This document shows positions 1 through 64,000 of a stretch of DNA of 64,000 nucleotides, piece by piece. A program made the position numbers and the translations under genes. How positions within the stretch are numbered: the first letter of the stretch is position 1; every line of letters starts with the position of its first letter. The stretch spans positions 124,001 through 188,000 of the forward strand of contig NZ_JYIJ01000012.1 of assembly GCF_001543895.1 (NCBI RefSeq), given 5' to 3'. The DNA is from Carbonactinospora thermoautotrophica. Lineage in GTDB: Bacteria; Actinomycetota; Actinomycetes; Streptomycetales; Carbonactinosporaceae. Under the pieces are notes generated by a model. The model was not told the DNA's origin, ran no database searches, and was given only the letters and a program-made list of their open reading frames with translations.

Positions 1-789
1 CGCCGTCCCGCGCCGGTCGAGCACTCCCCGCAGGACGTCCGGGTCGATGGGCTGGTCGGCATCCCAGTACAGGGCGACGTGGCCGTCGGTGTCGATGCGG
101 CCGTCATGCTCCCCGTCCTGGCCGATCATGGGGACGAAACCGCACAGCTCCACCGAGTCGGACCGCAGTCGGTCACCTGCGCGGGTGAAGGCCACGCTCC
201 GGGTCTGGCCCCTCCACCGCAGCGGCACCACCAGTCGGCCGCCGGGTGCGAGCTGGTCCCACCAGGCGGGTGAGATGTCCCATGCTCCGACGGTGACGAT
301 TATCCGGTCGTAGGGGGCGTGGTCCGCGGCGCCGAGCGCCCCGTCCCCCGTGATCACGTGGATGTGGCCGTACCCGGTCGCGTCCAGCGCCCGCCGGGTC
401 TGCGCGGTCACTTCCGGGTCGATGTCGATGCTGGTGACCTGCCCGGATGGTCCGGTCAGGTGTGCCAGGAGGGCGGCGTTGTAGCCGGTTCCCGCGCCGA
501 CCTCCAGGATGCGGTCTCCGGGGTTGACGTCGAGCTGGTCGAGCATCATGGCGACGACGGTGGGTTGGGATGCGCAACTGAGGGCGGCACCGTCGCTGCC
601 GCGTTTGGTGATCACGCTCCGGTCGGCGTACGCCTCCTCGACGGTGGCGTTGGGGAGGAACCGGTGGCGGGGGACCGCCCGCAGGGCCTTCTCGACGCGG
701 CTGGACCGGGCATGGCCCGCTTGCACGATGCGGTCGACCATGCGGGTGCGCAGCGCCTCGGGCGGGGTGGCGGAGGTGGTGGTGTTCAT
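1..789 (-). CDS. FxLD-system SAM-dependent methyltransferase (partial, runs off the window)
   Basis: The frame stays open to base 1, so the C-terminus is missing and at least 263 residues are present. The fold is that of protein-L-isoaspartate O-methyltransferases: the SAM-binding glycine motif RILEVGAGTGYN lies at residues 93-104, an acidic IDID follows motif I, and there is a later YDRIIVTVG strand. The ATG at 789 is preceded by GGAAGG six bases upstream. Methyltransferases of this kind accompany FxLD lanthipeptide precursors and are thought to act on the modified peptide. Here the gene follows lanC in the same direction after about 97 bp. That family name is inferred from the neighbours and the fold. 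Confidence 0.85.
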   Translation of the reverse strand, partial: MNTTTSATPPEALRTRMVDRIVQAGHARSSRVEKALRAVPRHRFLPNATVEEAYADRSVITKRGSDGAALSCASQPTVVAMMLDQLDVNPGDRILEVGAGTGYNAALLAHLTGPSGQVTSIDIDPEVTAQTRRALDATGYGHIHVITGDGALGAADHAPYDRIIVTVGAWDISPAWWDQLAPGGRLVVPLRWRGQTRSVAFTRAGDRLRSDSVELCGFVPMIGQDGEHDGRIDTDGHVALYWDADQPIDPDVLRGVLDRRGTA

Positions 790-886
790 CGATCCTTCCG
801 TGGGAATCCCGGGTCCAACCGGTGGGGAAGCGAAGCGGCGGACGGATCTTAGTTGGTTGGTCTGGTGCGCATGACAGGTCACGCCA

Positions 887-2077
887 TCAGCCGTCCAGGA
901 GCAGGCAGGCGTCCCACCGGGAGGCGGGCGGCGTGTTCGTTGTCATGGTGTGCCGGGCCAGCCGCACGCCCGTCATGCCTTCCAGCAGTCCATCGTGGGC
1001 GGGTGGCCCGTGACGGTGCAGGTACTGTTCCATACGGGCGTGCAGGTGCGGCAGGTGGGTGCTCAGCTCGTCGCTGTCTGCCTCGGTGGCTGCCCGCCAG
1101 GTGGCCTGCAGGAGTCCGGCCCAGCCGTGGCACAGCGAGGCGTCGCTGAGCTGGGAGAGCTGGCTGTCGTCGGCTATGCATTCGGCTAGGGCCTTCTCGG
1201 CGTGCCGCTGCCGTCGGCGGTCGGCGAGGGCCAGGGCGGCGACCTGCTGGGCGCGGGCCAAGCCCGGGGTGCCGTAACACCATGCAGGTCGTTGCGGGCC
1301 AGGCTGCCGGACGGTGCGGGTCCGCCATTCGGATAGGGAGATCAGCCCCGGCCACCACACCTGTGATCCGGTGCCGGAGCGCCACTGGTCCAGCCAGGTG
1401 CAGATCCGGTCGATCGCGTCGGCTTGTCCGGTCACGGTGACACCGCGACGCATCGCTGTCGACAGCAGCGCCAGCGGGCCGGCGATACCGTGGGCCAGGC
1501 CGAGATTGCCGTGGCCGCCCGGCCAGCGCCGCGAGGGCCGGCCCTCGGGCCCGTCGCTGGACCACCAGCCTGGTAGCACCTCGCCGTTGGCTTTCAACGG
1601 TTCGGTCAGGCGCACCAGATACGACAGCACATCCCGCAGCAGATCGCCCCCGCCGTGCCGGTGCAGCAGGTAGACGCCGATCCCGGTCAGCCCTGTGATG
1701 AGGTCGAACTCCCGCAGCGGCGGAAGCTGCCCGTGGTCGATGCGTTTGTGTGCCGCCTCCAGGCGGTGTCGGGTGACGGTGGCGATGTGGCTGTCGAGGG
1801 TGCTCAATGCGGTCGCGTAGGCGGGCTGTTGGGCAGCGTGGAGGATGAAGGCGACGGCCGGGGCACCCCGGTACAGGCCGCAGGCGTCGGGGTGCGCGGT
1901 CACGGGGGTGCGGGTCATGGCGGCAGCCCACTCCTGGACGGTCTCCCACTCGTCGGTGCCGGTCCGGGCGTACTCGATGTGCAGGAGGGTGATCCCGGCG
2001 GCGCCGGTGGACAGGGACTGGCCCCAGCCGGGTTCGGGGTCGCGGGGTGGTGGCGGCGTGTGCTCGGTCTGCGTCAA
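887..2077 (-). CDS. lanC: Lanthipeptide cyclase LanC (class I)
   Basis: LanC proteins add cysteine thiols to dehydroalanine or dehydrobutyrine in the precursor, forming (methyl)lanthionine rings. The predicted 396-aa protein has the zinc ligands of the family: C267 in WCYGTPG and the C316-H317 pair in CHGWAGL. It also has the conserved H196 in AHGIAG. I chose the TTG at 2077. It overlaps the lanB stop as TTGA, and GGGAGG stands nine bases upstream at normal spacing. An in-frame ATG at 2107 lies inside lanB and has no comparable ribosome site. Because translation is coupled to lanB, the IS insertion in lanB probably lowers expression of this intact gene. Confidence 0.88.
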   Translation of the reverse strand: MTQTEHTPPPPRDPEPGWGQSLSTGAAGITLLHIEYARTGTDEWETVQEWAAAMTRTPVTAHPDACGLYRGAPAVAFILHAAQQPAYATALSTLDSHIATVTRHRLEAAHKRIDHGQLPPLREFDLITGLTGIGVYLLHRHGGGDLLRDVLSYLVRLTEPLKANGEVLPGWWSSDGPEGRPSRRWPGGHGNLGLAHGIAGPLALLSTAMRRGVTVTGQADAIDRICTWLDQWRSGTGSQVWWPGLISLSEWRTRTVRQPGPQRPAWCYGTPGLARAQQVAALALADRRRQRHAEKALAECIADDSQLSQLSDASLCHGWAGLLQATWRAATEADSDELSTHLPHLHARMEQYLHRHGPPAHDGLLEGMTGVRLARHTMTTNTPPASRWDACLLLDG

Positions 2078-3860
2078 CGGTCGTTTCCTCCCTGCCGTGT
2101 TCGCCATGCGAGAGCTGCCTGCCTGGCCAGGCGGCGGCAGGTTCTCTCCCTGTCCACGTCGATACCGACGGCCCGGTTGTGGTGCATGTGCAGCAGGGAT
2201 TCCAGGATGACACCGGTATCGGCGTCGGCAGGCAGTTGCTTGCGGTAGGAGGCCAAAGCTGCGGCGCGGGCCTGCCATGCCTCGATGACCTCAACCGGCC
2301 AGTCGGGCAGATCCCGCAGCGTGCCGTTTCGGGCCAGGCGGATCACCTGGTCCGCCGCTGTCCGTTCCACGGTGGCGGCGGGGGCGGGGCGGGCGGCCAG
2401 CCATTCCGCCGCGTCGGCGAGGTTTCCGAGGAAGCCATGGACGATGTCCACCATGTTTACCGCTGCCAGGGCGGTGGGGTGGATGACGGTGGCGGGCAGA
2501 TATCGCAGCCCTGCGGATACCACCTGCGAGTCGGCGACGAAGACCGCCTCGGCCGCTTCCATGGCCGTGCCGTGCCCGTAGCGGCCGGTCTCGGGATAGT
2601 AGGTGTCGAAGACCAACCGTCCGGCCACACCTTCGCGTCGCAGCAGCTCGGCCCACTCCCCAACTGCTGCCGCGTACGCCCCGTAGTGTTCGCTGCCCGG
2701 GGTGTGGATGCGTAGCCGGAGGTGGTCCGTCTCGTGCGGGCTGCGGTAGCGCACGAACCAGTACCGGGGCGCCTCGCCGAGGACGGTGAGGAGCCGCGGC
2801 AGGTACTCGGTGATGATCTCGTTGTGCCGCTCAGGATGAGCGTGGATCTTCACGAAGAGCCAAGTGGCCTCTGGGGAGCCCGGCAGGTGCCCGTGGCTGC
2901 TGTTGGTCACCTGAGGAAGGGGGCCGGTGAGCGGGGAGGGCGCGGGCGAGCGTGTCGTGACGAGGGGGAGAGCGATCTCGTGGGCGCGGCCGTTGAGCCA
3001 TCCGAACTCGGCTGCCCCGGTGATGGTTTCAGTGAGGGTGGCGTGACCGTGGCGTCTCAGGTGGGCGTGCAGGATGGCGACATGGGCTGGTTCGTCGAGG
3101 GCGAGGCGGAGGGTACGGTCGGCGTCGCGTAGCTCTACCGTGTCGGGGCAGTGCCAGCGGTGCCGCCACCGGTCGAGGGCCTGCCGCCACCTGTCCTGCC
3201 CGGCCTCACCTGGTGGCAGGTCGCTGGTGGTCAGACGCCACCGGGCCGGGGAGAGGACGGTGCGCCGGTAACGCACCCGCGGCAGATACGGCAGCCGGCC
3301 CGCGTGCGGGCCCCAGTCGAACTCCGACCAAGCGGCAGTGAAGGCACGGGGCAGGTGAGCGAGGAATCGCGCCAGCGGCGGGGGCTGCTTGTCCAGCGCC
3401 AACGCGTGGAGCACCTGCGGCTCGACCACCCGGCGACGGGAGATGCTGACCAGGTAGAGGCGGTCGCGGGTCGCGGTGATGGCCAGGTCATCCACCGGGA
3501 TGGTGGTGCCGGCGTCGCCGGAGCCGCGGTGTTCTCCGAGGGGAAGGATGTGGGACAGGTACGCCGGGACGCGGCAGACGTTCTCGGCGTGGGGGTAGAC
3601 AGGCGGGAAGGATAGCTGCGCCGGCAGGGCTCCCTCGGTGAGGGTAGGCAACGCCCGGTACACCTCCTCCAGGCCGGAGCCGCAGGCAACGGGGGTGAAA
3701 CGCGAGGTGAGAGTTCCGGCGGCGCGGGCGGGGGCGACGATGAGGGTGTACTCGCCGCGTTCCAGCGCCTGGGGGCTTGCCGCGTGGATGCGGGCGGCCA
3801 GCTCCACGTGGGGCGGGATGTACCGCTCATCGATCCGGTCGTCGGTCAGGTCGGCGATGG
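2074..3860 (-). pseudogene. lanB: lanB dehydratase, C-terminal part (gene broken by an insertion sequence)
   Basis: This stretch of 595 codons covers the later part of the glutamylation domain and the whole thiopeptide-type C-terminal elimination domain of a class I lanthipeptide dehydratase. LanB uses glutamyl-tRNA to activate Ser/Thr and then eliminates glutamate. Recognisable segments are PPHVELAARIHA near the junction and WLFVKIHAHPERHNEIITEYL, which opens the C-terminal domain. The first codons after the insertion read ...TIADLTDDRID. An ATG at 3900, supplied by the insertion sequence end, is in frame with this part, so a truncated protein could be made. The break lies inside the glutamylation domain rather than between domains, so a working two-piece enzyme is unlikely. 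Confidence 0.85.
3856..3860. repeat. Left copy of 5-bp target-site duplication (GATGG)
   Basis: GATGG here and at 5642-5646 flank a segment that begins TGTC and ends GACA. Removing the segment plus one copy makes lanB continuous and in frame, which is strong internal support for these boundaries. A sixth shared base (GATGGT) is possible. Confidence 0.7.
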
Positions 3861-5641
3861 TGTCGTTGCTTCCTGAAAACTGGTTCTGGTTCTGGCCCAT
3901 ATTTCGTGATGAAGTTGGCCCTTGCTGTCAGGTGGCGTGGAGGATGCGTTTGCGGAGCAGGTCGAACTTGGCGCGGCCGTACATCTGCCTTTTGATCATT
4001 TTGATGCGGTTGATGTTGCCTTCCACGGCGCCCGAGCTGTGCGGGAGGGTGAGTCCGTTGCGGACGGCGGTGTAGTCGCGCCTGAGTCCTCGCACGAAGC
4101 GGTGCAGGTGGGGCAGGTCGTCGGCGTCGACCTTGGCCATCCAGGAATCCAGGCGCTCGCCGTGCCGGCCGGTGAGGATCTCGGCGAACGCCGTGACGTG
4201 GGCGGCGGCGGTGTCCAGGTGCGGACAGACGGCGAGGATCTGCTTGAGCTTGGCCTGTTCGTCGGCGTCGAGGTCATCGGGGTGGCGCAGCATCCAGGAG
4301 GTGATGCGGCGGACCTTCGGCACGGCTGGCTGGGCGGGTGGTGCGGCGCCCAGCGCCCGGAACGGCGCGAGGTAGGCGGCGACGGTGCCCAGGCTGCCCC
4401 GGTAGCCCTGTTCGGTGATCTCCCGATAGAGGGTGCTGGCGCCTGTGCAGCCGGCGTTCCAGCGTTCGTGCAGGTAGGGCTTGTAGGCATCGAGGATGCT
4501 GGGCCGTCCGGCGCGGGGTTTGGCCAGCAACTCCTCGACGCTGTCGGCGCGGTAGAAGCGGCGCACGGTCTCCTTGGCCAGCCCGAGTTCCCGCATGATC
4601 GGCTTGATGCCCTTGCCCTGGGCCTTCAGCGCCTGGACCGCGTCGTAGCGGGCCTTGGTGCGCGCCACCAGGCGGGAGTTCTCCCGGCGCTCGGCGTGAG
4701 CGGCCTCGGCCGCCTCGGCGAGTTCGGCGGCGCTGGTCGCCTGAGCCGGGACCTCGAGTGGAATGTCGGCCTCACGGCGCAAACAGCCGTGGTGGGCGGC
4801 GACGGTCTTCTCCACGTACTCGGCGAGGTTGTGCCACACATGCCAGCGGTCCGCGACCTGGATCGCCTCTGGCGCACCGGCTTGGGCGCCTTCGGCGTAG
4901 GCGCCGGCGCGGTCCCGACACACCACCGCGGTGCCGGGATGCCCGGCCAGCCAGGCAGCGAACGTCTCGGCCTGCCGGTCGTCGAGGACGTCGATCGGCC
5001 GGTGGGTGTCCAGGTCGACCAGGACCGTGCCGTAGCGATGGCCACGCCGTAGCGCGAAGTCGTCCACGCCGAGGACCGCCACCGGGCCGACCTCGGGATC
5101 GGGCAGGGCCCGGACCAGACGGAGCAGCACGTTGCGGCCCACCGGCATCCCTAACCTGGCGGCCAGGCGGGACCCGGCTCGGCCGGCCAGCGCCACCCCG
5201 ATCGCCTCCAGCATCGCCCGCAGCAGCGCCGTGCGCCGACCGTAGGGCACGGTCAGGCCCGCGACCTGCTCGGCGAACGTCCTGACCCGACAGCCTTCGT
5301 CGTCACAGAAGAACCGGCGCACCCGCAGCCGAATCACCACACGCCGACCGGCCAGTGCCGCATCGGCGAGCCTGCGCTCATACCGGCTGTGCACCCGCAC
5401 CGACTCACAACCGCAGCCGGGACACGCCGCGGCCGCTCCCCGCGGATACGCCCAGATCCACACCGCGCCACGGATCTCCTCGACCCGCTCGATCACCACA
5501 CCAGCCAGGTGCGGCAGCAGAACGCTCAGATCGTGATCAACACACGCCCGAACATGATCACAGAGCCCTCGCCAGCACCCCGCAGGGGGCCATGCCGATC
5601 ACGAAATATGGGCCAGAACCAGTTTTCGCGAAGCGTTGACA
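3861..5641. mobile_element. ISL3-family insertion sequence, about 1.78 kb, inserted in lanB
   Basis: The ends are inverted repeats. Both begin TGTC, then share GCTTC, then GAAAACTGGTTCTGG, then CCCATATTTCGTGAT. The left end has an extra copy of the hexamer GGTTCT, so its repeat is six bases longer. The most perfect core is a 23-bp pair at 3888-3910 and 5598-5620. The single transposase gene reads leftward. The outer limits are inferred from the 5-bp repeat GATGG on each side and from exact repair of the lanB frame on removal. ISL3 elements usually duplicate 8 bp, so family and boundary assignment should be read together. Confidence 0.8.
3928..5499 (-). CDS. ISL3-family transposase
   Basis: The 523-aa protein has the ISL3 layout. 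An N-terminal zinc ribbon (CPGCGC, then CDDEGC) is followed by a helix-turn-helix. The DDE nuclease core then shows [10 protein letters not shown], a central WHVWHNL and the C-terminal [21 protein letters not shown] block holding the catalytic Glu. It mobilises the element that interrupts lanB. The start is the first in-frame GTG. An open frame continues upstream (reading [11 protein letters not shown]) as in many relatives, so the true start may be a rarer codon further up. The gene looks intact, so the element may still be mobile. Confidence 0.9.
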
Positions 5642-5646
5642 GATGG
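5642..5646. repeat. Right copy of 5-bp target-site duplication (GATGG)
   Basis: Second copy of the GATGG flanking repeat. It directly follows the GACA end of the insertion sequence. Confidence 0.7.
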
Positions 5647-6925
5647 TCTCCTCGGTGAGGATGATCTCTCCGCTGCCGTCCGCCATCGCCTGCCAGGCCA
5701 ACGCCAGCAGCCGCTCGTCACGCTCCGACGGGCCATCAGTGGGCGGGGGCAGGACACTGCCGGGATATCCGGCTGGGTAGCCCAGCCCGGTGTCCGGATC
5801 AACGACGTCACCGAGCGGCACCAGCGTGCCGATGCCGTACTGATCGCAGAACGCGGCATGAAACCCATGCCACGCCGTGCCGACTGGTTGACGTGCCAGG
5901 CGCAGTAGCGCGCTGGCGGCCCACTCCATCTCATGGGCGACATGGCGAGGCAGCCGCACATCGCAGTCGAGCAGCAGGTCCACGGCGAGCGGGATGCGTC
6001 CGGCCTGTGACAGTTCTCGCATGCGGCGCGTGAGCTTTTCGCGGGCGCGGCCCTGCCCGGTACCGGTGGTGGTTTCGTGGTTGTGGTAGCGGACATCGGC
6101 CTGGACGGCCTCAAGGTCGTGCAGCAACGGCGCGACGGACGGGAGGGTGTCAGCCTTCGCCTCACGGAGACGGTCGACAAGGTAAGCGAGGGGATCGGTG
6201 ACCGTGAACGGGGCACGCAAGCAGGTGATGAGGAAGCCCTGCTGCACGAGTTCGGTGAGCATGCCACGCACCGTCGCCCGGCCGACATCGGGGAAGATCT
6301 CGGTCAACTTGTCGGCCAGGGCACCGAATCGGACAGGAGTTGCTGCGGCGTCCCGAACCGCCTGGACCGCGCTGGTGTACCGGATGGTCACCCTGTTCGG
6401 ACCACGCGGCACTTCGAGTCGCCCGCCGCGTCGGACGGCGAGGTTCGTGAACACCACCTCCAGGCGCTCCAGCAGATCGGGGCATGCCTCCAGACGATCG
6501 ATAACGTCGGCCAGCCACTCGGTGTCGACGCGGGTGACAGGCCGATGACTGTCCCCCCAGCGGATCCGAGCCGTCGGCCCCAGGGTCGCAGGGGCCACCC
6601 CCGCGAACAGGCCGAAGGGGGTGGGGCGACCGGTGGCGCGCAGCAGATAGCGTGCGGTGGCCATGGCGGCGCGGCGTATCTGCTTGGCCCGCACGGTACG
6701 GCCGCCGCAGATGGCGTCGATCCGGCTGGCAAGGTTAGGGCTAGCTTGCCGGACGGCGTCTATGAGATGGGGCCAGGACCACATCTGGCGCAGCCATACA
6801 CGACACGCTTCCGTATCAGCCGGGTCGGGCCACCAGTCGGGGGCGTGGGTCAGCGGCACGGTCGCGGCCCGGAGCAGGGCGACGCCCGTATGCCGGTAGA
6901 GCGGCCTCCTGTCAGGGGCGCGCAT
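5642..6925 (-). pseudogene. lanB: lanB dehydratase, N-terminal part (gene broken by an insertion sequence)
   Basis: These 428 codons are the first part of the LanB glutamylation domain, beginning MRAPDRRPLYRHTG with typical ATGRPTPFGLFAG and RVDTEWLADVI segments. GGAGGG seven bases before the ATG at 6925 supports this start over an upstream in-frame codon at 6979. The frame runs into the insertion sequence and stops there at 5558, leaving about 28 foreign residues. Joined to the part at 2074-3855 after loss of one GATGG copy, the protein would read ...EIILTEETI-ADLTDDRID... and be 1021 aa, the normal LanB length. The disruption therefore looks recent. Confidence 0.88.
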
Positions 6926-6967
6926 CGGTGATCCCTCCGGTCGTGCGTCGGATCGGAGAACGAAGGA

Positions 6968-6987
6968 GCCGGGGATCACTCCCCGGC
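6968..6987 (-). terminator. Attenuator-like hairpin between precursor gene and lanB
   Basis: An 8-bp perfect stem (GCCGGGGA / TCCCCGGC) with a TCAC loop lies in the 80-bp gap between the precursor stop and the lanB start. It has no T-run. Partial terminators at this point are usual in lanthipeptide operons, where they keep precursor mRNA in excess over enzyme mRNA. That role is inferred from position. Confidence 0.5.
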
Positions 6988-7006
6988 CCAGGGTGGAACA
7001 GTCGGT

Positions 7007-7159
7007 TCACACGCCGCTGTTGCACGAGGAGGCGCAGGTCGGAGCGCACCCGTCGTCGGTGCCGCAGGGAGCTGCCGCGTCCTCGGGGCTGACATCGGTG
7101 ATGACGCGCACGTCAAGGGCGAAGGCGTCCACGGTGTTCTCGATTCCGAGTGTTGGCAT
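7007..7159 (-). CDS. FxLD-family lanthipeptide precursor peptide
   Basis: The 50-aa peptide begins MPTLGIENTV and has the family's leader motif as FALD at residues 13-16, followed by VRVITDV. The C-terminal core holds four cysteines (32, 38, 42, 46) and Ser/Thr residues at 34, 41, 44, 45 and 48 that could be dehydrated and cyclised. AGAGGA sits a few bases before the ATG. It is the first modification-system gene of the leftward cluster and would be the substrate of LanB, LanC and the methyltransferase. No dedicated protease gene is visible in the window. With lanB broken, the peptide is probably not matured at present. Confidence 0.85.
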   Translation of the reverse strand: MPTLGIENTVDAFALDVRVITDVSPEDAAAPCGTDDGCAPTCASSCNSGV

Positions 7160-7170
7160 GATTCCTCTTC

Positions 7171-7356
7171 TCACTTTCCGGACGGATCCTTGCTGCCCGC
7201 CCTGAGGACGCGATGGGACCCCAGGGCGGAGCCCTGTTGCGGGACCTCTCCGTTGCACAGCAGGCTCCACCCCTGCTCCGGATGGCACGCGACCGTCCGC
7301 GCGGCCTCCCGATCCGGCGCATCCGCCGACGGACACGGCGGGACATGCAGGCACAT
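7171..7356 (-). CDS. DUF5999-family small protein
   Basis: The 61-aa product starts MCLHVPPCPSADAPDREAAR and continues with CHPEQGWSLLCNG, which I recognise as the signature of DUF5999 proteins of actinomycetes. Their function is not known to me. The last 24 residues do not resemble the usual family end (a short acidic turn followed by PHRP), so the 3' part may be altered. GGAGG lies seven bases before the ATG. The stop overlaps the ribosome site of the lanthipeptide precursor 11 bp downstream, so the two are likely co-transcribed. A frameshifted second copy lies at 10216-10385. Confidence 0.65.
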   Translation of the reverse strand: MCLHVPPCPSADAPDREAARTVACHPEQGWSLLCNGEVPQQGSALGSHRVLRAGSKDPSGK

Positions 7357-7690
7357 ATGACGACCTCCGCGGCTTGGGATCAAGCGGCGGCCCGTCCGTG
7401 GTCGCAGCCACGCCCCGGTCGCCGTACGACACCGTCACCAGACGGGCACGACCCCGGCCCCATCCGGCGATGGCGTGATCAAGCCAACCCACTCACTCCT
7501 GCGGAGACCAGCGACTCGGGGCGCATTCAGGACATATCCGAGGAGTACTCCACCTACCTTTCGAGGAGTATTCGATCTACCTTCCATCCACCTTCGGTGT
7601 CCCTGACCTTGCGGTATCACCTGGAATGCACCACCTGCCGTGATCACCTGGCTGCGCTGTGGAACACGGCATCACGGGGAGGTGCGGCCT
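7357..7690. other. Divergent intergenic region between lanthipeptide genes and XRE regulator
   Basis: No gene is supported here. The region must hold promoters for the leftward lanthipeptide genes and the rightward regulator. It contains the tandem repeat at 7539-7583, a GTGATCAC palindrome near 7640 and a twice-used ATCACCTGG near 7617 and 7644. Confidence 0.6.
7539..7583. promoter_or_regulatory. Tandem direct repeat, candidate operator
   Basis: Two copies with the pattern CGAGGAGTA-T-four variable bases-CTACCTT are spaced 23 bp apart, about two helical turns. The first copy contains the perfect palindrome GGAGTACTCC. Its place between the regulator gene and the lanthipeptide genes suggests a protein-binding site. 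The binding protein is not known. Confidence 0.4.
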
Positions 7691-9089
7691 GTGACCGGAG
7701 CGTCGGGTCTGCGTCGATGGCGTCACGAGCACAACGTGACACAGGCGAAGCTGGCCGAGTTGGTCCGTGAGCGAGGCGTGGAGAAAAGGATCAACCTGGG
7801 CTGCACCGACCAGCTCGTCGGCAAGTGGGAACGCGGGGAGATCCAGTGGCCCACCCCGGAATACCGGCAGGTCCTCCAGGAGGTCACCGGCCTGACACCC
7901 AAAGAGCTGGGATTCGTCCCACCAGCCGAGGAGCCCCCGCTACAGGCGGAAGGTAGAGCGGATCCTCTCACGGCCCGCCCGGTTTCCCTGCCTACCGTGG
8001 CAGGAGAACACGGTGACCAGAAGGGGCCTGTGGAGCGACGCACGCTGCTGACCGGGGTGAACGGATACCGCAGCGTGGACCCGGGCAGGATCGCTCAGGC
8101 AGCCGAGGAATCGCTGAACTTCCTCAGCTTCGCCGATGCGACCAATGTCGCCGACGAGACGATCGAGGAGTTGCACGAGGACGTGGCCTACATCGCCTTG
8201 TCCTACGTTCATTCCCCCCCTCGATCCACTGTTTTTGGAGTTGTTACGTATCCGCGACCGCGTGTTCGCTCTCCTGGCCGGCCGACAGTTTCCACGGCAG
8301 AGCCGAGATTTGTACCTGATCGCCGGGCGGGCCTGCGCTCTGCTCGCGAACGCGAGCATGGACTATGGCCAGTACCGTGACGCGATGCGTCAAGCCAGAA
8401 CCGCGTGGACGCTGGCGGACCGGGCGGGTCATGTCGAACTTCAGGCGTGGATCCGCGGCATGCAAAGCAGCATCGCGTACTGGTCGGGCCGCCCGCGCGA
8501 GGCCGCGCAGTTCGCGGCGGCTGGGGAGAATCTACCTACCCGTGGCACCATCTGTGTGTTTCTCGCCAGTCTGGAGGCCCGGGCCCTGGGACGGCTCGGT
8601 GACGTCGCAGGGGTCGAGGCAGCGGTCCGCAAGGCGCTGGCGGCTCGGGAGAAGGCAAGCGTCGATGAGATCGGCGGGGTATTCGCGTTCCCGGAAGCCA
8701 AGCAGCACCTGTATGCGGGGTCGGCGTACGCGTGGCTGAACTGCCCCCAGAAAGCCCAAGCGGAGGCTACCCGGGCCATCACGCTGTATGAGGCAGGCGC
8801 CCCCGAAGACCGCTCCTACGGGGACGAGGCCGGAGCCCGTCTCGATCTGGCCCTCGCCCACCTGCATCAAGAAAGCCTCGACGGTGCCCGGGCGGCGGCG
8901 TCTCCCGTCCTTCAACTCCCGGTTGAGCTACGGGTCAGCTCGATCGGACAACGGCTCGGCCGCATCGCACGCATACTCACCGAGCAGTACCGCAATGCTG
9001 GTGAAGCACGCACGTTCCTAGACGAAATCGCCGAGTTTCAATCCCTGACCACCCGGCGCCAGTTGCCGGCCGGCACGATCAAGGACTGA
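7691..9089 (+). pseudogene. XRE-family regulator with TPR-like domain, frameshifted
   Basis: The GTG at 7691 has GGGGAGG at good spacing. Residues 4-70 form a helix-turn-helix (LRRWRHEHNVTQAKLAELV ... VGKWERGEIQWP). The remainder is a long helical repeat domain of the kind found in actinomycete XRE regulators. The first frame is lost at a run of seven C's (8214-8220). The natural continuation SPLDPLFLELLRIRDRVF lies in another frame and runs to 9089. One C fewer restores one protein of about 465 aa. This could be a real inactivation, a phase-variable tract or a sequencing error. A phosphotransferase gene follows after 12 bp. Confidence 0.75.
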
Positions 9090-9101
9090 AATGGGCTACC
9101 G

Positions 9102-10040
9102 ATGCCCAGCACCACAGCGAGCCCAGGACGGTTCGCCGCCGACAAGCTCAAGACCACTTTGCATGCGGCGTGCGCCCGCGTCGGCCTCGACCCCACCGGC
9201 GCGGAGCTGATCCACATCACCGTCAACGCCCTGTACCGGCTGCGTTCCGCCCCAGTCGTCGTGCGCATCGCCGGCTCGCGCACGCTGCTACCGCGTGTAC
9301 ACCGCCTGATCCAGGTCGCCCGCTGGCTAGAGCAGCAGGATTTTCCCGCCGTCCGGCTCACCGCTGGGATCAACCAACCGGTCATCGTTGACGAAACCGA
9401 TCACGTCGTCACATTCTGGGACTACCTGCCGCAAGACGGCCAGAGCATGGAGCCGCGTGACCTCGCCGAACCACTGCGACGTCTGCACACCCTGCCCCCA
9501 CCGTCCTTCCCCCTCCCCACCTGGGATCCCATACGGGAGGCCCGGCGACGCCTGGCAGCCGCACACCACCTGGACGCCCAGCACCGGGCGTGGCTGGAAC
9601 ACATGGCCGAGGAGGTGGAACGCGAGCTTCCCTGCGTGCCGTATGTGCTGCCGCGCGCCGTCATCCACGGCGACGCCTACGTCGGCAACCTGCTCCGCGA
9701 CCGCCAGGGGCGACCCGTGCTGTGCGACCTCGACGCGGTCAGCATCGGTCCCCCCGAATGGGATCTCGTCCCCACCGCGGTCGCCTACCTCCGCTTCGGC
9801 AAAGAGCGAAGCTTCTACCAAGACCTCGCCGACACCTACGGCTTCGACGTCCTCGCCTGGGAAGGCTTCCCAAGCCTACGCAAAGCCCGCGAGCTCAACG
9901 TCCTCACCGGAGTCCTCCCCGCCCTGACCTCCAGCCCCGGCATCGCCGCCGAGTTCACCCACCGTATGGAAGGGCTACGCGCAGGCCGCGAGGACACCTG
10001 GACACCGTTCCGCTACGCGTGGGCCAACGCCCACACCTGA
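9102..10040 (+). CDS. APH/choline-kinase-fold phosphotransferase
   Basis: This 312-aa protein has the aminoglycoside phosphotransferase fold. The catalytic loop is VIHGDAYVGNLL (H189, G190, D191, N196) and the metal-binding DxD-like motif is CDLDAVSIGPPEWDL (about 208-222). The substrate cannot be read from sequence; relatives phosphorylate antibiotics, sugars, choline or amino acids. It begins 12 bp after the frameshifted XRE gene, and this regulator-kinase pair is common near actinomycete peptide clusters. A role in self-protection or peptide regulation would be inference. Confidence 0.8.
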   Translation: MPSTTASPGRFAADKLKTTLHAACARVGLDPTGAELIHITVNALYRLRSAPVVVRIAGSRTLLPRVHRLIQVARWLEQQDFPAVRLTAGINQPVIVDETDHVVTFWDYLPQDGQSMEPRDLAEPLRRLHTLPPPSFPLPTWDPIREARRRLAAAHHLDAQHRAWLEHMAEEVERELPCVPYVLPRAVIHGDAYVGNLLRDRQGRPVLCDLDAVSIGPPEWDLVPTAVAYLRFGKERSFYQDLADTYGFDVLAWEGFPSLRKARELNVLTGVLPALTSSPGIAAEFTHRMEGLRAGREDTWTPFRYAWANAHT

Positions 10041-10215
10041 TGCCCAGCCACACCGACTTCGACGGCGAGGTGGAGCAGAATCTGGCGATGGTCGACGGGG
10101 TGTGCTGCTCGTGGACGCGGGCGAGGGACCGCTGCCGCAGACGTCCTGGGCTGGATGCCGCACCGGTCCCGGCCCGCCTCAGCTCACCACGCGGTGGCCG
10201 CGGAAGCCCGGCAGT

Positions 10216-10385
10216 GGGCCGGTGAGGTAAGACGATAGCGCCGACGGGGAGCAGCAGGGCGGTACCGTCGAAGGCGATGATCCCGTTGCACAGCAAGCTC
10301 CGAGCCCTGCTCGGAATGGAATGCGATAGCACGGGCGGTTCCCCGGTCGGCTGGCGGCCACGGCGGGAGAACACAGGGGTGCCTC
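10216..10385 (-). pseudogene. Frameshifted DUF5999-family copy
   Basis: One frame encodes PPWPPADRGTARAIAFHSEQG, matching PPCPSADAPDREAARTVACHPEQG of the copy at 7171-7356. The sequence then shifts frame and continues as SLLCNGIIAFDGTALLLP and VGAIVLPHRP, which is the missing C-terminal half of the family. No single frame spans both halves and I see no clear start, so I call it a decayed copy. The shared DNA around CCGTTGCACAGCA shows that the two copies are related. Confidence 0.6.
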
Positions 10386-10650
10386 AGCAGTATCCGGTTA
10401 GCGGTGTGGCCGGGGCGGGGGCGGTGCGGGTCGCCCAGGGTGCGATCCGGGCGAGGAAGTGCCGTATGGCGCGGGTGTGGTCGAAGCGGGCCACGGCGAG
10501 TTCTCGGCCGGCGCGGCGCATCCGGTCGCGCTGGTCGGGGGGTAAGGGGCAGCGCGCGGCGGTGGTCTTGCCGGCGCCGGGCATGCCTTCGAGCACCAGC
10601 AGCGGCCCGAGCCGAGGGTTATCAGAAGAGGACGCCTTGGGCGTGGTCAT
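10384..10650 (-). CDS. Short P-loop protein, probably a fragment or fusion
   Basis: The 88-aa frame opens with a clear nucleotide-binding loop, LLVLEGMPGAGKTT. It then breaks off into RDRMRRAGRELAVARFDHTRAIRHFLARI, a helical tail like the end of a different, larger enzyme. No Walker B or sensor region fits between them. I read it as the two ends of a larger kinase or transferase gene after an internal deletion. It starts 29 bp inside the end of the DUF2797 gene, so it would be translated with it. Confidence 0.4.
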   Translation of the reverse strand: MTTPKASSSDNPRLGPLLVLEGMPGAGKTTAARCPLPPDQRDRMRRAGRELAVARFDHTRAIRHFLARIAPWATRTAPAPATPLTGYC

Positions 10651-11539
10651 CGCTGCTTCCGGCCAGGGTCAGGGGGGTGAGGGTGAACCCGGCGGCAGGG
10701 CCGTCGGCGGGGATGAGGACCCAGCCGGCCAGCAGCCGCAGGTCGATCAGCAGCGGCCCGTCGGCGGTGTCGAGGACGGCGTCGCGGCCGGCCAGGCACG
10801 CCAGGCGGCCGGCGAGCACCGTCCCGTCGCCGACGGCGGTGATCTCCTCGGTGGGTTGAGGCACCGGCCGGCCCAAGCCGAACATACCGGTCAGGTCGTG
10901 CACCTGGCATGGCAGCCGGTGTATCCCGTCCGGCCAGGCGACCGCGGTGGACAGGTGCTGGTGGGCGGCGGTGAGCTGCTCACGGCGGGCCTCGAGGGCG
11001 CCGAGCCGCCACCAGGTGGCGATCTTCGCGTGGCGCGGGAGACGTTCGCGGACGGTGCCGGTAGCCGATGCGGCCCGCTCGGCGCGGCGCACCGCCAACA
11101 GCGGGCCGTACCCGAGCCAGGTGAAGGCGAGCGCGCCTTGTTCGGCGAGCCGGTTCGTGCCGCGGTCGATGGCGGTCAGGCCGACCTTGAGCAGGCCGGT
11201 GCCGAACCAGGCCAGGTACAGGGCGAAGGTGCGGGGGTCGTCGACGGCGGCGTCGCGGGCCAAGGCCCGGCCCGGGTCGGCGCCCGCGCAGGCCGGGCAC
11301 TGTGCCTGCGGCCCGCTCCCTGCGACGGCGGCTCGGTAAGGACACATCCGGCGCCGGCCGGCGGTGGGGAGCCAGATGCCGATGCAGCGGCGCGGCCCGC
11401 GCAGCTGCCACCCGATGCTCGTCCCCGGAGGCAGCGGCATCTGGCTTTCGACGCCGGTGGGGCCGATGAGGCCCAGGGCGGGGCTACCGGCGTGCCAGTA
11501 CAGCCCGGTCGTGAGCAAGCCGTGCGGCGGCAGCGTCAC
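10622..11539 (-). CDS. DUF2797 domain protein
   Basis: The protein (305 aa from this GTG) has the DUF2797 signature: a cysteine cluster CPACAG, then DDPRTFALYLAWFGTGLLKVGLT, RLAEQGALAF and GPLLAVRRAERAA. The cysteines suggest a bound metal; the biochemical role of the family is not known to me. I chose GTG at 11539 because AAAGG lies seven bases upstream. An ATG at 11554 (adding MKGKT) has no ribosome site. It lies four bases after the stop of a 50-aa Cys-rich ORF. Confidence 0.65.
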   Translation of the reverse strand: MTLPPHGLLTTGLYWHAGSPALGLIGPTGVESQMPLPPGTSIGWQLRGPRRCIGIWLPTAGRRRMCPYRAAVAGSGPQAQCPACAGADPGRALARDAAVDDPRTFALYLAWFGTGLLKVGLTAIDRGTNRLAEQGALAFTWLGYGPLLAVRRAERAASATGTVRERLPRHAKIATWWRLGALEARREQLTAAHQHLSTAVAWPDGIHRLPCQVHDLTGMFGLGRPVPQPTEEITAVGDGTVLAGRLACLAGRDAVLDTADGPLLIDLRLLAGWVLIPADGPAAGFTLTPLTLAGSSDDHAQGVLF

Positions 11540-11543
11540 GGTC

Positions 11544-11696
11544 TTACCTTTCATACACGTCGAACAGGATGTCGGCTCCGCCGAGGTGGTGCACGTCGCA
11601 CAACGCGTCGCCGGGTTGTCGGACGTTGCAGGTGGTTGCGCAGCGCGTCGGTGCCGCCGAGCCTGCGCCGGATGCCGGCCTTGACCTGTTTAGCAC
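11544..11696 (-). CDS. Small Cys-containing ORF, unrecognised
   Basis: This 50-aa frame begins GTG-CTA-AAC and ends LFDVYER. It contains C19, C23, C33 and H36-H37 in the order CxxxC-x9-CDVHH, plausible as a small zinc knuckle or as the end of a degraded gene. It stops four bases before the DUF2797 start. No family is recognised. The rest of the gap up to 11871 holds only a short leftward stretch that resembles the SAM-binding strand of a methyltransferase (VALDLSPALLAVARRRRPG), probably a remnant. Confidence 0.3.
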   Translation of the reverse strand: MLNRSRPASGAGSAAPTRCATTCNVRQPGDALCDVHHLGGADILFDVYER

Positions 11697-11871
11697 GGGT
11701 CACCCCGGGCGGCGTCGCCGGGCGACGGCCAGCAACGCGGGCGAGAGGTCCAGCGCGACCAGACGGTCCGGCGAGAGCCACGAGCCTCCAGTGGTCGTTT
11801 CTGACCGGGCCTGCGCTCGTGACAGGCCGGTGGACGTCTGGCTGATCTGACCACCGAGCAAGGAGGGCAGG

Positions 11872-12681
11872 GTGTCGGAGCCGGACGAGGCGATCCACCA
11901 GCGGCTGTCCCAGCTGCTACGGCTGCCGGCGGCCGGCCGCCTGGTCGACCTGGGATGCGGGGCGGGCCCCACGCTGGCCGCCGTCAGCCGCGACCACCCT
12001 GACGCGCACCTGATCGGGGTCGACCGGTCGCTGGCCGCGCTGCGCCACGCACGGCAACACCTCGGCGGCCACCCGGGCCCGGTGGGGCTGGTGGCCGCCG
12101 ACCTGCGGGCACCACTGCCCCTGGCGGACGCCAGCGTGGACGCTGTGGTCTCCTACAACACCCTGGAATGCCTACCGGATCCGCCGGCGGTACTGCGGGA
12201 GGTGGCGCGGGTGCTGCGCCCCGGCGGGCGCGCGGTACTGGCCCACACCGACTTCGATTCCCTGCTCATCGCCGGACCGGAGCCGGAGTTGGACCGGCGG
12301 GTGTGCCACGCCTTCACCGATCAGGCGCAGGCGTGGATGGACCATGCCGACGGGCGGATCGGCCGCAAGTTGCCCGGCCTGGTCGTCGCCAGCCCGCTGA
12401 TCCGCGACACCGTCGAACCCTGGGTCGTCTGCGCGACCGCCCTGGCTGGACACGCCGCGCGCCGGATCGACGACATCTGTCGGGCGCTGCTCGCGGCCGC
12501 GGCCACCGGTCAGGGCACCGTGTCGGCCCGCGAGGTCACCGCCTGGCACGCCGCCGTCCGTAAGGCCGCCGCCCGCGGGGAGTTCTTCTTCGCCGAGACC
12601 GCCGTCATCGTCACCGCCCACCGTCCACTCCAGCCCGCGTCCCCACCCGGCGACCGAGCCACCGAAGCGATGCCGGAGTGA
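11872..12681 (+). CDS. Class I SAM-dependent methyltransferase
   Basis: The 269-aa protein has the UbiE/Methyltransf_11 layout. Motif I is LVDLGCGAGPTLAAV (about 24-38), with the acidic end of strand 2 in GVDRS, then AADLRAPLPLADASVDAVVS and the post-motif LREVARVLRPGGRAVL. AAGGAGG precedes the GTG start. The substrate is unknown; small-molecule methylation is most likely. It is divergent from the DUF2797 gene. Confidence 0.75.
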   Translation: MSEPDEAIHQRLSQLLRLPAAGRLVDLGCGAGPTLAAVSRDHPDAHLIGVDRSLAALRHARQHLGGHPGPVGLVAADLRAPLPLADASVDAVVSYNTLECLPDPPAVLREVARVLRPGGRAVLAHTDFDSLLIAGPEPELDRRVCHAFTDQAQAWMDHADGRIGRKLPGLVVASPLIRDTVEPWVVCATALAGHAARRIDDICRALLAAAATGQGTVSAREVTAWHAAVRKAAARGEFFFAETAVIVTAHRPLQPASPPGDRATEAMPE

Positions 12682-13628
12682 TGCCACCGAGGCCGGGCAA
12701 CGCGGCCGACGGGCGGGCCAGGGCGCCAGGTGTGCTGGGTGCTGTTCAGGAAGCCGTGCCGGGCTGGAGGGAGTGGCACAGGCAGGCCTGGCCGATGGCC
12801 AACAGCAGGGTGGGCAGGCGGGGGCCCTTGTGGCGTTGACCAGCAGCCGGAAGAAGTCTTTTTGGGCCTGCTTGATCTCTGGCGTGGGGTCGGCGTCTTC
12901 GGACAGTCCGTGGAGCAGTTTGGGGATGCCGTAGACGAGACGGGAGCCCGTCGAGGCTCCAGTCTCTGACCCCAACTCGCGGGCGGGCTCGCAGTCCCCA
13001 CGCGCCTGCCCGCAGGTCCAGGTACCAGAGAAGGCCGCCCACCTTGGCCTGACCTGCCTCCACCTGGCTCGATAAACCGGATCAGCCCGCATCAGCAAGG
13101 AACTCCACGCCCTCGACACCACATTGATGGCCAGATGGCCCGACCTCGCCACCGCCCGCGCTCTGCACGAGGCGCTCACGACCGGCTGAAGGGAAATCAC
13201 CTCATACCGGATCATGGTGCGCGTACCCTGACGTGGCAGCGAGACCGCCCATGCCATCTATGAGGAGCTGGCCGGCAACCGGCCTGAAGAACCCGATACC
13301 GGGCACGGTACGCCAGCGGACCATCCGCCCGGGTGGTGTCACCGCGTACGAGCACATCTGCGCGCCGGTACGGAGATGATTGGGTAACCGGAGTGTGTCC
13401 CCGGCCGTCGCCGACACCCGCGCGCGACGGTCGGGCCCGGACCGCTGGTGTCGACACGGTGAGCCGCGAGCCCAACTGGTGATTCCTGAGCAGCGGCTTG
13501 TCCACCGCAGGCCGCAGAGACCCGGTTCTGTTCGACGGCCTGCCGCACAGACTCGCGGACGGGTTCTCGGGTGCGGGCATGGCTCACCCGCCTTCACGGC
13601 CACTCGCGGTGAAGCCGCCGTCGTCTCC
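12682..13628. other. Gene-debris region without an intact gene
   Basis: I see no intact gene in these 950 bp. On the plus strand near 13021-13190, two short in-frame pieces, EKAAHLGLTCLHLAR and ISKELHALDTTLMARWPDLA followed by a stop at 13187-13189, look like the C-terminal end of a helical regulator. On the minus strand near 12800-12970, YGIPKLLHGLSEDADPTPEI followed by a frame change looks like another remnant. Long frames on either strand lack convincing domains and I did not call them. Confidence 0.45.
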
Positions 13629-13937
13629 TCAGGCGTGGGCTCTGGTGGCGCGGGCGACCTGGGTGAGGAAACGGCGCACCGCCCGGCGGCCGCGCAGCAC
13701 GACGACGTCCGCACCCCGGGCGTGCTCGGCGAGCAGCCGCTCCACCCGAGGACGCATCCTGCGCCGGTAGCCGAGGACGTAGCGGACGAAGCCCCAGGTG
13801 ATCCGGTTGTAGACCCCCTGGTCGTGCTGCCCGGCGTCGTGGCGCCACTGGCGCTGGGCGATGCCCCACAGGCAGGTCCACCAGGGCAGGTCGAGAAAGA
13901 CCACGGTGTCCGCCGCTTTGAGCCGAATGGGCAGAGT
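13629..13937 (-). pseudogene. FlaR-like P-loop nucleotide kinase, C-terminal part (broken by IS)
   Basis: The fragment reads [19 protein letters not shown] and then a basic helical tail to the stop at 13629. In the family this follows directly on the DGNY motif of the N-terminal part at 14858-15070. The two parts join in frame once the insertion and one ACT (AGT on the plus strand) are removed, giving a 172-aa protein of normal family length. Confidence 0.8.
13935..13937. repeat. Left 3-bp target-site duplication (AGT)
   Basis: AGT here and at 14858-14860 immediately flank the 14-bp terminal inverted repeats of the second insertion sequence. Confidence 0.65.
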
Positions 13938-14857
13938 GAGGTTTTCTCAGTGATGGGTGGTTGACCTGGTGTCAGATAGGCGTGAAGCCCCTGGTAGGAC
14001 TGATCTTGCTGAGGGATCAGGTCTTACCGGAGGGGCTCCACGTGGTCACCTATCCTGCCACGCTCGCCGTGTCACGCCAGACGGTGCTGTTCGTCTCGGG
14101 CCTGCTGCGCGCGGAACGGCGACGCCGGGGCACCCGGCGGGGCTCCCGCGCGTTGACCTGCTTCCGCCAGGCCGTGCTGGTGCTGCGCTGGTTCGCCGAC
14201 GCCACCCGGGTCGACGCACTCGCCCGCGACCACAAGATCTCCATCGCCACGGCCTACCGGTATCTCCACGAGGGCATCGACGTGCTCGCCGACGCCGCTC
14301 CCGACCTGCACCAGGTCCTGACCCGCTCCCGAACCGAGGGGATCTCCCATCTGATCCTGGACGGCACGCTGGTCGAAACCGATCGGGTGGCGGCGTGTAC
14401 CGAGGCCGGTCACGACGAGTGGTATTCGGGCAAACACGCACGTCACGGCGGCAACATTCAGCTTGTGTGTGCACCGGACGGGTTCCCGCTGTGGACATCG
14501 CAGGTGAGTCCCGGGCGTACCCATGACCTGGCCGCGGCCCGCGAACTGGCACTGCCGGCTCTGTACGCCTCACGCCTGCCCACGCTGGCCGACAAGGGCT
14601 ACATCGGCGCCGGGATCGGCGTGCACACCCCGATCCGTAACCCGCCCGGCACCCAGGTGCTGTCGGTCGACAACCGCGCCCGCAACAGGATCATCAACGC
14701 GCTGCGCGCCGTGGCCGAACGCGGCATCGCACTGCTCAAAACCCGCTGGAAGGCCCTCCAACACGTCACCCTCGACCCCTGGCGCATCGGTGCCATCGTC
14801 CGCGCCGCACTCGTCCTCACCCAGTTCGAACACGGACGACGCTACTGAGAAAACCTC
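13938..14857. mobile_element. IS5-like insertion sequence, 920 bp
   Basis: Perfect 14-bp inverted repeats GAGGTTTTCTCAGT (13938-13951) and ACTGAGAAAACCTC (14844-14857) bound one transposase gene. AGT is duplicated outside each end. Removal with one AGT copy restores the interrupted kinase gene in frame. Size, 3-bp duplication and transposase type fit the IS5 superfamily. Confidence 0.88.
14042..14848 (+). CDS. IS5-like transposase (DDE_Tnp_4 type)
   Basis: The 268-aa protein has an N-terminal helix-turn-helix (IATAYRYLHEGID). The DDE core follows: ISHLILDGTLVET (first Asp), LADKGYIGAG (second Asp) and AERGIALLKTRWKAL (Glu). The GTG at 14042 has a GGAGG-type ribosome site upstream, and the stop lies inside the right terminal repeat region. 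The gene looks intact. Confidence 0.88.
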   Translation: MVTYPATLAVSRQTVLFVSGLLRAERRRRGTRRGSRALTCFRQAVLVLRWFADATRVDALARDHKISIATAYRYLHEGIDVLADAAPDLHQVLTRSRTEGISHLILDGTLVETDRVAACTEAGHDEWYSGKHARHGGNIQLVCAPDGFPLWTSQVSPGRTHDLAAARELALPALYASRLPTLADKGYIGAGIGVHTPIRNPPGTQVLSVDNRARNRIINALRAVAERGIALLKTRWKALQHVTLDPWRIGAIVRAALVLTQFEHGRRY

Positions 14858-14860
14858 AGT
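14858..14860. repeat. Right 3-bp target-site duplication (AGT)
   Basis: Second AGT copy, abutting the right terminal inverted repeat. Confidence 0.65.
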
Positions 14861-15070
14861 GGATGCGTAGTTGCCGTCGATCACCCACGCGGGCGCGGCG
14901 ACCAGCTCTTCTTGGAGAGCGGCGAACTTCTCCTGCGGCAGCGCGTTCCACGCGCTGTCGTAGTACACCGCGTCCAGGTGGATGACCGGGACGTCCAGGA
15001 GAGCGCCGAGCCGGCGCGCCAGACGCGTCTTGCCGCTGCCCCCGCAGCCGATGACGGCGATCCTGCGCAC
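14858..15070 (-). pseudogene. FlaR-like P-loop nucleotide kinase, N-terminal part (broken by IS)
   Basis: The 71 codons from GTG at 15070 read RRIAVIGCGGSGKTRLARRL (Walker A), then VPVIHLDAVYYDSAW, and end WVIDGNYAST, a standard motif order for adenylate-kinase-like topology modulation (FlaR-type) proteins. The frame then enters the insertion sequence. Its continuation is at 13629-13934. The cellular substrate of this family is not well defined. Confidence 0.8.
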
Positions 15071-15529
15071 GGCCCGACAGGCTAAACTCGACCCGGCAAG
15101 CCTGCGAAGAAGTCCTGCGGATTCACCGGAGAGGAGCAGCGGCAGCGTGCTGGAACGCATGTTGGACGACTCGGTCCTGGTGGCCGCCCGGCGAGCCCGT
15201 CATGCATCTCTCCTGCAAGCCGTAGAGGCCTCGAAGGATCTGTGGGTCTTTCGATGGCGCATGGCAGTGGCCATCCCCCATCACACGTCACGCTCACCCC
15301 GTGTCGTACGCCAAGAGACGTAACCGTTCGATCCGGTTCTGCTCAGGTACGAAGAGAGCTTGGCCGAGCTCACTGGGATGGCCAAGAAATTCCTGGAGAC
15401 GCGGACACCAGAGCTGGTGTCCGGCGCCGAGAATCGGAATATCGGCGCGCGGAGCACATGCACATCCGCAAATACTGCGGGAAATCATATGAAATTAGCA
15501 TGTCGCTGACCGTAGGATGATAAATAGCC
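15071..15529. other. Upstream region of trpS with small ORFs
   Basis: No recognised gene. A plus-strand frame from GTG 15147 to 15323 (58 aa, containing KDLWVFRWRM with two Trp codons) has a purine-rich GGAGAGGAG upstream, but its spacing is long. A second plus-strand frame reads MAKKFLETRTPELVSG from 15378 and ends as ...MKLACR-stop near 15509. Neither is convincing. Two stem-loops at 15402-15448 are the main structural feature. Confidence 0.35.
15402..15448 (+). promoter_or_regulatory. Two stem-loops in the trpS leader
   Basis: Stem 1 pairs CGGACACCA with TGGTGTCCG around GAGC (9 bp). Stem 2 pairs GCGCCGA with TCGGCGC around 11 nt. They lie about 80 bp before the trpS start and have no T-run. 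Some actinomycete trpS genes are controlled by attenuation, so a regulatory leader is possible. I see no T-box consensus and no leader peptide with adjacent Trp codons. Confidence 0.4.
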
Positions 15530-16549
15530 ATGACTGAGACTAGGCGGCCAATCTCGCTGACCGGCATCAAGCCGACGGGTGTTCCGCACCTCGGCAACTA
15601 CGTTGGCGCGATTCGACCGGCGCTCAAGCTGGTCGAGGGCTACGACGCTTTCTATTTCATCGCCGACTATCACGCGCTCATCTCAGTGCGTGATCGCGAG
15701 TCGCTGGACTACTACACCCGTTCGGTCGCGGCGACCTGGTTGGCGTGCGGGCTGGACCCCGAGGCCGCCACGTTCTACCGCCAATCGGACATTCCTGAGA
15801 CGTTCGAGCTGACCTGGGTGCTCGCCTGCATGACCCCGAAGGGTCTGATGAACCGGGCCCACGCCTACAAAGCCGCGCGCGACAAGAACCGCGAGGCGGG
15901 CCTGGTGGATCTCGACGCCGGGATCAACATGGGCCTGTACAACTACCCGATCCTGATGGCCGTCGACATCCTCATCATGGAGGCCGACGTGGTCCCGGTC
16001 GGGAAGGACCAGATCCAGCACGTGGAGATCGCCCGCGACATCGCTGGCAGCTTCAACCATGCCTACGGCGACAAGTACGAGTTCAAGCTCCCGCGGAACA
16101 TCACCTCCGAAGACGAGGACGCGAATGCGATGCCGGGGCTCGACGGCCGCAAGATGAGCAAGTCCTACAACAATACGATCCCGCTCTTCTGTGAACGCAA
16201 CGAGCTGCGCAAGCTGGTCCGTCGTATCAAGACCGACAGCACCCCGGTCGATGCGCCCAAGGATCCGGATTCCTCCTCGCTGTTCAGCATCTACAAGCAG
16301 TTCGCCAGCGAGGAAGACCAGGCCAAGATGCGCGAACGCATGCTCGCAGGTGGCCTTGGCTGGGGGGAGATGAAGGACATGTTGTTCGAGCAGATCGACG
16401 CTGTCCTCGCCGAGCCGCGTGAGCGTTACAAGGCGCTCATGGAGGATCGCAAGGCGCTCGACGAGATTCTCGCGAGCGGCGCGGAAAGGGCGCGGGCTCG
16501 GGCGCGGCGTGTCCTTGAGTCGGTGCGTGCCGCCATCGGGATCGACTGA
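15530..16549 (+). CDS. trpS: Tryptophanyl-tRNA synthetase
   Basis: The 339-aa class Ic synthetase charges tRNA-Trp. The HIGH-type motif appears as HLGN (20-23) and KMSKS at 208-212, with ITGIKPTG-like ATP-binding residues at the N-terminus (SLTGIKPTG) and the usual GKDQIQHVEIARDIA segment. Length is normal. It stands alone next to an IS-broken kinase gene and away from trp genes. Its codon use seems a little less GC-extreme than its neighbours. Many actinomycetes carry a second TrpS that gives resistance to inhibitors such as indolmycin. Whether this is the housekeeping or the extra copy cannot be told here. Confidence 0.93.
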   Translation: MTETRRPISLTGIKPTGVPHLGNYVGAIRPALKLVEGYDAFYFIADYHALISVRDRESLDYYTRSVAATWLACGLDPEAATFYRQSDIPETFELTWVLACMTPKGLMNRAHAYKAARDKNREAGLVDLDAGINMGLYNYPILMAVDILIMEADVVPVGKDQIQHVEIARDIAGSFNHAYGDKYEFKLPRNITSEDEDANAMPGLDGRKMSKSYNNTIPLFCERNELRKLVRRIKTDSTPVDAPKDPDSSSLFSIYKQFASEEDQAKMRERMLAGGLGWGEMKDMLFEQIDAVLAEPRERYKALMEDRKALDEILASGAERARARARRVLESVRAAIGID

Positions 16550-16814
16550 TGCTGGAGCCCGGTGGTGTATCGCGCTAAGTTTCTCTCGATACTCAGGGAT
16601 CACTCGGACGGGAACAATACCTGACCCGGCGACACCACCTTGATCATCCATCTCGGCGGGACACCAACCCTCGACCCACCCGCGCCGCAGAGTTTCCGCG
16701 ACTCGGCGAAACATCGTCCTGCGTCGAGTTTCGACCTCGGCGCGTGTGACGACACGCACACTCGTCGGCTCCGGGCGCGGCGACCCGAGCCGACGCGCCC
16801 AGGGCCGCCTGCCC

Positions 16815-17720
16815 CTACTGACCGGCCCGGCGGAAGGCGGCCTTGGCCGGGCGGGTCAGGTCGTCGGCGTACCGGCGGATGAAGTCCAGGTTGCGGTGTT
16901 CGAGGTGGTCGAACGGTTGGGGGACGCTGGAGCCGGGCGTGAGGTGCATGAGCGCGTCGTCCGGTTCCAGGCGGGCGGCGATCCAGCATTCGTGGCTGGC
17001 CGCCTTGGCGACCACCTCGGCGATGGGGGTGACGATCAGCGAGTTGCCGAAGTAGTGGACGCCGGCCGGGTCGGTGCCGGTGGCGTTGGCGCCGATCACG
17101 TACACGTGGTTGTCGTACGCGCGGGCGCGGCTGGTCAGCTCCCAGATGTCGGCCGAGCGCAGGAACGCGGACGGCCGGCAGATCAGCTCCGCGCCCTGCA
17201 CGGCCTCGACCCGGCTCAGCTCGGGGAAGTCGCCGTCGAAACAGATGATGATCCCGATCCGCCCGAGCGGGGTCTCGACCACGCAGGAGGCGTCGCCGGG
17301 GGTCACCCAGCCGCCGCAGGAGACGGTCTCCGGGCCGAACGGGTGGGTCTTGCGGTACACCCCGAGCACGTCGCCGCCCGCCCCGATGAGCGCCGCCGAG
17401 TTGTACACGACCCCGCGCTCCGGCCCCCGCTCGTAGGTGCCCCACACCAGGTGGACGCCCAGCCGCCGGGCCGTCTCCTGGAGCGGCTCGGTGACCGGCC
17501 CCGGGATCTCGCTGACCAGGTCCCACAGCTTCGCGGCGGACACGCCGGGCGTGAACCCGGTCGAGGCGGACTCCGGGAGCACGACCAGCTCGGCCCCGGT
17601 CGCGTCGACGCAGCGCTCCACCCACTCGACCGCGTTGGCCAGGTTGGCCTTGATCGTGTCGGCGGAGAGCGGCCCGGGCACGGGTGCGAGCTGGATCGCC
17701 GCGGCGGTGAAGGACCTCAT
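16815..17720 (-). CDS. Carbon-nitrogen hydrolase (nitrilase superfamily)
   Basis: The 301-aa protein has the Glu-Lys-Cys catalytic triad: E50 in VVLPESASTG, K124 in YRKTHPFG and C160 in IIICFDGDFPE. Such enzymes split amides or N-carbamoyl groups. GGAGG precedes the ATG at 17720. The gene is last in a leftward set with CoxG and a molybdenum hydroxylase, which suggests it hydrolyses an amide or ureide formed from a heterocycle. The precise substrate is not evident. The 265-bp gap between trpS and this gene shows nothing I can name. Confidence 0.8.
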   Translation of the reverse strand: MRSFTAAAIQLAPVPGPLSADTIKANLANAVEWVERCVDATGAELVVLPESASTGFTPGVSAAKLWDLVSEIPGPVTEPLQETARRLGVHLVWGTYERGPERGVVYNSAALIGAGGDVLGVYRKTHPFGPETVSCGGWVTPGDASCVVETPLGRIGIIICFDGDFPELSRVEAVQGAELICRPSAFLRSADIWELTSRARAYDNHVYVIGANATGTDPAGVHYFGNSLIVTPIAEVVAKAASHECWIAARLEPDDALMHLTPGSSVPQPFDHLEHRNLDFIRRYADDLTRPAKAAFRRAGQ

Positions 17721-17766
17721 GCCGGTTCGCCTCCTCGTGACGAGCGTACTCGGGTGCCCGGCGCGG

Positions 17767-18423
17767 TCACTGGTGGCGTCGCCCGAGCAGCCAGCCGACG
17801 GCCACGCCGCCGAGGGCGAGCAGGCCGCCGGTCCAGGCGGCGGCCACCACGGGCCAGAGCTGTCCGGCACCGGCGCGGGCCGGGGCGGTGAAGACCCGGG
17901 CGCCCGCGGCGGGAGTTTCCGCCACGCCGGGTGCCGCGGCGGTCTGCACCGCGGGGGCGGCCGCCGCGGCTTCGACCGGGACCGCACCGGCCAGCACCTC
18001 GTCGACGGCCTGGAAGAACTCACCGGCGGTCTTCTTGGCCACGCCGGCGAGCATGCGCTGGCCCACGCCGCCGACCGGGCCGCCGACGACCGCGTCCGCG
18101 TCATACGACAGCAGCGTGACGCCGTCGCCGTCGGGCTTGAGCGTGACCAGGACGGTGGCGTCGACGGTGCCGGGGACGCCGGCGCCGGCGGCGCGCAGCA
18201 CGAACGAAGTGGGGTGCTGCTGGTCCGACAACCGGACCGTGCCCTGGTAGACGCCCTTGACGCCGCCCACCCCGGCGGTGACGGTCATCCGGTACTCGTC
18301 CGCGCCGATCTCCTCGAGCCGTTCGCAGCCGGGGATGGTCCGGACCAGCACGGCCGGATCGTTGAGGGCCTGCCAGACCTTCTCGACCGGGGCATGCAGG
18401 GTCGCGGTCCCGTTGATCTTCAT
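17767..18423 (-). CDS. coxG: CoxG-like SRPBCC protein with C-terminal membrane anchor
   Basis: The 218-aa protein has the CoxG family start MKINGTATLHAPVEKVW, then IPGCERLEEIG and YDADAVVGGPVGGVGQRMLAGV. An Ala/Pro linker follows and a single C-terminal transmembrane helix (WPVVAAAWTGGLLALGGVAVGWLL) ends in GRRHQ. CoxG anchors aerobic carbon monoxide dehydrogenase to the membrane and accompanies related hydroxylases. The ATG overlaps the stop of the large-subunit gene as ATGA, so the two are translationally coupled. Confidence 0.85.
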   Translation of the reverse strand: MKINGTATLHAPVEKVWQALNDPAVLVRTIPGCERLEEIGADEYRMTVTAGVGGVKGVYQGTVRLSDQQHPTSFVLRAAGAGVPGTVDATVLVTLKPDGDGVTLLSYDADAVVGGPVGGVGQRMLAGVAKKTAGEFFQAVDEVLAGAVPVEAAAAAPAVQTAAAPGVAETPAAGARVFTAPARAGAGQLWPVVAAAWTGGLLALGGVAVGWLLGRRHQ

Positions 18424-20834
18424 GCGGTCTCCCTCCGGCTGGCGCGGTGCAGCGGCTCGATCTCCCCGGCGGCGAAGCGCTGCCGCAGGTGCCACAGGTC
18501 GCTCGGCGAGATCGGCATCCGGGTGATGCGGAAGCCCTCGGCGTCCTCGATCGCGGACGCGAGCAGAGCCGAGACGGGGATGACGCCGGCCTCGCCCGCG
18601 CCCTTGATGCCGAGGGGGTTGAGCGGCGAGGAGGTCTCCAGGTGCGCGTGCTCGATCTTGGGGACCTCGGTCGCGTACGGCATGAGGAAGTCCATGAACG
18701 AGGCGTTGAGCAGCTGCCCGTTCTCGTCGTAGACGATCCGCTCGTACAGCGCGCCGGCCACTCCCTGGGCGACGCCGCCGTGGATCTGGCCCGCCACGAT
18801 GCGGGGGTTGATCATGCGGCCGCAGTCGTGGACGACGCAGTACCGCAGGATCTTGATGTCGGCGGTGTCCGGGTCGGTCTCGACGATCGCCGCGTGCATG
18901 CCGTTGGCGAAGGTGGAGCGCGGCGGCGAGTAGTACGCGGTCGCCTCCAGACCCGGCTTCTCCCCCTCGGGGACCGGCGGCTTGGAGGTGTCGGTGACCG
19001 CGAACTGGGTGGCCCGCTTCGCGGCCTCGTCGAACGCGTACCGCAACGGGTTGGACAGCACGGCCACCGTGGCCAGGTCGAGCGCGGTGTCCGGGTCGTC
19101 CTTGGCCCGCACCGCGCCGGCGACGATCTCCAGGTCCTCCGGGTCGCGGCTCAGCGCCTCACCGGCGATCTTCAGCGCCTTGGCGCGCACCTCGCGGGCG
19201 GCGAGCGCGATCGCGTTGCCGCTCATCACCGCCGCGCGGGAGGCGAAGGTGCCGACCGCGTACCCGAACAGGCGGGTGTCGCCGGTGGTGACGTGCACCT
19301 GTTCGATCGGCACGCTCAGCTCGTCGGCGACGATCTGGGCGAACACCGTGTGGTGCCCCTGGCCCTGGGTGGTGAGCCCGGTGGAGACCATCACCCGGCC
19401 AGAAGGCTCGACCAGCACGTGGCCGCCCTCGTACGGGCCCACTCCGGTGCCCTCCACGTAGCAGGCGATGCCGATGCCGACCCGGCGGCCCTGCGCGCGC
19501 GCCTGCTCCCGGTAGGACTCGAAGTCGTCCCAGCCCACCAGTTCCTTGAGCAGCCGGAGCGAGGCGGCGAAGTCGCCTGAGTCGTACACCAGCGGCCGGC
19601 CGTCCTGGAAGACCAGCCCGTGGTCGTAGGGCATCTCCTCGGGCTTGACGAAGTTGACCTCGCGCACCTCGGCGCGGTCCTTGCCCAGGTAGTCGGCGAT
19701 GGCGTCCAGGGTGCGCTCCATCGCGTACACGCCCTGGGGTCGGCCGGCGCCCCGGTAGGGGGTGACCATGACCGTGTTGGTGTACAGGGAGCGGAACTCC
19801 ACCCGGTACGCGCCCGGCTTGTACGGGCCGAGCAGCTGGGTGGAGGTGATGATCGGGACGATGACCCCGTAGGGGGTGTAGGCGCCGTTGTCGTGCCAGA
19901 TCTCCACGTCCAGGCCGAGGACGCGCCCGGCGTCGTCGAACCCGACCCGGACCTTCTGCAGCTGGCGCCGCTCGTGGGCGGAGGAGATGAAGTGCTCGCG
20001 CCGGTCCTCGGTCCACTTGATCTCGCGGCCGAGCAGCCGGGCCGCCCACGGGATGAGCACCTCCTCCGGCCACGGGTGCATGATCTTCACCCCGAAGCCG
20101 CCGCCCACGTCGGGCACGACCACCTCGACCTTGTGCAGCGGCAGGTCGAGCTTGGCCGCGATCGCCGCCCGGACGCTGGTCGAGGTCTGGGTGGAGGTGT
20201 AGACGCGCAGCGAGCCGTCCTCGGCGTCCCAGCGGGCGTACACGCCCCGGCCCTCCATCGGCATCGAGGCGCTGCGCTGGATGTCCAGGTCGAGCTCCAG
20301 GGTGTGCGGGGCGGCCGCGATCGCGGCGCGCGCGTCGCCGTTTTCCTGTACCAGGTGGGCGGCGACGTTGCCGGGCACCTCCTCGTGCACCAGGTGCTCG
20401 GCCCGCACGGCGTCCTCGATGGTGACGACCGGGGGCAGGGGGTCGTACGTGACGCGGATGCGGTCGCAGGCGTCCTCGGCGACGTACCGGTCGCGGGCCA
20501 CCACCATGACGACCGGCTCGCCGACGTGGTTCACCTCCTCCCTGGCGAGCGGGTACCCGGTCTTCGGGTGCGTGAGCGCCGGGTGCGGGATCAGCAGCGG
20601 CAGCGGCTCGGCGAGCTTGCCGGGCAGGTCCTCCCAGGTGTAAACGGCGACCAGGCCGTCGATGTCGAGCGCGTCGGTGACGTCGACGTCGACGATCCGG
20701 GCGTGGGCGTGCGGGGCGCGGACGAACGCGGCGGCCAGCGCGCCGCGACCGAGGTCGTCCAGGTAGCGGCCGCGCCCGCTGACCAGGCGCTCGTCCTCCA
20801 GGCGCGGGATCGGGGATCCGAACAGGCGGGTCAC
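18420..20834 (-). CDS. Molybdenum hydroxylase large subunit (form II CoxL / xanthine dehydrogenase type)
   Basis: The 804-aa subunit carries the Mo-cytosine dinucleotide cofactor. It begins TRLFGSPIPRLEDERLVSGRGRY, as in CoxL proteins, and has VGGGFGVK and QGQGHHTVFAQI cofactor segments. The active-site loop near residue 360 reads PYRGAGR, the form II motif. True CO dehydrogenases have AYRCSFR with a copper-binding cysteine, which is absent. So CO oxidation is unlikely and hydroxylation of a purine or other heterocycle is favoured by the permease, PucR and FdrA neighbours. The GTG start overlaps the small-subunit stop as GTGA. Confidence 0.88.
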   Translation of the reverse strand: MTRLFGSPIPRLEDERLVSGRGRYLDDLGRGALAAAFVRAPHAHARIVDVDVTDALDIDGLVAVYTWEDLPGKLAEPLPLLIPHPALTHPKTGYPLAREEVNHVGEPVVMVVARDRYVAEDACDRIRVTYDPLPPVVTIEDAVRAEHLVHEEVPGNVAAHLVQENGDARAAIAAAPHTLELDLDIQRSASMPMEGRGVYARWDAEDGSLRVYTSTQTSTSVRAAIAAKLDLPLHKVEVVVPDVGGGFGVKIMHPWPEEVLIPWAARLLGREIKWTEDRREHFISSAHERRQLQKVRVGFDDAGRVLGLDVEIWHDNGAYTPYGVIVPIITSTQLLGPYKPGAYRVEFRSLYTNTVMVTPYRGAGRPQGVYAMERTLDAIADYLGKDRAEVREVNFVKPEEMPYDHGLVFQDGRPLVYDSGDFAASLRLLKELVGWDDFESYREQARAQGRRVGIGIACYVEGTGVGPYEGGHVLVEPSGRVMVSTGLTTQGQGHHTVFAQIVADELSVPIEQVHVTTGDTRLFGYAVGTFASRAAVMSGNAIALAAREVRAKALKIAGEALSRDPEDLEIVAGAVRAKDDPDTALDLATVAVLSNPLRYAFDEAAKRATQFAVTDTSKPPVPEGEKPGLEATAYYSPPRSTFANGMHAAIVETDPDTADIKILRYCVVHDCGRMINPRIVAGQIHGGVAQGVAGALYERIVYDENGQLLNASFMDFLMPYATEVPKIEHAHLETSSPLNPLGIKGAGEAGVIPVSALLASAIEDAEGFRITRMPISPSDLWHLRQRFAAGEIEPLHRASRRETA

Positions 20835-21394
20835 TCGGCGGCCTCCTCCCGGGCGCGCTCCGGCTCGGCGCCGTCGCCGTCCCCGGCGGCCACGATCTCC
20901 TCGGCCCGCTCCTCGCGCAGGATCTCGGCGGCGCGCAGCGCGGCGGCGACGATGTTCTGGTAGCCGGTGCAACGGCACAGGTTGCCGGAGATCGCCTCGA
21001 CGACCTCTTCCTCGGTGGGCTTGGGGTTCTCCGTCAGGAACGCGGTGAGCACGGTGAGGAACCCGGGCGTGCAGAACCCGCACTGCAGGCCGTGGCACTC
21101 GGCGAACGCCCGCTGCACCGCCGACAGCGTCCCGTCCGGGGCGGCCAGGCCCTCCACGGTGGTGACCTCGCATCCTTCGGCCATGACCGCGAACATCAGG
21201 CACGAGCGGGCCGGCTGCCCGTCCACCAGCACCGTGCAGCAGCCGCACACCCCGTGCTCGCAGCCGACGTGGGTGCCGGTGAGCCCCAGGTCGTGGCGCA
21301 GGCAGTCGGACAGCAGGCGCCGGGCCGGCACCCGGGTCCGGTACGCCACGCCGTTCACCCGCAGCGTGATCTCGTGCAGCTCCGGTACGGTCAC
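20831..21394 (-). CDS. Molybdenum hydroxylase small subunit, 2x[2Fe-2S]
   Basis: The N-terminal plant-type cluster is GCEHGVCGCCTVLVDGQPARSC, shown here in two parts: CEHGVCGCC and ARSC. The C-terminal cluster uses CGFCTPG and CRCTGY. It passes electrons from the Mo centre to FAD. I start at GTG 21394 (VPELHEITLRVNG), where GGAGGG lies just upstream and the family begins. A GTG at 21451 overlaps the medium-subunit stop and would add a basic 19-residue tail rich in Arg-Gly, encoded by a palindromic GCGAGCGCGC stretch. An acidic extension follows the second cluster. Confidence 0.88.
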   Translation of the reverse strand: MTVPELHEITLRVNGVAYRTRVPARRLLSDCLRHDLGLTGTHVGCEHGVCGCCTVLVDGQPARSCLMFAVMAEGCEVTTVEGLAAPDGTLSAVQRAFAECHGLQCGFCTPGFLTVLTAFLTENPKPTEEEVVEAISGNLCRCTGYQNIVAAALRAAEILREERAEEIVAAGDGDGAEPERAREEAAE

Positions 21395-21447
21395 GCGCCC
21401 TCCTCGTCCTCGGCCGCGTGAGCGAGCGCGCTCGCCGGCGCGCTCGG

Positions 21448-22350
21448 TCACGGGGTCGTCTCCGTCCGGTCCGGGCCCGGTTCGGGCAGCGCGCGCTGCG
21501 CGGCCTGGTGCAGCGCCCGCGCGGTGAGCACGCCGACCAGGTGGCGGCGGTACTCGGCGGTGGCGTGGATGTCGGCCTCCGGCTGGACCTCACTTTGGGC
21601 GAGCCGCCCGGCGAGCGTCCAGGACCGCTCGCCCGCCGCGGACACCCCGCGCACCGCGTCGGTGAGGTCGACCACGAGCGGCACCGGGGCGACGCCGACG
21701 TAGGCGGCGCGGGCGTGCGCCACGCGCAGGTCCTCGTCCAGGGTGACCGCGGCGGCCAGCCCGGCCAGCGCGTAGTCCCCGTGCCGGCGGGCCAGCTCGA
21801 CGAACGCGGTGCCGGTGCGCCCGGGCAGGTGCGGGAAGTGCACGGCGAGGGCCAGTTCGCCGGGTTCCAGGCAGGACTCCAGGGGGCCGAGGAAGAAGTC
21901 GGCCGCGCCCACCGTGCGGCGGCGGTCCTTGCGGGCCAGCTCGACGGTGCCGCCCAGCAGGGCCAGCACGGCGGGCATCTCGGCGGCCGGGTCAGCGTGC
22001 ACGATGCTGCCGACCGTGGTGCCCCGGTTGCGGATCACCGGGTGCGCCACGAGCTGGAGCGCCTGGCGCAGCAGCGGGACGGCCTGGTACGCGCCGGCGT
22101 GCCGCTCCAGCTCCGCGTGCCGGGCGAGCGCGCCGACCCGTACCCCGCCGGCGTCGACGCGCACGTACGCCAGCTCGGGGATCCGGTTGATGTCGACCAG
22201 GTGGGGCGGCACGGCCAGCCGCATGTTGAGCAGGGGGATGAGGCTCTGCCCCCCGGCGAGCACCTTGCCTTCGGGTCCCAGCTCGGCCAGGACGCCCAGC
22301 GCCTCGCCGACCGTGGTCGGCGCGTGATAGGTGAACGGCGGCGGCTTCAC
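21448..22350 (-). CDS. Molybdenum hydroxylase medium subunit, FAD-binding
   Basis: The 300-aa CoxM/XdhB-type subunit has the FAD pyrophosphate-binding motifs AGGQSLIPLLNMR (about 32-44) and the second loop HPVIRNRGTTVGSIVHADPAAE. It carries electrons from the iron-sulphur subunit to the acceptor. The GTG start has GGAGG upstream, 54 bp after the permease stop. Subunit order medium-small-large is that of cox-type operons. Confidence 0.9.
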   Translation of the reverse strand: MKPPPFTYHAPTTVGEALGVLAELGPEGKVLAGGQSLIPLLNMRLAVPPHLVDINRIPELAYVRVDAGGVRVGALARHAELERHAGAYQAVPLLRQALQLVAHPVIRNRGTTVGSIVHADPAAEMPAVLALLGGTVELARKDRRRTVGAADFFLGPLESCLEPGELALAVHFPHLPGRTGTAFVELARRHGDYALAGLAAAVTLDEDLRVAHARAAYVGVAPVPLVVDLTDAVRGVSAAGERSWTLAGRLAQSEVQPEADIHATAEYRRHLVGVLTARALHQAAQRALPEPGPDRTETTP

Positions 22351-22404
22351 GCCCGCATCCTCCCTGTCGCTTCAGGCCATTCTCGCCCGATTTGATCGGG
22401 ATTC

Positions 22405-23823
22405 CTATGGTTTCTCGCGGTGCGGCGAGACGACTCCGGCCTCGACCTTGCCCACCGGGATCGCGGCCCCGCCCTGGTACGTGTCGGGCTGCCGCTCGCG
22501 CAGGTGGCCGGGCGCGGCGGCGCGCAGCAGGTGGTAGGCGACGATGGTGACGAGCGTGCCGAGCGCGATGCCGGTGAGCTGGAAGTTCTCGGTGAAGGTG
22601 AGCGACACGTCGCCGATGCCGGCGATCAGGCCCGCCGCCACCGGCACCAGGTTGACCGGGTTGGCGAAGTCGACCCGGTTCTCGATCCAGATCTTCGCGC
22701 CGAGCAGGCCGATCATGCCGTACAGCACGACGGTGATGCCGCCGAGCACGCCGCCCGGGGTGGCGGCGACCAGGGCGCCGAACTTCGGGCACAGGCCGAA
22801 CAGGATCGCCACCACGGCGGCCACGTAGTACGCCGCCGTGGAGTACACCCGGGTGGCGGCCATGACGCCGATGTTCTCCGCGTACGTGGTGGTGGGGGAG
22901 CCGCCGACCGAGCTGGCCAGGGCGGTGCCCACGCCGTCGGCGAAGATCGCCTTGCCGAGCGAGGGGTCCAGGTCGGTCTCGGTCATCTCGGCGACGGCCT
23001 TGACGTGACCGGTGTTCTCGGCGATGAGCGCGACCACCGCGGGCAGCGCGACCAGGATCGCGGAGGTCTTGAAGTCCGGGGCGTGCAGGTCGGGCAGGCC
23101 GAACCAGGAGGCCTGGTCCACGGCGGAGAGGTTGACCCGCCAGTGCGTGGTGACCTTGCCGGCCGCCGGGTCCCAGGAGGTGATCTGGCCGAAGACCCGG
23201 TCGAACAGCCAGGAGAGCACGAACCCGGCCACCAGCCCGATCAGCACCGCGATCCGGGCCCAGAAGCCGCGCAGCAGCACGGCGGCGACGATCACGACCG
23301 CGGTGGTGATCAGGGCGGTCCACTGGTCCTGCGGCCAGTACACGTTCGCGACGACCGGCGCGAGGTTGAAGCCGATCAGCATGACCACCGCGCCGGTGAC
23401 CACCGGGGGCAGGATCGCGTGGATCACCTGCGCGCCGAGGAAGTGGATCACCAGGCCGCAGGCGGCGAGCGCCAGGCCCGCGACCAGGATCGCCCCGGTG
23501 ACCGTGGCGTCGCCGCCCCCGGCGGCCCGGATGGCCGCGACCGCGCCGACGAAGGACGCGCTGGTGCCCAGGTAGCTGGGGACCTTGCCCTGGACGATCA
23601 GCAGGAACAGGATCGTGGCGACCCCGGACATCATGATCGCCAGGTTCGGGTCGAGCCCCATCACGATCGGGAACACGAACGTCGCGCCGAACATCGCCAC
23701 GACGTGCTGCGCGCCCAATCCGACGGTGCGGGGCCAGGACAACCGCTCGTCCGGCCGCACGACCTCACCGGGGGGCGGTGTCGAACCGTCTCCGTGCAAC
23801 TTCCAACCGAGTCCCAGCGCCAT
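22405..23823 (-). CDS. Uracil/xanthine-type NCS2 permease
   Basis: The 472-aa membrane protein has the NCS2 (nucleobase:cation symporter 2) pattern: many hydrophobic helices, HAILPPVVTGAVVMLIGFNL, an ALPAVVALIAENTGHVKAV helix with the conserved Glu, and GGSPTTTYAENIGVMAATRV. These resemble uracil permeases more than xanthine permeases, but the ligand is not certain. GGGAGGG stands before the ATG at 23823. As first gene of the set leading into the hydroxylase, it probably imports the substrate. Confidence 0.88.
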   Translation of the reverse strand: MALGLGWKLHGDGSTPPPGEVVRPDERLSWPRTVGLGAQHVVAMFGATFVFPIVMGLDPNLAIMMSGVATILFLLIVQGKVPSYLGTSASFVGAVAAIRAAGGGDATVTGAILVAGLALAACGLVIHFLGAQVIHAILPPVVTGAVVMLIGFNLAPVVANVYWPQDQWTALITTAVVIVAAVLLRGFWARIAVLIGLVAGFVLSWLFDRVFGQITSWDPAAGKVTTHWRVNLSAVDQASWFGLPDLHAPDFKTSAILVALPAVVALIAENTGHVKAVAEMTETDLDPSLGKAIFADGVGTALASSVGGSPTTTYAENIGVMAATRVYSTAAYYVAAVVAILFGLCPKFGALVAATPGGVLGGITVVLYGMIGLLGAKIWIENRVDFANPVNLVPVAAGLIAGIGDVSLTFTENFQLTGIALGTLVTIVAYHLLRAAAPGHLRERQPDTYQGGAAIPVGKVEAGVVSPHREKP

Positions 23824-23908
23824 CTGCCCTCCCGGGTTCGGCGGCCGTGCTGCTCGACGACCGCGAGGTTGTCCAGGTCGGCCGCGCCTACCACGCCCCC
23901 TCCGGCCT

Positions 23909-23922
23909 GTGACCTGGGTCAC
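23909..23922. promoter_or_regulatory. Dyad upstream of permease-hydroxylase genes
   Basis: GTGACC-TG-GGTCAC is a perfect 6-bp inverted repeat in the 200-bp gap between pucR and the permease start. It is a candidate operator for the leftward catabolic set. The binding protein (perhaps PucR) is a guess. Confidence 0.35.
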
Positions 23923-24023
23923 TGGGGTGTTAGGTTCACGGAAGTTAGGCGGTGTGGCAAGGAGGTGACACCGTCGAGAGCTGCCACAAGAACCGTGATC
24001 CGGTTGTGAAGCCTTGCGGTTCC

Positions 24024-25757
24024 TCACAGTCCGCGCATCGCGACCACGTGCAGGGCGAGGGTGAGGTTGAGCCGCAGGTGCGGATCCCCGGTGAAGGGGC
24101 CGAGCATCCGCTCGAGCTTGCCGATCCGGTACCGCAGCGTGTTGTAGTGGAAGTGCAGTCGCCGCGCGGTCTCGGCCACGTTGAGGTTGGTCTCCAGCAG
24201 CACCCGCAGCGTGCGGCGCAGGTCCTGGGTCTCCTCGTCGTCACGGGTGGCCAGCTCGCCCAGGGTCTCGCGGACGAACGCGCGCAGCTCATCTGAGTCC
24301 GGGATCAGGCTGAGCAGCCGGTACACGCCCAGGCTGTCGAAGTCGGCGAGCGCGCCGGGACCGTGGATCTGCCGCCCGACCGCCACGGCGCGACGTGCCT
24401 GCTCGTACGCGGCCGGCAGCCCCTCTGGACCCCCCACGACCCGGCTCACGCCGGTGGAGAAGCTCCGCCGCAGCACCCGCGTCTCAGCCGCCACCTGGGT
24501 GACGATCTCGCGCAGCAGCCGGTCCAGGCCGCCGCGCTGCGGCACGCCGACCAGGGCGACGACCTCCTGGGTGAAGCCGACCACGGCGGCCTTGGGGTCG
24601 CGCGCCCGGACCGCGGCGGTCCATGCGGCGGCCAGCCGCTCCTGGACGCGCAGCTCGCCCACCTGGGCGGCGTGCCGGTCCCCCGGGGCGGGGTCGAGCT
24701 CGGCCACCACCACGACCAGCGGGCGGGCGATGTCCCAACCGAGCCACGCGCTGTGCGTGATCGCCCGCTCGGGGCCGCCGGTGCGCCCGCTGATCAGGTC
24801 GTGCAGGAAATCGGTCTGGTACTTGCTCTCGACCGCGGAGACCGCGAGCTGCTTGGTGATCACCAGGGCGGCCACGGTGGCGGCGCGTTCCAGGGTGAGC
24901 ACGTCCGGGGCCTCGGACACGCCGTCCGGGGAGAAGGCGACGATCCGCCCGTGGTCGGTGCCTCCGGCCACGATCGGCACGGCGACCACGGCACGTTCCC
25001 CGCGCGGCGTCGGGCGCTGCCGCTCGCCGGCGAGCGGCAGGCGCTCCAGCCGGACCCGGCCGGAGGGGTGGACGTACCGGGAGGCGCGGGCCGCGGCCAG
25101 GTCCTCGGGCGAGCCGGACTGCGCCAGCACCTCGCCGTCCGCGGCGACGATCAGGACCGCGCCGCCGAACAGCCGGACCAGCTCGTCGGCCACCTCCTTG
25201 AGCCCGCCCCCGGCCAGCACGATCTGCACCAGGGCCCGGTGCACCTCCTCGGACCGGGCCAGCACCGCGGCCTGCCGGTTGAGGATGTCGGTGAGCACCT
25301 GGTTCAGGATGTCGTCGAAGCCGACGTCGTTGGGCAGCAGGATGATCGGGAAGCCCATCTGGTCGGCGGTGGCGAGCATCTGCGGGGGCAGCTCGTCGAT
25401 GTACCGGCCCAGCTTGATGCCGAGCGCCGCAAGGCCGCGCTCGTCGAGGTCGGCGACGAGCTGGCTGAGCACCTGGGGCGTGTGGCGCAGCGGGTAGCCC
25501 GTGGTGAGCAGCAGCTCATGCGGCTTCACCCAGGGCAGGATGTCCGGCACCTCCATGACGTTGAGGCGCTGGACCACCCGGTCCAGTCCTCGCGCGCCGG
25601 CCACCACCTGGGCGCCGGCGAGCGCCGGCACCCCCAGGACCTCGCCGACGGCCACCCCGTAGGTCAGGGTGCCGCTGCTCGCCGGGCGGACCCCAGATCC
25701 TTCGATCTCACGCGCTGCTGGCAACTCCGGCACTCCTACCGCGGCGATCCTTGGCAA
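24024..25757 (-). CDS. pucR: PucR-family transcriptional regulator
   Basis: The protein has an N-terminal PucR domain (VVAGARGLDRVVQRLNVMEVPDILPW ... ELLLTTGYPL, given here as fragments), a central GAF-like/GGDEF-like region and the C-terminal PucR helix-turn-helix: LLETNLNVAETARRLHFHYN then TLRYRIGKLE. In Bacillus PucR controls purine catabolism. Here it lies between the permease-hydroxylase set and the divergent FdrA operon, so it probably controls one or both. The longest frame starts with TTG at 25757, inside a dyad. A GTG about 34 codons further in, closer to the domain, is an alternative start. Confidence 0.88.
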   Translation of the reverse strand: MPRIAAVGVPELPAAREIEGSGVRPASSGTLTYGVAVGEVLGVPALAGAQVVAGARGLDRVVQRLNVMEVPDILPWVKPHELLLTTGYPLRHTPQVLSQLVADLDERGLAALGIKLGRYIDELPPQMLATADQMGFPIILLPNDVGFDDILNQVLTDILNRQAAVLARSEEVHRALVQIVLAGGGLKEVADELVRLFGGAVLIVAADGEVLAQSGSPEDLAAARASRYVHPSGRVRLERLPLAGERQRPTPRGERAVVAVPIVAGGTDHGRIVAFSPDGVSEAPDVLTLERAATVAALVITKQLAVSAVESKYQTDFLHDLISGRTGGPERAITHSAWLGWDIARPLVVVVAELDPAPGDRHAAQVGELRVQERLAAAWTAAVRARDPKAAVVGFTQEVVALVGVPQRGGLDRLLREIVTQVAAETRVLRRSFSTGVSRVVGGPEGLPAAYEQARRAVAVGRQIHGPGALADFDSLGVYRLLSLIPDSDELRAFVRETLGELATRDDEETQDLRRTLRVLLETNLNVAETARRLHFHYNTLRYRIGKLERMLGPFTGDPHLRLNLTLALHVVAMRGL

Positions 25758-25764
25758 CTTTGCC
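25753..25764. promoter_or_regulatory. Dyad at the pucR start, divergent promoter region
   Basis: GGCAA-CT-TTGCC is an inverted repeat overlapping the upstream-most pucR start codon and 70 bp before the DUF2877 gene. It may be an operator for autoregulation or for the divergent operon. If so, the true pucR start is probably downstream. Confidence 0.3.
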
Positions 25765-25833
25765 TATGGGGGGACGTTAGCGGGCTGATTACGTTCGCTG
25801 AAGTCCCTTAAAGACACCGCAAGGAGACAAACC

Positions 25834-26727
25834 GTGCCATCTGCCCCGGGTTCCTCGCACCCGATCTTCGGCTTCGGGCTGGACCAGGGCCTGGCCGGCG
25901 CCGCCTCCACGGCGGTCCGCCACCTGGTGTCCGGGCCGGTCCGGCCGGCGCGGGTGCTCGGCGTGTTCCCGGTCGCGGTGTACCTGCACGTGCCGGGCGG
26001 TCGCCAACCGGACGTGCTGGCGCTGGTCGCCGCGGACGGGGTGCGGCTGCCGAACGCGGTCACCGTGGCCGCGCCCGCGGCGCAGACCCCCTGGCGCGAG
26101 GCGGACACCGGCACGCCCGCCGAGGTCGGCGCGGGGCAGGTCCGGCTCGGCGAGGTCCTCGTCTCCGCGACGCGCTGGTGGGCGCCGCGCGCGTCCCCGC
26201 CCCCGCCGTCGCCGAAGGTGCTGCGGGACCGGCTCGCGCTGTTCGCCCGGGTGTTGCCGGCCGAGCCGGCTCCGGAGCTGGCCGCGGCGCTGGACGAGCT
26301 GGCCGCCGCCGGGGCCGCGCTCGACCGGGACCGGGCGGTGGGTGCGCTGCGCCGCCTGATCGGGCACGGCGAGGGGCTCACGCCGAGCGGGGACGACCTC
26401 GTCGCGGGTTTCCTCACCACCCTGCGCCACCACGCGCGGCGGGCGCCGCTTCGGCTGTTCACCGAGACGCTCGCCGCCTGGCTGCACACGACCGGGGCGC
26501 GCGCCACCACGACGCTGTCGGCGACCCTGCTGCTGCACGCGGCCCAGGGGCGGGCGCCGGACGAGGTGGTGGACGTGCTGGACGCGCTCGCCGGGCGCCG
26601 GGCGGCTCCCCTGGCCCGCCTGGACCGGCTGGTCCGGATCGGCCACCGGTCCGGGTACGACCTGGCGCGCGGAGTGCTGGCCGCGGCCGGCGTGGTGCTG
26701 GAGCACATGAACCGGGAGGAGGGCTAG
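25834..26727 (+). CDS. allH: DUF2877 protein, AllH/YlbF-like oxamate carbamoyltransferase subunit
   Basis: The 297-aa protein has the DUF2877 hallmark GHGEGLTPSGDDLVAGFL (about 179-196) and a later LHTTGARATTTLSATLLLHAA. In E. coli the DUF2877 protein YlbF, together with FdrA and YlbE, has been assigned as oxamate carbamoyltransferase of allantoin fermentation. Here the same three families sit together in the order DUF2877-FdrA-DUF1116. AAGGAG precedes the GTG start. The precise substrate in this organism is inferred. Confidence 0.75.
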   Translation: MPSAPGSSHPIFGFGLDQGLAGAASTAVRHLVSGPVRPARVLGVFPVAVYLHVPGGRQPDVLALVAADGVRLPNAVTVAAPAAQTPWREADTGTPAEVGAGQVRLGEVLVSATRWWAPRASPPPPSPKVLRDRLALFARVLPAEPAPELAAALDELAAAGAALDRDRAVGALRRLIGHGEGLTPSGDDLVAGFLTTLRHHARRAPLRLFTETLAAWLHTTGARATTTLSATLLLHAAQGRAPDEVVDVLDALAGRRAAPLARLDRLVRIGHRSGYDLARGVLAAAGVVLEHMNREEG

Positions 26728-28182
26728 GTGGGCCAACTGCTGGAGGCCCGTCGCGGGCTGTACCGGGACTCGGTGGCGCTCATGCGCGCCACCCAGGCGG
26801 TACGGGCCGTGCCGGGGGTGGAGGCCGCGCTGGTGGCCATGGCCACCCCGCTGAACCTGGACATGCTGGCCGGCATGGGCTTCGCCGCGCCGGACGGTGC
26901 CGGGCCGAACGACCTGCTCGTGGCGATCCGGGCGGTCGACGACGCCGCGCTGGCGCGCGCCCGCGAGACTTTGGAGGCCCAGCTCGCCGACCCCGGGCGC
27001 GGCGGCGGGCTGGACACCGCGCCGGCCCCGCGCACGACGGGCAGCGCCGCCCGCCACGCGGACGCCACGGTCGCGGTGGTGGCGGTCCCCGGCCGGTACG
27101 CCTTCGCCGAGGCCGTGGACGCCCTGGAGGCCGGCCTGCACGCGCTGGTGTTCAGCGACAACGTGCCCCTCGCGCAGGAGGTGCGGCTCAAGCGGGAGGC
27201 GGCCGAGCGCGGCCTGCTGGTGATGGGCCCGGACTGCGGCACCGCCGTCATCGGCGGGGTGGGCCTGGGGTTCGCGAACGCGGTGCGGCCCGGCCCGGTC
27301 GGCCTGGTCGCGGCGTCCGGGACCGGCGCGCAGCAGGTCATGTGCCTGCTCGACGCGGCCGGTGTGGGGGTCACCCACTGCCTCGGCGTCGGCGGCCGGG
27401 ACCTGTCGGCCCCGGTCGGCGGGCTCGCCACCCGGCAGGCGCTGGCCCTGCTGGACGAGGACCCGGCCACCGAGCTGATCGTGCTGATCTCCAAGCCGCC
27501 CGCGCCCGGGGTGGCCGAGGAGATCGTCGAGTACGCGGCCAAGCTCACCACGCCGGTGGAGTTCGCGTTCCTGGGCCCGGACGCCGACGATCTCTCCGCG
27601 GTCGCGGCGCGGGTGGTGGCGCGCGTCACCGGGCAGCCGCCCGGCCCGTGGCCACGGTGGGCACCGGACTCCCCGCCGGTCCCGCGTGGCGGCGCGCTGC
27701 GCGCCCTGTACTGCGGCGGCACGCTGTGCCAGGAGGCGATCGCGATCGCGGCGCGGGCGCTCGGGTCGGTCGCGTCCAACCTGGACCCGACGCACCCGCT
27801 CGGCGACGACCTGCGCGCGGCCGGGCACCTGGCGATCGACTTCGGCGACGACCGGTTCACCCAGGGCCGCCCGCACCCGGTGATCGACCCCGCGCCGCGC
27901 CTGGAGCGGCTGGCCGCGGAGCTGGCCGACCCGGCCACCGGCGTGGTGCTGCTCGACGTGGTGCTCGGCCACGGCGCGCACCCGGACCCCGCCGCCGACG
28001 TCGCCGAGGTGATCCGCGGGGCGACGTTGCCCGTGGTGGTGGCGCTGGTGGGCACCGAGGCTGACCCGCAGGGCCTGGCCCGGCAGGCGCGGACGCTGTG
28101 CGGGGCCGGGGCGTACGTGTTCGCGTCGAACGCCAGCGCGGCCCGCCACGCGGTCGCGCTCGCCGAGGGAGGTGCCGCGTGA
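26728..28182 (+). CDS. fdrA: FdrA (AllF-like), oxamate carbamoyltransferase subunit
   Basis: The 484-aa protein has the succinyl-CoA-ligase-like folds of FdrA. LVMGPDCGTAVIGG and VAASGTGAQQVMC are in the first half, CLGVGGRDLSAPVGG marks the second Rossmann region, and LYCGGTLCQEA opens the C-terminal part. The GTG start follows the DUF2877 stop directly with GGGAGGAGG upstream. In E. coli FdrA is part of the enzyme that splits oxalurate to oxamate and carbamoyl phosphate. No carbamate kinase is visible nearby, so the fate of carbamoyl phosphate here is open. Confidence 0.85.
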   Translation: MGQLLEARRGLYRDSVALMRATQAVRAVPGVEAALVAMATPLNLDMLAGMGFAAPDGAGPNDLLVAIRAVDDAALARARETLEAQLADPGRGGGLDTAPAPRTTGSAARHADATVAVVAVPGRYAFAEAVDALEAGLHALVFSDNVPLAQEVRLKREAAERGLLVMGPDCGTAVIGGVGLGFANAVRPGPVGLVAASGTGAQQVMCLLDAAGVGVTHCLGVGGRDLSAPVGGLATRQALALLDEDPATELIVLISKPPAPGVAEEIVEYAAKLTTPVEFAFLGPDADDLSAVAARVVARVTGQPPGPWPRWAPDSPPVPRGGALRALYCGGTLCQEAIAIAARALGSVASNLDPTHPLGDDLRAAGHLAIDFGDDRFTQGRPHPVIDPAPRLERLAAELADPATGVVLLDVVLGHGAHPDPAADVAEVIRGATLPVVVALVGTEADPQGLARQARTLCGAGAYVFASNASAARHAVALAEGGAA

Positions 28183-29588
28183 TCCAGCCGGACGACCTGC
28201 TGACCCGCCCGGTACGCGCCGTGGTGGCCGGCGCCCGGCTCTTCGCGGACACGCTCGCCGCGCAGGCGGTGCCGGTGGTGCCCGTGGACTGGCGACCGCC
28301 GCTGGCCGGCACCGAGGAGCACCTGGTCCGGGTGCTGGCCGACCCGCGGCGGGAGCGGGCGAACGCCGAGGCCGTGCGTCGGGTGCTGGCCGCGCAGGCC
28401 CAGCTGGTCGACGTGCGGCCCGCGCGGGCGGCGCTCGGCGTGGAGCCGGGCACGTTCCTGCACGCCGGGCCGCCGATCACCTGGGAGCGCGCGTCCGGGC
28501 CGATGCGCGGCGCGCTGATCGGCGCGATGCTCTTCGAGGGCCTGGCGGACACTCCGGAGGACGCCGAGCGCCAGCTCGCCTCCGGCGCGATCGCCCTGGA
28601 GCCCTGCCACCACCGTGGCGCGGTCGGCCCCATGGCGGGCGTGGTGAGCCCGTCGATGTGGATGTTCGAGCTGGCCGACCCGGTGCACGGCGGGCGGGCG
28701 TACTGCTCCCTCAACGAGGGCCTGGGCAAGGTGCTGCGCTACGGCGCGTACGGCCCGGAGGTGATCGAGCGGCTGCGCTGGATGACGGCCGTGCTGGGCC
28801 CGCTGCTGCGCGACGCGGTGCGCCGCCACGGCCCGGTGGACGTCCGGGCGATCATCGCGCAGATGCTGCAGATGGGCGACGAGGGCCACAACCGCAACCG
28901 GGCCGGCACCTCGCTGTTCCTGCGCGAGCTGCTCGCCGACCTGGTCGGGGGCGGCGCGCCGGGCGACCAGGTGGCCGAGGTGGTGCGGTTCGTCAACGGC
29001 AACGACCACTTCTTCCTGAACCTGGCCATGCCCGCCTGCAAGCTCGCGCTGGACGCGGCGCGGGACATCCCGGGCTCGACCATGGTCGTGGCGATGGCCC
29101 GCAACGGCACCGACTTCGGCATCCAGGTGTCCGGCACCGGCGACCGCTGGTTCACCGGGCCGGCCGAGGTGCCGGCCGGGCTGTACCTGGGGGCGTACGG
29201 CCCGCAGGACGCCAACCCGGACATCGGCGACTCGGCGATCACCGAGACCGCCGGGATCGGCGGCTTCGCGATGGCCGCCGCGCCGGCGATCGTGCGGTTC
29301 GTCGGCGGGGAGGTGCCCGACGCGCTGGCCACGAGCCTGCGGATGTACGAGATCACGCTGGCCGAGCACACCGCGTACCAGATCCCGGTGTTCGGCTTCC
29401 GTGGCACGCCGACCGGGATCGACGTGACCAGGGTGGCGCGCACCGGCATCCTGCCGCAGATCAACACCGGCATCGCCGGCCGGGTCGCCGGCACCGGCCA
29501 GGTCGGCGCTGGCCTGGTGAACCCGCCGGTGGAGTGCTTCACCGCGGCGCTGGCCGCCCTGGCCGACGCCGCTCCCCCGCTGGGGTGA
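28179..29588 (+). CDS. allG: DUF1116 protein, AllG/YlbE-like oxamate carbamoyltransferase subunit
   Basis: The 469-aa protein belongs to DUF1116 (YlbE). It contains GPMAGVVSPSMWMFEL, YCSLNEGLGKVLRYGAYG, QMGDEGHNRNRAGTSLFLREL and NGNDHFFLNLAMPACK, all strongly conserved stretches. The GTG overlaps the fdrA stop as GTGA with GGGAGG before it. It is the last gene of the operon and completes the three-subunit set. Confidence 0.82.
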   Translation: MIQPDDLLTRPVRAVVAGARLFADTLAAQAVPVVPVDWRPPLAGTEEHLVRVLADPRRERANAEAVRRVLAAQAQLVDVRPARAALGVEPGTFLHAGPPITWERASGPMRGALIGAMLFEGLADTPEDAERQLASGAIALEPCHHRGAVGPMAGVVSPSMWMFELADPVHGGRAYCSLNEGLGKVLRYGAYGPEVIERLRWMTAVLGPLLRDAVRRHGPVDVRAIIAQMLQMGDEGHNRNRAGTSLFLRELLADLVGGGAPGDQVAEVVRFVNGNDHFFLNLAMPACKLALDAARDIPGSTMVVAMARNGTDFGIQVSGTGDRWFTGPAEVPAGLYLGAYGPQDANPDIGDSAITETAGIGGFAMAAAPAIVRFVGGEVPDALATSLRMYEITLAEHTAYQIPVFGFRGTPTGIDVTRVARTGILPQINTGIAGRVAGTGQVGAGLVNPPVECFTAALAALADAAPPLG

Positions 29589-29640
29589 GGTCTGGGCCCT
29601 GGGTTTTTGCCGGAGGCACGGGCCTGTTATCTCACCCCAG
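29580..29640. terminator. Inverted repeat at the end of the FdrA operon
   Basis: CTGGGGTGAG (29580-29589, spanning the stop codon) and CTCACCCCAG (29631-29640) are a perfect 10-bp pair, 41 nt apart. It lies between convergent genes and could act as a weak bidirectional transcription stop. The long loop keeps confidence low. Confidence 0.35.
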
Positions 29641-29690
29641 GGTGGGCGGCGTCCCGGGCGGCTCGGGCACAGGTTCCTCCGGGGCGCGCT

Positions 29691-30296
29691 TCACGGACCG
29701 TCGCCGAGCCGCGCCAGGTCCTCGGGGGTGTCCACGTCCGCCGGGTCGCCGGTGCCGTCGCACGGGACCTTGGTCACCAGCTCGGGATGGGCGCGCAGGA
29801 ACGGGCGGGCGCCCTGGTCGCCCGTGGCCAGCTCGGCGACCTCAGACCACACGGCGCGGGCCAGCAGGACCGGGTGGCGGGGCTGACCGGCGTACGTGCC
29901 GATCGCCACGCGCGCCCCGGACCGGTACGCCGCGATCACCCGGCGCACCGCCTCGGCGCCGATGCCGGGCTGGTCGACCAGCAGGACCACCGCCGCACCC
30001 GCCTCGGGCGGGAGCGCCGCGAGGCCGTGCCGCAGCGAGGAGCCCATGCCGGTATGCCAGTCGGGGTTGGTCACGACCCGCGCCCCGGCCAGGCGCGCGG
30101 TGGCCCGCACCTCGGCGGCGCGCGCGCCGAGCACCACGTACACCGGCTCGCAGCCGCCGTCGCGCAGGGTGGCGACCGCGCGGTCGACCAGGGGTACACC
30201 GCCGAGGCGGGCCAGCGCCTTGGGACCGCCGAACCGCCGGCCCTCCCCTGCGGCCAGGACCAGGCCGGCGACCTGGGTGTCGGGGTACTCGCTCAT
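29691..30296 (-). CDS. mocA: MocA-like molybdenum cofactor nucleotidyltransferase
   Basis: The 201-aa protein starts with the MobA/MocA loop GLVLAAGEGRRFGGPKAL and has TNPDWHTGMGSSLRHGL and LLVDQPGI, the MocA pattern of CTP-dependent formation of molybdopterin cytosine dinucleotide. That is the cofactor form used by CoxL/XDH-type hydroxylases, which fits the hydroxylase 9 kb away. The ATG overlaps the stop of the XdhC remnant as ATGA. Confidence 0.82.
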   Translation of the reverse strand: MSEYPDTQVAGLVLAAGEGRRFGGPKALARLGGVPLVDRAVATLRDGGCEPVYVVLGARAAEVRATARLAGARVVTNPDWHTGMGSSLRHGLAALPPEAGAAVVLLVDQPGIGAEAVRRVIAAYRSGARVAIGTYAGQPRHPVLLARAVWSEVAELATGDQGARPFLRAHPELVTKVPCDGTGDPADVDTPEDLARLGDGP

Positions 30297-30550
30297 GACG
30301 GCGTGGGCACGGCGACGGGTTGCCCGGTCCCGCTCGACGGCCGCGTGGCCACGATCTCGGCGGCGATCGACGGCACGGACTCCTTCAGGAGGCCACCGCC
30401 GATGGCGATCGGCGCGCGCAGCCGGGCCGTCCCGGTCACCTCGCGCAGCCGCTCGGCACCGGGGCTCCCCGTCGCTTCGACGCGGGTGCGCGGGGCCGCC
30501 TCCAGCGGCGGCACGCCGGACTCGGGGGCGTGGGTGAGCACGCAGATCAA
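30293..30550 (-). pseudogene. XdhC-like cofactor-insertion protein, truncated and degenerate
   Basis: The 85-residue frame matches only the C-terminal Rossmann part of XdhC: CVLTHAPESGVPPLEAA (family ...LTHDPKFD.PAL), then ERLREVTGTARLRAPIA and PSIAAEIVATR at the end. The YVGALGSRRT-type segment is shortened and the GLDIGARTPEE segment is reduced to GGGLLKESV. The N-terminal half is absent. I read it as a decayed xdhC whose neighbour mocA remains intact. The hydroxylase would need another XdhC or CoxF-type protein. Confidence 0.6.
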
Positions 30551-30661
30551 GGTACACCCCTACACCGGGGCGCGTTCCAGGTACCGGTCAGTCCACGACC
30601 GGCTCCTCAGCACCCAGGAACCGCGGGGCGAACACCGGCGGCGCCGGTCCGGCCGCATCGA

Positions 30662-31147
30662 TCAGTCGTTGCGCTCGGTGCGGGAGTGCTTCTCGACCAG
30701 GGCGCGCACCTGGAGGGCGAACCGGCGGGCCTGCTCGCCGTCGGAGGACTGGATGCCCATCACGGCGAGCGTGGTCCCGTCGTCGAGGTCGAAGAACACC
30801 CAAGGGTCGCCGCGCCGGAAGTTCACCCGGACGACCTGCGGCCAGGCCAACCGCCGTCGGCGGAGCATGTTGACCACGGTCAGCCCCTGGTCGTCCGCCT
30901 CCAGGCGGGGCCGGGCGAGCAGGAGCAGCACGGCCGCGACGAGCAGGCCGACGCCGACGACGCCGACACGGTCGGCCAGCTCGAACTCGCGCGGCCCCTC
31001 GTGCGGCAGCGTGATCGCCAGCACGATCATGACCAGTACGACGACGACCGCCATCCCGTACGTCACGATCCGCGCGCGGCGCGGTCGCCAGACGTGCGGC
31101 AGATGGGGTAGCTGGAGATCCGCGGCGTTCCCAGCGGGCTCGGTCAT
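30662..31147 (-). CDS. Membrane protein with bacterial PH domain
   Basis: The 161-aa protein has two transmembrane helices (IVTYGMAVVVVLVMIVLAIT and a second about 61-80) followed by a PH-like domain with LAWPQVVRVNFRRGDPWVFF. The function is unknown. It is the last gene of the rib-his run and lies 23 bp after hisG, a pairing conserved in actinomycetes. Confidence 0.75.
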   Translation of the reverse strand: MTEPAGNAADLQLPHLPHVWRPRRARIVTYGMAVVVVLVMIVLAITLPHEGPREFELADRVGVVGVGLLVAAVLLLLARPRLEADDQGLTVVNMLRRRRLAWPQVVRVNFRRGDPWVFFDLDDGTTLAVMGIQSSDGEQARRFALQVRALVEKHSRTERND

Positions 31148-31170
31148 GTCTGGCGTCCTCGGACCGGACT

Positions 31171-32016
31171 CTACAGGCGGCAGGCGTGGATGTCGGTCAC
31201 CAGGATGGCGCGAGCACCCAGCTCCCACAGGTCGTCCATGATGCGCTGGGCGTCCTTGCGGAGCACCATCGCGCGGACCGCGACCCACCCCTCCCGGTGC
31301 AGGGGGGAGACGGTCGGCGACTCGAAGCCGGGCGTGAGCTTGCACGCCTCCTCGACCATCTCGACCCGGACGTCGTAGTCCATCATCACGTACCGCCGGG
31401 CGACCAGGACACCCTGCAACCGGCGCACCAGCTGCTCCAGGCCGGGTACGGACCCGGCGCCGACACGGCGGATGAGCACCGCCTCCGAGTGGAGGATCGG
31501 CTCGTCGACCAGTTCCAGCCCCGCCTGCCGCAGGGTGGTCCCGGTGGAGACCACGTCCGCGATCACGTCCGCGACACCCAGCCGGATCGCCGTCTCGACC
31601 GCGCCGTCCAGGCGGATCACCTCGGCGTTCACGCCCTTGTCGGCGAGGTGCTTGGCGACGAGCCCGGCGTAGGAGGTGGCGACGCGCTTGCCGGCGAAGT
31701 CCTGGACCGACCGGGCGGTGCCGGGCTTGGCCGCGTACCGGAAGGTGGACTCCCCGAACCCCAACTGGAGGATCTCCTCCGCGTTGGCGCCCGAGTCCAG
31801 CAGCAGGTCCCGACCGGTGATGCCGACGTCGAGCGTGCCCTCGCCCACGTACACCGCGATGTCGCGGGGGCGCAGGTAGAAGAACTCGACGTTGTTCTCG
31901 GGGTCGGTCAGGACGAGTTCGCGGGAGTCCTTGCGCTGCCGGTAGCCGGCCTCATGCAGCATCGCGCACGCCGGCTCGGAGAGGGAGCCTTTGTTGGGCA
32001 CGGCGATGCGGAGCAT
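31171..32016 (-). CDS. hisG: ATP phosphoribosyltransferase (long form)
   Basis: HisG catalyses the first step of histidine synthesis, joining ATP and PRPP. The 281-aa length includes the C-terminal histidine-binding regulatory domain of the long form ([18 protein letters not shown] onward). The N-terminus reads [16 protein letters not shown], and the PRPP site includes [11 protein letters not shown]. It follows hisE after 42 bp and is carried on the riboflavin operon transcript. Confidence 0.95.
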
Positions 32017-32058
32017 GCGGGTCCAGCCTTTCTGCTCGGGTACCGGACGCGAATCACT

Positions 32059-32328
32059 TCACAGGTGAGCGTATACGTCATCAAGGGTCAGGCCGCGCGC
32101 GACCATCAGGACCTGCAGGTGATACAGCAGTTGCGAGATCTCCTCCGCCGTCCGCTCGGGTGACTCGTGCTCGGCCGCCATCCAGACCTCGGCGGCCTCC
32201 TCCACGATCTTCTTGCCGATCGCGTGGACGCCGGCCTCCACCAGTTCGACGGTACGCGAGCCCGGTGTCTTCTCAGCGGCCTTGCGCTGCAGCTCGGCGA
32301 ACAGTTCCTCAAACGTCTTCAGTGCCAT
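32059..32328 (-). CDS. hisE: Phosphoribosyl-ATP pyrophosphatase
   Basis: The 89-aa protein is a stand-alone HisE of the all-alpha NTP pyrophosphohydrolase fold: [18 protein letters not shown] (metal-binding EExxE) and [19 protein letters not shown]. It carries out the second step of histidine synthesis. Its ATG lies 10 bp inside the end of ribH, so it is coupled to it. Confidence 0.95.
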
Positions 32329-32804
32329 GGTTCAGCTACTGTACGCAACGCCTTCACGGTGGCGATCGCCGCCATGGCCGCTTCGTACCCCTTGTCCTCG
32401 CGCGAACCCTCCAGCCCGGCCCGCGCGTGCGCCTGGTCAACGGTGTCGCAGGTGAGCACGCCGAACCCGATCGGCACGCCAGTGGTTACCGCCACCTGGG
32501 TGAGCCCGTAGGTGGCCGCCTGGCACACGTAGTCGAAGTGGGGGGTGTCGCCGCGTACCACCACGCCCAGCGCGACGATCGCCTGGTACCCGCGCTCGGC
32601 CAGCGCCCTGGCCGCCACCGGCAGCTCGAACGTGCCGGGTACCCGGACCACGGTGGGTTCCTCGATCTTGGCATCGTGCAGGGCCCGCAGCGCCCCCTCG
32701 ACGAGCCCCTTCATGATCTCGTCGTGCCACTGGGCGGCGACCACGGCGACCCGCAGGTCGGCCACGCCTTCGACGTGGATGTCGGGGGATCCTGCCCTGC
32801 TCAT
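32319..32804 (-). CDS. ribH: 6,7-dimethyl-8-ribityllumazine synthase
   Basis: The 161-aa protein has the lumazine synthase motifs [28 protein letters not shown] and [15 protein letters not shown]. It condenses the RibB and RibD products. GGAGGAGAGGGC precedes the ATG at 32804; an in-frame upstream start at 32876 has no such site. Confidence 0.95.
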
Positions 32805-32891
32805 GCCCTCTCCTCCATCAGGCTCGTGGTACCGGCCGGGTCCGCCGGGTGGGGTGTCCGGCGCGGGTATCCCCACCCGGCGTCCGGGCGC

Positions 32892-34181
32892 TCAGGTCGC
32901 GCTGCCCTCGGGCGGCCGCACCAGGTCGATCTCGTCCAGGCCGGGCAGGTCGTGGCCCATCCGGTCGCGCTTGGTGCGCAGGTACCGGATGTTCTCGCCG
33001 TTCGGGTGCACCGGCAGCGGCACGCGGCCGACGATCCGCAGGCCGTACCCCTCCAGCCCGGCCCGCTTGGCCGGGTTGTTCGTGAGCAGCCGCATGCCGC
33101 GCACGCCCAGGTCGGCCAGGATCTGCGCGCCGATCCCGTAGTCCCGGGCGTCGGCCGGCAGGCCCAGCTCCAGGTTGGCGTCCACGGTGTCGTGACCGGC
33201 GTCCTGCAGCTGGTAGGCGCGCAGCTTGCGGATCAGCCCGATGCCCCGGCCCTCGTGGCCGCGCAGGTACAGGACGACCCCGCGTCCCTCGGCCGTCACC
33301 TTCTCCAGCGCCGCGGCCAGCTGCGGGCCGCAGTCGCAGCGCAGCGACCCGAACACGTCCCCGGTCAGGCACTCGGAATGGACCCGGACCAGGATGTCCT
33401 CGCCGTCGCCGATCTCGCCGTGAACCAGGGCGATGTGCTCCACCTCGTCGATCCGGCTGCGGTACCCGATCGCGCGGAACTCCCCGTACCGGGTGGGCAG
33501 CCGCGTCTCGGCGACCCGCTCGACCTGCTTCTCGGTCCGCCGCCGGTACGTGATCAGGTCGGCGATCGTGATGATCCGCAGCCCGTGCCGGCGCGCGAAG
33601 GCGTGGCACTCGGGCAGCCGCATCATGGTCCCGTCGTCATTGACCAGCTCGGCCAGCGCGCCGGCCGGGGTGAGCCCGGCGAGCCGGGCCAGGTCCACGG
33701 CCGCCTCGGTGTGGCCGGGCCGGCGCAGCACCCCGCCCTCGACCGCGCGCAACGGGAACACGTGCCCGGGCCGGACCAGCTCGTACGGCTCGGTCGCGGA
33801 GTCCACCAGGGTGCGGATCGTCTTCGCCCGGTCGGCGGCGGAGATGCCGGTGGTGATCCCGTCCCGGGCGTCCACGCTCACCGCGTAGGCGGTGCCCTTG
33901 CGGTCCTCGTTGACGTGCGTCATGGGCGGGAGCTTGAGCCGGTCCAGGTCCTCGCCCCGCATGCCGACGCAGATCACGCCGCTGGTGTACCTGATCATGA
34001 ACGCCAGCAACTGCGGCGTCGCCTTGGACGCGGCGAAGATCAGGTCCCCCTCGTTCTCCCGGTCCTCGTCGTCCACCACGACGACCGGCCGGCCGGCGGC
34101 GATGTCCGCGATCGCGTCCTCGATGGTGTCCAGCTCGATCCGCCGCTGGCCGGCCAGCGGGTTGATCGTCTCTGCCGTCAT
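32892..34181 (-). CDS. ribBA: Bifunctional DHBP synthase / GTP cyclohydrolase II
   Basis: The 429-aa fusion makes both precursors of riboflavin. The N-terminal RibB domain has [16 protein letters not shown] and [16 protein letters not shown]. The C-terminal RibA domain has [21 protein letters not shown] with the three zinc cysteines and [11 protein letters not shown]. The ATG overlaps the ribM stop as ATGA. An 87-bp gap separates it from ribH. Confidence 0.96.
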
Positions 34182-34834
34182 GCCGCCGCAGCCTCCGTCT
34201 CCTCCAGTCTCATCCCGGCGCGAGCCGCCGAGCGGGCCCGCCAGTCCCGGTACCCGATCAGGCACAGCACGAAGAACACCCCGTACACGCCCGCGGTGAC
34301 CCACAGGCCGGATCGCGCCGCGAGCGGCACGCCGACCGCGTCGACCGCGACCCAGATCCACCAGAACTCGATCAGCGCCCAGCCCTGCGCCAGCGTCGCG
34401 ACCGCGCTGCCGACGAAGATGTACGCGTCGGGCACCGGCGACCAGGACGCGTCGAAGTGGTGCAGCACCGCGGCCATGGCGGCGGTGCCGCCGACCAGCA
34501 GCCCGGCGAGCGCCAGCCGCTCCTTCGTGCTCGCGTGCCGGACAGGCAGGTCGTCGCCGCCCCGCATGCCGCGACTCCACCGCCACCAGCCGTAACCGCT
34601 GAGCACGGCGAACATGACCTGCCGCGCCGCGTTGCCGCCGAGGTGCGCGTTGACCAGCACCGCGAACAGCAGCACGTTCCCGGTGAGCTGCACCGGCCAG
34701 GTCCAGATCGTGCGCCGGATCGCCAGCCAGACCGTGGCGAGCGCGCAGGCGTTGCCGATCAGCTCGGCCCACGTGACCTTCTGGCCAAGCAGCGTGAACG
34801 CCTCGGCCTGCGCCCAGGACAGCCACCAGCTCAT
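34178..34834 (-). CDS. ribM: PnuC-family transporter, RibM-type riboflavin uptake protein
   Basis: The 218-aa protein has about seven hydrophobic helices and the PnuC-family [17 protein letters not shown] and YGWWRW segments. PnuC takes up nicotinamide riboside, but family members inside FMN-riboswitch rib operons of actinobacteria (RibM/PnuX) import riboflavin, and this one lies between ribE and ribBA. The ATG overlaps the stop of the third mini-ORF as ATGA. Confidence 0.85.
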
Positions 34835-34911
34835 GCGCCCGCCTCACTCCGTTCGGCGGCCGCATTCGCGGACGCGCTGCGTTCGATGATTCGCTCGCTA
34901 CGCTCGCTCAT
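34831..34911 (-). CDS. Mini-ORF 3 of a translationally coupled tandem repeat
   Basis: A 26-codon frame reading [20 protein letters not shown] then RSEAGA. It starts by ATGA overlap on mini-ORF 2, and its stop overlaps the ribM ATG. No function is known. It may only serve to carry ribosomes to ribM. Confidence 0.4.
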
Positions 34912-35055
34912 GCGCCCGCCTCACTCCGTTCGGCGGCCGCATTCGCGGACGCGCTGCGTTCGATGATTCGCTCGCTACGCTCGCTCATGCGCCCGCCTCA
35001 CTCCGTTCGGCGGCCGCATTCGCGGACGCGCTGCGTTCGATGATTCGCTCGCTCA
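34833..35055. repeat. Tandem 77-bp repeat, 2.9 copies, between ribE and ribM
   Basis: Units at 34833-34909 and 34910-34986 are identical. The third, to about 35055, lacks nine bases (GCTACGCTC). The period of 77 equals 26 codons minus one base, so each unit shifts frame and re-creates an ATGA junction. The unit is rich in short palindromes such as GAGCGTAGCGAGC. Similar GAGCGAGCG-type DNA with frames reading ERSE is scattered in many actinomycete genomes, which points to a small REP-like element. Confidence 0.9.
34908..34988 (-). CDS. Mini-ORF 2 of a translationally coupled tandem repeat
   Basis: Identical in sequence to mini-ORF 3 (26 codons, [20 protein letters not shown] then RSEAGA). It begins by ATGA overlap with the stop of mini-ORF 1. 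Confidence 0.4.
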   Translation of the reverse strand: MSERSERIIERSASANAAAERSEAGA

Positions 35056-35056
35056 T
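34985..35056 (-). CDS. Mini-ORF 1 of a translationally coupled tandem repeat
   Basis: A 23-codon frame reading [17 protein letters not shown] then RSEAGA, shorter by one SER triplet than the next two. Its ATG overlaps the ribE stop as ATGA, so it would be translated by ribosomes leaving ribE. Confidence 0.4.
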   Translation of the reverse strand: MSERIIERSASANAAAERSEAGA

Positions 35057-35661
35057 GACCGGGACTCCCCCGCGTACGGGACGGCCAGCTTCTCCACGTA
35101 CTTGGCGACCACGTCGACCTCGAGGTTCACGGTCTCGCCGGGCTGTTTGCGGCCCAGCGTGGTCAGGTCGAGCGTCGTGGGGATCAGGCTGACCGAGAAC
35201 CACGTGTCCGTGGCTTCGACCACGGTCAGGCTCACGCCGTCGACGGCGACGGAGCCCTTCTCCACCACGTACCGGGCCAGCCGCGGTGGCAGGGAGATCC
35301 GCACCACCTGCCAGTGCTCGCCCGGGATCCGTTCGAGGATCTCGCCGGTCCCGTCCACATGACCCTGCACCAGGTGCCCGTCCAGCCGGCCGCCGAACCG
35401 CACCGGGCGCTCCAGGTTCACCGGGGAGCCGGGGGTGAGCTCACCGAGGCAGGTGCGTCGCAGCGTCTCGTCCATGACGTCGGCGGTGAACACGCCGTCG
35501 GCGACCTCGGTGACGGTGAGACAGACGCCGTTGACCGCGATCGAGTCGCCGTGGCGGGCGTCCGCGGCGACCTTGGGGCCGCGGACGCGCAGCCGCGCGG
35601 CCCGCGCCAGCCGCTCCACCGCGACCACCTCGCCGAGCTCCTCGACGATCCCGGTGAACAT
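35053..35661 (-). CDS. ribE: Riboflavin synthase alpha chain
   Basis: The 202-aa enzyme dismutates two 6,7-dimethyl-8-ribityllumazines into riboflavin. It has the two repeated lumazine-binding halves, MFTGIVEELGEV ... AVNGVCLTVTEV and GHLVQGHVDGTGEI ... AVDGVSLTVVEA. Its start abuts the ribD stop. Downstream it is followed by the coupled mini-ORF array rather than directly by ribM. Confidence 0.95.
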   Translation of the reverse strand: MFTGIVEELGEVVAVERLARAARLRVRGPKVAADARHGDSIAVNGVCLTVTEVADGVFTADVMDETLRRTCLGELTPGSPVNLERPVRFGGRLDGHLVQGHVDGTGEILERIPGEHWQVVRISLPPRLARYVVEKGSVAVDGVSLTVVEATDTWFSVSLIPTTLDLTTLGRKQPGETVNLEVDVVAKYVEKLAVPYAGESRS

Positions 35662-36747
35662 TCAGCTCTCCTTCCGCTCCGGACGCGCGACGATCCGCAC
35701 GTCCGGTCCGATGCGGGTGACGTCGTCGAGCCGGAACCGCCGGGCCGCGCCGATGGTCGGCGCGCCGGGGCCGGCGAGCGCGGGCAGCCCACCGCCGCCG
35801 ATCAGCACGGGCGCGACATAGCCGACGACCCGGTCCACCAGGTCCGCGGCGAGGAACGAACCGGCCAGGGTGGGCCCGCCTTCCAGCAGCACCGAGACCA
35901 CGTCCCGGTCCTTCAGGGCCGCGAGCAGCGCCTTGAGGTCCAGGCCCCGTTCCGCGCGCGGGAGCCGGACGACCTCGCAGGGGTACGGCGGGGTGTCCAC
36001 GTCCTCGGCGACCGCGATCAGGGTGGGGGCGGCGGCGTCCAGCACGCGGGCGTCCAGCGGGGTCCGGGCCTCGGTGTCCACGACCACCCGCAGCGGTTGG
36101 CGGGCGGCCGGGGCGTCACGTACCGCGAGGTGCGGGTCGTCGGCCCGCCGGGTGCCGGAGCCGACGACCACCGCGTCGGACTCGGCGCGCAGCCGGTGCG
36201 CGTCGGCCCGGGACTCGGAACTGGTGATCCAGCGACTGGTGCCGTCCGCGGCGGCGATGCGCCCGTCCAGCGAGGCGCCGTACTTCCAGGTCACGAACGG
36301 CCGGCCGAGCCGGACGAAGGTCAGCCAGGCCTCGTTGACCCGCTCGGCCTCCGCGGCCAGCACCCCCAGCTCGACCTCGATCCCGGCCGCGCGCAGCGTC
36401 TCGGCTCCGCCGGCGGCGGGGGCGTACGGGTCGGGGACGGCCGCCACCACCCGACGGACGCCGGCCTCGATCAGGGCTCGTGCGCAGGGGCCGGTGCGGC
36501 CGGTGTGGTTGCAGGGTTCCAGGGTGACGACCACGGTCCCGCCGCGGGCCCGCTCCCCGGCCGCGCGCAGCGCGTGGATCTCGGCGTGCGGCTCGCCGGC
36601 CCGCTCGTGCCAGCCTTCGCCGACGACGTTCCCGGCGGCGTCGAGGACGACGCAGCCGACCACCGGGTTGGGGCTGGTGCTGCCGAGACCGCGCGCGGCC
36701 AGCGCGACGGCGCGGCGCATCGCGTCGATCTCGTTCTGGGTCGCCAC
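35662..36747 (-). CDS. ribD: Bifunctional pyrimidine deaminase/reductase RibD
   Basis: The 361-aa protein joins an N-terminal zinc deaminase (PHAEIHAL and EPCNHTGRTGPC carry the His and two Cys ligands) to a C-terminal NADPH reductase (TWKYGASLDGRIA ... LLEGGPTLAGSFL). It is first in the riboflavin operon. The GTG at 36747 has GGAGGAG upstream and lies about 140 bp below the FMN riboswitch. Confidence 0.95.
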   Translation of the reverse strand: MATQNEIDAMRRAVALAARGLGSTSPNPVVGCVVLDAAGNVVGEGWHERAGEPHAEIHALRAAGERARGGTVVVTLEPCNHTGRTGPCARALIEAGVRRVVAAVPDPYAPAAGGAETLRAAGIEVELGVLAAEAERVNEAWLTFVRLGRPFVTWKYGASLDGRIAAADGTSRWITSSESRADAHRLRAESDAVVVGSGTRRADDPHLAVRDAPAARQPLRVVVDTEARTPLDARVLDAAAPTLIAVAEDVDTPPYPCEVVRLPRAERGLDLKALLAALKDRDVVSVLLEGGPTLAGSFLAADLVDRVVGYVAPVLIGGGGLPALAGPGAPTIGAARRFRLDDVTRIGPDVRIVARPERKES

Positions 36748-36885
36748 CCCGGTCTCCTCCGCCTCAGGCGAACTCCGGGGTGTGCAGGAAGGCGGGTACA
36801 GCCGGTCCGATGCCCCGCGTCTGAAGCACCGGCCGCTCCGGTACCCGGCCGCCGCGGCGTACCGCCACGACGTGCCGTCCTCGCG

Positions 36886-37006
36886 CGCTGCCTCCCATCC
36901 GGACTTTCACCGTCGGTCCCGGAATTCCACCGGGTCCACCAGCCGATGGCTTCGGCCGGGTCGCGGACTGTCACCGCCGGTTCGGAGTTTCACCGACCCC
37001 GGAGCG
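36886..37006 (-). promoter_or_regulatory. FMN riboswitch (RFN element)
   Basis: Read on the minus strand, the element has the conserved RFN blocks in order: CTCCGGGGTCGGTGAAACTC, AACCGGCGGTGACAGTCCGC, GACC-G, then a variable arm near GAAGCCATCGGC, then GGTGGAATTCCGGGACCGAC, GGTGAAAGTCCGGATGGGAG, GCAG. It lies upstream of ribD in the right orientation and would shut the operon down when FMN is plentiful. Confidence 0.95.
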
Positions 37007-37372
37007 CGCAGATGTGTACGCGAGTAGTCTGCCACGCCCCGGTATTCCACCGGTACTGTGCTCTTGATCACGCGCCTTCGGGATTCGCTCCGGGACCGCC
37101 CGGTCCGGGGCAAGTCGGCCGAAAAGCGGCCCGGCGCGGGGAGCGGTGGATCTCGGTGTGCCGCACGCCAAGGCCTGTTATCTCTGCCCTGTGCCGTTCC
37201 TTAGTTTCATGTGATGTGATCACTGGCCTGGGGTCGTGACGCTCGTGGAGCGTCTGGTCCCGGACGAGCTGTGGGCGTTGTTCCAGGGTTCCTGCGGCAC
37301 CTCCCCGACCCAGGTTCATCGGGGTCGCGCACAGCCGCCCGCCGCATCGGGTTGGGGAATCGCTGACGGTCG
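37007..37372. other. Promoter-side spacer between FMN riboswitch and nickel-binding gene
   Basis: No gene is supported. The stretch should hold the promoter of the riboflavin operon and the downstream end of the nickel-binding-type gene. I see no clear terminator or repeat. Confidence 0.4.
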
Positions 37373-37621
37373 TCAGACGACGAACGGCACCGGGTGGATC
37401 TCGTCAGCGGGGTGGCCGGCGCGCTCGTGGATGCGCTGTACGGCCTCGGCGGAGGGCGCCTCGGACAGGCAGTAGACGACACCCGACTCGGGGTCCGCCC
37501 ACGCCCGCTCGAAGGTCACGCTCTCCTCGCCCTGGATCGCCACGTCAGCGTCGTGCGCCGCCTTGAGCTGCTCGGCGGTGATGCCCACCATCCCGTGGTG
37601 GACGTCCATGAACTTGGACAT
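37373..37621 (-). CDS. SCO4226-type small nickel-binding protein
   Basis: The 82-aa protein reads MSKFMDVHHGMVGITAEQLK, then ESVTFERAWADPESGVVYCL, then AVQRIHERAGHPADEIHPVP. I recognise it as close to Streptomyces SCO4226, a ferredoxin-like-fold protein described as binding nickel through its His-rich N-terminus (HH at 8-9). GGAGG precedes the ATG. Its physiological role is not established. Confidence 0.8.
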   Translation of the reverse strand: MSKFMDVHHGMVGITAEQLKAAHDADVAIQGEESVTFERAWADPESGVVYCLSEAPSAEAVQRIHERAGHPADEIHPVPFVV

Positions 37622-37660
37622 CGCCTAACCTCCTCCGCCCTGGTTTGGCGGAACTGCTCG

Positions 37661-37710
37661 GCTCACCGCCACCGTACGTCCACCTCAAGCTCACCGCCAC
37701 CGTACGTCCG
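37661..37710. repeat. Direct repeat, 21 bp, in an otherwise featureless 370-bp spacer
   Basis: GCTCACCGCCACCGTACGTC is repeated with a 29-bp period starting at 37661 and 37690. The surrounding gap 37622-37990 between the nickel-binding-type gene and rpe shows no gene I can support. Confidence 0.5.
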
Positions 37711-37990
37711 TCTCACGCGTTCCCCATCGTCGTGGGCGCGGTACACCTGCACCGGCTCGGCGAACCCGGGTACCGCGGGGGACGTGGTCTTGGACTTCGC
37801 TGTGGTGACGGGCCGCTGACCCGGGCCTGGACATGCGCCGGGCCAGGCTCCCGGTCATACCCCCGGTCACCTGGCCTCCCGTCTACCCAGTGGCGGCGTG
37901 GCGGGCCTTCTCCTGGAAGTTGGTCCTCGGCGCGCTCGCTCGCGCCTCTCCCACGGTCACAGACGCACCAAGGGGAGAGAAGCCCCCGGG

Positions 37991-38680
37991 TCAGTGCCCG
38001 CACGCCCACGGGGCGCGGGCGGTCGCGCGCTCGGCCCGTTCACGCAGCGCCTGCACGGCCTTGGCCGGGTCGTCCGCCCCGTACACGGCCGAGCCTGCCA
38101 CGAACACGTCCGCGCCCGCCTCGGCGCACCGCTCGATGGTCTCCTCCGAGACCCCGCCGTCCACCTGGAGCCACAGTTGCAGGCCATGCCGGCGGATCAG
38201 GTCGCGGGCGCGGCGGATCTTCGGCACGGTCACGTCGAGGAACGACTGCCCCCCGAAACCCGGCTCCACGGTCATGACCAGCAGCATGTCCAGCTCGGGG
38301 AGCATGTCCTCGTACGGCTCCACCGGCGTGGCGGGCTTGAGCGCCATGCCGGCCCGGGCCCCGGCGGCGCGGATCGCCCGCGCGGTGCGGATCGGCGCCT
38401 GGGCGGCCTCCACGTGGAAGGTGACGCTGCCCGCGCCCGCCTCGGCGTACTGCGGCGCCCACCGGTCCGGGTCCTCGATCATGAGATGGCAGTCCAGGGG
38501 CAGCGAGGTCGCCCTGAGCAGGCTCGCCACCACCGGAAGCCCGAGCGTGAGGTTGGGCACGAAGTGGTTGTCCATCACGTCGACGTGCAGCCAGTCGGCC
38601 GTGTTCTCGACCGCCGCCGCCTCGTCGGCCAGCCGCGCGAAGTCCGCGGACAGGATGCTTGGGGAGATCTGAACCGCCAT
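37991..38680 (-). CDS. rpe: Ribulose-phosphate 3-epimerase
   Basis: The 229-aa TIM-barrel enzyme interconverts ribulose 5-phosphate and xylulose 5-phosphate. It has the family motifs [27 protein letters not shown] (metal His and Asp), [19 protein letters not shown] and [11 protein letters not shown]. It is divergent from the diguanylate cyclase gene. Confidence 0.95.
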
Positions 38681-38871
38681 GTGCCCAAGCCTGCCACCAA
38701 CCCCGCGGCGGACGTGCGCCGGACAAGAGGCCCTGCGGCCCGGACCGCTCCCGTCGCCCAGGTGGCCGAAATCCGCGCCAACCTACTCACGGGTTAGCTC
38801 GAATGTGCCGACATATGGAATAACCGGCCGGCCAGGTTGTCGGCGCCACCATACCGAGTCCGGGAGCCCAC

Positions 38872-39615
38872 GTGCCAGAGTGCATCGCCTTGCTCGTCAC
38901 GGCCATGGGGGGCGGACTGTGTCTCGGCCTGCTGGGGGTACACCGCGCCTTGCGCCGCGCCGGCGACGCTGCGCGCCGTGCGGAGCTGCTGGCCGCCCAG
39001 CTCTCCCGCATCCACCAGGAACTCGCCGACACGCTGCTCGCACAGCGCCGGTTGACCGACTACCTGGCCGACCTCAGCCTGCGGGACGCGCTCACCGGCC
39101 TGCACAACCGCCGGCACTTCGAGGGCGAGCACAACCGCCTGTTCGCCCTCGCGCTCGCCCTCGGCCAGCCGCTGTGCCTGGCAGTGGCCGACGTGGACGA
39201 CTTCAAATCCATCAACGACCGGTTCGGGCACGCGGTCGGCGACGAGGTACTGCGGGTGATCGGCCAGCTGTTCGACACCAACTCCCGCGAGCGGGACGTC
39301 CTCGCCCGGTACGGCGGGGAGGAGTTCGCCCTGCTCATGCCCGCCACCACGACCCGCTCGGCCGCCCTGGCCTGCGATCGGATCCGGCGCAAGGTGGAGA
39401 ACTACCCCTGGGATCGGCTGCGGGCCGGGCTGAAGGTCACCGTCAGCGTGGGCGTGGCCGACAACCGCAACCGCGCCGCCCCGGACGAACAGTTCCGCGC
39501 CGCCGACGACCTGCTGTACCTGGCCAAGCGGCTCGGCAAGAACCAGGTCCGCGCGGCCGACGAGCCCGAGGCCACCCTCCTCCACCGCGCCGGCCAAGCC
39601 GCGCGGAGCGAGTAG
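38872..39615 (+). CDS. Membrane-anchored diguanylate cyclase (GGDEF)
   Basis: The 247-aa protein has one N-terminal transmembrane helix (about 4-24), a coiled-coil linker (about 28-65) and one GGDEF domain. The active-site motif is GGEEF at 148-152. An RERD inhibitory site (139-142) lies exactly five residues before it, so both catalysis and product inhibition by c-di-GMP look intact. It makes c-di-GMP, the ligand of BldD, whose gene is in the same window. The start is a GTG at 38872. No sensory domain is seen besides the helix. Confidence 0.9.
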   Translation: MPECIALLVTAMGGGLCLGLLGVHRALRRAGDAARRAELLAAQLSRIHQELADTLLAQRRLTDYLADLSLRDALTGLHNRRHFEGEHNRLFALALALGQPLCLAVADVDDFKSINDRFGHAVGDEVLRVIGQLFDTNSRERDVLARYGGEEFALLMPATTTRSAALACDRIRRKVENYPWDRLRAGLKVTVSVGVADNRNRAAPDEQFRAADDLLYLAKRLGKNQVRAADEPEATLLHRAGQAARSE

Positions 39616-39662
39616 ACCCGCGCCGAATTCTTCCCCCACCCCCTGGGTGGACCAGGTACTGG

Positions 39663-39965
39663 CTAGCCCAGCGCTCTCACCAGGGCGGCGACGCCAGCGG
39701 CCACGGCGATGACGACCAGGAACGGCGCCCGCAGCAGCAGCGCCACGACGCCAGCGGCCAGGCCGGCGACGCGGGCGTCCACGACGACGCGCTGGCCCTG
39801 GGCGAACGTCTGCACCACCACGAGCGCGGCCAGCAAGGCGATCGGCAGCAGCGCGGCGGTCCGCCGCACCCCAGGGTGGTCGAGCACCCGCTGCGGGACC
39901 GACAGGCCGGCGAGCTTGAGCAGGTAGCAGCCGGCCGAGGCGAGCAGGACCGCGGTCCAGATCAT
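39663..39965 (-). CDS. azlD: AzlD-family branched-chain amino acid export subunit
   Basis: The 100-aa protein has three to four hydrophobic helices and the AzlD segment GCYLLKLAGLSVPQRVL ... RRTAALLPIALLAALVV. It works with AzlC in branched-chain amino acid export. The ATG overlaps the azlC stop as ATGA. Confidence 0.85.
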   Translation of the reverse strand: MIWTAVLLASAGCYLLKLAGLSVPQRVLDHPGVRRTAALLPIALLAALVVVQTFAQGQRVVVDARVAGLAAGVVALLLRAPFLVVIAVAAGVAALVRALG

Positions 39966-40693
39966 CGCCGCGCCTCCTCCCGGCGGCCGGGTGCCGACGC
40001 GCCCCGCCGCTCTTCGCGCCGCGCCGCGCGGGACGGCCGCGCACCGGCGACGACGGCCACCAGGGCGGCGAGCAGGACGGGCACGCCGGCCGGGACGAGC
40101 GGCACGCTGGCCATGGCCACCAGTCCGGCCGCGCTCGCGACCAGCCACGGCTCCCGGCCGGTGAGCCGCGGCGCCATGAGCGCGAGGAACGCGGCGGGCG
40201 CGGCCGCGTCCAGGCCCAGCGCCCGCGGGTCGGGCAGGGCCTGGGCGCCGAGCGCGCCGAGCAGCGTGCCCAGGTTCCACAGGAGGTACACCGCGAGCCC
40301 GGTCGCCCAGAACCCCAGCCGCGCCCCGAGCGGCGAGGCCCGGCCGACGGCCATGGCGCTGCTCTCGTCCAGGACCAGCTGCGCGGCCACCAGCCGCCAT
40401 CCGCCGCGCACGCCGAGCACCTGCGAGAGCCGCAGGCCGTACAGCGCGTTGCGCGCCCCGAGCAGCACCGCCGTCGCGGCCCCGGCCAGCGGGCTTCCGC
40501 CCGCGCCGAGGATTCCCACCAGCGCGTACTGCGACGCTCCGGTGAACATCAGCACGCTGGTCGCGCAGGTCTGCGTCACGCTCAGCCCGGCGGCGGTGCC
40601 CAGCGCCCCGAAGGACAGCGCGTACGCCCCGGTCGCCACGCCGATCCCGAGCGCGTCCCGGAGCACGGCGCGTCGCTCGTCAGCCCAGTCCAT
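39962..40693 (-). CDS. azlC: AzlC-family branched-chain amino acid permease
   Basis: The 243-aa membrane protein has the AzlC pattern ALGIGVATGAYALSFGALG, then SVLMFTGASQYALVGILGAG, ARNALYGLRLS and DESSAMAV. I start at the ATG 40693, near the usual family start. A GTG at 40738 would add 15 residues. Neither has a good ribosome site. A 17-bp dyad overlaps the ATG, so the transcript may begin very close to the gene. Confidence 0.85.
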   Translation of the reverse strand: MDWADERRAVLRDALGIGVATGAYALSFGALGTAAGLSVTQTCATSVLMFTGASQYALVGILGAGGSPLAGAATAVLLGARNALYGLRLSQVLGVRGGWRLVAAQLVLDESSAMAVGRASPLGARLGFWATGLAVYLLWNLGTLLGALGAQALPDPRALGLDAAAPAAFLALMAPRLTGREPWLVASAAGLVAMASVPLVPAGVPVLLAALVAVVAGARPSRAARREERRGASAPGRREEARR

Positions 40694-40709
40694 GTACGGA
40701 AAGCGTACA
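40693..40709. promoter_or_regulatory. 17-bp dyad at the azlC start
   Basis: TGTACGGAAAGCGTACA is a perfect 6-bp inverted repeat with a 5-bp spacer in the short gap between rsmB and azlC. It is a candidate operator that would give azlCD its own control. The regulator is not identified. Confidence 0.4.
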
Positions 40710-40756
40710 GAAACGTTCTGCCGTTTCGCTGCTGTCACCAGGATCGCGGGGAGGGA

Positions 40757-42175
40757 TCAGCCGACACGCCGCAGCAGGGCCAGGAACATCGCGTCGGTGC
40801 CGTGCCGGTGCGGCCACAGCTGCACGACCGGGCCGGGACCCAGGTCGGGCATGCCGGCCGGGAACAGGGGGCGCGCGTCCACGTACGCCACCCCACCGGC
40901 GCGCTCGCCCAGCACGTCGTCGACCACCACGCGGGTCTCGGCGAGGTGCGGGGAGCACGTCACGTACGCGACCAGGCCACCGGGGCGGACCGCGTCGAGG
41001 GCGGACCGCAGCAGCTCGCGTTGCAGCCGGGCCAGCTCGGGCACGTCCTCCGGCCGGCGCCGCCACCGGACCTCCGGCCGGCGCCGCAGCGCGCCCAGGC
41101 CGGTGCACGGCGCGTCGAGCAGCACCCGGTCGAACACACCGGTCCGCCACGCCGGATCCCGGCCGTCCGCGACCACCACCTGGTGCCGGCCGGGCGCGTG
41201 CGCCAGCGCCCGGCTGACGAGCCGCGCCCGGTGCGGCTGGAGTTCCACCGCGAGCAGATCGGCGCCGGGGGCGAGCCCGGCGAGCAGGGCGGCCTTGCCG
41301 CCGGGACCGGCGCACAGGTCCAGCCAGCGGGCGTCGGGCCCGACCAGCGGCGCGCGGGCGAGGGCGAGGGCGACCAGCTGACTGCCCTCGTCCTGGACCG
41401 CGGCGCGGCCCGCGCGCACCGGCTCCAGCGCGTGCGGGTCGCCCTCGGGCAGCACGGCCGCGTACGGTGACCAACGGCCCGGCTCAGCGCCGAGCCCGAC
41501 CAGCTCGGCCACCTCGGCCTGGCCGGGCCGGGCGACCAGCGTGACCTGCGGCCGGAGGTTGTCGGCGCGCAGCAGGTCCGCGGTCTCCTCCCAGCTGCCG
41601 CCGCCGGCGGCGGTCAACGCGTCGCGCAGCGCGTTCACCACCCAGCGCGGGTGGGCGTGCGCGACCGCGAGGTGGCCGGCGGGGTCGGTGGCGTACGGGG
41701 GTGCCACCTCACCCAGCCAGCCCTCCAGGTCGCGGGCCGCGACCCGGCGCAGCACGGCGTTGACGAACTTGGCGCGGCCCTCACCGGTGACCGCGCGAGC
41801 CAGGTCGACGGTGGCGGACACGGCCGCGTGCGCCGGCACGCGCATCGCGAGCAGTTGGTGCGCGCCGAGCCGCAGCAGGTCGAGCAGCGGCGGGTCGACC
41901 TGGTCCAAGGGCCGGTCCACGCAGGCGCCCAGCACCGCGTCGTAGGTGCCCTGACCGCGCAGCGTGCCGTAGGTGAGCTCGGTGGCGAACGCCGCGTCCC
42001 GGCCCTCCAGACCACGTTCGCGCAGCAGCGCGGGCAGGACGAGGTTGGCGTACGCGTCGCGGTCGTGGACCGCGCGCAGCACCTCGTACGCCAGCCGCCG
42101 CGCGGGGTCAGGCCGCGTGCCGCGCGGCGCGGGGCGACGGTTCTGCCGCGGGTAGCCTGCGGGTCTTCGAGTCAC
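40757..42175 (-). CDS. rsmB: 16S rRNA m5C967 methyltransferase
   Basis: The 472-aa protein joins an N-terminal NusB-like RNA-binding domain to a Rossmann methyltransferase. Motifs are LDLCAGPGGKAALLAGL (SAM binding), the catalytic cysteine in LLDAPCTGLGALRRRPE and the second cysteine in TCSPH. It follows fmt, the usual order def-fmt-rsmB. Confidence 0.93.
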   Translation of the reverse strand: MTRRPAGYPRQNRRPAPRGTRPDPARRLAYEVLRAVHDRDAYANLVLPALLRERGLEGRDAAFATELTYGTLRGQGTYDAVLGACVDRPLDQVDPPLLDLLRLGAHQLLAMRVPAHAAVSATVDLARAVTGEGRAKFVNAVLRRVAARDLEGWLGEVAPPYATDPAGHLAVAHAHPRWVVNALRDALTAAGGGSWEETADLLRADNLRPQVTLVARPGQAEVAELVGLGAEPGRWSPYAAVLPEGDPHALEPVRAGRAAVQDEGSQLVALALARAPLVGPDARWLDLCAGPGGKAALLAGLAPGADLLAVELQPHRARLVSRALAHAPGRHQVVVADGRDPAWRTGVFDRVLLDAPCTGLGALRRRPEVRWRRRPEDVPELARLQRELLRSALDAVRPGGLVAYVTCSPHLAETRVVVDDVLGERAGGVAYVDARPLFPAGMPDLGPGPVVQLWPHRHGTDAMFLALLRRVG

Positions 42176-42215
42176 CGGCTCCTACTCCCCTGCTCACGGG
42201 TTGGCCCGGGACCGG

Positions 42216-43142
42216 TCAGACGAGCACGTCGGTCTCGGTGAGCCGCACGCCGCGCGCCCAGGCGTCCGCCGGCATCCGGCGCTTGCCCTGCGGCTGCACG
42301 TCGCCCAGCTCGACCGCACAGGTGGCGGTGCCGGCCAGGACCGTGTTCTTGTCCGCGCGCAGCGCGCCGGGCGCGAGGTCGGTGACGTCGGTGCGGAGCC
42401 TGACCGGGTACAGCTTGAGCCGCTCGCCCCGGAACGTCGTCCACGCGCCGGGCGCCGGGGTGCAGGCGCGGATCAGCCGGTCCACGCGCAGGGCCGGCGC
42501 GGACCAGTCTACGCGGGCGTCCTGCGGGGTGAGCTTGGGCGCGTACGAGACGCCGTCGGCGGGCTGGGGCACCGGCCGCAGCGTGCCGTCCTCGATGCCG
42601 TCCATGGTGGCGACCAGCAGCCGCGCCCCGGAGCGGGCGAGCCGCTCCAGCAGGTCGCCGCTGGTGTCGGTGGGCCGGATCTCCTCGGTCACCACCCCGT
42701 ACACCGGGCCGGTGTCCAGACCCTCCTCCAGCTGGAAGGTCGCGGCGCCGGTGATGTCGTCCCCGGCCATGATCGCGTGCTGCACGGGCGCGGCGCCGCG
42801 CCAGGCGGGCAGCAGCGAGAAGTGCAGGTTCACCCAACCATGCCGGGGGATGTCCAGCGCGGCCTTCGGGATCAGCGCGCCGTACGCCACGATCGGGCAG
42901 CAGTCCGGGGCGAGTTCGGCCAACCGCTCCAGGAACCACGGCTCACCCGGGCGGGAGGTCTTGATCACCTCGATCCCGGCTTCCTCGGCGCGCCGCGCCA
43001 CCGGGCTGGCGACCAGCTTGCGACCCCGGCCGGCGGGCGCGTCGGGCCGCGTGACCACGGCGACGACCTCGTGCCGGGACTCGAGCAGGGCCTCCAGCGA
43101 CGGGACGGCGACCTCGGGGGTGCCGGCGAAGACGAGCCGCAC
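42216..43142 (-). CDS. fmt: Methionyl-tRNA formyltransferase
   Basis: The 308-aa enzyme formylates initiator Met-tRNA. It starts [19 protein letters not shown] and has the formyl-folate binding stretch [17 protein letters not shown]. The GTG at 43142 lies two bases after the def stop. A longer frame to 43313 would overlap def and is rejected. Confidence 0.95.
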
Positions 43143-43144
43143 GG

Positions 43145-43690
43145 TCAGATGGCCTTGCCGAAGGTGTCGTGGGGCGAGAACCTGACCTGGGGCGCCGGCT
43201 CGCCGGACCACTCGGCCTCGCGGATCATCCGCAGCGCCTGCTTGCGCTGCTCGCGGTCGAGCCGGTCGATGAACAGGATCCCGTCCAGGTGGTCGGTCTC
43301 GTGCTGGATGCACCGGGCCAGCAGGTCACTGCCCTCCAGCACCACCGGCTCGCCGTGCATGTTGAAGCCCTTGGCGACCACCCGCCGGGCGCGCTTGGTG
43401 TCGAACTGCAGCCCGGGCAGCGACAGGCACCCCTCCGGCCCCTCCTGCTCCTCGGAGGAGAGGTCCAGGTCCGGGTTGACCAGGTGGCCCAGCTCGCCGT
43501 CCACGTAGTAGGTGAAGACCCGCAGGCTGACCCCGATCTGCGGAGCCGCGAGCCCCACGCCGGGGGCGTCGAGCATCGTGTCGAACAGGTCCTTCACCAG
43601 GACCCGCAGCTCCTTGTCGAAGTCGGTCACCGGCTCCGCCGGCGTGCGCAACACCGGGTCGCCGAACAGGCGGATCGGTTGGACGGCCAC
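43145..43690 (-). CDS. def: Peptide deformylase
   Basis: The 181-aa metalloenzyme removes N-formyl groups from new proteins. All three active-site motifs are present: [10 protein letters not shown] (45-54), EGCLSLPG with the metal cysteine and QHETDHLDG with two His and the catalytic Glu. It directly precedes fmt. The 154-bp gap to priA shows no gene. Confidence 0.96.
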
Positions 43691-43844
43691 GTGACGAACT
43701 CCTGTCGTCCGGGATCGGGGATGTCCTTCAGTCTACGGGCGGCCCGGACCCAGACCGTAATGATCATGGAGTTTCCCGCGCGGGGGAGAGCCCGTGATCA
43801 CCGGGCATGGCCCGCAGGCGGCCCGGCACCGGATGGCCGGGCGC

Positions 43845-45869
43845 TCAGACCAGCTCCAGCGGGTCCACCTGGACCCGCACAGAGTCCGGGTCCTTGCGGG
43901 CGCTGCGGGCGGCCAGGGCGGCGCGCAGCGCCCCGCACAGCGCCCGGGTCCGCGCGGGCGGGACGCGGATCAGGGCACGCTCCTGCGGGGTGCCCTCGCG
44001 GTTGCCGGGCAGCGGCACCGGGCCCAGGACCTCCGCGGCCTCGGGCAGCTCGACGCTGGCGAGCAGGTCGTCCACGGCTGGGCGCGGCCCGGTGACCGAG
44101 GCCATCCGGGCGGCGGGCGGGAAGCCCAGAGCGGACCGGTCGGCCAGCTCGCGCTCGGCGTACCCGGCGGGGTCCCACCGGATCAGGGCCTGCACCGGGG
44201 CGAGACTGGGCTCGGCGAGCACCACGACCGTGCCGCCCTCTGAAGCCGGGCGGACCAGGGCTGCGGCGTTCAGCCAGCGGCGCAGCGTCTCCTCCCCGGC
44301 GCGCAGGTCGGGCCGGCCGAGCAGGGCCCAGCCGTCGAGCAGCAGCGCCGCGGCGTACCCGCCCGCGGCCACCGGCTCGGCCCCGGGGGTGGCGATGACC
44401 AGGGCGGGCTCGCCGGGCACCGTGGCCAGGACCCCGTCCCGGCCGGAGGTGCGCACCGGCACCGACGGGAACGCGCGCCCCAGTTCCTCGGCGGTCCGGC
44501 GGGCGCCCACGACCTGGGCGCGGAACCGGGCCCAGGCGCATTCCGGGCAGCGCCACCCGCCGGCCGGCTTGCCGCACCAGCGGCAGTGAGCGACCGCGTG
44601 CGAGGAGGCCAGCGCCAGTGGGCCCGCGCAGCGGGGGCAGCGCGCGAGGGCGCGGCAGCGCTCGCAGGCCAGCGCCGGCAGGTACCCGCGCCGGGGCACC
44701 TGGACCAGGACCGGGCCGTGGCGCAACGCCTCCCGGGCCACCCGGAACGCCAGGCTGGGCAGCCGGGCGGTGCGCGCGGCCTCGTCCCGGGCCAGTTCGG
44801 CGTCCTCACCGGCGGCGCGGACCAGGGGCGCGGCTCGCCGCACCTCGGCCCGGGTCGCGGCGAGCGGGCGCGCCCAGCCGGAGGCGAGCAGCCGCGCGCC
44901 CTCCGCGGTGCGGGCGAACCCGCCGATCAGCGCCGCGCAGCCGGCGAGGTGGGCGCGCAGGCCGAGGACCTCCCGCACGTGCGGGTAGGGGGCCCGGGGC
45001 TCGGCGTGCAGGTCGTCGCCGTCGTCCCAGACCACGACCAGACCCAGATCGCGGACGGGCGCGAACATGGCGGCGCGGGTGCCGACGACCGCGCGGACGC
45101 CGCCGCGCCGGACCGCGAGCCAGCGCCGGTACCGCTCGGCCGGGCCCAGCTCGTGGGTGAGCGCCACATACCGGCCCGCGCCGACCGCCGCGTCGAGGGC
45201 GGCGCTCACCCGGGCCACGTCCCGGCCGTCCGGCACGACGACCAGCGCGCCCCGCCCGCCGGCCAGCGTCGCCTGGACGGCGAGCGCGACCAGGACGGGC
45301 CAGTCGCCGACCGCCGGACCGGGCAGCGCGGTCCACACCGCGCGGGGCGCGCCGCCGGCGGCGAGCGCGTGCAGGTACTGCGGTCCGGCCTCGTACCGCG
45401 CCCAGTCCCCGGGCTCCGGCGGCGCGGGCGGGTCGGCTGGCTCCGGGCTCGGCTCGGCCTCGGCGGCGGCGTGCCGGGGCGGGATCGCCAGGCGCAGCAC
45501 GTCGGCGAGGGTGCCGGCGTACCGGTCGGCGACCGCCCGGGCCAGCTCGGCGATCTCCGGCGCGAGCACCGGCTCGGGCGACACCACCCGCTGCAGCGGG
45601 CTCAGCCTGCCGGGGTGCTCGCTCTCGGCGGCGCGCTCCAGGATGAACCCGTCCACCAGTTGGCCGGCGAACCGCACCCGGACCCGCGCACCGGGCACGG
45701 CCTGCTCGGCCATGCCCTCCGGCACCAGGTAGTCGAACGGGCGGTCCAGGTGCGCCAGCGGCACGTCGACCGCGACGCGCGCGACCGGCAGCTCGGCGCT
45801 CGGCTCGACGGCCGGCTTCGGGCGGGCCTTGCGCACGGCTGCCCGGATGAGCTGCAGCTGGTCGCTCAC
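43845..45869 (-). CDS. priA: PriA-like primosomal protein without helicase motor motifs
   Basis: The 674-aa protein aligns with PriA by its N-terminal DNA-binding domain (VAVDVPLAHLDRPFDYLVPE, VRVRFAGQLVDGFIL) and its zinc-binding block (ACERC, CPRC, HCRWC, CPEC). The Walker A segment expected as GVTGSGKT is replaced by GPAVGDWP, and the DEAH box by VVWDDGDD. This is the actinobacterial form, thought to lack helicase activity but kept for replication restart. GGAGG precedes the GTG. It follows metK after 31 bp. Confidence 0.93.
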   Translation of the reverse strand: MSDQLQLIRAAVRKARPKPAVEPSAELPVARVAVDVPLAHLDRPFDYLVPEGMAEQAVPGARVRVRFAGQLVDGFILERAAESEHPGRLSPLQRVVSPEPVLAPEIAELARAVADRYAGTLADVLRLAIPPRHAAAEAEPSPEPADPPAPPEPGDWARYEAGPQYLHALAAGGAPRAVWTALPGPAVGDWPVLVALAVQATLAGGRGALVVVPDGRDVARVSAALDAAVGAGRYVALTHELGPAERYRRWLAVRRGGVRAVVGTRAAMFAPVRDLGLVVVWDDGDDLHAEPRAPYPHVREVLGLRAHLAGCAALIGGFARTAEGARLLASGWARPLAATRAEVRRAAPLVRAAGEDAELARDEAARTARLPSLAFRVAREALRHGPVLVQVPRRGYLPALACERCRALARCPRCAGPLALASSHAVAHCRWCGKPAGGWRCPECAWARFRAQVVGARRTAEELGRAFPSVPVRTSGRDGVLATVPGEPALVIATPGAEPVAAGGYAAALLLDGWALLGRPDLRAGEETLRRWLNAAALVRPASEGGTVVVLAEPSLAPVQALIRWDPAGYAERELADRSALGFPPAARMASVTGPRPAVDDLLASVELPEAAEVLGPVPLPGNREGTPQERALIRVPPARTRALCGALRAALAARSARKDPDSVRVQVDPLELV

Positions 45870-45900
45870 GGGTCCGTCCTCCCAGACCCGGAGCCGGGGT

Positions 45901-47094
45901 TCAGAGGCCGGCGGCGCGCCGCAGCTCCTCGACCCGGTTGGTGCGTTCCCAGGTGAAGTCCGGCAGGTCACGGCCGAAGTGGCCGTACGCGGCGGTCTGC
46001 GCGTAGATCGGGCGCAACAGGTCCAGGTCGCGGATGATCGCGGCCGGCCGCAGGTCGAAGACCTGCAGGATCGCCTCCTGGATCTTCTCCACCGGGACAA
46101 CCTCGGTGCCGAAGCACTCCACGAACATGCCGACCGGCTCGGCCTTGCCGATCGCGTACGCGACCTGCGCCTCGCAGCGACGGGCCAGGTCCGCGGCGAC
46201 CACGTTCTTGGCGACCCAGCGCATGGCGTACGCGCCGGAGCGGTCGACCTTGGACGGGTCCTTGCCGGAGAACGCCCCGCCCCCGTGGCGGGCCATGCCG
46301 CCGTACGTGTCAATGATGATCTTGCGACCGGTCAGGCCCGCGTCGCCCATGGGGCCGCCGATCTCGAACCGGCCGGTCGGGTTGACCAGCAACCGGTAGT
46401 TCTCGGTGTCGATGTCCAGCTCGGCCAGCTCCGGCTCGACGACGTGCTCGCGGATGTCCGGGGCGAGCAGCGTCTCCAGGTCGATGTCGGAGGCGTGCTG
46501 GCTGGACACCACGATCGTGTCGACTCGGACCGGCCGGTCACCGGCGTACTCGATCGTGACCTGGGTCTTGCCGTCCGGGCGCAGGTACGGGATCGTCCCG
46601 TCCTTGCGCACCCGGGCCAGCCGGCGGGCCAGCCGGTGGGCCAGCATGATCGGCAGCGGCATCAGCTCGGGCGTCTCGTCGCAGGCGTACCCGAACATGA
46701 TCCCCTGGTCGCCGGCGCCCTGCCGGTCCAGCTCGTCGGTGTCGCCCTCGACCCGCGCCTCGTACGCGGTCTCCACGCCCTGGGCGATGTCCGGCGACTG
46801 CGAGCCGATCGAGACCGTCACACCACAGGACGCGCCGTCGAAGCCCTTCTTGGACGAGTCGTAGCCGACTTCGAGGATCTTCTCCCGCACGATCGTCGGG
46901 ATGTCGGCATACGCCTCGGTGGTCACCTCACCGGCGACGTGCACGAGGCCGGTGGTGATCAGCGTCTCGACGGCGACCCGGCTCCTGGGGTCCTCCTTGA
47001 GCAGCGCGTCCAGGATCGAGTCGCTGATCTGATCGGCGATCTTGTCCGGGTGCCCCTCGGTCACCGACTCCGAGGTGAAGAGACGACGGGCCAC
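45901..47094 (-). CDS. metK: S-adenosylmethionine synthetase
   Basis: The 397-aa enzyme makes SAM from ATP and methionine. It has [19 protein letters not shown] at the N-terminus, [12 protein letters not shown] and [20 protein letters not shown]. Length is normal. I see no SAM riboswitch in the 185-bp gap upstream. Confidence 0.97.
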
Positions 47095-47279
47095 GACACT
47101 CCCTGTGGTTGCAGCGGCTGCTGACTGACGGAAACAGAGTCGAGTCTATCCGTGCCCCGCCCGAGGGGGGCCGAATGGCCGGCCGATGAGCGTTTCGAGC
47201 CGCCGGCTGCCGGTCCGCGCCTGGCCGGGGATGCCGTGCCGGTCACCCGCCCCCGGGCCGGCGGGCGCGACCCGCGCCC

Positions 47280-48548
47280 CTAGCCTAGACGCTGGGCGAC
47301 CAGGTCCCAGACCGTGTCGGCGAGCGTCTCCTTGGGCCCGTACGGGACCGGGGTCTGCGACCCGTCGGCGCCGAGGATGACCGCCTCGTTGCTGGGGCTC
47401 TCGAAGCCCACCCCCTCACCGACCTGGTTGACCACGAGCAGGTCGCACCCCTTCTTGACGAGCTTGGCGCGGCCGTTGGCCAGCACGTTGTCGGTCTCCG
47501 CGGCGAACCCGACGATCACCTGGTCCGGCCGGGCGCGGTGCGCGCAGATCTCGGCGAGCACGTCCGGGTTGCGGGTGAGCACGATGGGCTCCGGCTCGGC
47601 GTCGGTCTTCTTGATCTTGACCGCGGACCGGCGCACCGGCCGGAAGTCGGCCACGGCGGCCGCCATCACCACGGCGTCGGCGTCCTTGGCCGCGGCGACC
47701 ACCGCCTCGCGCAGCTCCTCGGCCGAGCCGACGCGCACGATCCGCGCCCCGGCCGGGTCGGGCAGCGCCACGTTGGCCGAGACCAGCGTCACCTCGGCGC
47801 CGCGCGCCACCGCGGTGGCGGCCAGCGCGTACCCCTGACGGCCGGAGGAGCGGTTGCCGATGAACCGCACCGGGTCGATCGGCTCGCGCGTGCCGCCGGC
47901 CGACACGACGACGCGGCGGCCGGCCAGGTCGGCCCGCATCCCGGCGAGCCCGCGGGCGAGCACGCGCCGGCAGACCGCGAAGATCTCCTCCGGCTCGGGC
48001 AGCCGCCCGGGCCCGGTGTCGGCGCCGGTGAGCCGGCCGACCGCGGGCTCGATGACGATCGCGCCGCGCCGCCGCAGGGTCGCCACGTTCTCCCGGGTGG
48101 CCGGGTGCTCCCACATCTCGGTGTGCATGGCCGGCGCGAACACGACCGGGCAGCGGGCGGTCAGCAACGTGTTGGTGAGCAGGTCGTCGGCGAGACCGTG
48201 CGCGGCCTTGGCGAGCAGGTCGGCGGTCGCCGGGGCGACCACGACCAGGTCGGCCTGTTGACCGATCCGCACGTGCGGCACCTCGTGCACGGTCTCGAAG
48301 ACTTCCGTGGCCACCGGCTCACCGGACAACGCCGCCCAGGTGGCGGCGCCGACGAACCGCAGCGCGGCCTCGGTGGGCACCACGCGCACACGGTGACCGG
48401 ACTCGGTGAACCGGCGCAGCAGCTCGCAGGCCTTGTACGCGGCGATGCCCCCGCTGACGCCGAGAACGACGCGGGGGCGGTGCCGCGCGTGCTGCTGGGG
48501 CCGCTCCTGCTGCCCGTCCCGCGGGACGGGCTCGTGCTGGGTCGGCAT
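47280..48548 (-). CDS. coaBC: Bifunctional phosphopantothenoylcysteine decarboxylase/synthetase
   Basis: The 422-aa fusion carries two steps of coenzyme A synthesis. The N-terminal CoaC flavoprotein shows VVLGVSGGIAAYKACELLRR and the substrate clamp FAPAMHTEMWEHPAT. The C-terminal CoaB domain shows VVVSAGGTREPIDPVRFIGN and SSGRQGYALA, with KIKK near the CTP site. It is 30 bp after rpoZ. Confidence 0.95.
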   Translation of the reverse strand: MPTQHEPVPRDGQQERPQQHARHRPRVVLGVSGGIAAYKACELLRRFTESGHRVRVVPTEAALRFVGAATWAALSGEPVATEVFETVHEVPHVRIGQQADLVVVAPATADLLAKAAHGLADDLLTNTLLTARCPVVFAPAMHTEMWEHPATRENVATLRRRGAIVIEPAVGRLTGADTGPGRLPEPEEIFAVCRRVLARGLAGMRADLAGRRVVVSAGGTREPIDPVRFIGNRSSGRQGYALAATAVARGAEVTLVSANVALPDPAGARIVRVGSAEELREAVVAAAKDADAVVMAAAVADFRPVRRSAVKIKKTDAEPEPIVLTRNPDVLAEICAHRARPDQVIVGFAAETDNVLANGRAKLVKKGCDLLVVNQVGEGVGFESPSNEAVILGADGSQTPVPYGPKETLADTVWDLVAQRLG

Positions 48549-48578
48549 GGATCGGGTCGCGGTGTCCGCGTGCCGCCG

Positions 48579-48869
48579 CTAGGGCTGCTGCTGCGCCGGG
48601 CGCCGCTCTTCCTCGACGGACTCGGCGGTCAGCAGGCCCTCGTTGATCTCGCGAAGCGCGATCGAGAGCGGCTTCTCGTGGACGTGGGTGTCCACGAGCG
48701 GACCGACGTACTCGAGCAGGCCTTCGCCGAGCTGCGAGTAGTACGCGTTGATCTGGCGCGCTCGCTTGGCAGCCCAGATGACGAGGCTGTACTTGGAGGG
48801 ACACGCCTCGAGCAGCTCGTCGATGGGCGGGTTGATGATGCCTTCAGGCGCGGCAGACGAACTGGACAC
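48579..48869 (-). CDS. rpoZ: RNA polymerase omega subunit
   Basis: The 96-aa protein has the omega core [20 protein letters not shown] and [15 protein letters not shown], with the actinobacterial C-terminal extension. It assists assembly of RNA polymerase. The start is GTG. A CACCTT-CCAG-AAGGTG hairpin lies between gmk and this gene at 48879-48894. Confidence 0.95.
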
Positions 48870-48904
48870 GCTTGCTTACACCTTCCAGAAGGTGAGATAC
48901 GGGG

Positions 48905-49486
48905 TCAGCTGACGTGCATCAAGGCTAGCAGCTTTCGGACGACGTCCTCGACGGACGTGTTCACCAGCGTCACGTCGAACTCTTTCTCCGCGGCGAGCTC
49001 GGCCTCGGCGGCCTCCAACCGGCGCTGGATCACGTCCGGCGGCTCAGTCCCCCGCCCGACCAGGCGTCGGACCAGCTCATCCCAGCTGGGCGGCGCGAGG
49101 AAGACCAGCAGCGCCTCCGGCATCGCCTCCCGGACCTGCCGAGCCCCCTGGAGGTCGATCTCCAGGAGGGTCGGCACCCCGGCAGCCAGCTTCTCCAGCA
49201 CTGGCTGCCGGGGAGTGCCGTACCGGCTGCCGGCGAACTCCGCCCACTCGAGGAATTCCCCGGCTTCGATCATGCGATCGAACTCCGCGTCGTCCACGAA
49301 GTAGTAGTGGACGCCGTGGATCTCGCCGGGGCGCGGCTTGCGGGTCGTGGCAGACACCGAAAGCCACACCTCCGGGTGGGCCTCTCGTATGTGCGCGACA
49401 ACGGTGCTTTTCCCGACCCCGGAGGGTCCGGAAAGCACGGTCAGCCGCGGACGTCGCGCCGTGGAGACGTCGTCAGGACTTGCCAC
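48905..49486 (-). CDS. gmk: Guanylate kinase
   Basis: The enzyme phosphorylates GMP. It has the P-loop [16 protein letters not shown], the GMP-binding [13 protein letters not shown] and [15 protein letters not shown] chose GTG 49486 (193 aa), which overlaps the mihF end by 14 bp. Longer frames up to 49594 run far into mihF and lack support. Confidence 0.94.
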
Positions 49487-49793
49487 CGAACTCGCGCTCG
49501 AGGGCAGCGATCTGATTGGCGCCGAGACCGCGCACGCGCCGGCTCTCGGAAATGCCGAGACGCTCCATGATCTGTCGAGCCCGCACCTTGCCAACGCCCG
49601 GCAGCGACTCGAGCAGGGCCGAGACCTTCATCTTGCCGATGACGTCGTTGGTCTGGCCTTCCTTGATGACCTCGGAGAGGGACGCGCCGGAGTGCTTGAG
49701 ACGGTTCTTCACCTCGGCGCGCTCCCGCCGGGCCTCGGCGGCCTTGGCGAGCGCAGCCGCACGCTGTTCGGGAGTCAGGGGCGGAAGGGCCAC
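49473..49793 (-). CDS. mihF: Integration host factor, actinobacterial type
   Basis: The 106-aa nucleoid protein reads [20 protein letters not shown] and ends with the helix-two-turn-helix [35 protein letters not shown]. This is the mIHF/sIHF family needed for chromosome compaction and development in actinomycetes. GAGGTG precedes the GTG start. The pyrF-mihF gap of 113 bp probably holds its promoter. Confidence 0.95.
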
Positions 49794-49906
49794 GCCGTGT
49801 CACCTCAGAGTTGAGCCGAAAACGGATAGATTCTTCGTGGAAATCAACGACCCATCCCGGAGCGAGCCACGTGGGCGCGCTTTTCCGGGCGAGCCATCGC
49901 TGCAGC

Positions 49907-50683
49907 TTACTCGCATTCTTCCAGCAGTCGAGCCGACTCCCCGCCATCACCGCACGGATCGTCCACCTTCGGTGGACCCGGCGCCGCCCAGCGCGCCAGC
50001 GCCGCGCCGATCTCCCGGGCCGCCGCGGCCGGGTCGGCCGCCCCCGTGATGGGTCGGCCGATCACCAGCAGGTCGGCGCCGTCGGCGAGCGCCTGCTCGG
50101 GGGTGGCGACCCGCGTCTGGTCCCCGTGCGCGGCACCGGGCGGGCGAACACCCGGCGTGATCAGCGTGACGTCCGGGCCCACCTCGGCTCGCACGGCGGC
50201 CACCTCGCGCGGGGAGCAGACGATCGCGCGGGCGCCCGCCGCGACCGCCAGCGCCGCGAGCCGCCGCGCGGCGTCCAGGGGTGGGCCGATCAACCCGACG
50301 GCGGACAGATCGGCCTCTGACAGCGACGTGAGGACCGTGACGGCCGCGATCCTGGTCTGCGGCAGCGCCTCGACCGCCGCCCGGATCATGGCCGCCCCAC
50401 CGCTGGCGTGCACGGTGAGGTAGGTGGGGCGCAGCGCGGCCACGCCGCGGGCCGCGCCGGCCACCGTGTTGGGGATGTCGTGCAGCTTCAGGTCGAGGAA
50501 CAGGTCACGTCCGCCGCTGGCCTCCCGGGTCCGCTGGACGGCTTGCGCGCCGTGCTTGAGGTACAGCTCCAAGCCGACCTTGATCGTGCTCACGTACGGG
50601 CCGGTCTGCTCCGCCCAGCGGAGGGCCGTGTCGAGGTCCTGGGCGTCGAGGGCTACTGCTACAGGGGCGGGCTTGGTGGACAA
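49907..50683 (-). CDS. pyrF: Orotidine 5'-phosphate decarboxylase (type 1)
   Basis: The 258-aa enzyme performs the last step of UMP synthesis. It has AVALDAQDLDTAL, the catalytic Lys-Asp group in LFLDLKLHDIPNTV and the phosphate loop LLVIGRPITGAADP. This is the short type 1 form (E. coli/Bacillus-like), not the larger type 2 common in mycobacteria. It carries an acidic C-terminal tail. Confidence 0.94.
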   Translation of the reverse strand: MSTKPAPVAVALDAQDLDTALRWAEQTGPYVSTIKVGLELYLKHGAQAVQRTREASGGRDLFLDLKLHDIPNTVAGAARGVAALRPTYLTVHASGGAAMIRAAVEALPQTRIAAVTVLTSLSEADLSAVGLIGPPLDAARRLAALAVAAGARAIVCSPREVAAVRAEVGPDVTLITPGVRPPGAAHGDQTRVATPEQALADGADLLVIGRPITGAADPAAAAREIGAALARWAAPGPPKVDDPCGDGGESARLLEECE

Positions 50684-50703
50684 GAGTGCTCCGTTGCGCT
50701 ACG

Positions 50704-50731
50704 GCGGTGACCGGGACGTCCCGGTCACCGC
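50704..50731. promoter_or_regulatory. 28-bp perfect palindrome between pyrD and pyrF
   Basis: The sequence is fully self-complementary, centred at 50717/50718, with half site GCGGTGACCGGGAC. It lies in the 72-bp gap between the pyrD stop and the pyrF start. It would form a long hairpin in RNA or bind a dimeric protein. It is the only sizeable gap within the pyr operon, so processing or attenuation before pyrF is possible. Confidence 0.55.
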
Positions 50732-50755
50732 GATTCCGGGGCGGCCCGACGACCG

Positions 50756-51703
50756 TCACCTGCGGTGCGCCAGGCCGATGACCTCGACGGCCTTGGCGAT
50801 ACCGCGCTCGGCGAGGGCCTGGCGCAGCTCGGCCAGGACGCGGACCGGTGCTGAGGGGTCGTTGAAGATGGCCGTGCCGACCGAGACGGCCGAGGCGCCG
50901 GCGAGCATGAGCTCCAGGGCGTCCAGGCCGGTGCGGACACCGCCCATGCCGATGATCGGTACGTGCGGCAGCGCGGCGTGGACCTGCCAGACGCACCGGA
51001 CCGCGACCGGCTTGATCGCCGGGCCGGACAGCCCGCCGGTGTGGTTGGCCAGGACCGGGCGCATCGTGTCGGTGTCGATCGCCATGCCGAGCAGGGTGTT
51101 GATCAGCGACAGGCCGTCCGCCCCGGCGTCCACGCACGCCCGGGCGATCGCCACGATGTCGGTCACGTCCGGGGAGAGCTTCGCGAACACTGGCACGGCC
51201 GGGTCGGCGCCAGCGCGCACGGCGGCCACCACGTCCGCGGCCGCGCCCGGGTCGCAGGCGAACACCTGGCCCCGGTTGGCGACGTTCGGGCAGGAGATGT
51301 TGACCTCCAGCGCGACGACCGGTTCCTGGCCGCGCAGCCGTACCGCCAGCTCGGCGAACTCCTCCACCGTGCCGCCGGCGATCGACACGATCGCGCGCGC
51401 CCCCTGGGCGGCCAGCCAGGGCAGGTCCTTCTCCAGGAAGGCGTCGATGCCAGGACCCTGCAGGCCAATCGAGTTGAGCATGCCGCTCGGGGTCTCGGCC
51501 ATGCGGGGCGTGGGCCGGCCGGACCGGGGCCGGCCCATGATCGACTTGGTGACGACCGCGCCGATCTCGGCCACGTCGAAGAACTGGCCCAGCTCCCGGC
51601 CGGCGGCCGCGCACCCGGACGCGGTCGTGATCGGGTTGGGCAGCCGCAGGCCGGCCAGGTCGACGGCCAGGTCGACGGCGCCCGGGTCGAGAGTGGTTCC
51701 CAT
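50756..51703 (-). CDS. pyrD: Dihydroorotate dehydrogenase, class 1B catalytic subunit
   Basis: The 315-aa flavoprotein oxidises dihydroorotate. The catalytic base is the cysteine in ALEVNISCPNV, typical of class 1 enzymes. GLQGPGIDAFLEKDLPWL and GMGGVRTGLDALELMLAGAS supply FMN-binding parts. The adjacent pyrK makes it class 1B, using NAD rather than quinone. GAGGAGG precedes the ATG. Confidence 0.93.
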   Translation of the reverse strand: MGTTLDPGAVDLAVDLAGLRLPNPITTASGCAAAGRELGQFFDVAEIGAVVTKSIMGRPRSGRPTPRMAETPSGMLNSIGLQGPGIDAFLEKDLPWLAAQGARAIVSIAGGTVEEFAELAVRLRGQEPVVALEVNISCPNVANRGQVFACDPGAAADVVAAVRAGADPAVPVFAKLSPDVTDIVAIARACVDAGADGLSLINTLLGMAIDTDTMRPVLANHTGGLSGPAIKPVAVRCVWQVHAALPHVPIIGMGGVRTGLDALELMLAGASAVSVGTAIFNDPSAPVRVLAELRQALAERGIAKAVEVIGLAHRR

Positions 51704-51714
51704 CCGGCACCTCC

Positions 51715-52607
51715 TCAGTGGGCCCGCATGGCGTCCGCGCCCAGCACATCGTCGGGCAGCACGCCGGTCCTGTCGGCCAAGATGTCCCAGCGCACGCGCG
51801 CGCCGTCGAAGACGGGCCCGTCCACGCACGACCGCGTCATCCGGGTCACGCCGTCCTCGCCGACGACCGGCAGCACGCAGGTCATGCAGACGCCGATGCC
51901 GCAGGCCATCGCCTCCTCGACCGCGCACTGCGACTCGATCCCGCGCGAACGCGCCACCCGGGCGACCGCCCGCAGCATGCCCATCGGCCCGCAGGCGTAC
52001 ACCAAGCGCGCGCCGATCCGGTCGATCAGCGCGGGCAGCGGGTCGGTCACCAGGCCGCGCTCGCCGGCCGAGCCGTCGTCGGTGGTGACCATGACCTCGT
52101 CGGCGACCCGCCGGGCCTCCGCGACCCCGAACAGCCGCGCCGCGGTGGCCGCGCCCAGCACCATGGCGACCCTGCCGCCGCGCGCGGCGAGCTGCTCGGC
52201 GAGCACGAACATGGGCGCCGACCCGTACCCGCCGGCGACCAGCACGGCGTCGGTGGCCTCCTCTGGCACCCGGAAGGGCTGCCCGAGCGGCCCGACCACG
52301 TCCACCGTGTCGCCGGGCCGGCGCGCCGCCAGCCAGGCGGTGCCGGCGCCGTGCACGGCGAACACGATGTCCACGGTCTGCTCAGCCGGCCGGACCCGGT
52401 GGACGGAGAACGCCCGGCGCAGCAGCATGGCCGACCGCTCCCCGCCCACGGCGAGCGCCACGAAGTGGCCCGGCCGGGTGCGCTCCGGGATGCCCGGGGC
52501 GCGCAGGGTGAGCGCGTGGTACGCGCCGGCCGGCTCCAGCCGCAGCACCTCGGCGTCCCGGATCTGCAGCGGGCCGGGCGCGGGCCGCCCCGCGGTGCCC
52601 CGCCCGC

Positions 52608-52611
<4 letters not shown>
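51715..52611 (-). CDS. pyrK: Dihydroorotate dehydrogenase electron-transfer subunit
   Basis: The 298-aa subunit binds FAD and a [2Fe-2S] cluster and passes electrons from PyrD to NAD. It shows [11 protein letters not shown] (FAD), [27 protein letters not shown] and the cysteine set in [17 protein letters not shown] with a later RSC. The GTG overlaps the carB stop as GTGA. Confidence 0.93.
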
Positions 52612-55909
<3,298 letters not shown>

Positions 55910-55913
<4 letters not shown>

Positions 55914-57031
55914 CGACCGCCCTTCATGAGCTCAGCGAACCGGTCGAACAGGTAGGCGGCGTCGTGCGGGCCCGCGGCCGCCTCCGGGTGGTACTGGACG
56001 GAGAAGGCGGGCACGTCCAGGCACCGCAGCCCCTCGACCACGTCGTCGTTGAGGCACACGTGGCTCACCTCGACCCGCCCGTAGGGGGTCTCGGCGACCT
56101 TGTCGAGCGGGGCGTCCACCGCGAACCCGTGGTTGTGCGCGGTGATCTCCACCTTGGCGGTGGCCCGGTCCATGACCGGCTGGTTGATGCCCCGGTGGCC
56201 GTACTTGAGCTTGTAGGTGCCGAAACCCAGCGCCCGGCCCAGGATCTGGTTGCCGAAGCAGATGCCGAACACTGGCTTGCCGGCGTCCAGCACCCCGCGC
56301 ATGGCCTCGACCGCGTAGTCGGCGGTGGCCGGGTCGCCCGGGCCGTTGGAGAAGAACACCCCGTCCGGGTCGACGGCCAGCAGGTCCTCGGCGGTGGAGG
56401 TGGCCGGCAGCACGTGCACCTCCATGCCGCGCTCGGCCATCCGGTACGGGGTCATCGCCTTGATGCCGAGGTCGAGGGCGGCGACCGTGAACCGCTTCTC
56501 GCCCTGGGCCGGCACCACGTACGGCTCGGGCGTGGTCACCTCGCGGGCCAGGTCCGCGCCGACCATGGACGGGCTGGCCAGCACGCGCTCCAGCAGCGCG
56601 TCCGGGTCGGTCTCCACGCTGGAGACCCCCACCCGCATGGCGCCGCGCTCGCGCAGGTGCCGGGTCAGCGCCCGGGTGTCGATGCCGCAGATGCCGACGA
56701 CGCCGTACGCGACCAGTTCCTCGTCCAGCGTGCGCTTCGCGCGCCAGTTGGACGGCAGCCGGGCCGGGTCGCGCACCACGTAGCCGGCGACCCAGATGCG
56801 CCGGGATTCGGGATCCTCGTCGTTGACGCCGGTGTTGCCGACGTGGGGGGCGGTCATGACGACCACCTGGCGGTGGTAAGAGGGGTCGGTGAGGGTCTCC
56901 TGGTACCCGGTCATGCCGGTGGTGAAGACCGCCTCGCCGAACGTCTCGCCCTCGGCCCCATACTGGTAGCCGCGGAACGTCCGCCCGTCCTCCAGCACCA
57001 GCAGGGCGGGCTTGCGCGCCAGGCCGATCAT
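55910..57031 (-). CDS. carA: Carbamoyl phosphate synthase small subunit
   Basis: The 373-aa glutaminase subunit has the class I triad: the nucleophile in [17 protein letters not shown], and His/Glu in [16 protein letters not shown]. It also has the N-terminal [15 protein letters not shown]. It supplies ammonia to CarB. The ATG overlaps the stop of the upstream PH-like gene as ATGA. Confidence 0.97.
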
Positions 57032-57579
57032 GCCCCACCTCCCGCTGGCACGAGCCCGGCGACCGCGTGCTCGACCGCGTCGTGCTCGGCGACGCGCTCG
57101 GCCCGGAAACCGGTGTCGAGCGTGCGGGAACCGTGCTCCCAAGTGATCACCAACAGTCCGCCTTCCTCCACGAACTTGCCCGCCATGCCCCGCTCGCGGC
57201 GCACGCCGCGGATCCGGGCGGCGGGGATGTACACGGCTGGCGCGCCCTCGCGCGCGAACAGCACGCCCTGCGGCGTGACGGTGAGCTCCGCCCGGCTGCG
57301 CGCCCCGAGCCCGTGGGCGACGATCCGGTCCAGCCAGTCGCCCTCGCTCGTGGTGCTGACGTAGATCCCGGCCGCCGAGGCCAGCGGCTCGCCCGGCTCG
57401 GCGGGCGGCTTCGGCAGCGGCGGCAGCTCGGCCGCCTGCCGGGCCGCGCGCCGCTTCCAGGCGCGCCACATGAGCAGGTACAGCCCGAGGATGACCAGCA
57501 CCATCAGCGTGGTCCAGGCGAGCCGCTCCCCCAGCTGGGTGACGGGCGCCGACTCCGCGGCGATCCAGTGCCCGGTCAT
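57028..57579 (-). CDS. Membrane-anchored PH-like protein in the pyr operon
   Basis: The 183-aa protein has one transmembrane helix near the N-terminus ([19 protein letters not shown]), a basic and Pro-rich linker, and a PH-like beta domain ([40 protein letters not shown]). It always appears between pyrC and carA in actinomycetes, but no function is known. It overlaps both neighbours by 4 bp. Confidence 0.8.
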
Positions 57580-58862
57580 GCGATCTTTCCGTCCAGGACG
57601 GTGGGACGGCCGCGCAGGAACGTGGCGACCACCCGGCCGGGCAACGTCATCCCCTGGTAGGGGGTGTTGCGGCTGCGGGAGGCGAACGCGGAAGGGTCGA
57701 CCGTCCAGCGGGCGCTCGGATCGTACAGGGTGAGGTTCGCGGGCGCGCCGGGGGCGAGCGGCTGGCCCTGCTCGGCGAGCCGGCCGATGCGCGCGGGCCG
57801 GTACGACATCCGGTCCGCGACCCCCGCCCAGTCGAGCAGGCCGGTCTCGACCATGGCCTCCTGCACGACCGACAGCGCGGTCTCCAGGCCGATCATGCCC
57901 ATGGCCGCCGCGGCCCACTCGCAGTCCTTGTCCTCGGCCGGGTGCGGCGCGTGGTCGGTCGCCACCGCGTCGATGGTGCCGTCGGCCAGGGCCGCGCGCA
58001 GCGCCTGCACGTCCTCCTGCGTGCGCAGCGGCGGGTTGACCTTGTACACCGGGTCGTAGGTGGCGACCAGCTGCTCGGTGAGCAGCAGGTGGTGCGGGGT
58101 GACCTCGGCGGTCACGTTGCAGCCGCGCGACTTGGCCCAGCGGATGATCTCCACCGAACCGGCCGTGGACACGTGGCAGACGTGCAGCCGCGACCCGACA
58201 TGGGCGGCGAGCAGCACGTCGCGGGCGATGATCGCCTCCTCGGCCACCGCCGGCCAGCCGCGCAGCCCGAGCACGCCGGACAGCTCACCCTCGTTCATCT
58301 GGGCGTCCTCGGTGAGCCGCGGCTCCTGGGCGTGCTGGGCGATGACGCCGTCGAACGCCTTCACGTACTCCAGCGCCCGGCGCATCAGGACCGCGTCGGA
58401 CACGCACTTGCCGTCGTCGGAGAACACCCGCACCCGGGCGGCCGAGTCGGCCATGGCGCCCAGCTCGGCCAGGCGCTCGCCGGCCAGGCCCACGGTCACC
58501 GCGCCGACCGGGTGCACGTCGCAGTGGCCGGCCTCGCGGCCCAGCCGCCAGACCTGCTCGACGACGCCGGCGGTGTCGGCGACCGGGTCGGTGTTGGCCA
58601 TGGCGTGCACGGCGGTGAAGCCGCCGAGCGCCGCCGCCTGGGTGCCGGTCTCCACGGTCTCGGCGTCCTCGCGGCCGGGCTCGCGCAGATGGGTGTGCAG
58701 GTCCACCAGGCCGGGCAGGGCGACCAGCCCGTCGGCGTCGAGCACCTGGGCGCCGGCTTCGCTGAGACCGCGCCCGATCTGGGCGATCCGGCCGTCGGCG
58801 AGCAGCAGGTCGGCCGCCTCGCCGCCGAGGATCCTCGCCCCTTTGATCAGCCAGGTCGTCAT
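57576..58862 (-). CDS. pyrC: Dihydroorotase (type I)
   Basis: The 428-aa amidohydrolase closes carbamoyl aspartate to dihydroorotate. The zinc ligands include H56 and H58 in [31 protein letters not shown] and the Asp in AVATDHAPH. The region FSDDGK marks type I enzymes. Its ATG overlaps the pyrB stop as TGATG. Confidence 0.96.
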
Positions 58863-59832
58863 CAGGAAGCCGCGCCCCTCTCGTTGTCCAGGTCCACGCT
58901 CGCGCCGATGGCCGGTTCCGAACCGCCGAGCAGCAGGTAGAGCACGGCCATCCGGACCAGCACCCCGTTGGTCACCTGCTCGACGATCACCGAGCGCGGG
59001 GAGTCGGCAACCTCGGCGGCGATCTCCATGCCGCGGTTCATCGGGCCGGGGTGCATGACGAGCGCGTGCTCCGGCAGCAGGGCCATGCGCCGGCCGTCCA
59101 GCCCGTACCGGCGGCTGTACTCGCGCGCGCTCGGGAAGTACGCCGCGTTCATCCGCTCCCGCTGGACGCGCAGCATCATGACGACGTCCGACTTCGGGAG
59201 CACCGAGTCGAGGTCGTACGCGACCGCGCAGGGCCACGACTCGACGCCGACCGGGAGCAGGGTGGGCGGGCCGACCAGCGTGACCTCGGCGCCGAGGGTG
59301 GCGAGCAGCAGCACGTTGGACCGGGCCACCCGGCTGTGCAGCACGTCGCCGACGATCGCGACGCGCCGGCCCTCGAGGGAGTCGAGGTGGCGGCGCATGG
59401 TGAATGCGTCGAGCAGCGCCTGGGTGGGGTGCTCGTGCATGCCGTCGCCAGCGTTGACCACGCTGCCGCGGATCCAGCCGGCGTGGGCCAGCCGGTGCGG
59501 GGCGCCGCTCGCGTAGTGCCGCACCACGACCGCGTCCGCGCCCATGGCCTCCAGGGTGAGCGCGGTGTCCTTGAGGCTCTCGCCCTTGGACACGCTCGAC
59601 CCCCTGGCCGAGAAGTTGATCACGTCGGCGGACAGGCGCTTGGCGGCGGCTTCGAAGGAGATCCGGGTCCGGGTGGAGTCCTCGAAGAAAAGGTTGACCA
59701 CGGTGCGGCCGCGCAGCGTCGGCAGCTTCTTGATCGGCCGGTCGGCCAGGCGCGCCAACTCCTCGGCGGTGTCGAGGACGAGCAAGGCGTCGTCGCGGGT
59801 CAGGTCGGCGGCGGAGAGGAGATGGCGCTTCA

Positions 59833-59833
<1 letters not shown>
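58862..59833 (-). CDS. pyrB: Aspartate carbamoyltransferase catalytic chain
   Basis: The 323-aa enzyme joins carbamoyl phosphate and aspartate. It has the carbamoyl phosphate site [13 protein letters not shown] (STRTR at 53-57) and HPTQALLD. No pyrI regulatory gene is present. The start overlaps the pyrR stop as TGATG. Confidence 0.97.
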
Positions 59834-60510
<677 letters not shown>

Positions 60511-60711
60511 ACGTCAGGGTCGGCTCTACGTTACCAGCGGTTTCCCCTGGGCAGTCAGGGAGCCGGGCGAGGATCTTGAGCGTGACTACGCTCCGAAAAG
60601 ATAATAATCACAAGAATCGGCATGCCACAGAAAATTTATTGCGAAGAACATACTGATCGAACGAAAATCACTGGCGGATCGCGGTATCTCTGGCACAGCT
60701 TGACGCCATCT

Positions 60712-60741
60712 GTTACGCTGCGTAGCGTTACGAAGAGTAAC
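60712..60741 (+). promoter_or_regulatory. Two abutting BldD-box-like sites upstream of bldD
   Basis: GTTACGCTGCGTAGC (60712-60726) and GTTACGAAGAGTAAC (60727-60741) each match the BldD consensus NTNACNC(A/T)GNGTNAN at all but one defined position. BldD of Streptomyces represses its own promoter through such boxes. Here they lie 136-165 bp before the bldD start, in a stretch visibly poorer in GC than the surroundings. Confidence 0.65.
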
Positions 60742-60876
60742 CACCGAGCGAAGTGTCGAGCCCGCAGCGCGTAGGGCGTCAGCAGCCCTAAGCCTCTGCG
60801 CACTCCCTGGGAAGGGCGGGGAGACCGACGCACGGGGGCCAATCGCCGTCACGGTACGCACTGTCTTGGGGAGCCT

Positions 60877-61377
60877 ATGGCAGCCAGTGAATACGCGAAA
60901 GCTCTGGGCGCTCGCCTGCGGGCGATCCGTACCCAGCAAGGCCTGTCTCTGCACGGTGTCGAGGAGAAGTCCAACGGCAAGTGGAAGGCCGTCGTCGTCG
61001 GCTCGTACGAGCGGGGTGACCGTGCCGTCACGGTGCAGCGCCTCGCCGAGCTCGCCGATTTCTACGGCGTCCCGGTCCACGAGCTGCTCCCCGGCGGCAC
61101 CCCCAACGGCGCGGCCGAGCCGCCGCCCCGGCTGGTGATCAACCTGGAGAAGCTGCAGCAGGTCCCGACCGACAAGGCCGGCCCGCTCCTGCGCTACACC
61201 CAGACGATCCAAAGCCAGCGCGGCGACTACAACGGTAAGGTGCTCTCGATCCGCCAGGACGACCTGCGCACGCTCGCGGTCATCTACGACCAGTCGCCCA
61301 GCGTCCTGACCGAGCAGCTGATCAGCTGGGGCGTGCTGAACCCGGAGGCACGCGCCGCGGTGCAAAAGCAGCAGTAG
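60877..61377 (+). CDS. bldD: Developmental master regulator BldD
   Basis: The 166-aa protein has an N-terminal XRE helix-turn-helix (GARLRAIRTQQGLSLHGVEE then VVVGSYERGDRAVTV, about 11-75). The C-terminal domain carries the bipartite c-di-GMP motif RGD-x8-RQDD at residues 115-129. In Streptomyces, tetrameric c-di-GMP dimerises BldD, which then represses sporulation genes. All ligand residues are present, so this copy should respond to c-di-GMP. It is convergent with nusB. Confidence 0.97.
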   Translation: MAASEYAKALGARLRAIRTQQGLSLHGVEEKSNGKWKAVVVGSYERGDRAVTVQRLAELADFYGVPVHELLPGGTPNGAAEPPPRLVINLEKLQQVPTDKAGPLLRYTQTIQSQRGDYNGKVLSIRQDDLRTLAVIYDQSPSVLTEQLISWGVLNPEARAAVQKQQ

Positions 61378-61383
61378 GCACAC

Positions 61384-61416
61384 GAAGCCCCGCCGCTCAG
61401 GAAGCGGCGGGGCTTC
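61384..61416. terminator. Bidirectional terminator between bldD and nusB
   Basis: A 14-bp perfect stem, GAAGCCCCGCCGCT paired with AGCGGCGGGGCTTC around a 5-nt loop, fills the 41-bp gap between the convergent bldD and nusB stop codons. The stem ends supply short A/T flanks on both strands. Confidence 0.9.
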
Positions 61417-61418
61417 CG

Positions 61419-61829
61419 TCAGCGTGACAGCGTCGGCTTCAGCTCCATCAGCCGCGCCAGCAGGCCGTTGACGAAGCTCGGCGACTCCGCGGTCGACAGC
61501 TCGCGGGCGAGCGCCACGGCCTCGCTGATCGCCACCGCGTCCGGGACGTCGTCCTCCCACAGCAGCTCGTACGTCCCGATCCGCAGGATGTTGCGGTCCA
61601 CGGCCGGCATGCGGTCCAGCGCCCAGCCGACCGAGTACGTCGACAACAGCTCGTCGATGCGCTCCCGGTGGGCGTGCACGCCCTCGACCAGGCGGATGGT
61701 GTACTCGTTCAGCGGGTGCTCGGCTCGCTGCTGCCGCGCGGCCAGCGCGTCCAGCGGATTCATCCCCCGCAGGTCCGCCTCGAACAGGACCTCGAGGGCA
61801 CGCCGACGTGCTCTGCTTCGCGCGGGCAT
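61419..61829 (-). CDS. nusB: Transcription antitermination factor NusB
   Basis: The 136-aa all-helical protein has ARRRALEVLFEADLRG, the RMPAVDRNILRIGTYELLW core and ISEAVALARELSTAESPSFV, then NGLL. It acts in rRNA antitermination. The ATG at 61829 overlaps the efp stop as TGATG. A GTG one codon earlier is possible. Confidence 0.95.
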   Translation of the reverse strand: MPARSRARRRALEVLFEADLRGMNPLDALAARQQRAEHPLNEYTIRLVEGVHAHRERIDELLSTYSVGWALDRMPAVDRNILRIGTYELLWEDDVPDAVAISEAVALARELSTAESPSFVNGLLARLMELKPTLSR

Positions 61830-62392
61830 CACTTGTTCACGCGGCCCAGGTACTCCCCGGTCCGAGTGTCGACCTTGATCTTGTCGCCGGTCGAGATGAA
61901 CAGCGGCACCTGGATCTCAGCGCCGGTCTCCAACGTCGCCGGCTTGGTGCCGCCGGTGGCCCGGTCACCCTGGACGCCCGGCTCGGTGTACTGGACGGTC
62001 AGCTCGACCGCGGCCGGAAGCTCGACGTACAGCGGGGTGCCCTCGTGCAGGGCGACGACCGCTTCCTGGTTCTCCAGCAGGTACTTGGCGGCGTCGCCGA
62101 CGGTCTCGGCCGGCACGTGGATCTGGTCGTAGGTGGTGTTGTCCATGAAGACGTAGTCAGTACCTTCCTTGTACAGGTACTGCATCTCCCGCTTGTCGAC
62201 CGTTGCCACGTCAACCTTGACCCCGGCGTTGAAGGTCTTGTCGACCACCTTGCCGGACAGGACGTTCTTCAGCTTCGTGCGGACGAACGCGCCGCCCTTA
62301 CCGGGCTTGACGTGCTGGAACTCGACGACGTTCCACAGCTCGCCGTCGAGGTTGAGCGTCATGCCGTTCTTCAGGTCGTTCGTGGTGGCCAC
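61829..62392 (-). CDS. efp: Elongation factor P
   Basis: The 187-aa protein relieves ribosome stalling at proline runs. The domain I loop is [11 protein letters not shown] with the tip lysine K32. Domain III holds the family signature [18 protein letters not shown]. The order efp-nusB facing bldD is standard in actinomycetes. Confidence 0.97.
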
Positions 62393-62438
62393 GGTGACAC
62401 TTTCTCCTGGGTATGGGATCCTCGCACAGCATGCGGCC

Positions 62439-63527
62439 CTAGAGGACCAGCAACTCCTTGGTGGTGATGGTCAGCAGCTCGGGTCCGCCTTCCGCGGCGT
62501 CACGGACCACGAGCGTGTCCTCGATCCGGACCCCGCCGCGGCCGGGCAGGTACACCCCGGGTTCGACGGTGACCGGCATGCCGGCGGCCAGTTTACCGTT
62601 GCTCGTCTGCCGCAGATACGGGTCCTCGTGGATCTCCAACCCCACGCCGTGGCCGAGCCCGTGCGGGAAGTACTCCCCGTACCCGGCCTCCTCGATCACC
62701 CGCCGGGCAGCCCGGTCGACCTCGGCGAGGTCGGCCCCGGGCCGCAGCGCCTCGCGGCCGGCCTTCTGCGCGGCGAACACCAGCTCGTGCAGCTCGATCT
62801 GCCAGTCGGCCGGCTCCCCGCCCACGACGAAGGTGCGGGTCATGTCGGCGTGGTACCCCTGGTACAGGGCACCGAAGTCGATCTTGAGGAAGTCACCCTC
62901 CTCCACGCGCCGGTCGGTGGGCCGGTGGTGGGGGACGGCGGAGTTCGGCCCGCTGGCGACGATCGTCTCGAAGGCCACCCCGTCCGCGCCGTGGTCCAGC
63001 ATGCGGCGCTCCAGTTCCTGCGCGATGTGCCGCTCGGTGCGGCCGAACAGGATCGAGTCCAGCAGCTCGGCGAGCGCCTGGTCGCTGATCGCGCACGCCT
63101 CCCGGATGAGCGCGATCTCATGCTCGTCCTTGATCTGGCGGAGCCGCTCGACCGCGCGGCCCAGCGGCACCAGCTCCACGCCCTCGGCCACGTCGGTCAG
63201 CGCACCGTGCAACTCGACCGTGACGTCGTGCTCCTCGAACGCGACCCGGCCGTACCCGTCCTTGGCCGCGCGCTTGGCCAGGGCGGCCGCACCGGCCCGT
63301 TCCACGACCAGCTCCGCGTCCGGCGCCTCCTTGCCGGCCTGGATGGTGTAGCGGCCGTCGGTGGCGAGCAGCACCCGTTCCGGGGTGACGAGCAGGGCCC
63401 CGTTCGAGCCGGTGAACCCCGAAAGGTAGCGGACGTTGACCGAACGGGTGATCAGCGCGGCCGGGACGTCCTTCTCGGCCAGCAGTTGACGGAGCCGGTC
63501 ACGGCGGGCGGCGTGAATGTCGGGCAT
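62439..63527 (-). CDS. pepP: Xaa-Pro aminopeptidase (M24B)
   Basis: The 362-aa pita-bread metallopeptidase has a creatinase-like N-terminal domain and all five metal ligands: Asp in [11 protein letters not shown], Asp in HADMTRTF, His in [12 protein letters not shown], Glu in [11 protein letters not shown] and Glu in [10 protein letters not shown]. It probably cleaves N-terminal residues before proline. It lies 46 bp upstream of efp in the same direction. PepP or PepQ cannot be told apart with certainty. Confidence 0.9.
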
Positions 63528-63608
63528 GGCGGCAGGTTATTCCAGATCGGTCAGGCTCGGACGGTGACGCGACGGGAGACACACATCTCGGGTACTACCC
63601 GCTTTGAC

Positions 63609-64000
63609 TCAGACGTCCCGCTCGTAGTGGAAGATGTGCCCGTGAACCTCGTCGATCCGGGTGCGCCCGGTACGCCGGAAGCCGCACCGTTCGTACAGCA
63701 GTTGGGCGCGCAGGTTGTCCGCCTGGGTCCACAGCTGAAGCCGATGCGCGCCCCGTGACCTGGCCTCCTCGACGACCCGGTCCAGCAACGCCTCGCCCAC
63801 CCCCTCGCCCCAGTGCTGGGGCTCGACCGCGAGCGTGGTCAGGTGAAAGAGACCGGGGATCACCTCCCCGGCGCCGTCGCGCTCCCGCGCGCGGATCGCG
63901 AGGGCGGCGCCCACCGGCTGGTCGCCGAGGTAGGCGAGCAACAGCCAGGAGCCCTCGGCCTTCAGGCGGGCCTCCATGGCCTCCAGCGTCGCGGTCTCCG
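63609..64000 (-). CDS. GNAT-family N-acetyltransferase (partial, runs off the window)
   Basis: The frame stays open to base 64000, so the N-terminus is missing; an internal ATG lies at 63977. The acetyl-CoA site is LAVEPQHWGEGVGEALLDRV, followed by LQLWTQADNLRAQLLYERCG and F. The substrate is unknown. Confidence 0.8.
   Translation of the reverse strand, partial: ETATLEAMEARLKAEGSWLLLAYLGDQPVGAALAIRARERDGAGEVIPGLFHLTTLAVEPQHWGEGVGEALLDRVVEEARSRGAHRLQLWTQADNLRAQLLYERCGFRRTGRTRIDEVHGHIFHYERDV

Follow-up and report, generated by a model that had tools for sequence, protein, structure and literature searches.

Do the two BldD-box-like sites that lie end to end upstream of bldD in the window, by which term we mean the whole 64-kb stretch of DNA analysed, constitute a genuine operator of that gene, and what might be the consequence of there being two of them? 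We scored the boxes against the consensus NTNACNCWGNGTNAN, which motif has nine specified positions and can be written in a 13-bp form as TNACN5GTNA. Box 1, the upstream site (60712..60726, + strand; GTTACGCTGCGTAGC), matches at eight of the nine positions, A14 being here a G; box 2, the downstream site (60727..60741, + strand; GTTACGAAGAGTAAC), likewise matches at eight, with an A instead of C7 but with all six of its arm letters in place. In the 13-bp form box 2 is complete and box 1 is one letter short. No nucleotide separates the two (60726/60727), so that the stretch from 60700 to 60741 reads, in order, TTGACG, CCATCT, GTTACGCTGCGTAGC and GTTACGAAGAGTAAC. The sequence-only reading, which had described two abutting 15-bp sites with one mismatch each upstream of bldD, was thus correct in each of those particulars, the gene included. 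Besides the pair, just one more site scoring 8/9 was found within the window.

The gene in question (60877..61377, + strand) encodes a protein of 166 aa that scores 301.6 bits against the equivalog model NF050110, whose cut-off is 250. Both c-di-GMP-binding motifs, RxD and RxxD, are intact as RGD and RQDD, and the C-terminal domain matches the solved chains 5khd and 4oaz, which we take, in part from PMC4151990, to be BldD domains. Genes for six GGDEF proteins are present in the genome, which complement, together with the intact BldD, counts in favor of an autorepression linked to c-di-GMP; a GGDEF diguanylate cyclase (YGGEEF) is present in the window itself, at approximately 38874-39616 (+), about 21 kb from bldD. 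The divergent neighbor is pyrR (59833..60465, - strand; NF003547, 303 bits), an arrangement found in all 44 of the loci checked. In the pyrR leader a PyrR-binding RNA element was matched at 60441-60514 (-) with 31 bits (RF00515), below the gathering score of 54, and CCTTCCCCGCCTCACAGGACGGG-like text occurs upstream of pyrR in other families as well. Between that leader and the bldD -35, the segment 60596-60690 is AT-rich (44-49% GC against about 70% in the surroundings) and contains additional sigma70-like matches on both strands; the segment may represent either an UP element or the promoter of pyrR. No structured leader was seen in the 5' UTR of bldD (z = +0.42).

The pair overlaps the predicted core promoter of bldD. 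A predicted -35 hexamer, TTGACG (60700..60705, +), is followed after a 17-nt spacer by a predicted -10 hexamer, TAGCGT (60723..60728, +), which straddles the junction of the boxes and draws its T12-A13 from box 1 and the T2 from box 2. Box 1 would accordingly occupy the spacer, and box 2 the end of the -10 along with the predicted start site, which placement bears out the earlier suggestion that the sites are positioned for autorepression. TAGCGT is weak when compared with TATAAT, and a generic promoter scan favored other hexamers in the region; the predicted -35/-10 register, for its part, is conserved among the relatives described below, and in the other families TTGAC is kept in most of the tandem and downstream-only promoters.

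Within the Streptomycetaceae the conservation was complete: in each of the 80 named loci the two boxes touch without a gap and retain all 12 of their arm letters, a TTG starts 12 or 13 nt ahead of box 1, and A14 of box 1 is kept, the usual tandem being ATTACGCTGCGTAAC immediately followed by CTCACAGTGAGTTAC. Since the window has an abutting pair in the same register, and since its locus groups accordingly in a tree of BldD and PyrR, we regard its operator as orthologous to that of Streptomyces, in which genus the corresponding box 2 likewise departs from the consensus at position 7. When the genomes of 60 relatives were scanned in full, the tandem turned up at bldD in those 46 Streptomycetaceae that match the exact pattern; at all other places in the 60 genomes it was about as frequent as its reversed control, barring one simple-repeat array (G010). 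None other of the 60 relatives bears the family code of the window's genome, whose order also includes the Streptomycetaceae. In the 5.13-Mb genome of the window the tandem pattern, relaxed at position 14 of box 1, occurs once, and the reversed control not at all. Strict 9/9 boxes are found at nine other sites in that genome, compared with three in the control, and none of the nine clearly adjoins a known BldD target or a developmental gene.

We then surveyed the class through the upstream sequences of 98 bldD genes, which represent 30 family codes. The abutting tandem appears in eight families beyond the Streptomycetaceae (f10, f11, f15, f22, f26, f29, f30, and f43), so that both boxes are conserved in related genera, a check that the sequence-only reading had itself proposed. 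Both boxes are present in 33 sequences from 10 families, the downstream box alone in 40 sequences from 11 families, and the upstream box alone in 11 sequences from seven families, while 14 of the 98 were left unassigned. One-box promoters were assigned by their offset to a TTG(A/C) motif, which assignment is weak in the single cases of f8, f20, and f34; in the families concerned the box keeps to one of two offsets from TTGAC, -12/-13 (the upstream register) or -27 (the downstream register). When weighted by family, the spacing of 15 scored 9.8, as against a mean of 0.002 and a maximum of 0.2 in the randomized sequence; the spacing of 10 also scored 6.4, because the arms of a box themselves recur every 10 bp. 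The centers of box 2 vary from family to family (AGTGA, GAAGA, CCAGC, TCTAA) with the palindromic arms being kept, as would be expected if a dimer reads that box. Two deviations deserve mention on their own account: in family f20 (L198-L205 except L204) bldD is present although its promoters lack a clear BldD box in the expected register, a degenerate ACTACTATCGGTAAC being left; and in L204, of family f48, a single additional base parts the two boxes (GCAACTCTGGGTAAC c ATTACTCTGCGTGTT), which near-tandem represents a naturally occurring variant of the spacing. With such conservation across relatives, the remaining doubt that the tandem is real disappears, and 60712-60741 is very probably a genuine, conserved bldD operator: a conserved switch for self-regulation rather than a coincidence.

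On an unrooted tree of BldD plus PyrR from 44 loci, the tandem state required 8 changes over the 44 tips, compared with a mean of 13.7 upon shuffling; box 1 required six against 14.9, and box 2 six against 7.5. The tandem and box 1 are clustered but patchy, whereas for box 2 the improvement over the shuffled trees is not clear. The lineage of the window falls within a 96/95 clade along with the Streptomycetaceae and the family f3, whose bldD promoters have one box only, in either register.

We consider it likely, then, that the pair is the operator through which bldD represses itself, consisting of two boxes placed end to end whose junction forms the -10 element. That interpretation is based on the sequence, on the register relative to the predicted -35 and -10, on the conservation, and on the BldD-type spacing of the arms. 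In Streptomyces coelicolor the orthologous gene (SCO1489) is repressed by its own product, with the BldD sites being at the -10 region (PMC5650626), as they are here; relative to that promoter the window has the change of A14 to G in box 1 and GTTACGAAGAGTAAC as its box 2. The distance from the start of box 1 to the BldD match is 171 nt in the window, toward the upper limit of the 49-184 nt seen in the Streptomycetaceae. Under the proposed scheme, dimers of BldD-(c-di-GMP) would sit on box 1 in the spacer, on box 2 over the end of the -10 and the predicted start site, or on both, and once bound would exclude RNA polymerase from the promoter, either complex being expected to block; in that manner, as long as c-di-GMP is abundant, BldD would restrain its own production. 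For the present organism we infer the binding of BldD, the simultaneous occupancy of both boxes, and the steric nature of the repression. Against the scheme as a whole stand the mismatch in each box, the weakness of the -10, the strict boxes elsewhere in the genome with no clear BldD targets beside them, and the one-box promoters of many families, which demonstrate that two boxes are not required.

In the published complex four c-di-GMP molecules link the subunits of a single BldD dimer, and the crystals held that complex 1:1 on a one-box 21-mer (PMC4151990); on DNA there is one dimer per box, with the C-terminal domains flexibly tethered by linkers. The notion of a c-di-GMP-linked dimer of dimers, which the earlier reading had suggested the doubled site could fit, is thus unfounded, although the doubled site could load two BldD complexes. 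With an offset of 15 bp, or some 1.4 turns, two dimers would lie on roughly opposite faces of the helix, in which geometry a co-occupancy without contact between the dimers is plausible.

A further proposal of the earlier reading, compatible with an autorepression operator, is that the two sites work as a cooperative switch in which contacts between the dimers make the autorepression steep. Throughout the Streptomycetaceae, and in the remaining tandem families too, the abutment is strictly invariant, which speaks in favor; but the same abutment is accounted for, at least in part and more simply, by the predicted -10 element that the boxes share and that the earlier reading had overlooked. The TAnnnT pattern in the -10 register is found in 29 of the 33 tandem promoters, and in 39 of the 40 with the downstream box only, but in no more than 6 of the 11 with the upstream box only; and an A at position 13, which the BldD consensus leaves free, is kept in 31 of the 33 tandems. 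Moreover, the literature examined reports no BldD tetramer, and dyads 15 bp apart would face roughly opposite sides of the helix, so that we consider a cooperative switch rather unlikely.

To a similar degree we doubt that only one box is functional in the window, a situation in which box 2, with its perfect arms, would probably be the active one and box 1 would be decaying, held in part by the -10. The loss of A14 from box 1, a letter otherwise kept throughout the Streptomycetaceae, with the T and A of the -10 staying in place, fits such a decay, and the class has many promoters that carry the downstream box alone. Nevertheless, box 1 retains five of its six arm letters along with a conserved CTGCGT core that is mostly dispensable for the -10, and a box 1 of the GTAGC type is also present in tandems of f10 and f22.

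Still less probable to us is that the repeats are an operator of MtrA, or one common to MtrA and BldD, with MtrA competing at the -10. That MtrA can touch these arms had escaped the earlier reading. Since GTNAC is self-complementary, the arms of a BldD box can also be read as a 10-bp direct repeat, and the MtrA sites of Streptomyces do have GTNAC-like arms and overlap the BldD sites at both bldD and bldM. In S. coelicolor MtrA represses bldD and protects its promoter between -28 and -4, a stretch that overlaps the BldD sites (PMC5650626), which footprint over the -10 and the BldD sites agrees with a layout of boxes anchored on the -10; the 'bldD-a' site of that species, one nucleotide shorter than other MtrA sites, would appear to correspond to box 1. 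In S. avermitilis, too, MtrA binds and represses bldD, and the present genome encodes an MtrA (398.5 bits; cut-off, 300). The repeats of MtrA, however, normally lie one nucleotide further apart than the arms in the surveyed promoters: the BldD form, GTNAC-N5-GTNAC, is present in 19.7 of the 30 families and the normal MtrA form, with N6 between the 5-mers, in none of the 30, only the atypical N5 form being found. In S. venezuelae the bldD promoter was neither recovered in MtrA ChIP nor bound by MtrA, and the central half-site that MtrA requires in S. coelicolor is altered in the window (GTAGCG). On the strength of the arm spacing and the S. venezuelae data we reject MtrA as the chief source of selection on the site; the protein may act at bldD as a partner in particular lineages, but the conserved pattern is not explained by it. 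As to a chance resemblance within an AT-richer promoter region, the consensus is admittedly loose, and its looser core, expected 3.3 times per window, was found twice, but the recurrence of an equally good tandem in only 7 of 20,000 Markov-randomized copies of the 700 nt upstream of bldD, together with the conservation at the family level, refutes that explanation, to which we assign a negligible probability.

Returning to the autorepression operator, the window's example is an ordinary member of a known loop, the autorepression of bldD having been established already. The single-box BldD targets bldM, whiG, and sspA have a TNACN5GTNA box like those seen here, which in sspA lies over the -10; but those published examples contain one box, whereas the bldD promoter contains two that abut and share the -10. 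Tandem autoregulatory operators are familiar from the XRE-family C proteins such as C.Esp1396I, whose helix-turn-helix dimers bind adjacent palindromes at their own promoter, first activating and then repressing with the aid of contacts between dimers. To our knowledge, no such contact has been described for BldD. Of the class-wide tandem layout anchored on the -10 we found no description in the searchable literature, whose coverage leaves out the two founding BldD papers (1999, 2010). We propose tentatively, as a possibility that we hold to be less likely than not, that bldD has a mosaic core promoter throughout the Actinomycetes as a class, its -10 being built where the ends of two boxes meet, of which boxes the different lineages have kept both, the upstream one only, or the downstream one only, and that the number of boxes tunes the steepness with which c-di-GMP controls the level of its own receptor.

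BldD couples c-di-GMP to the decision between growth and sporulation and governs some 150-170 transcription units in Streptomyces, so that the setting of its own level bears on every one of its targets. Nature has supplied a series of bldD promoters, all in a fixed register, with two boxes, with the upstream one alone, or with the downstream one alone; through it the effect of operator number becomes directly testable within a single reporter strain, and the same series also helps to separate the input of BldD from that of MtrA at the DNA that they share.
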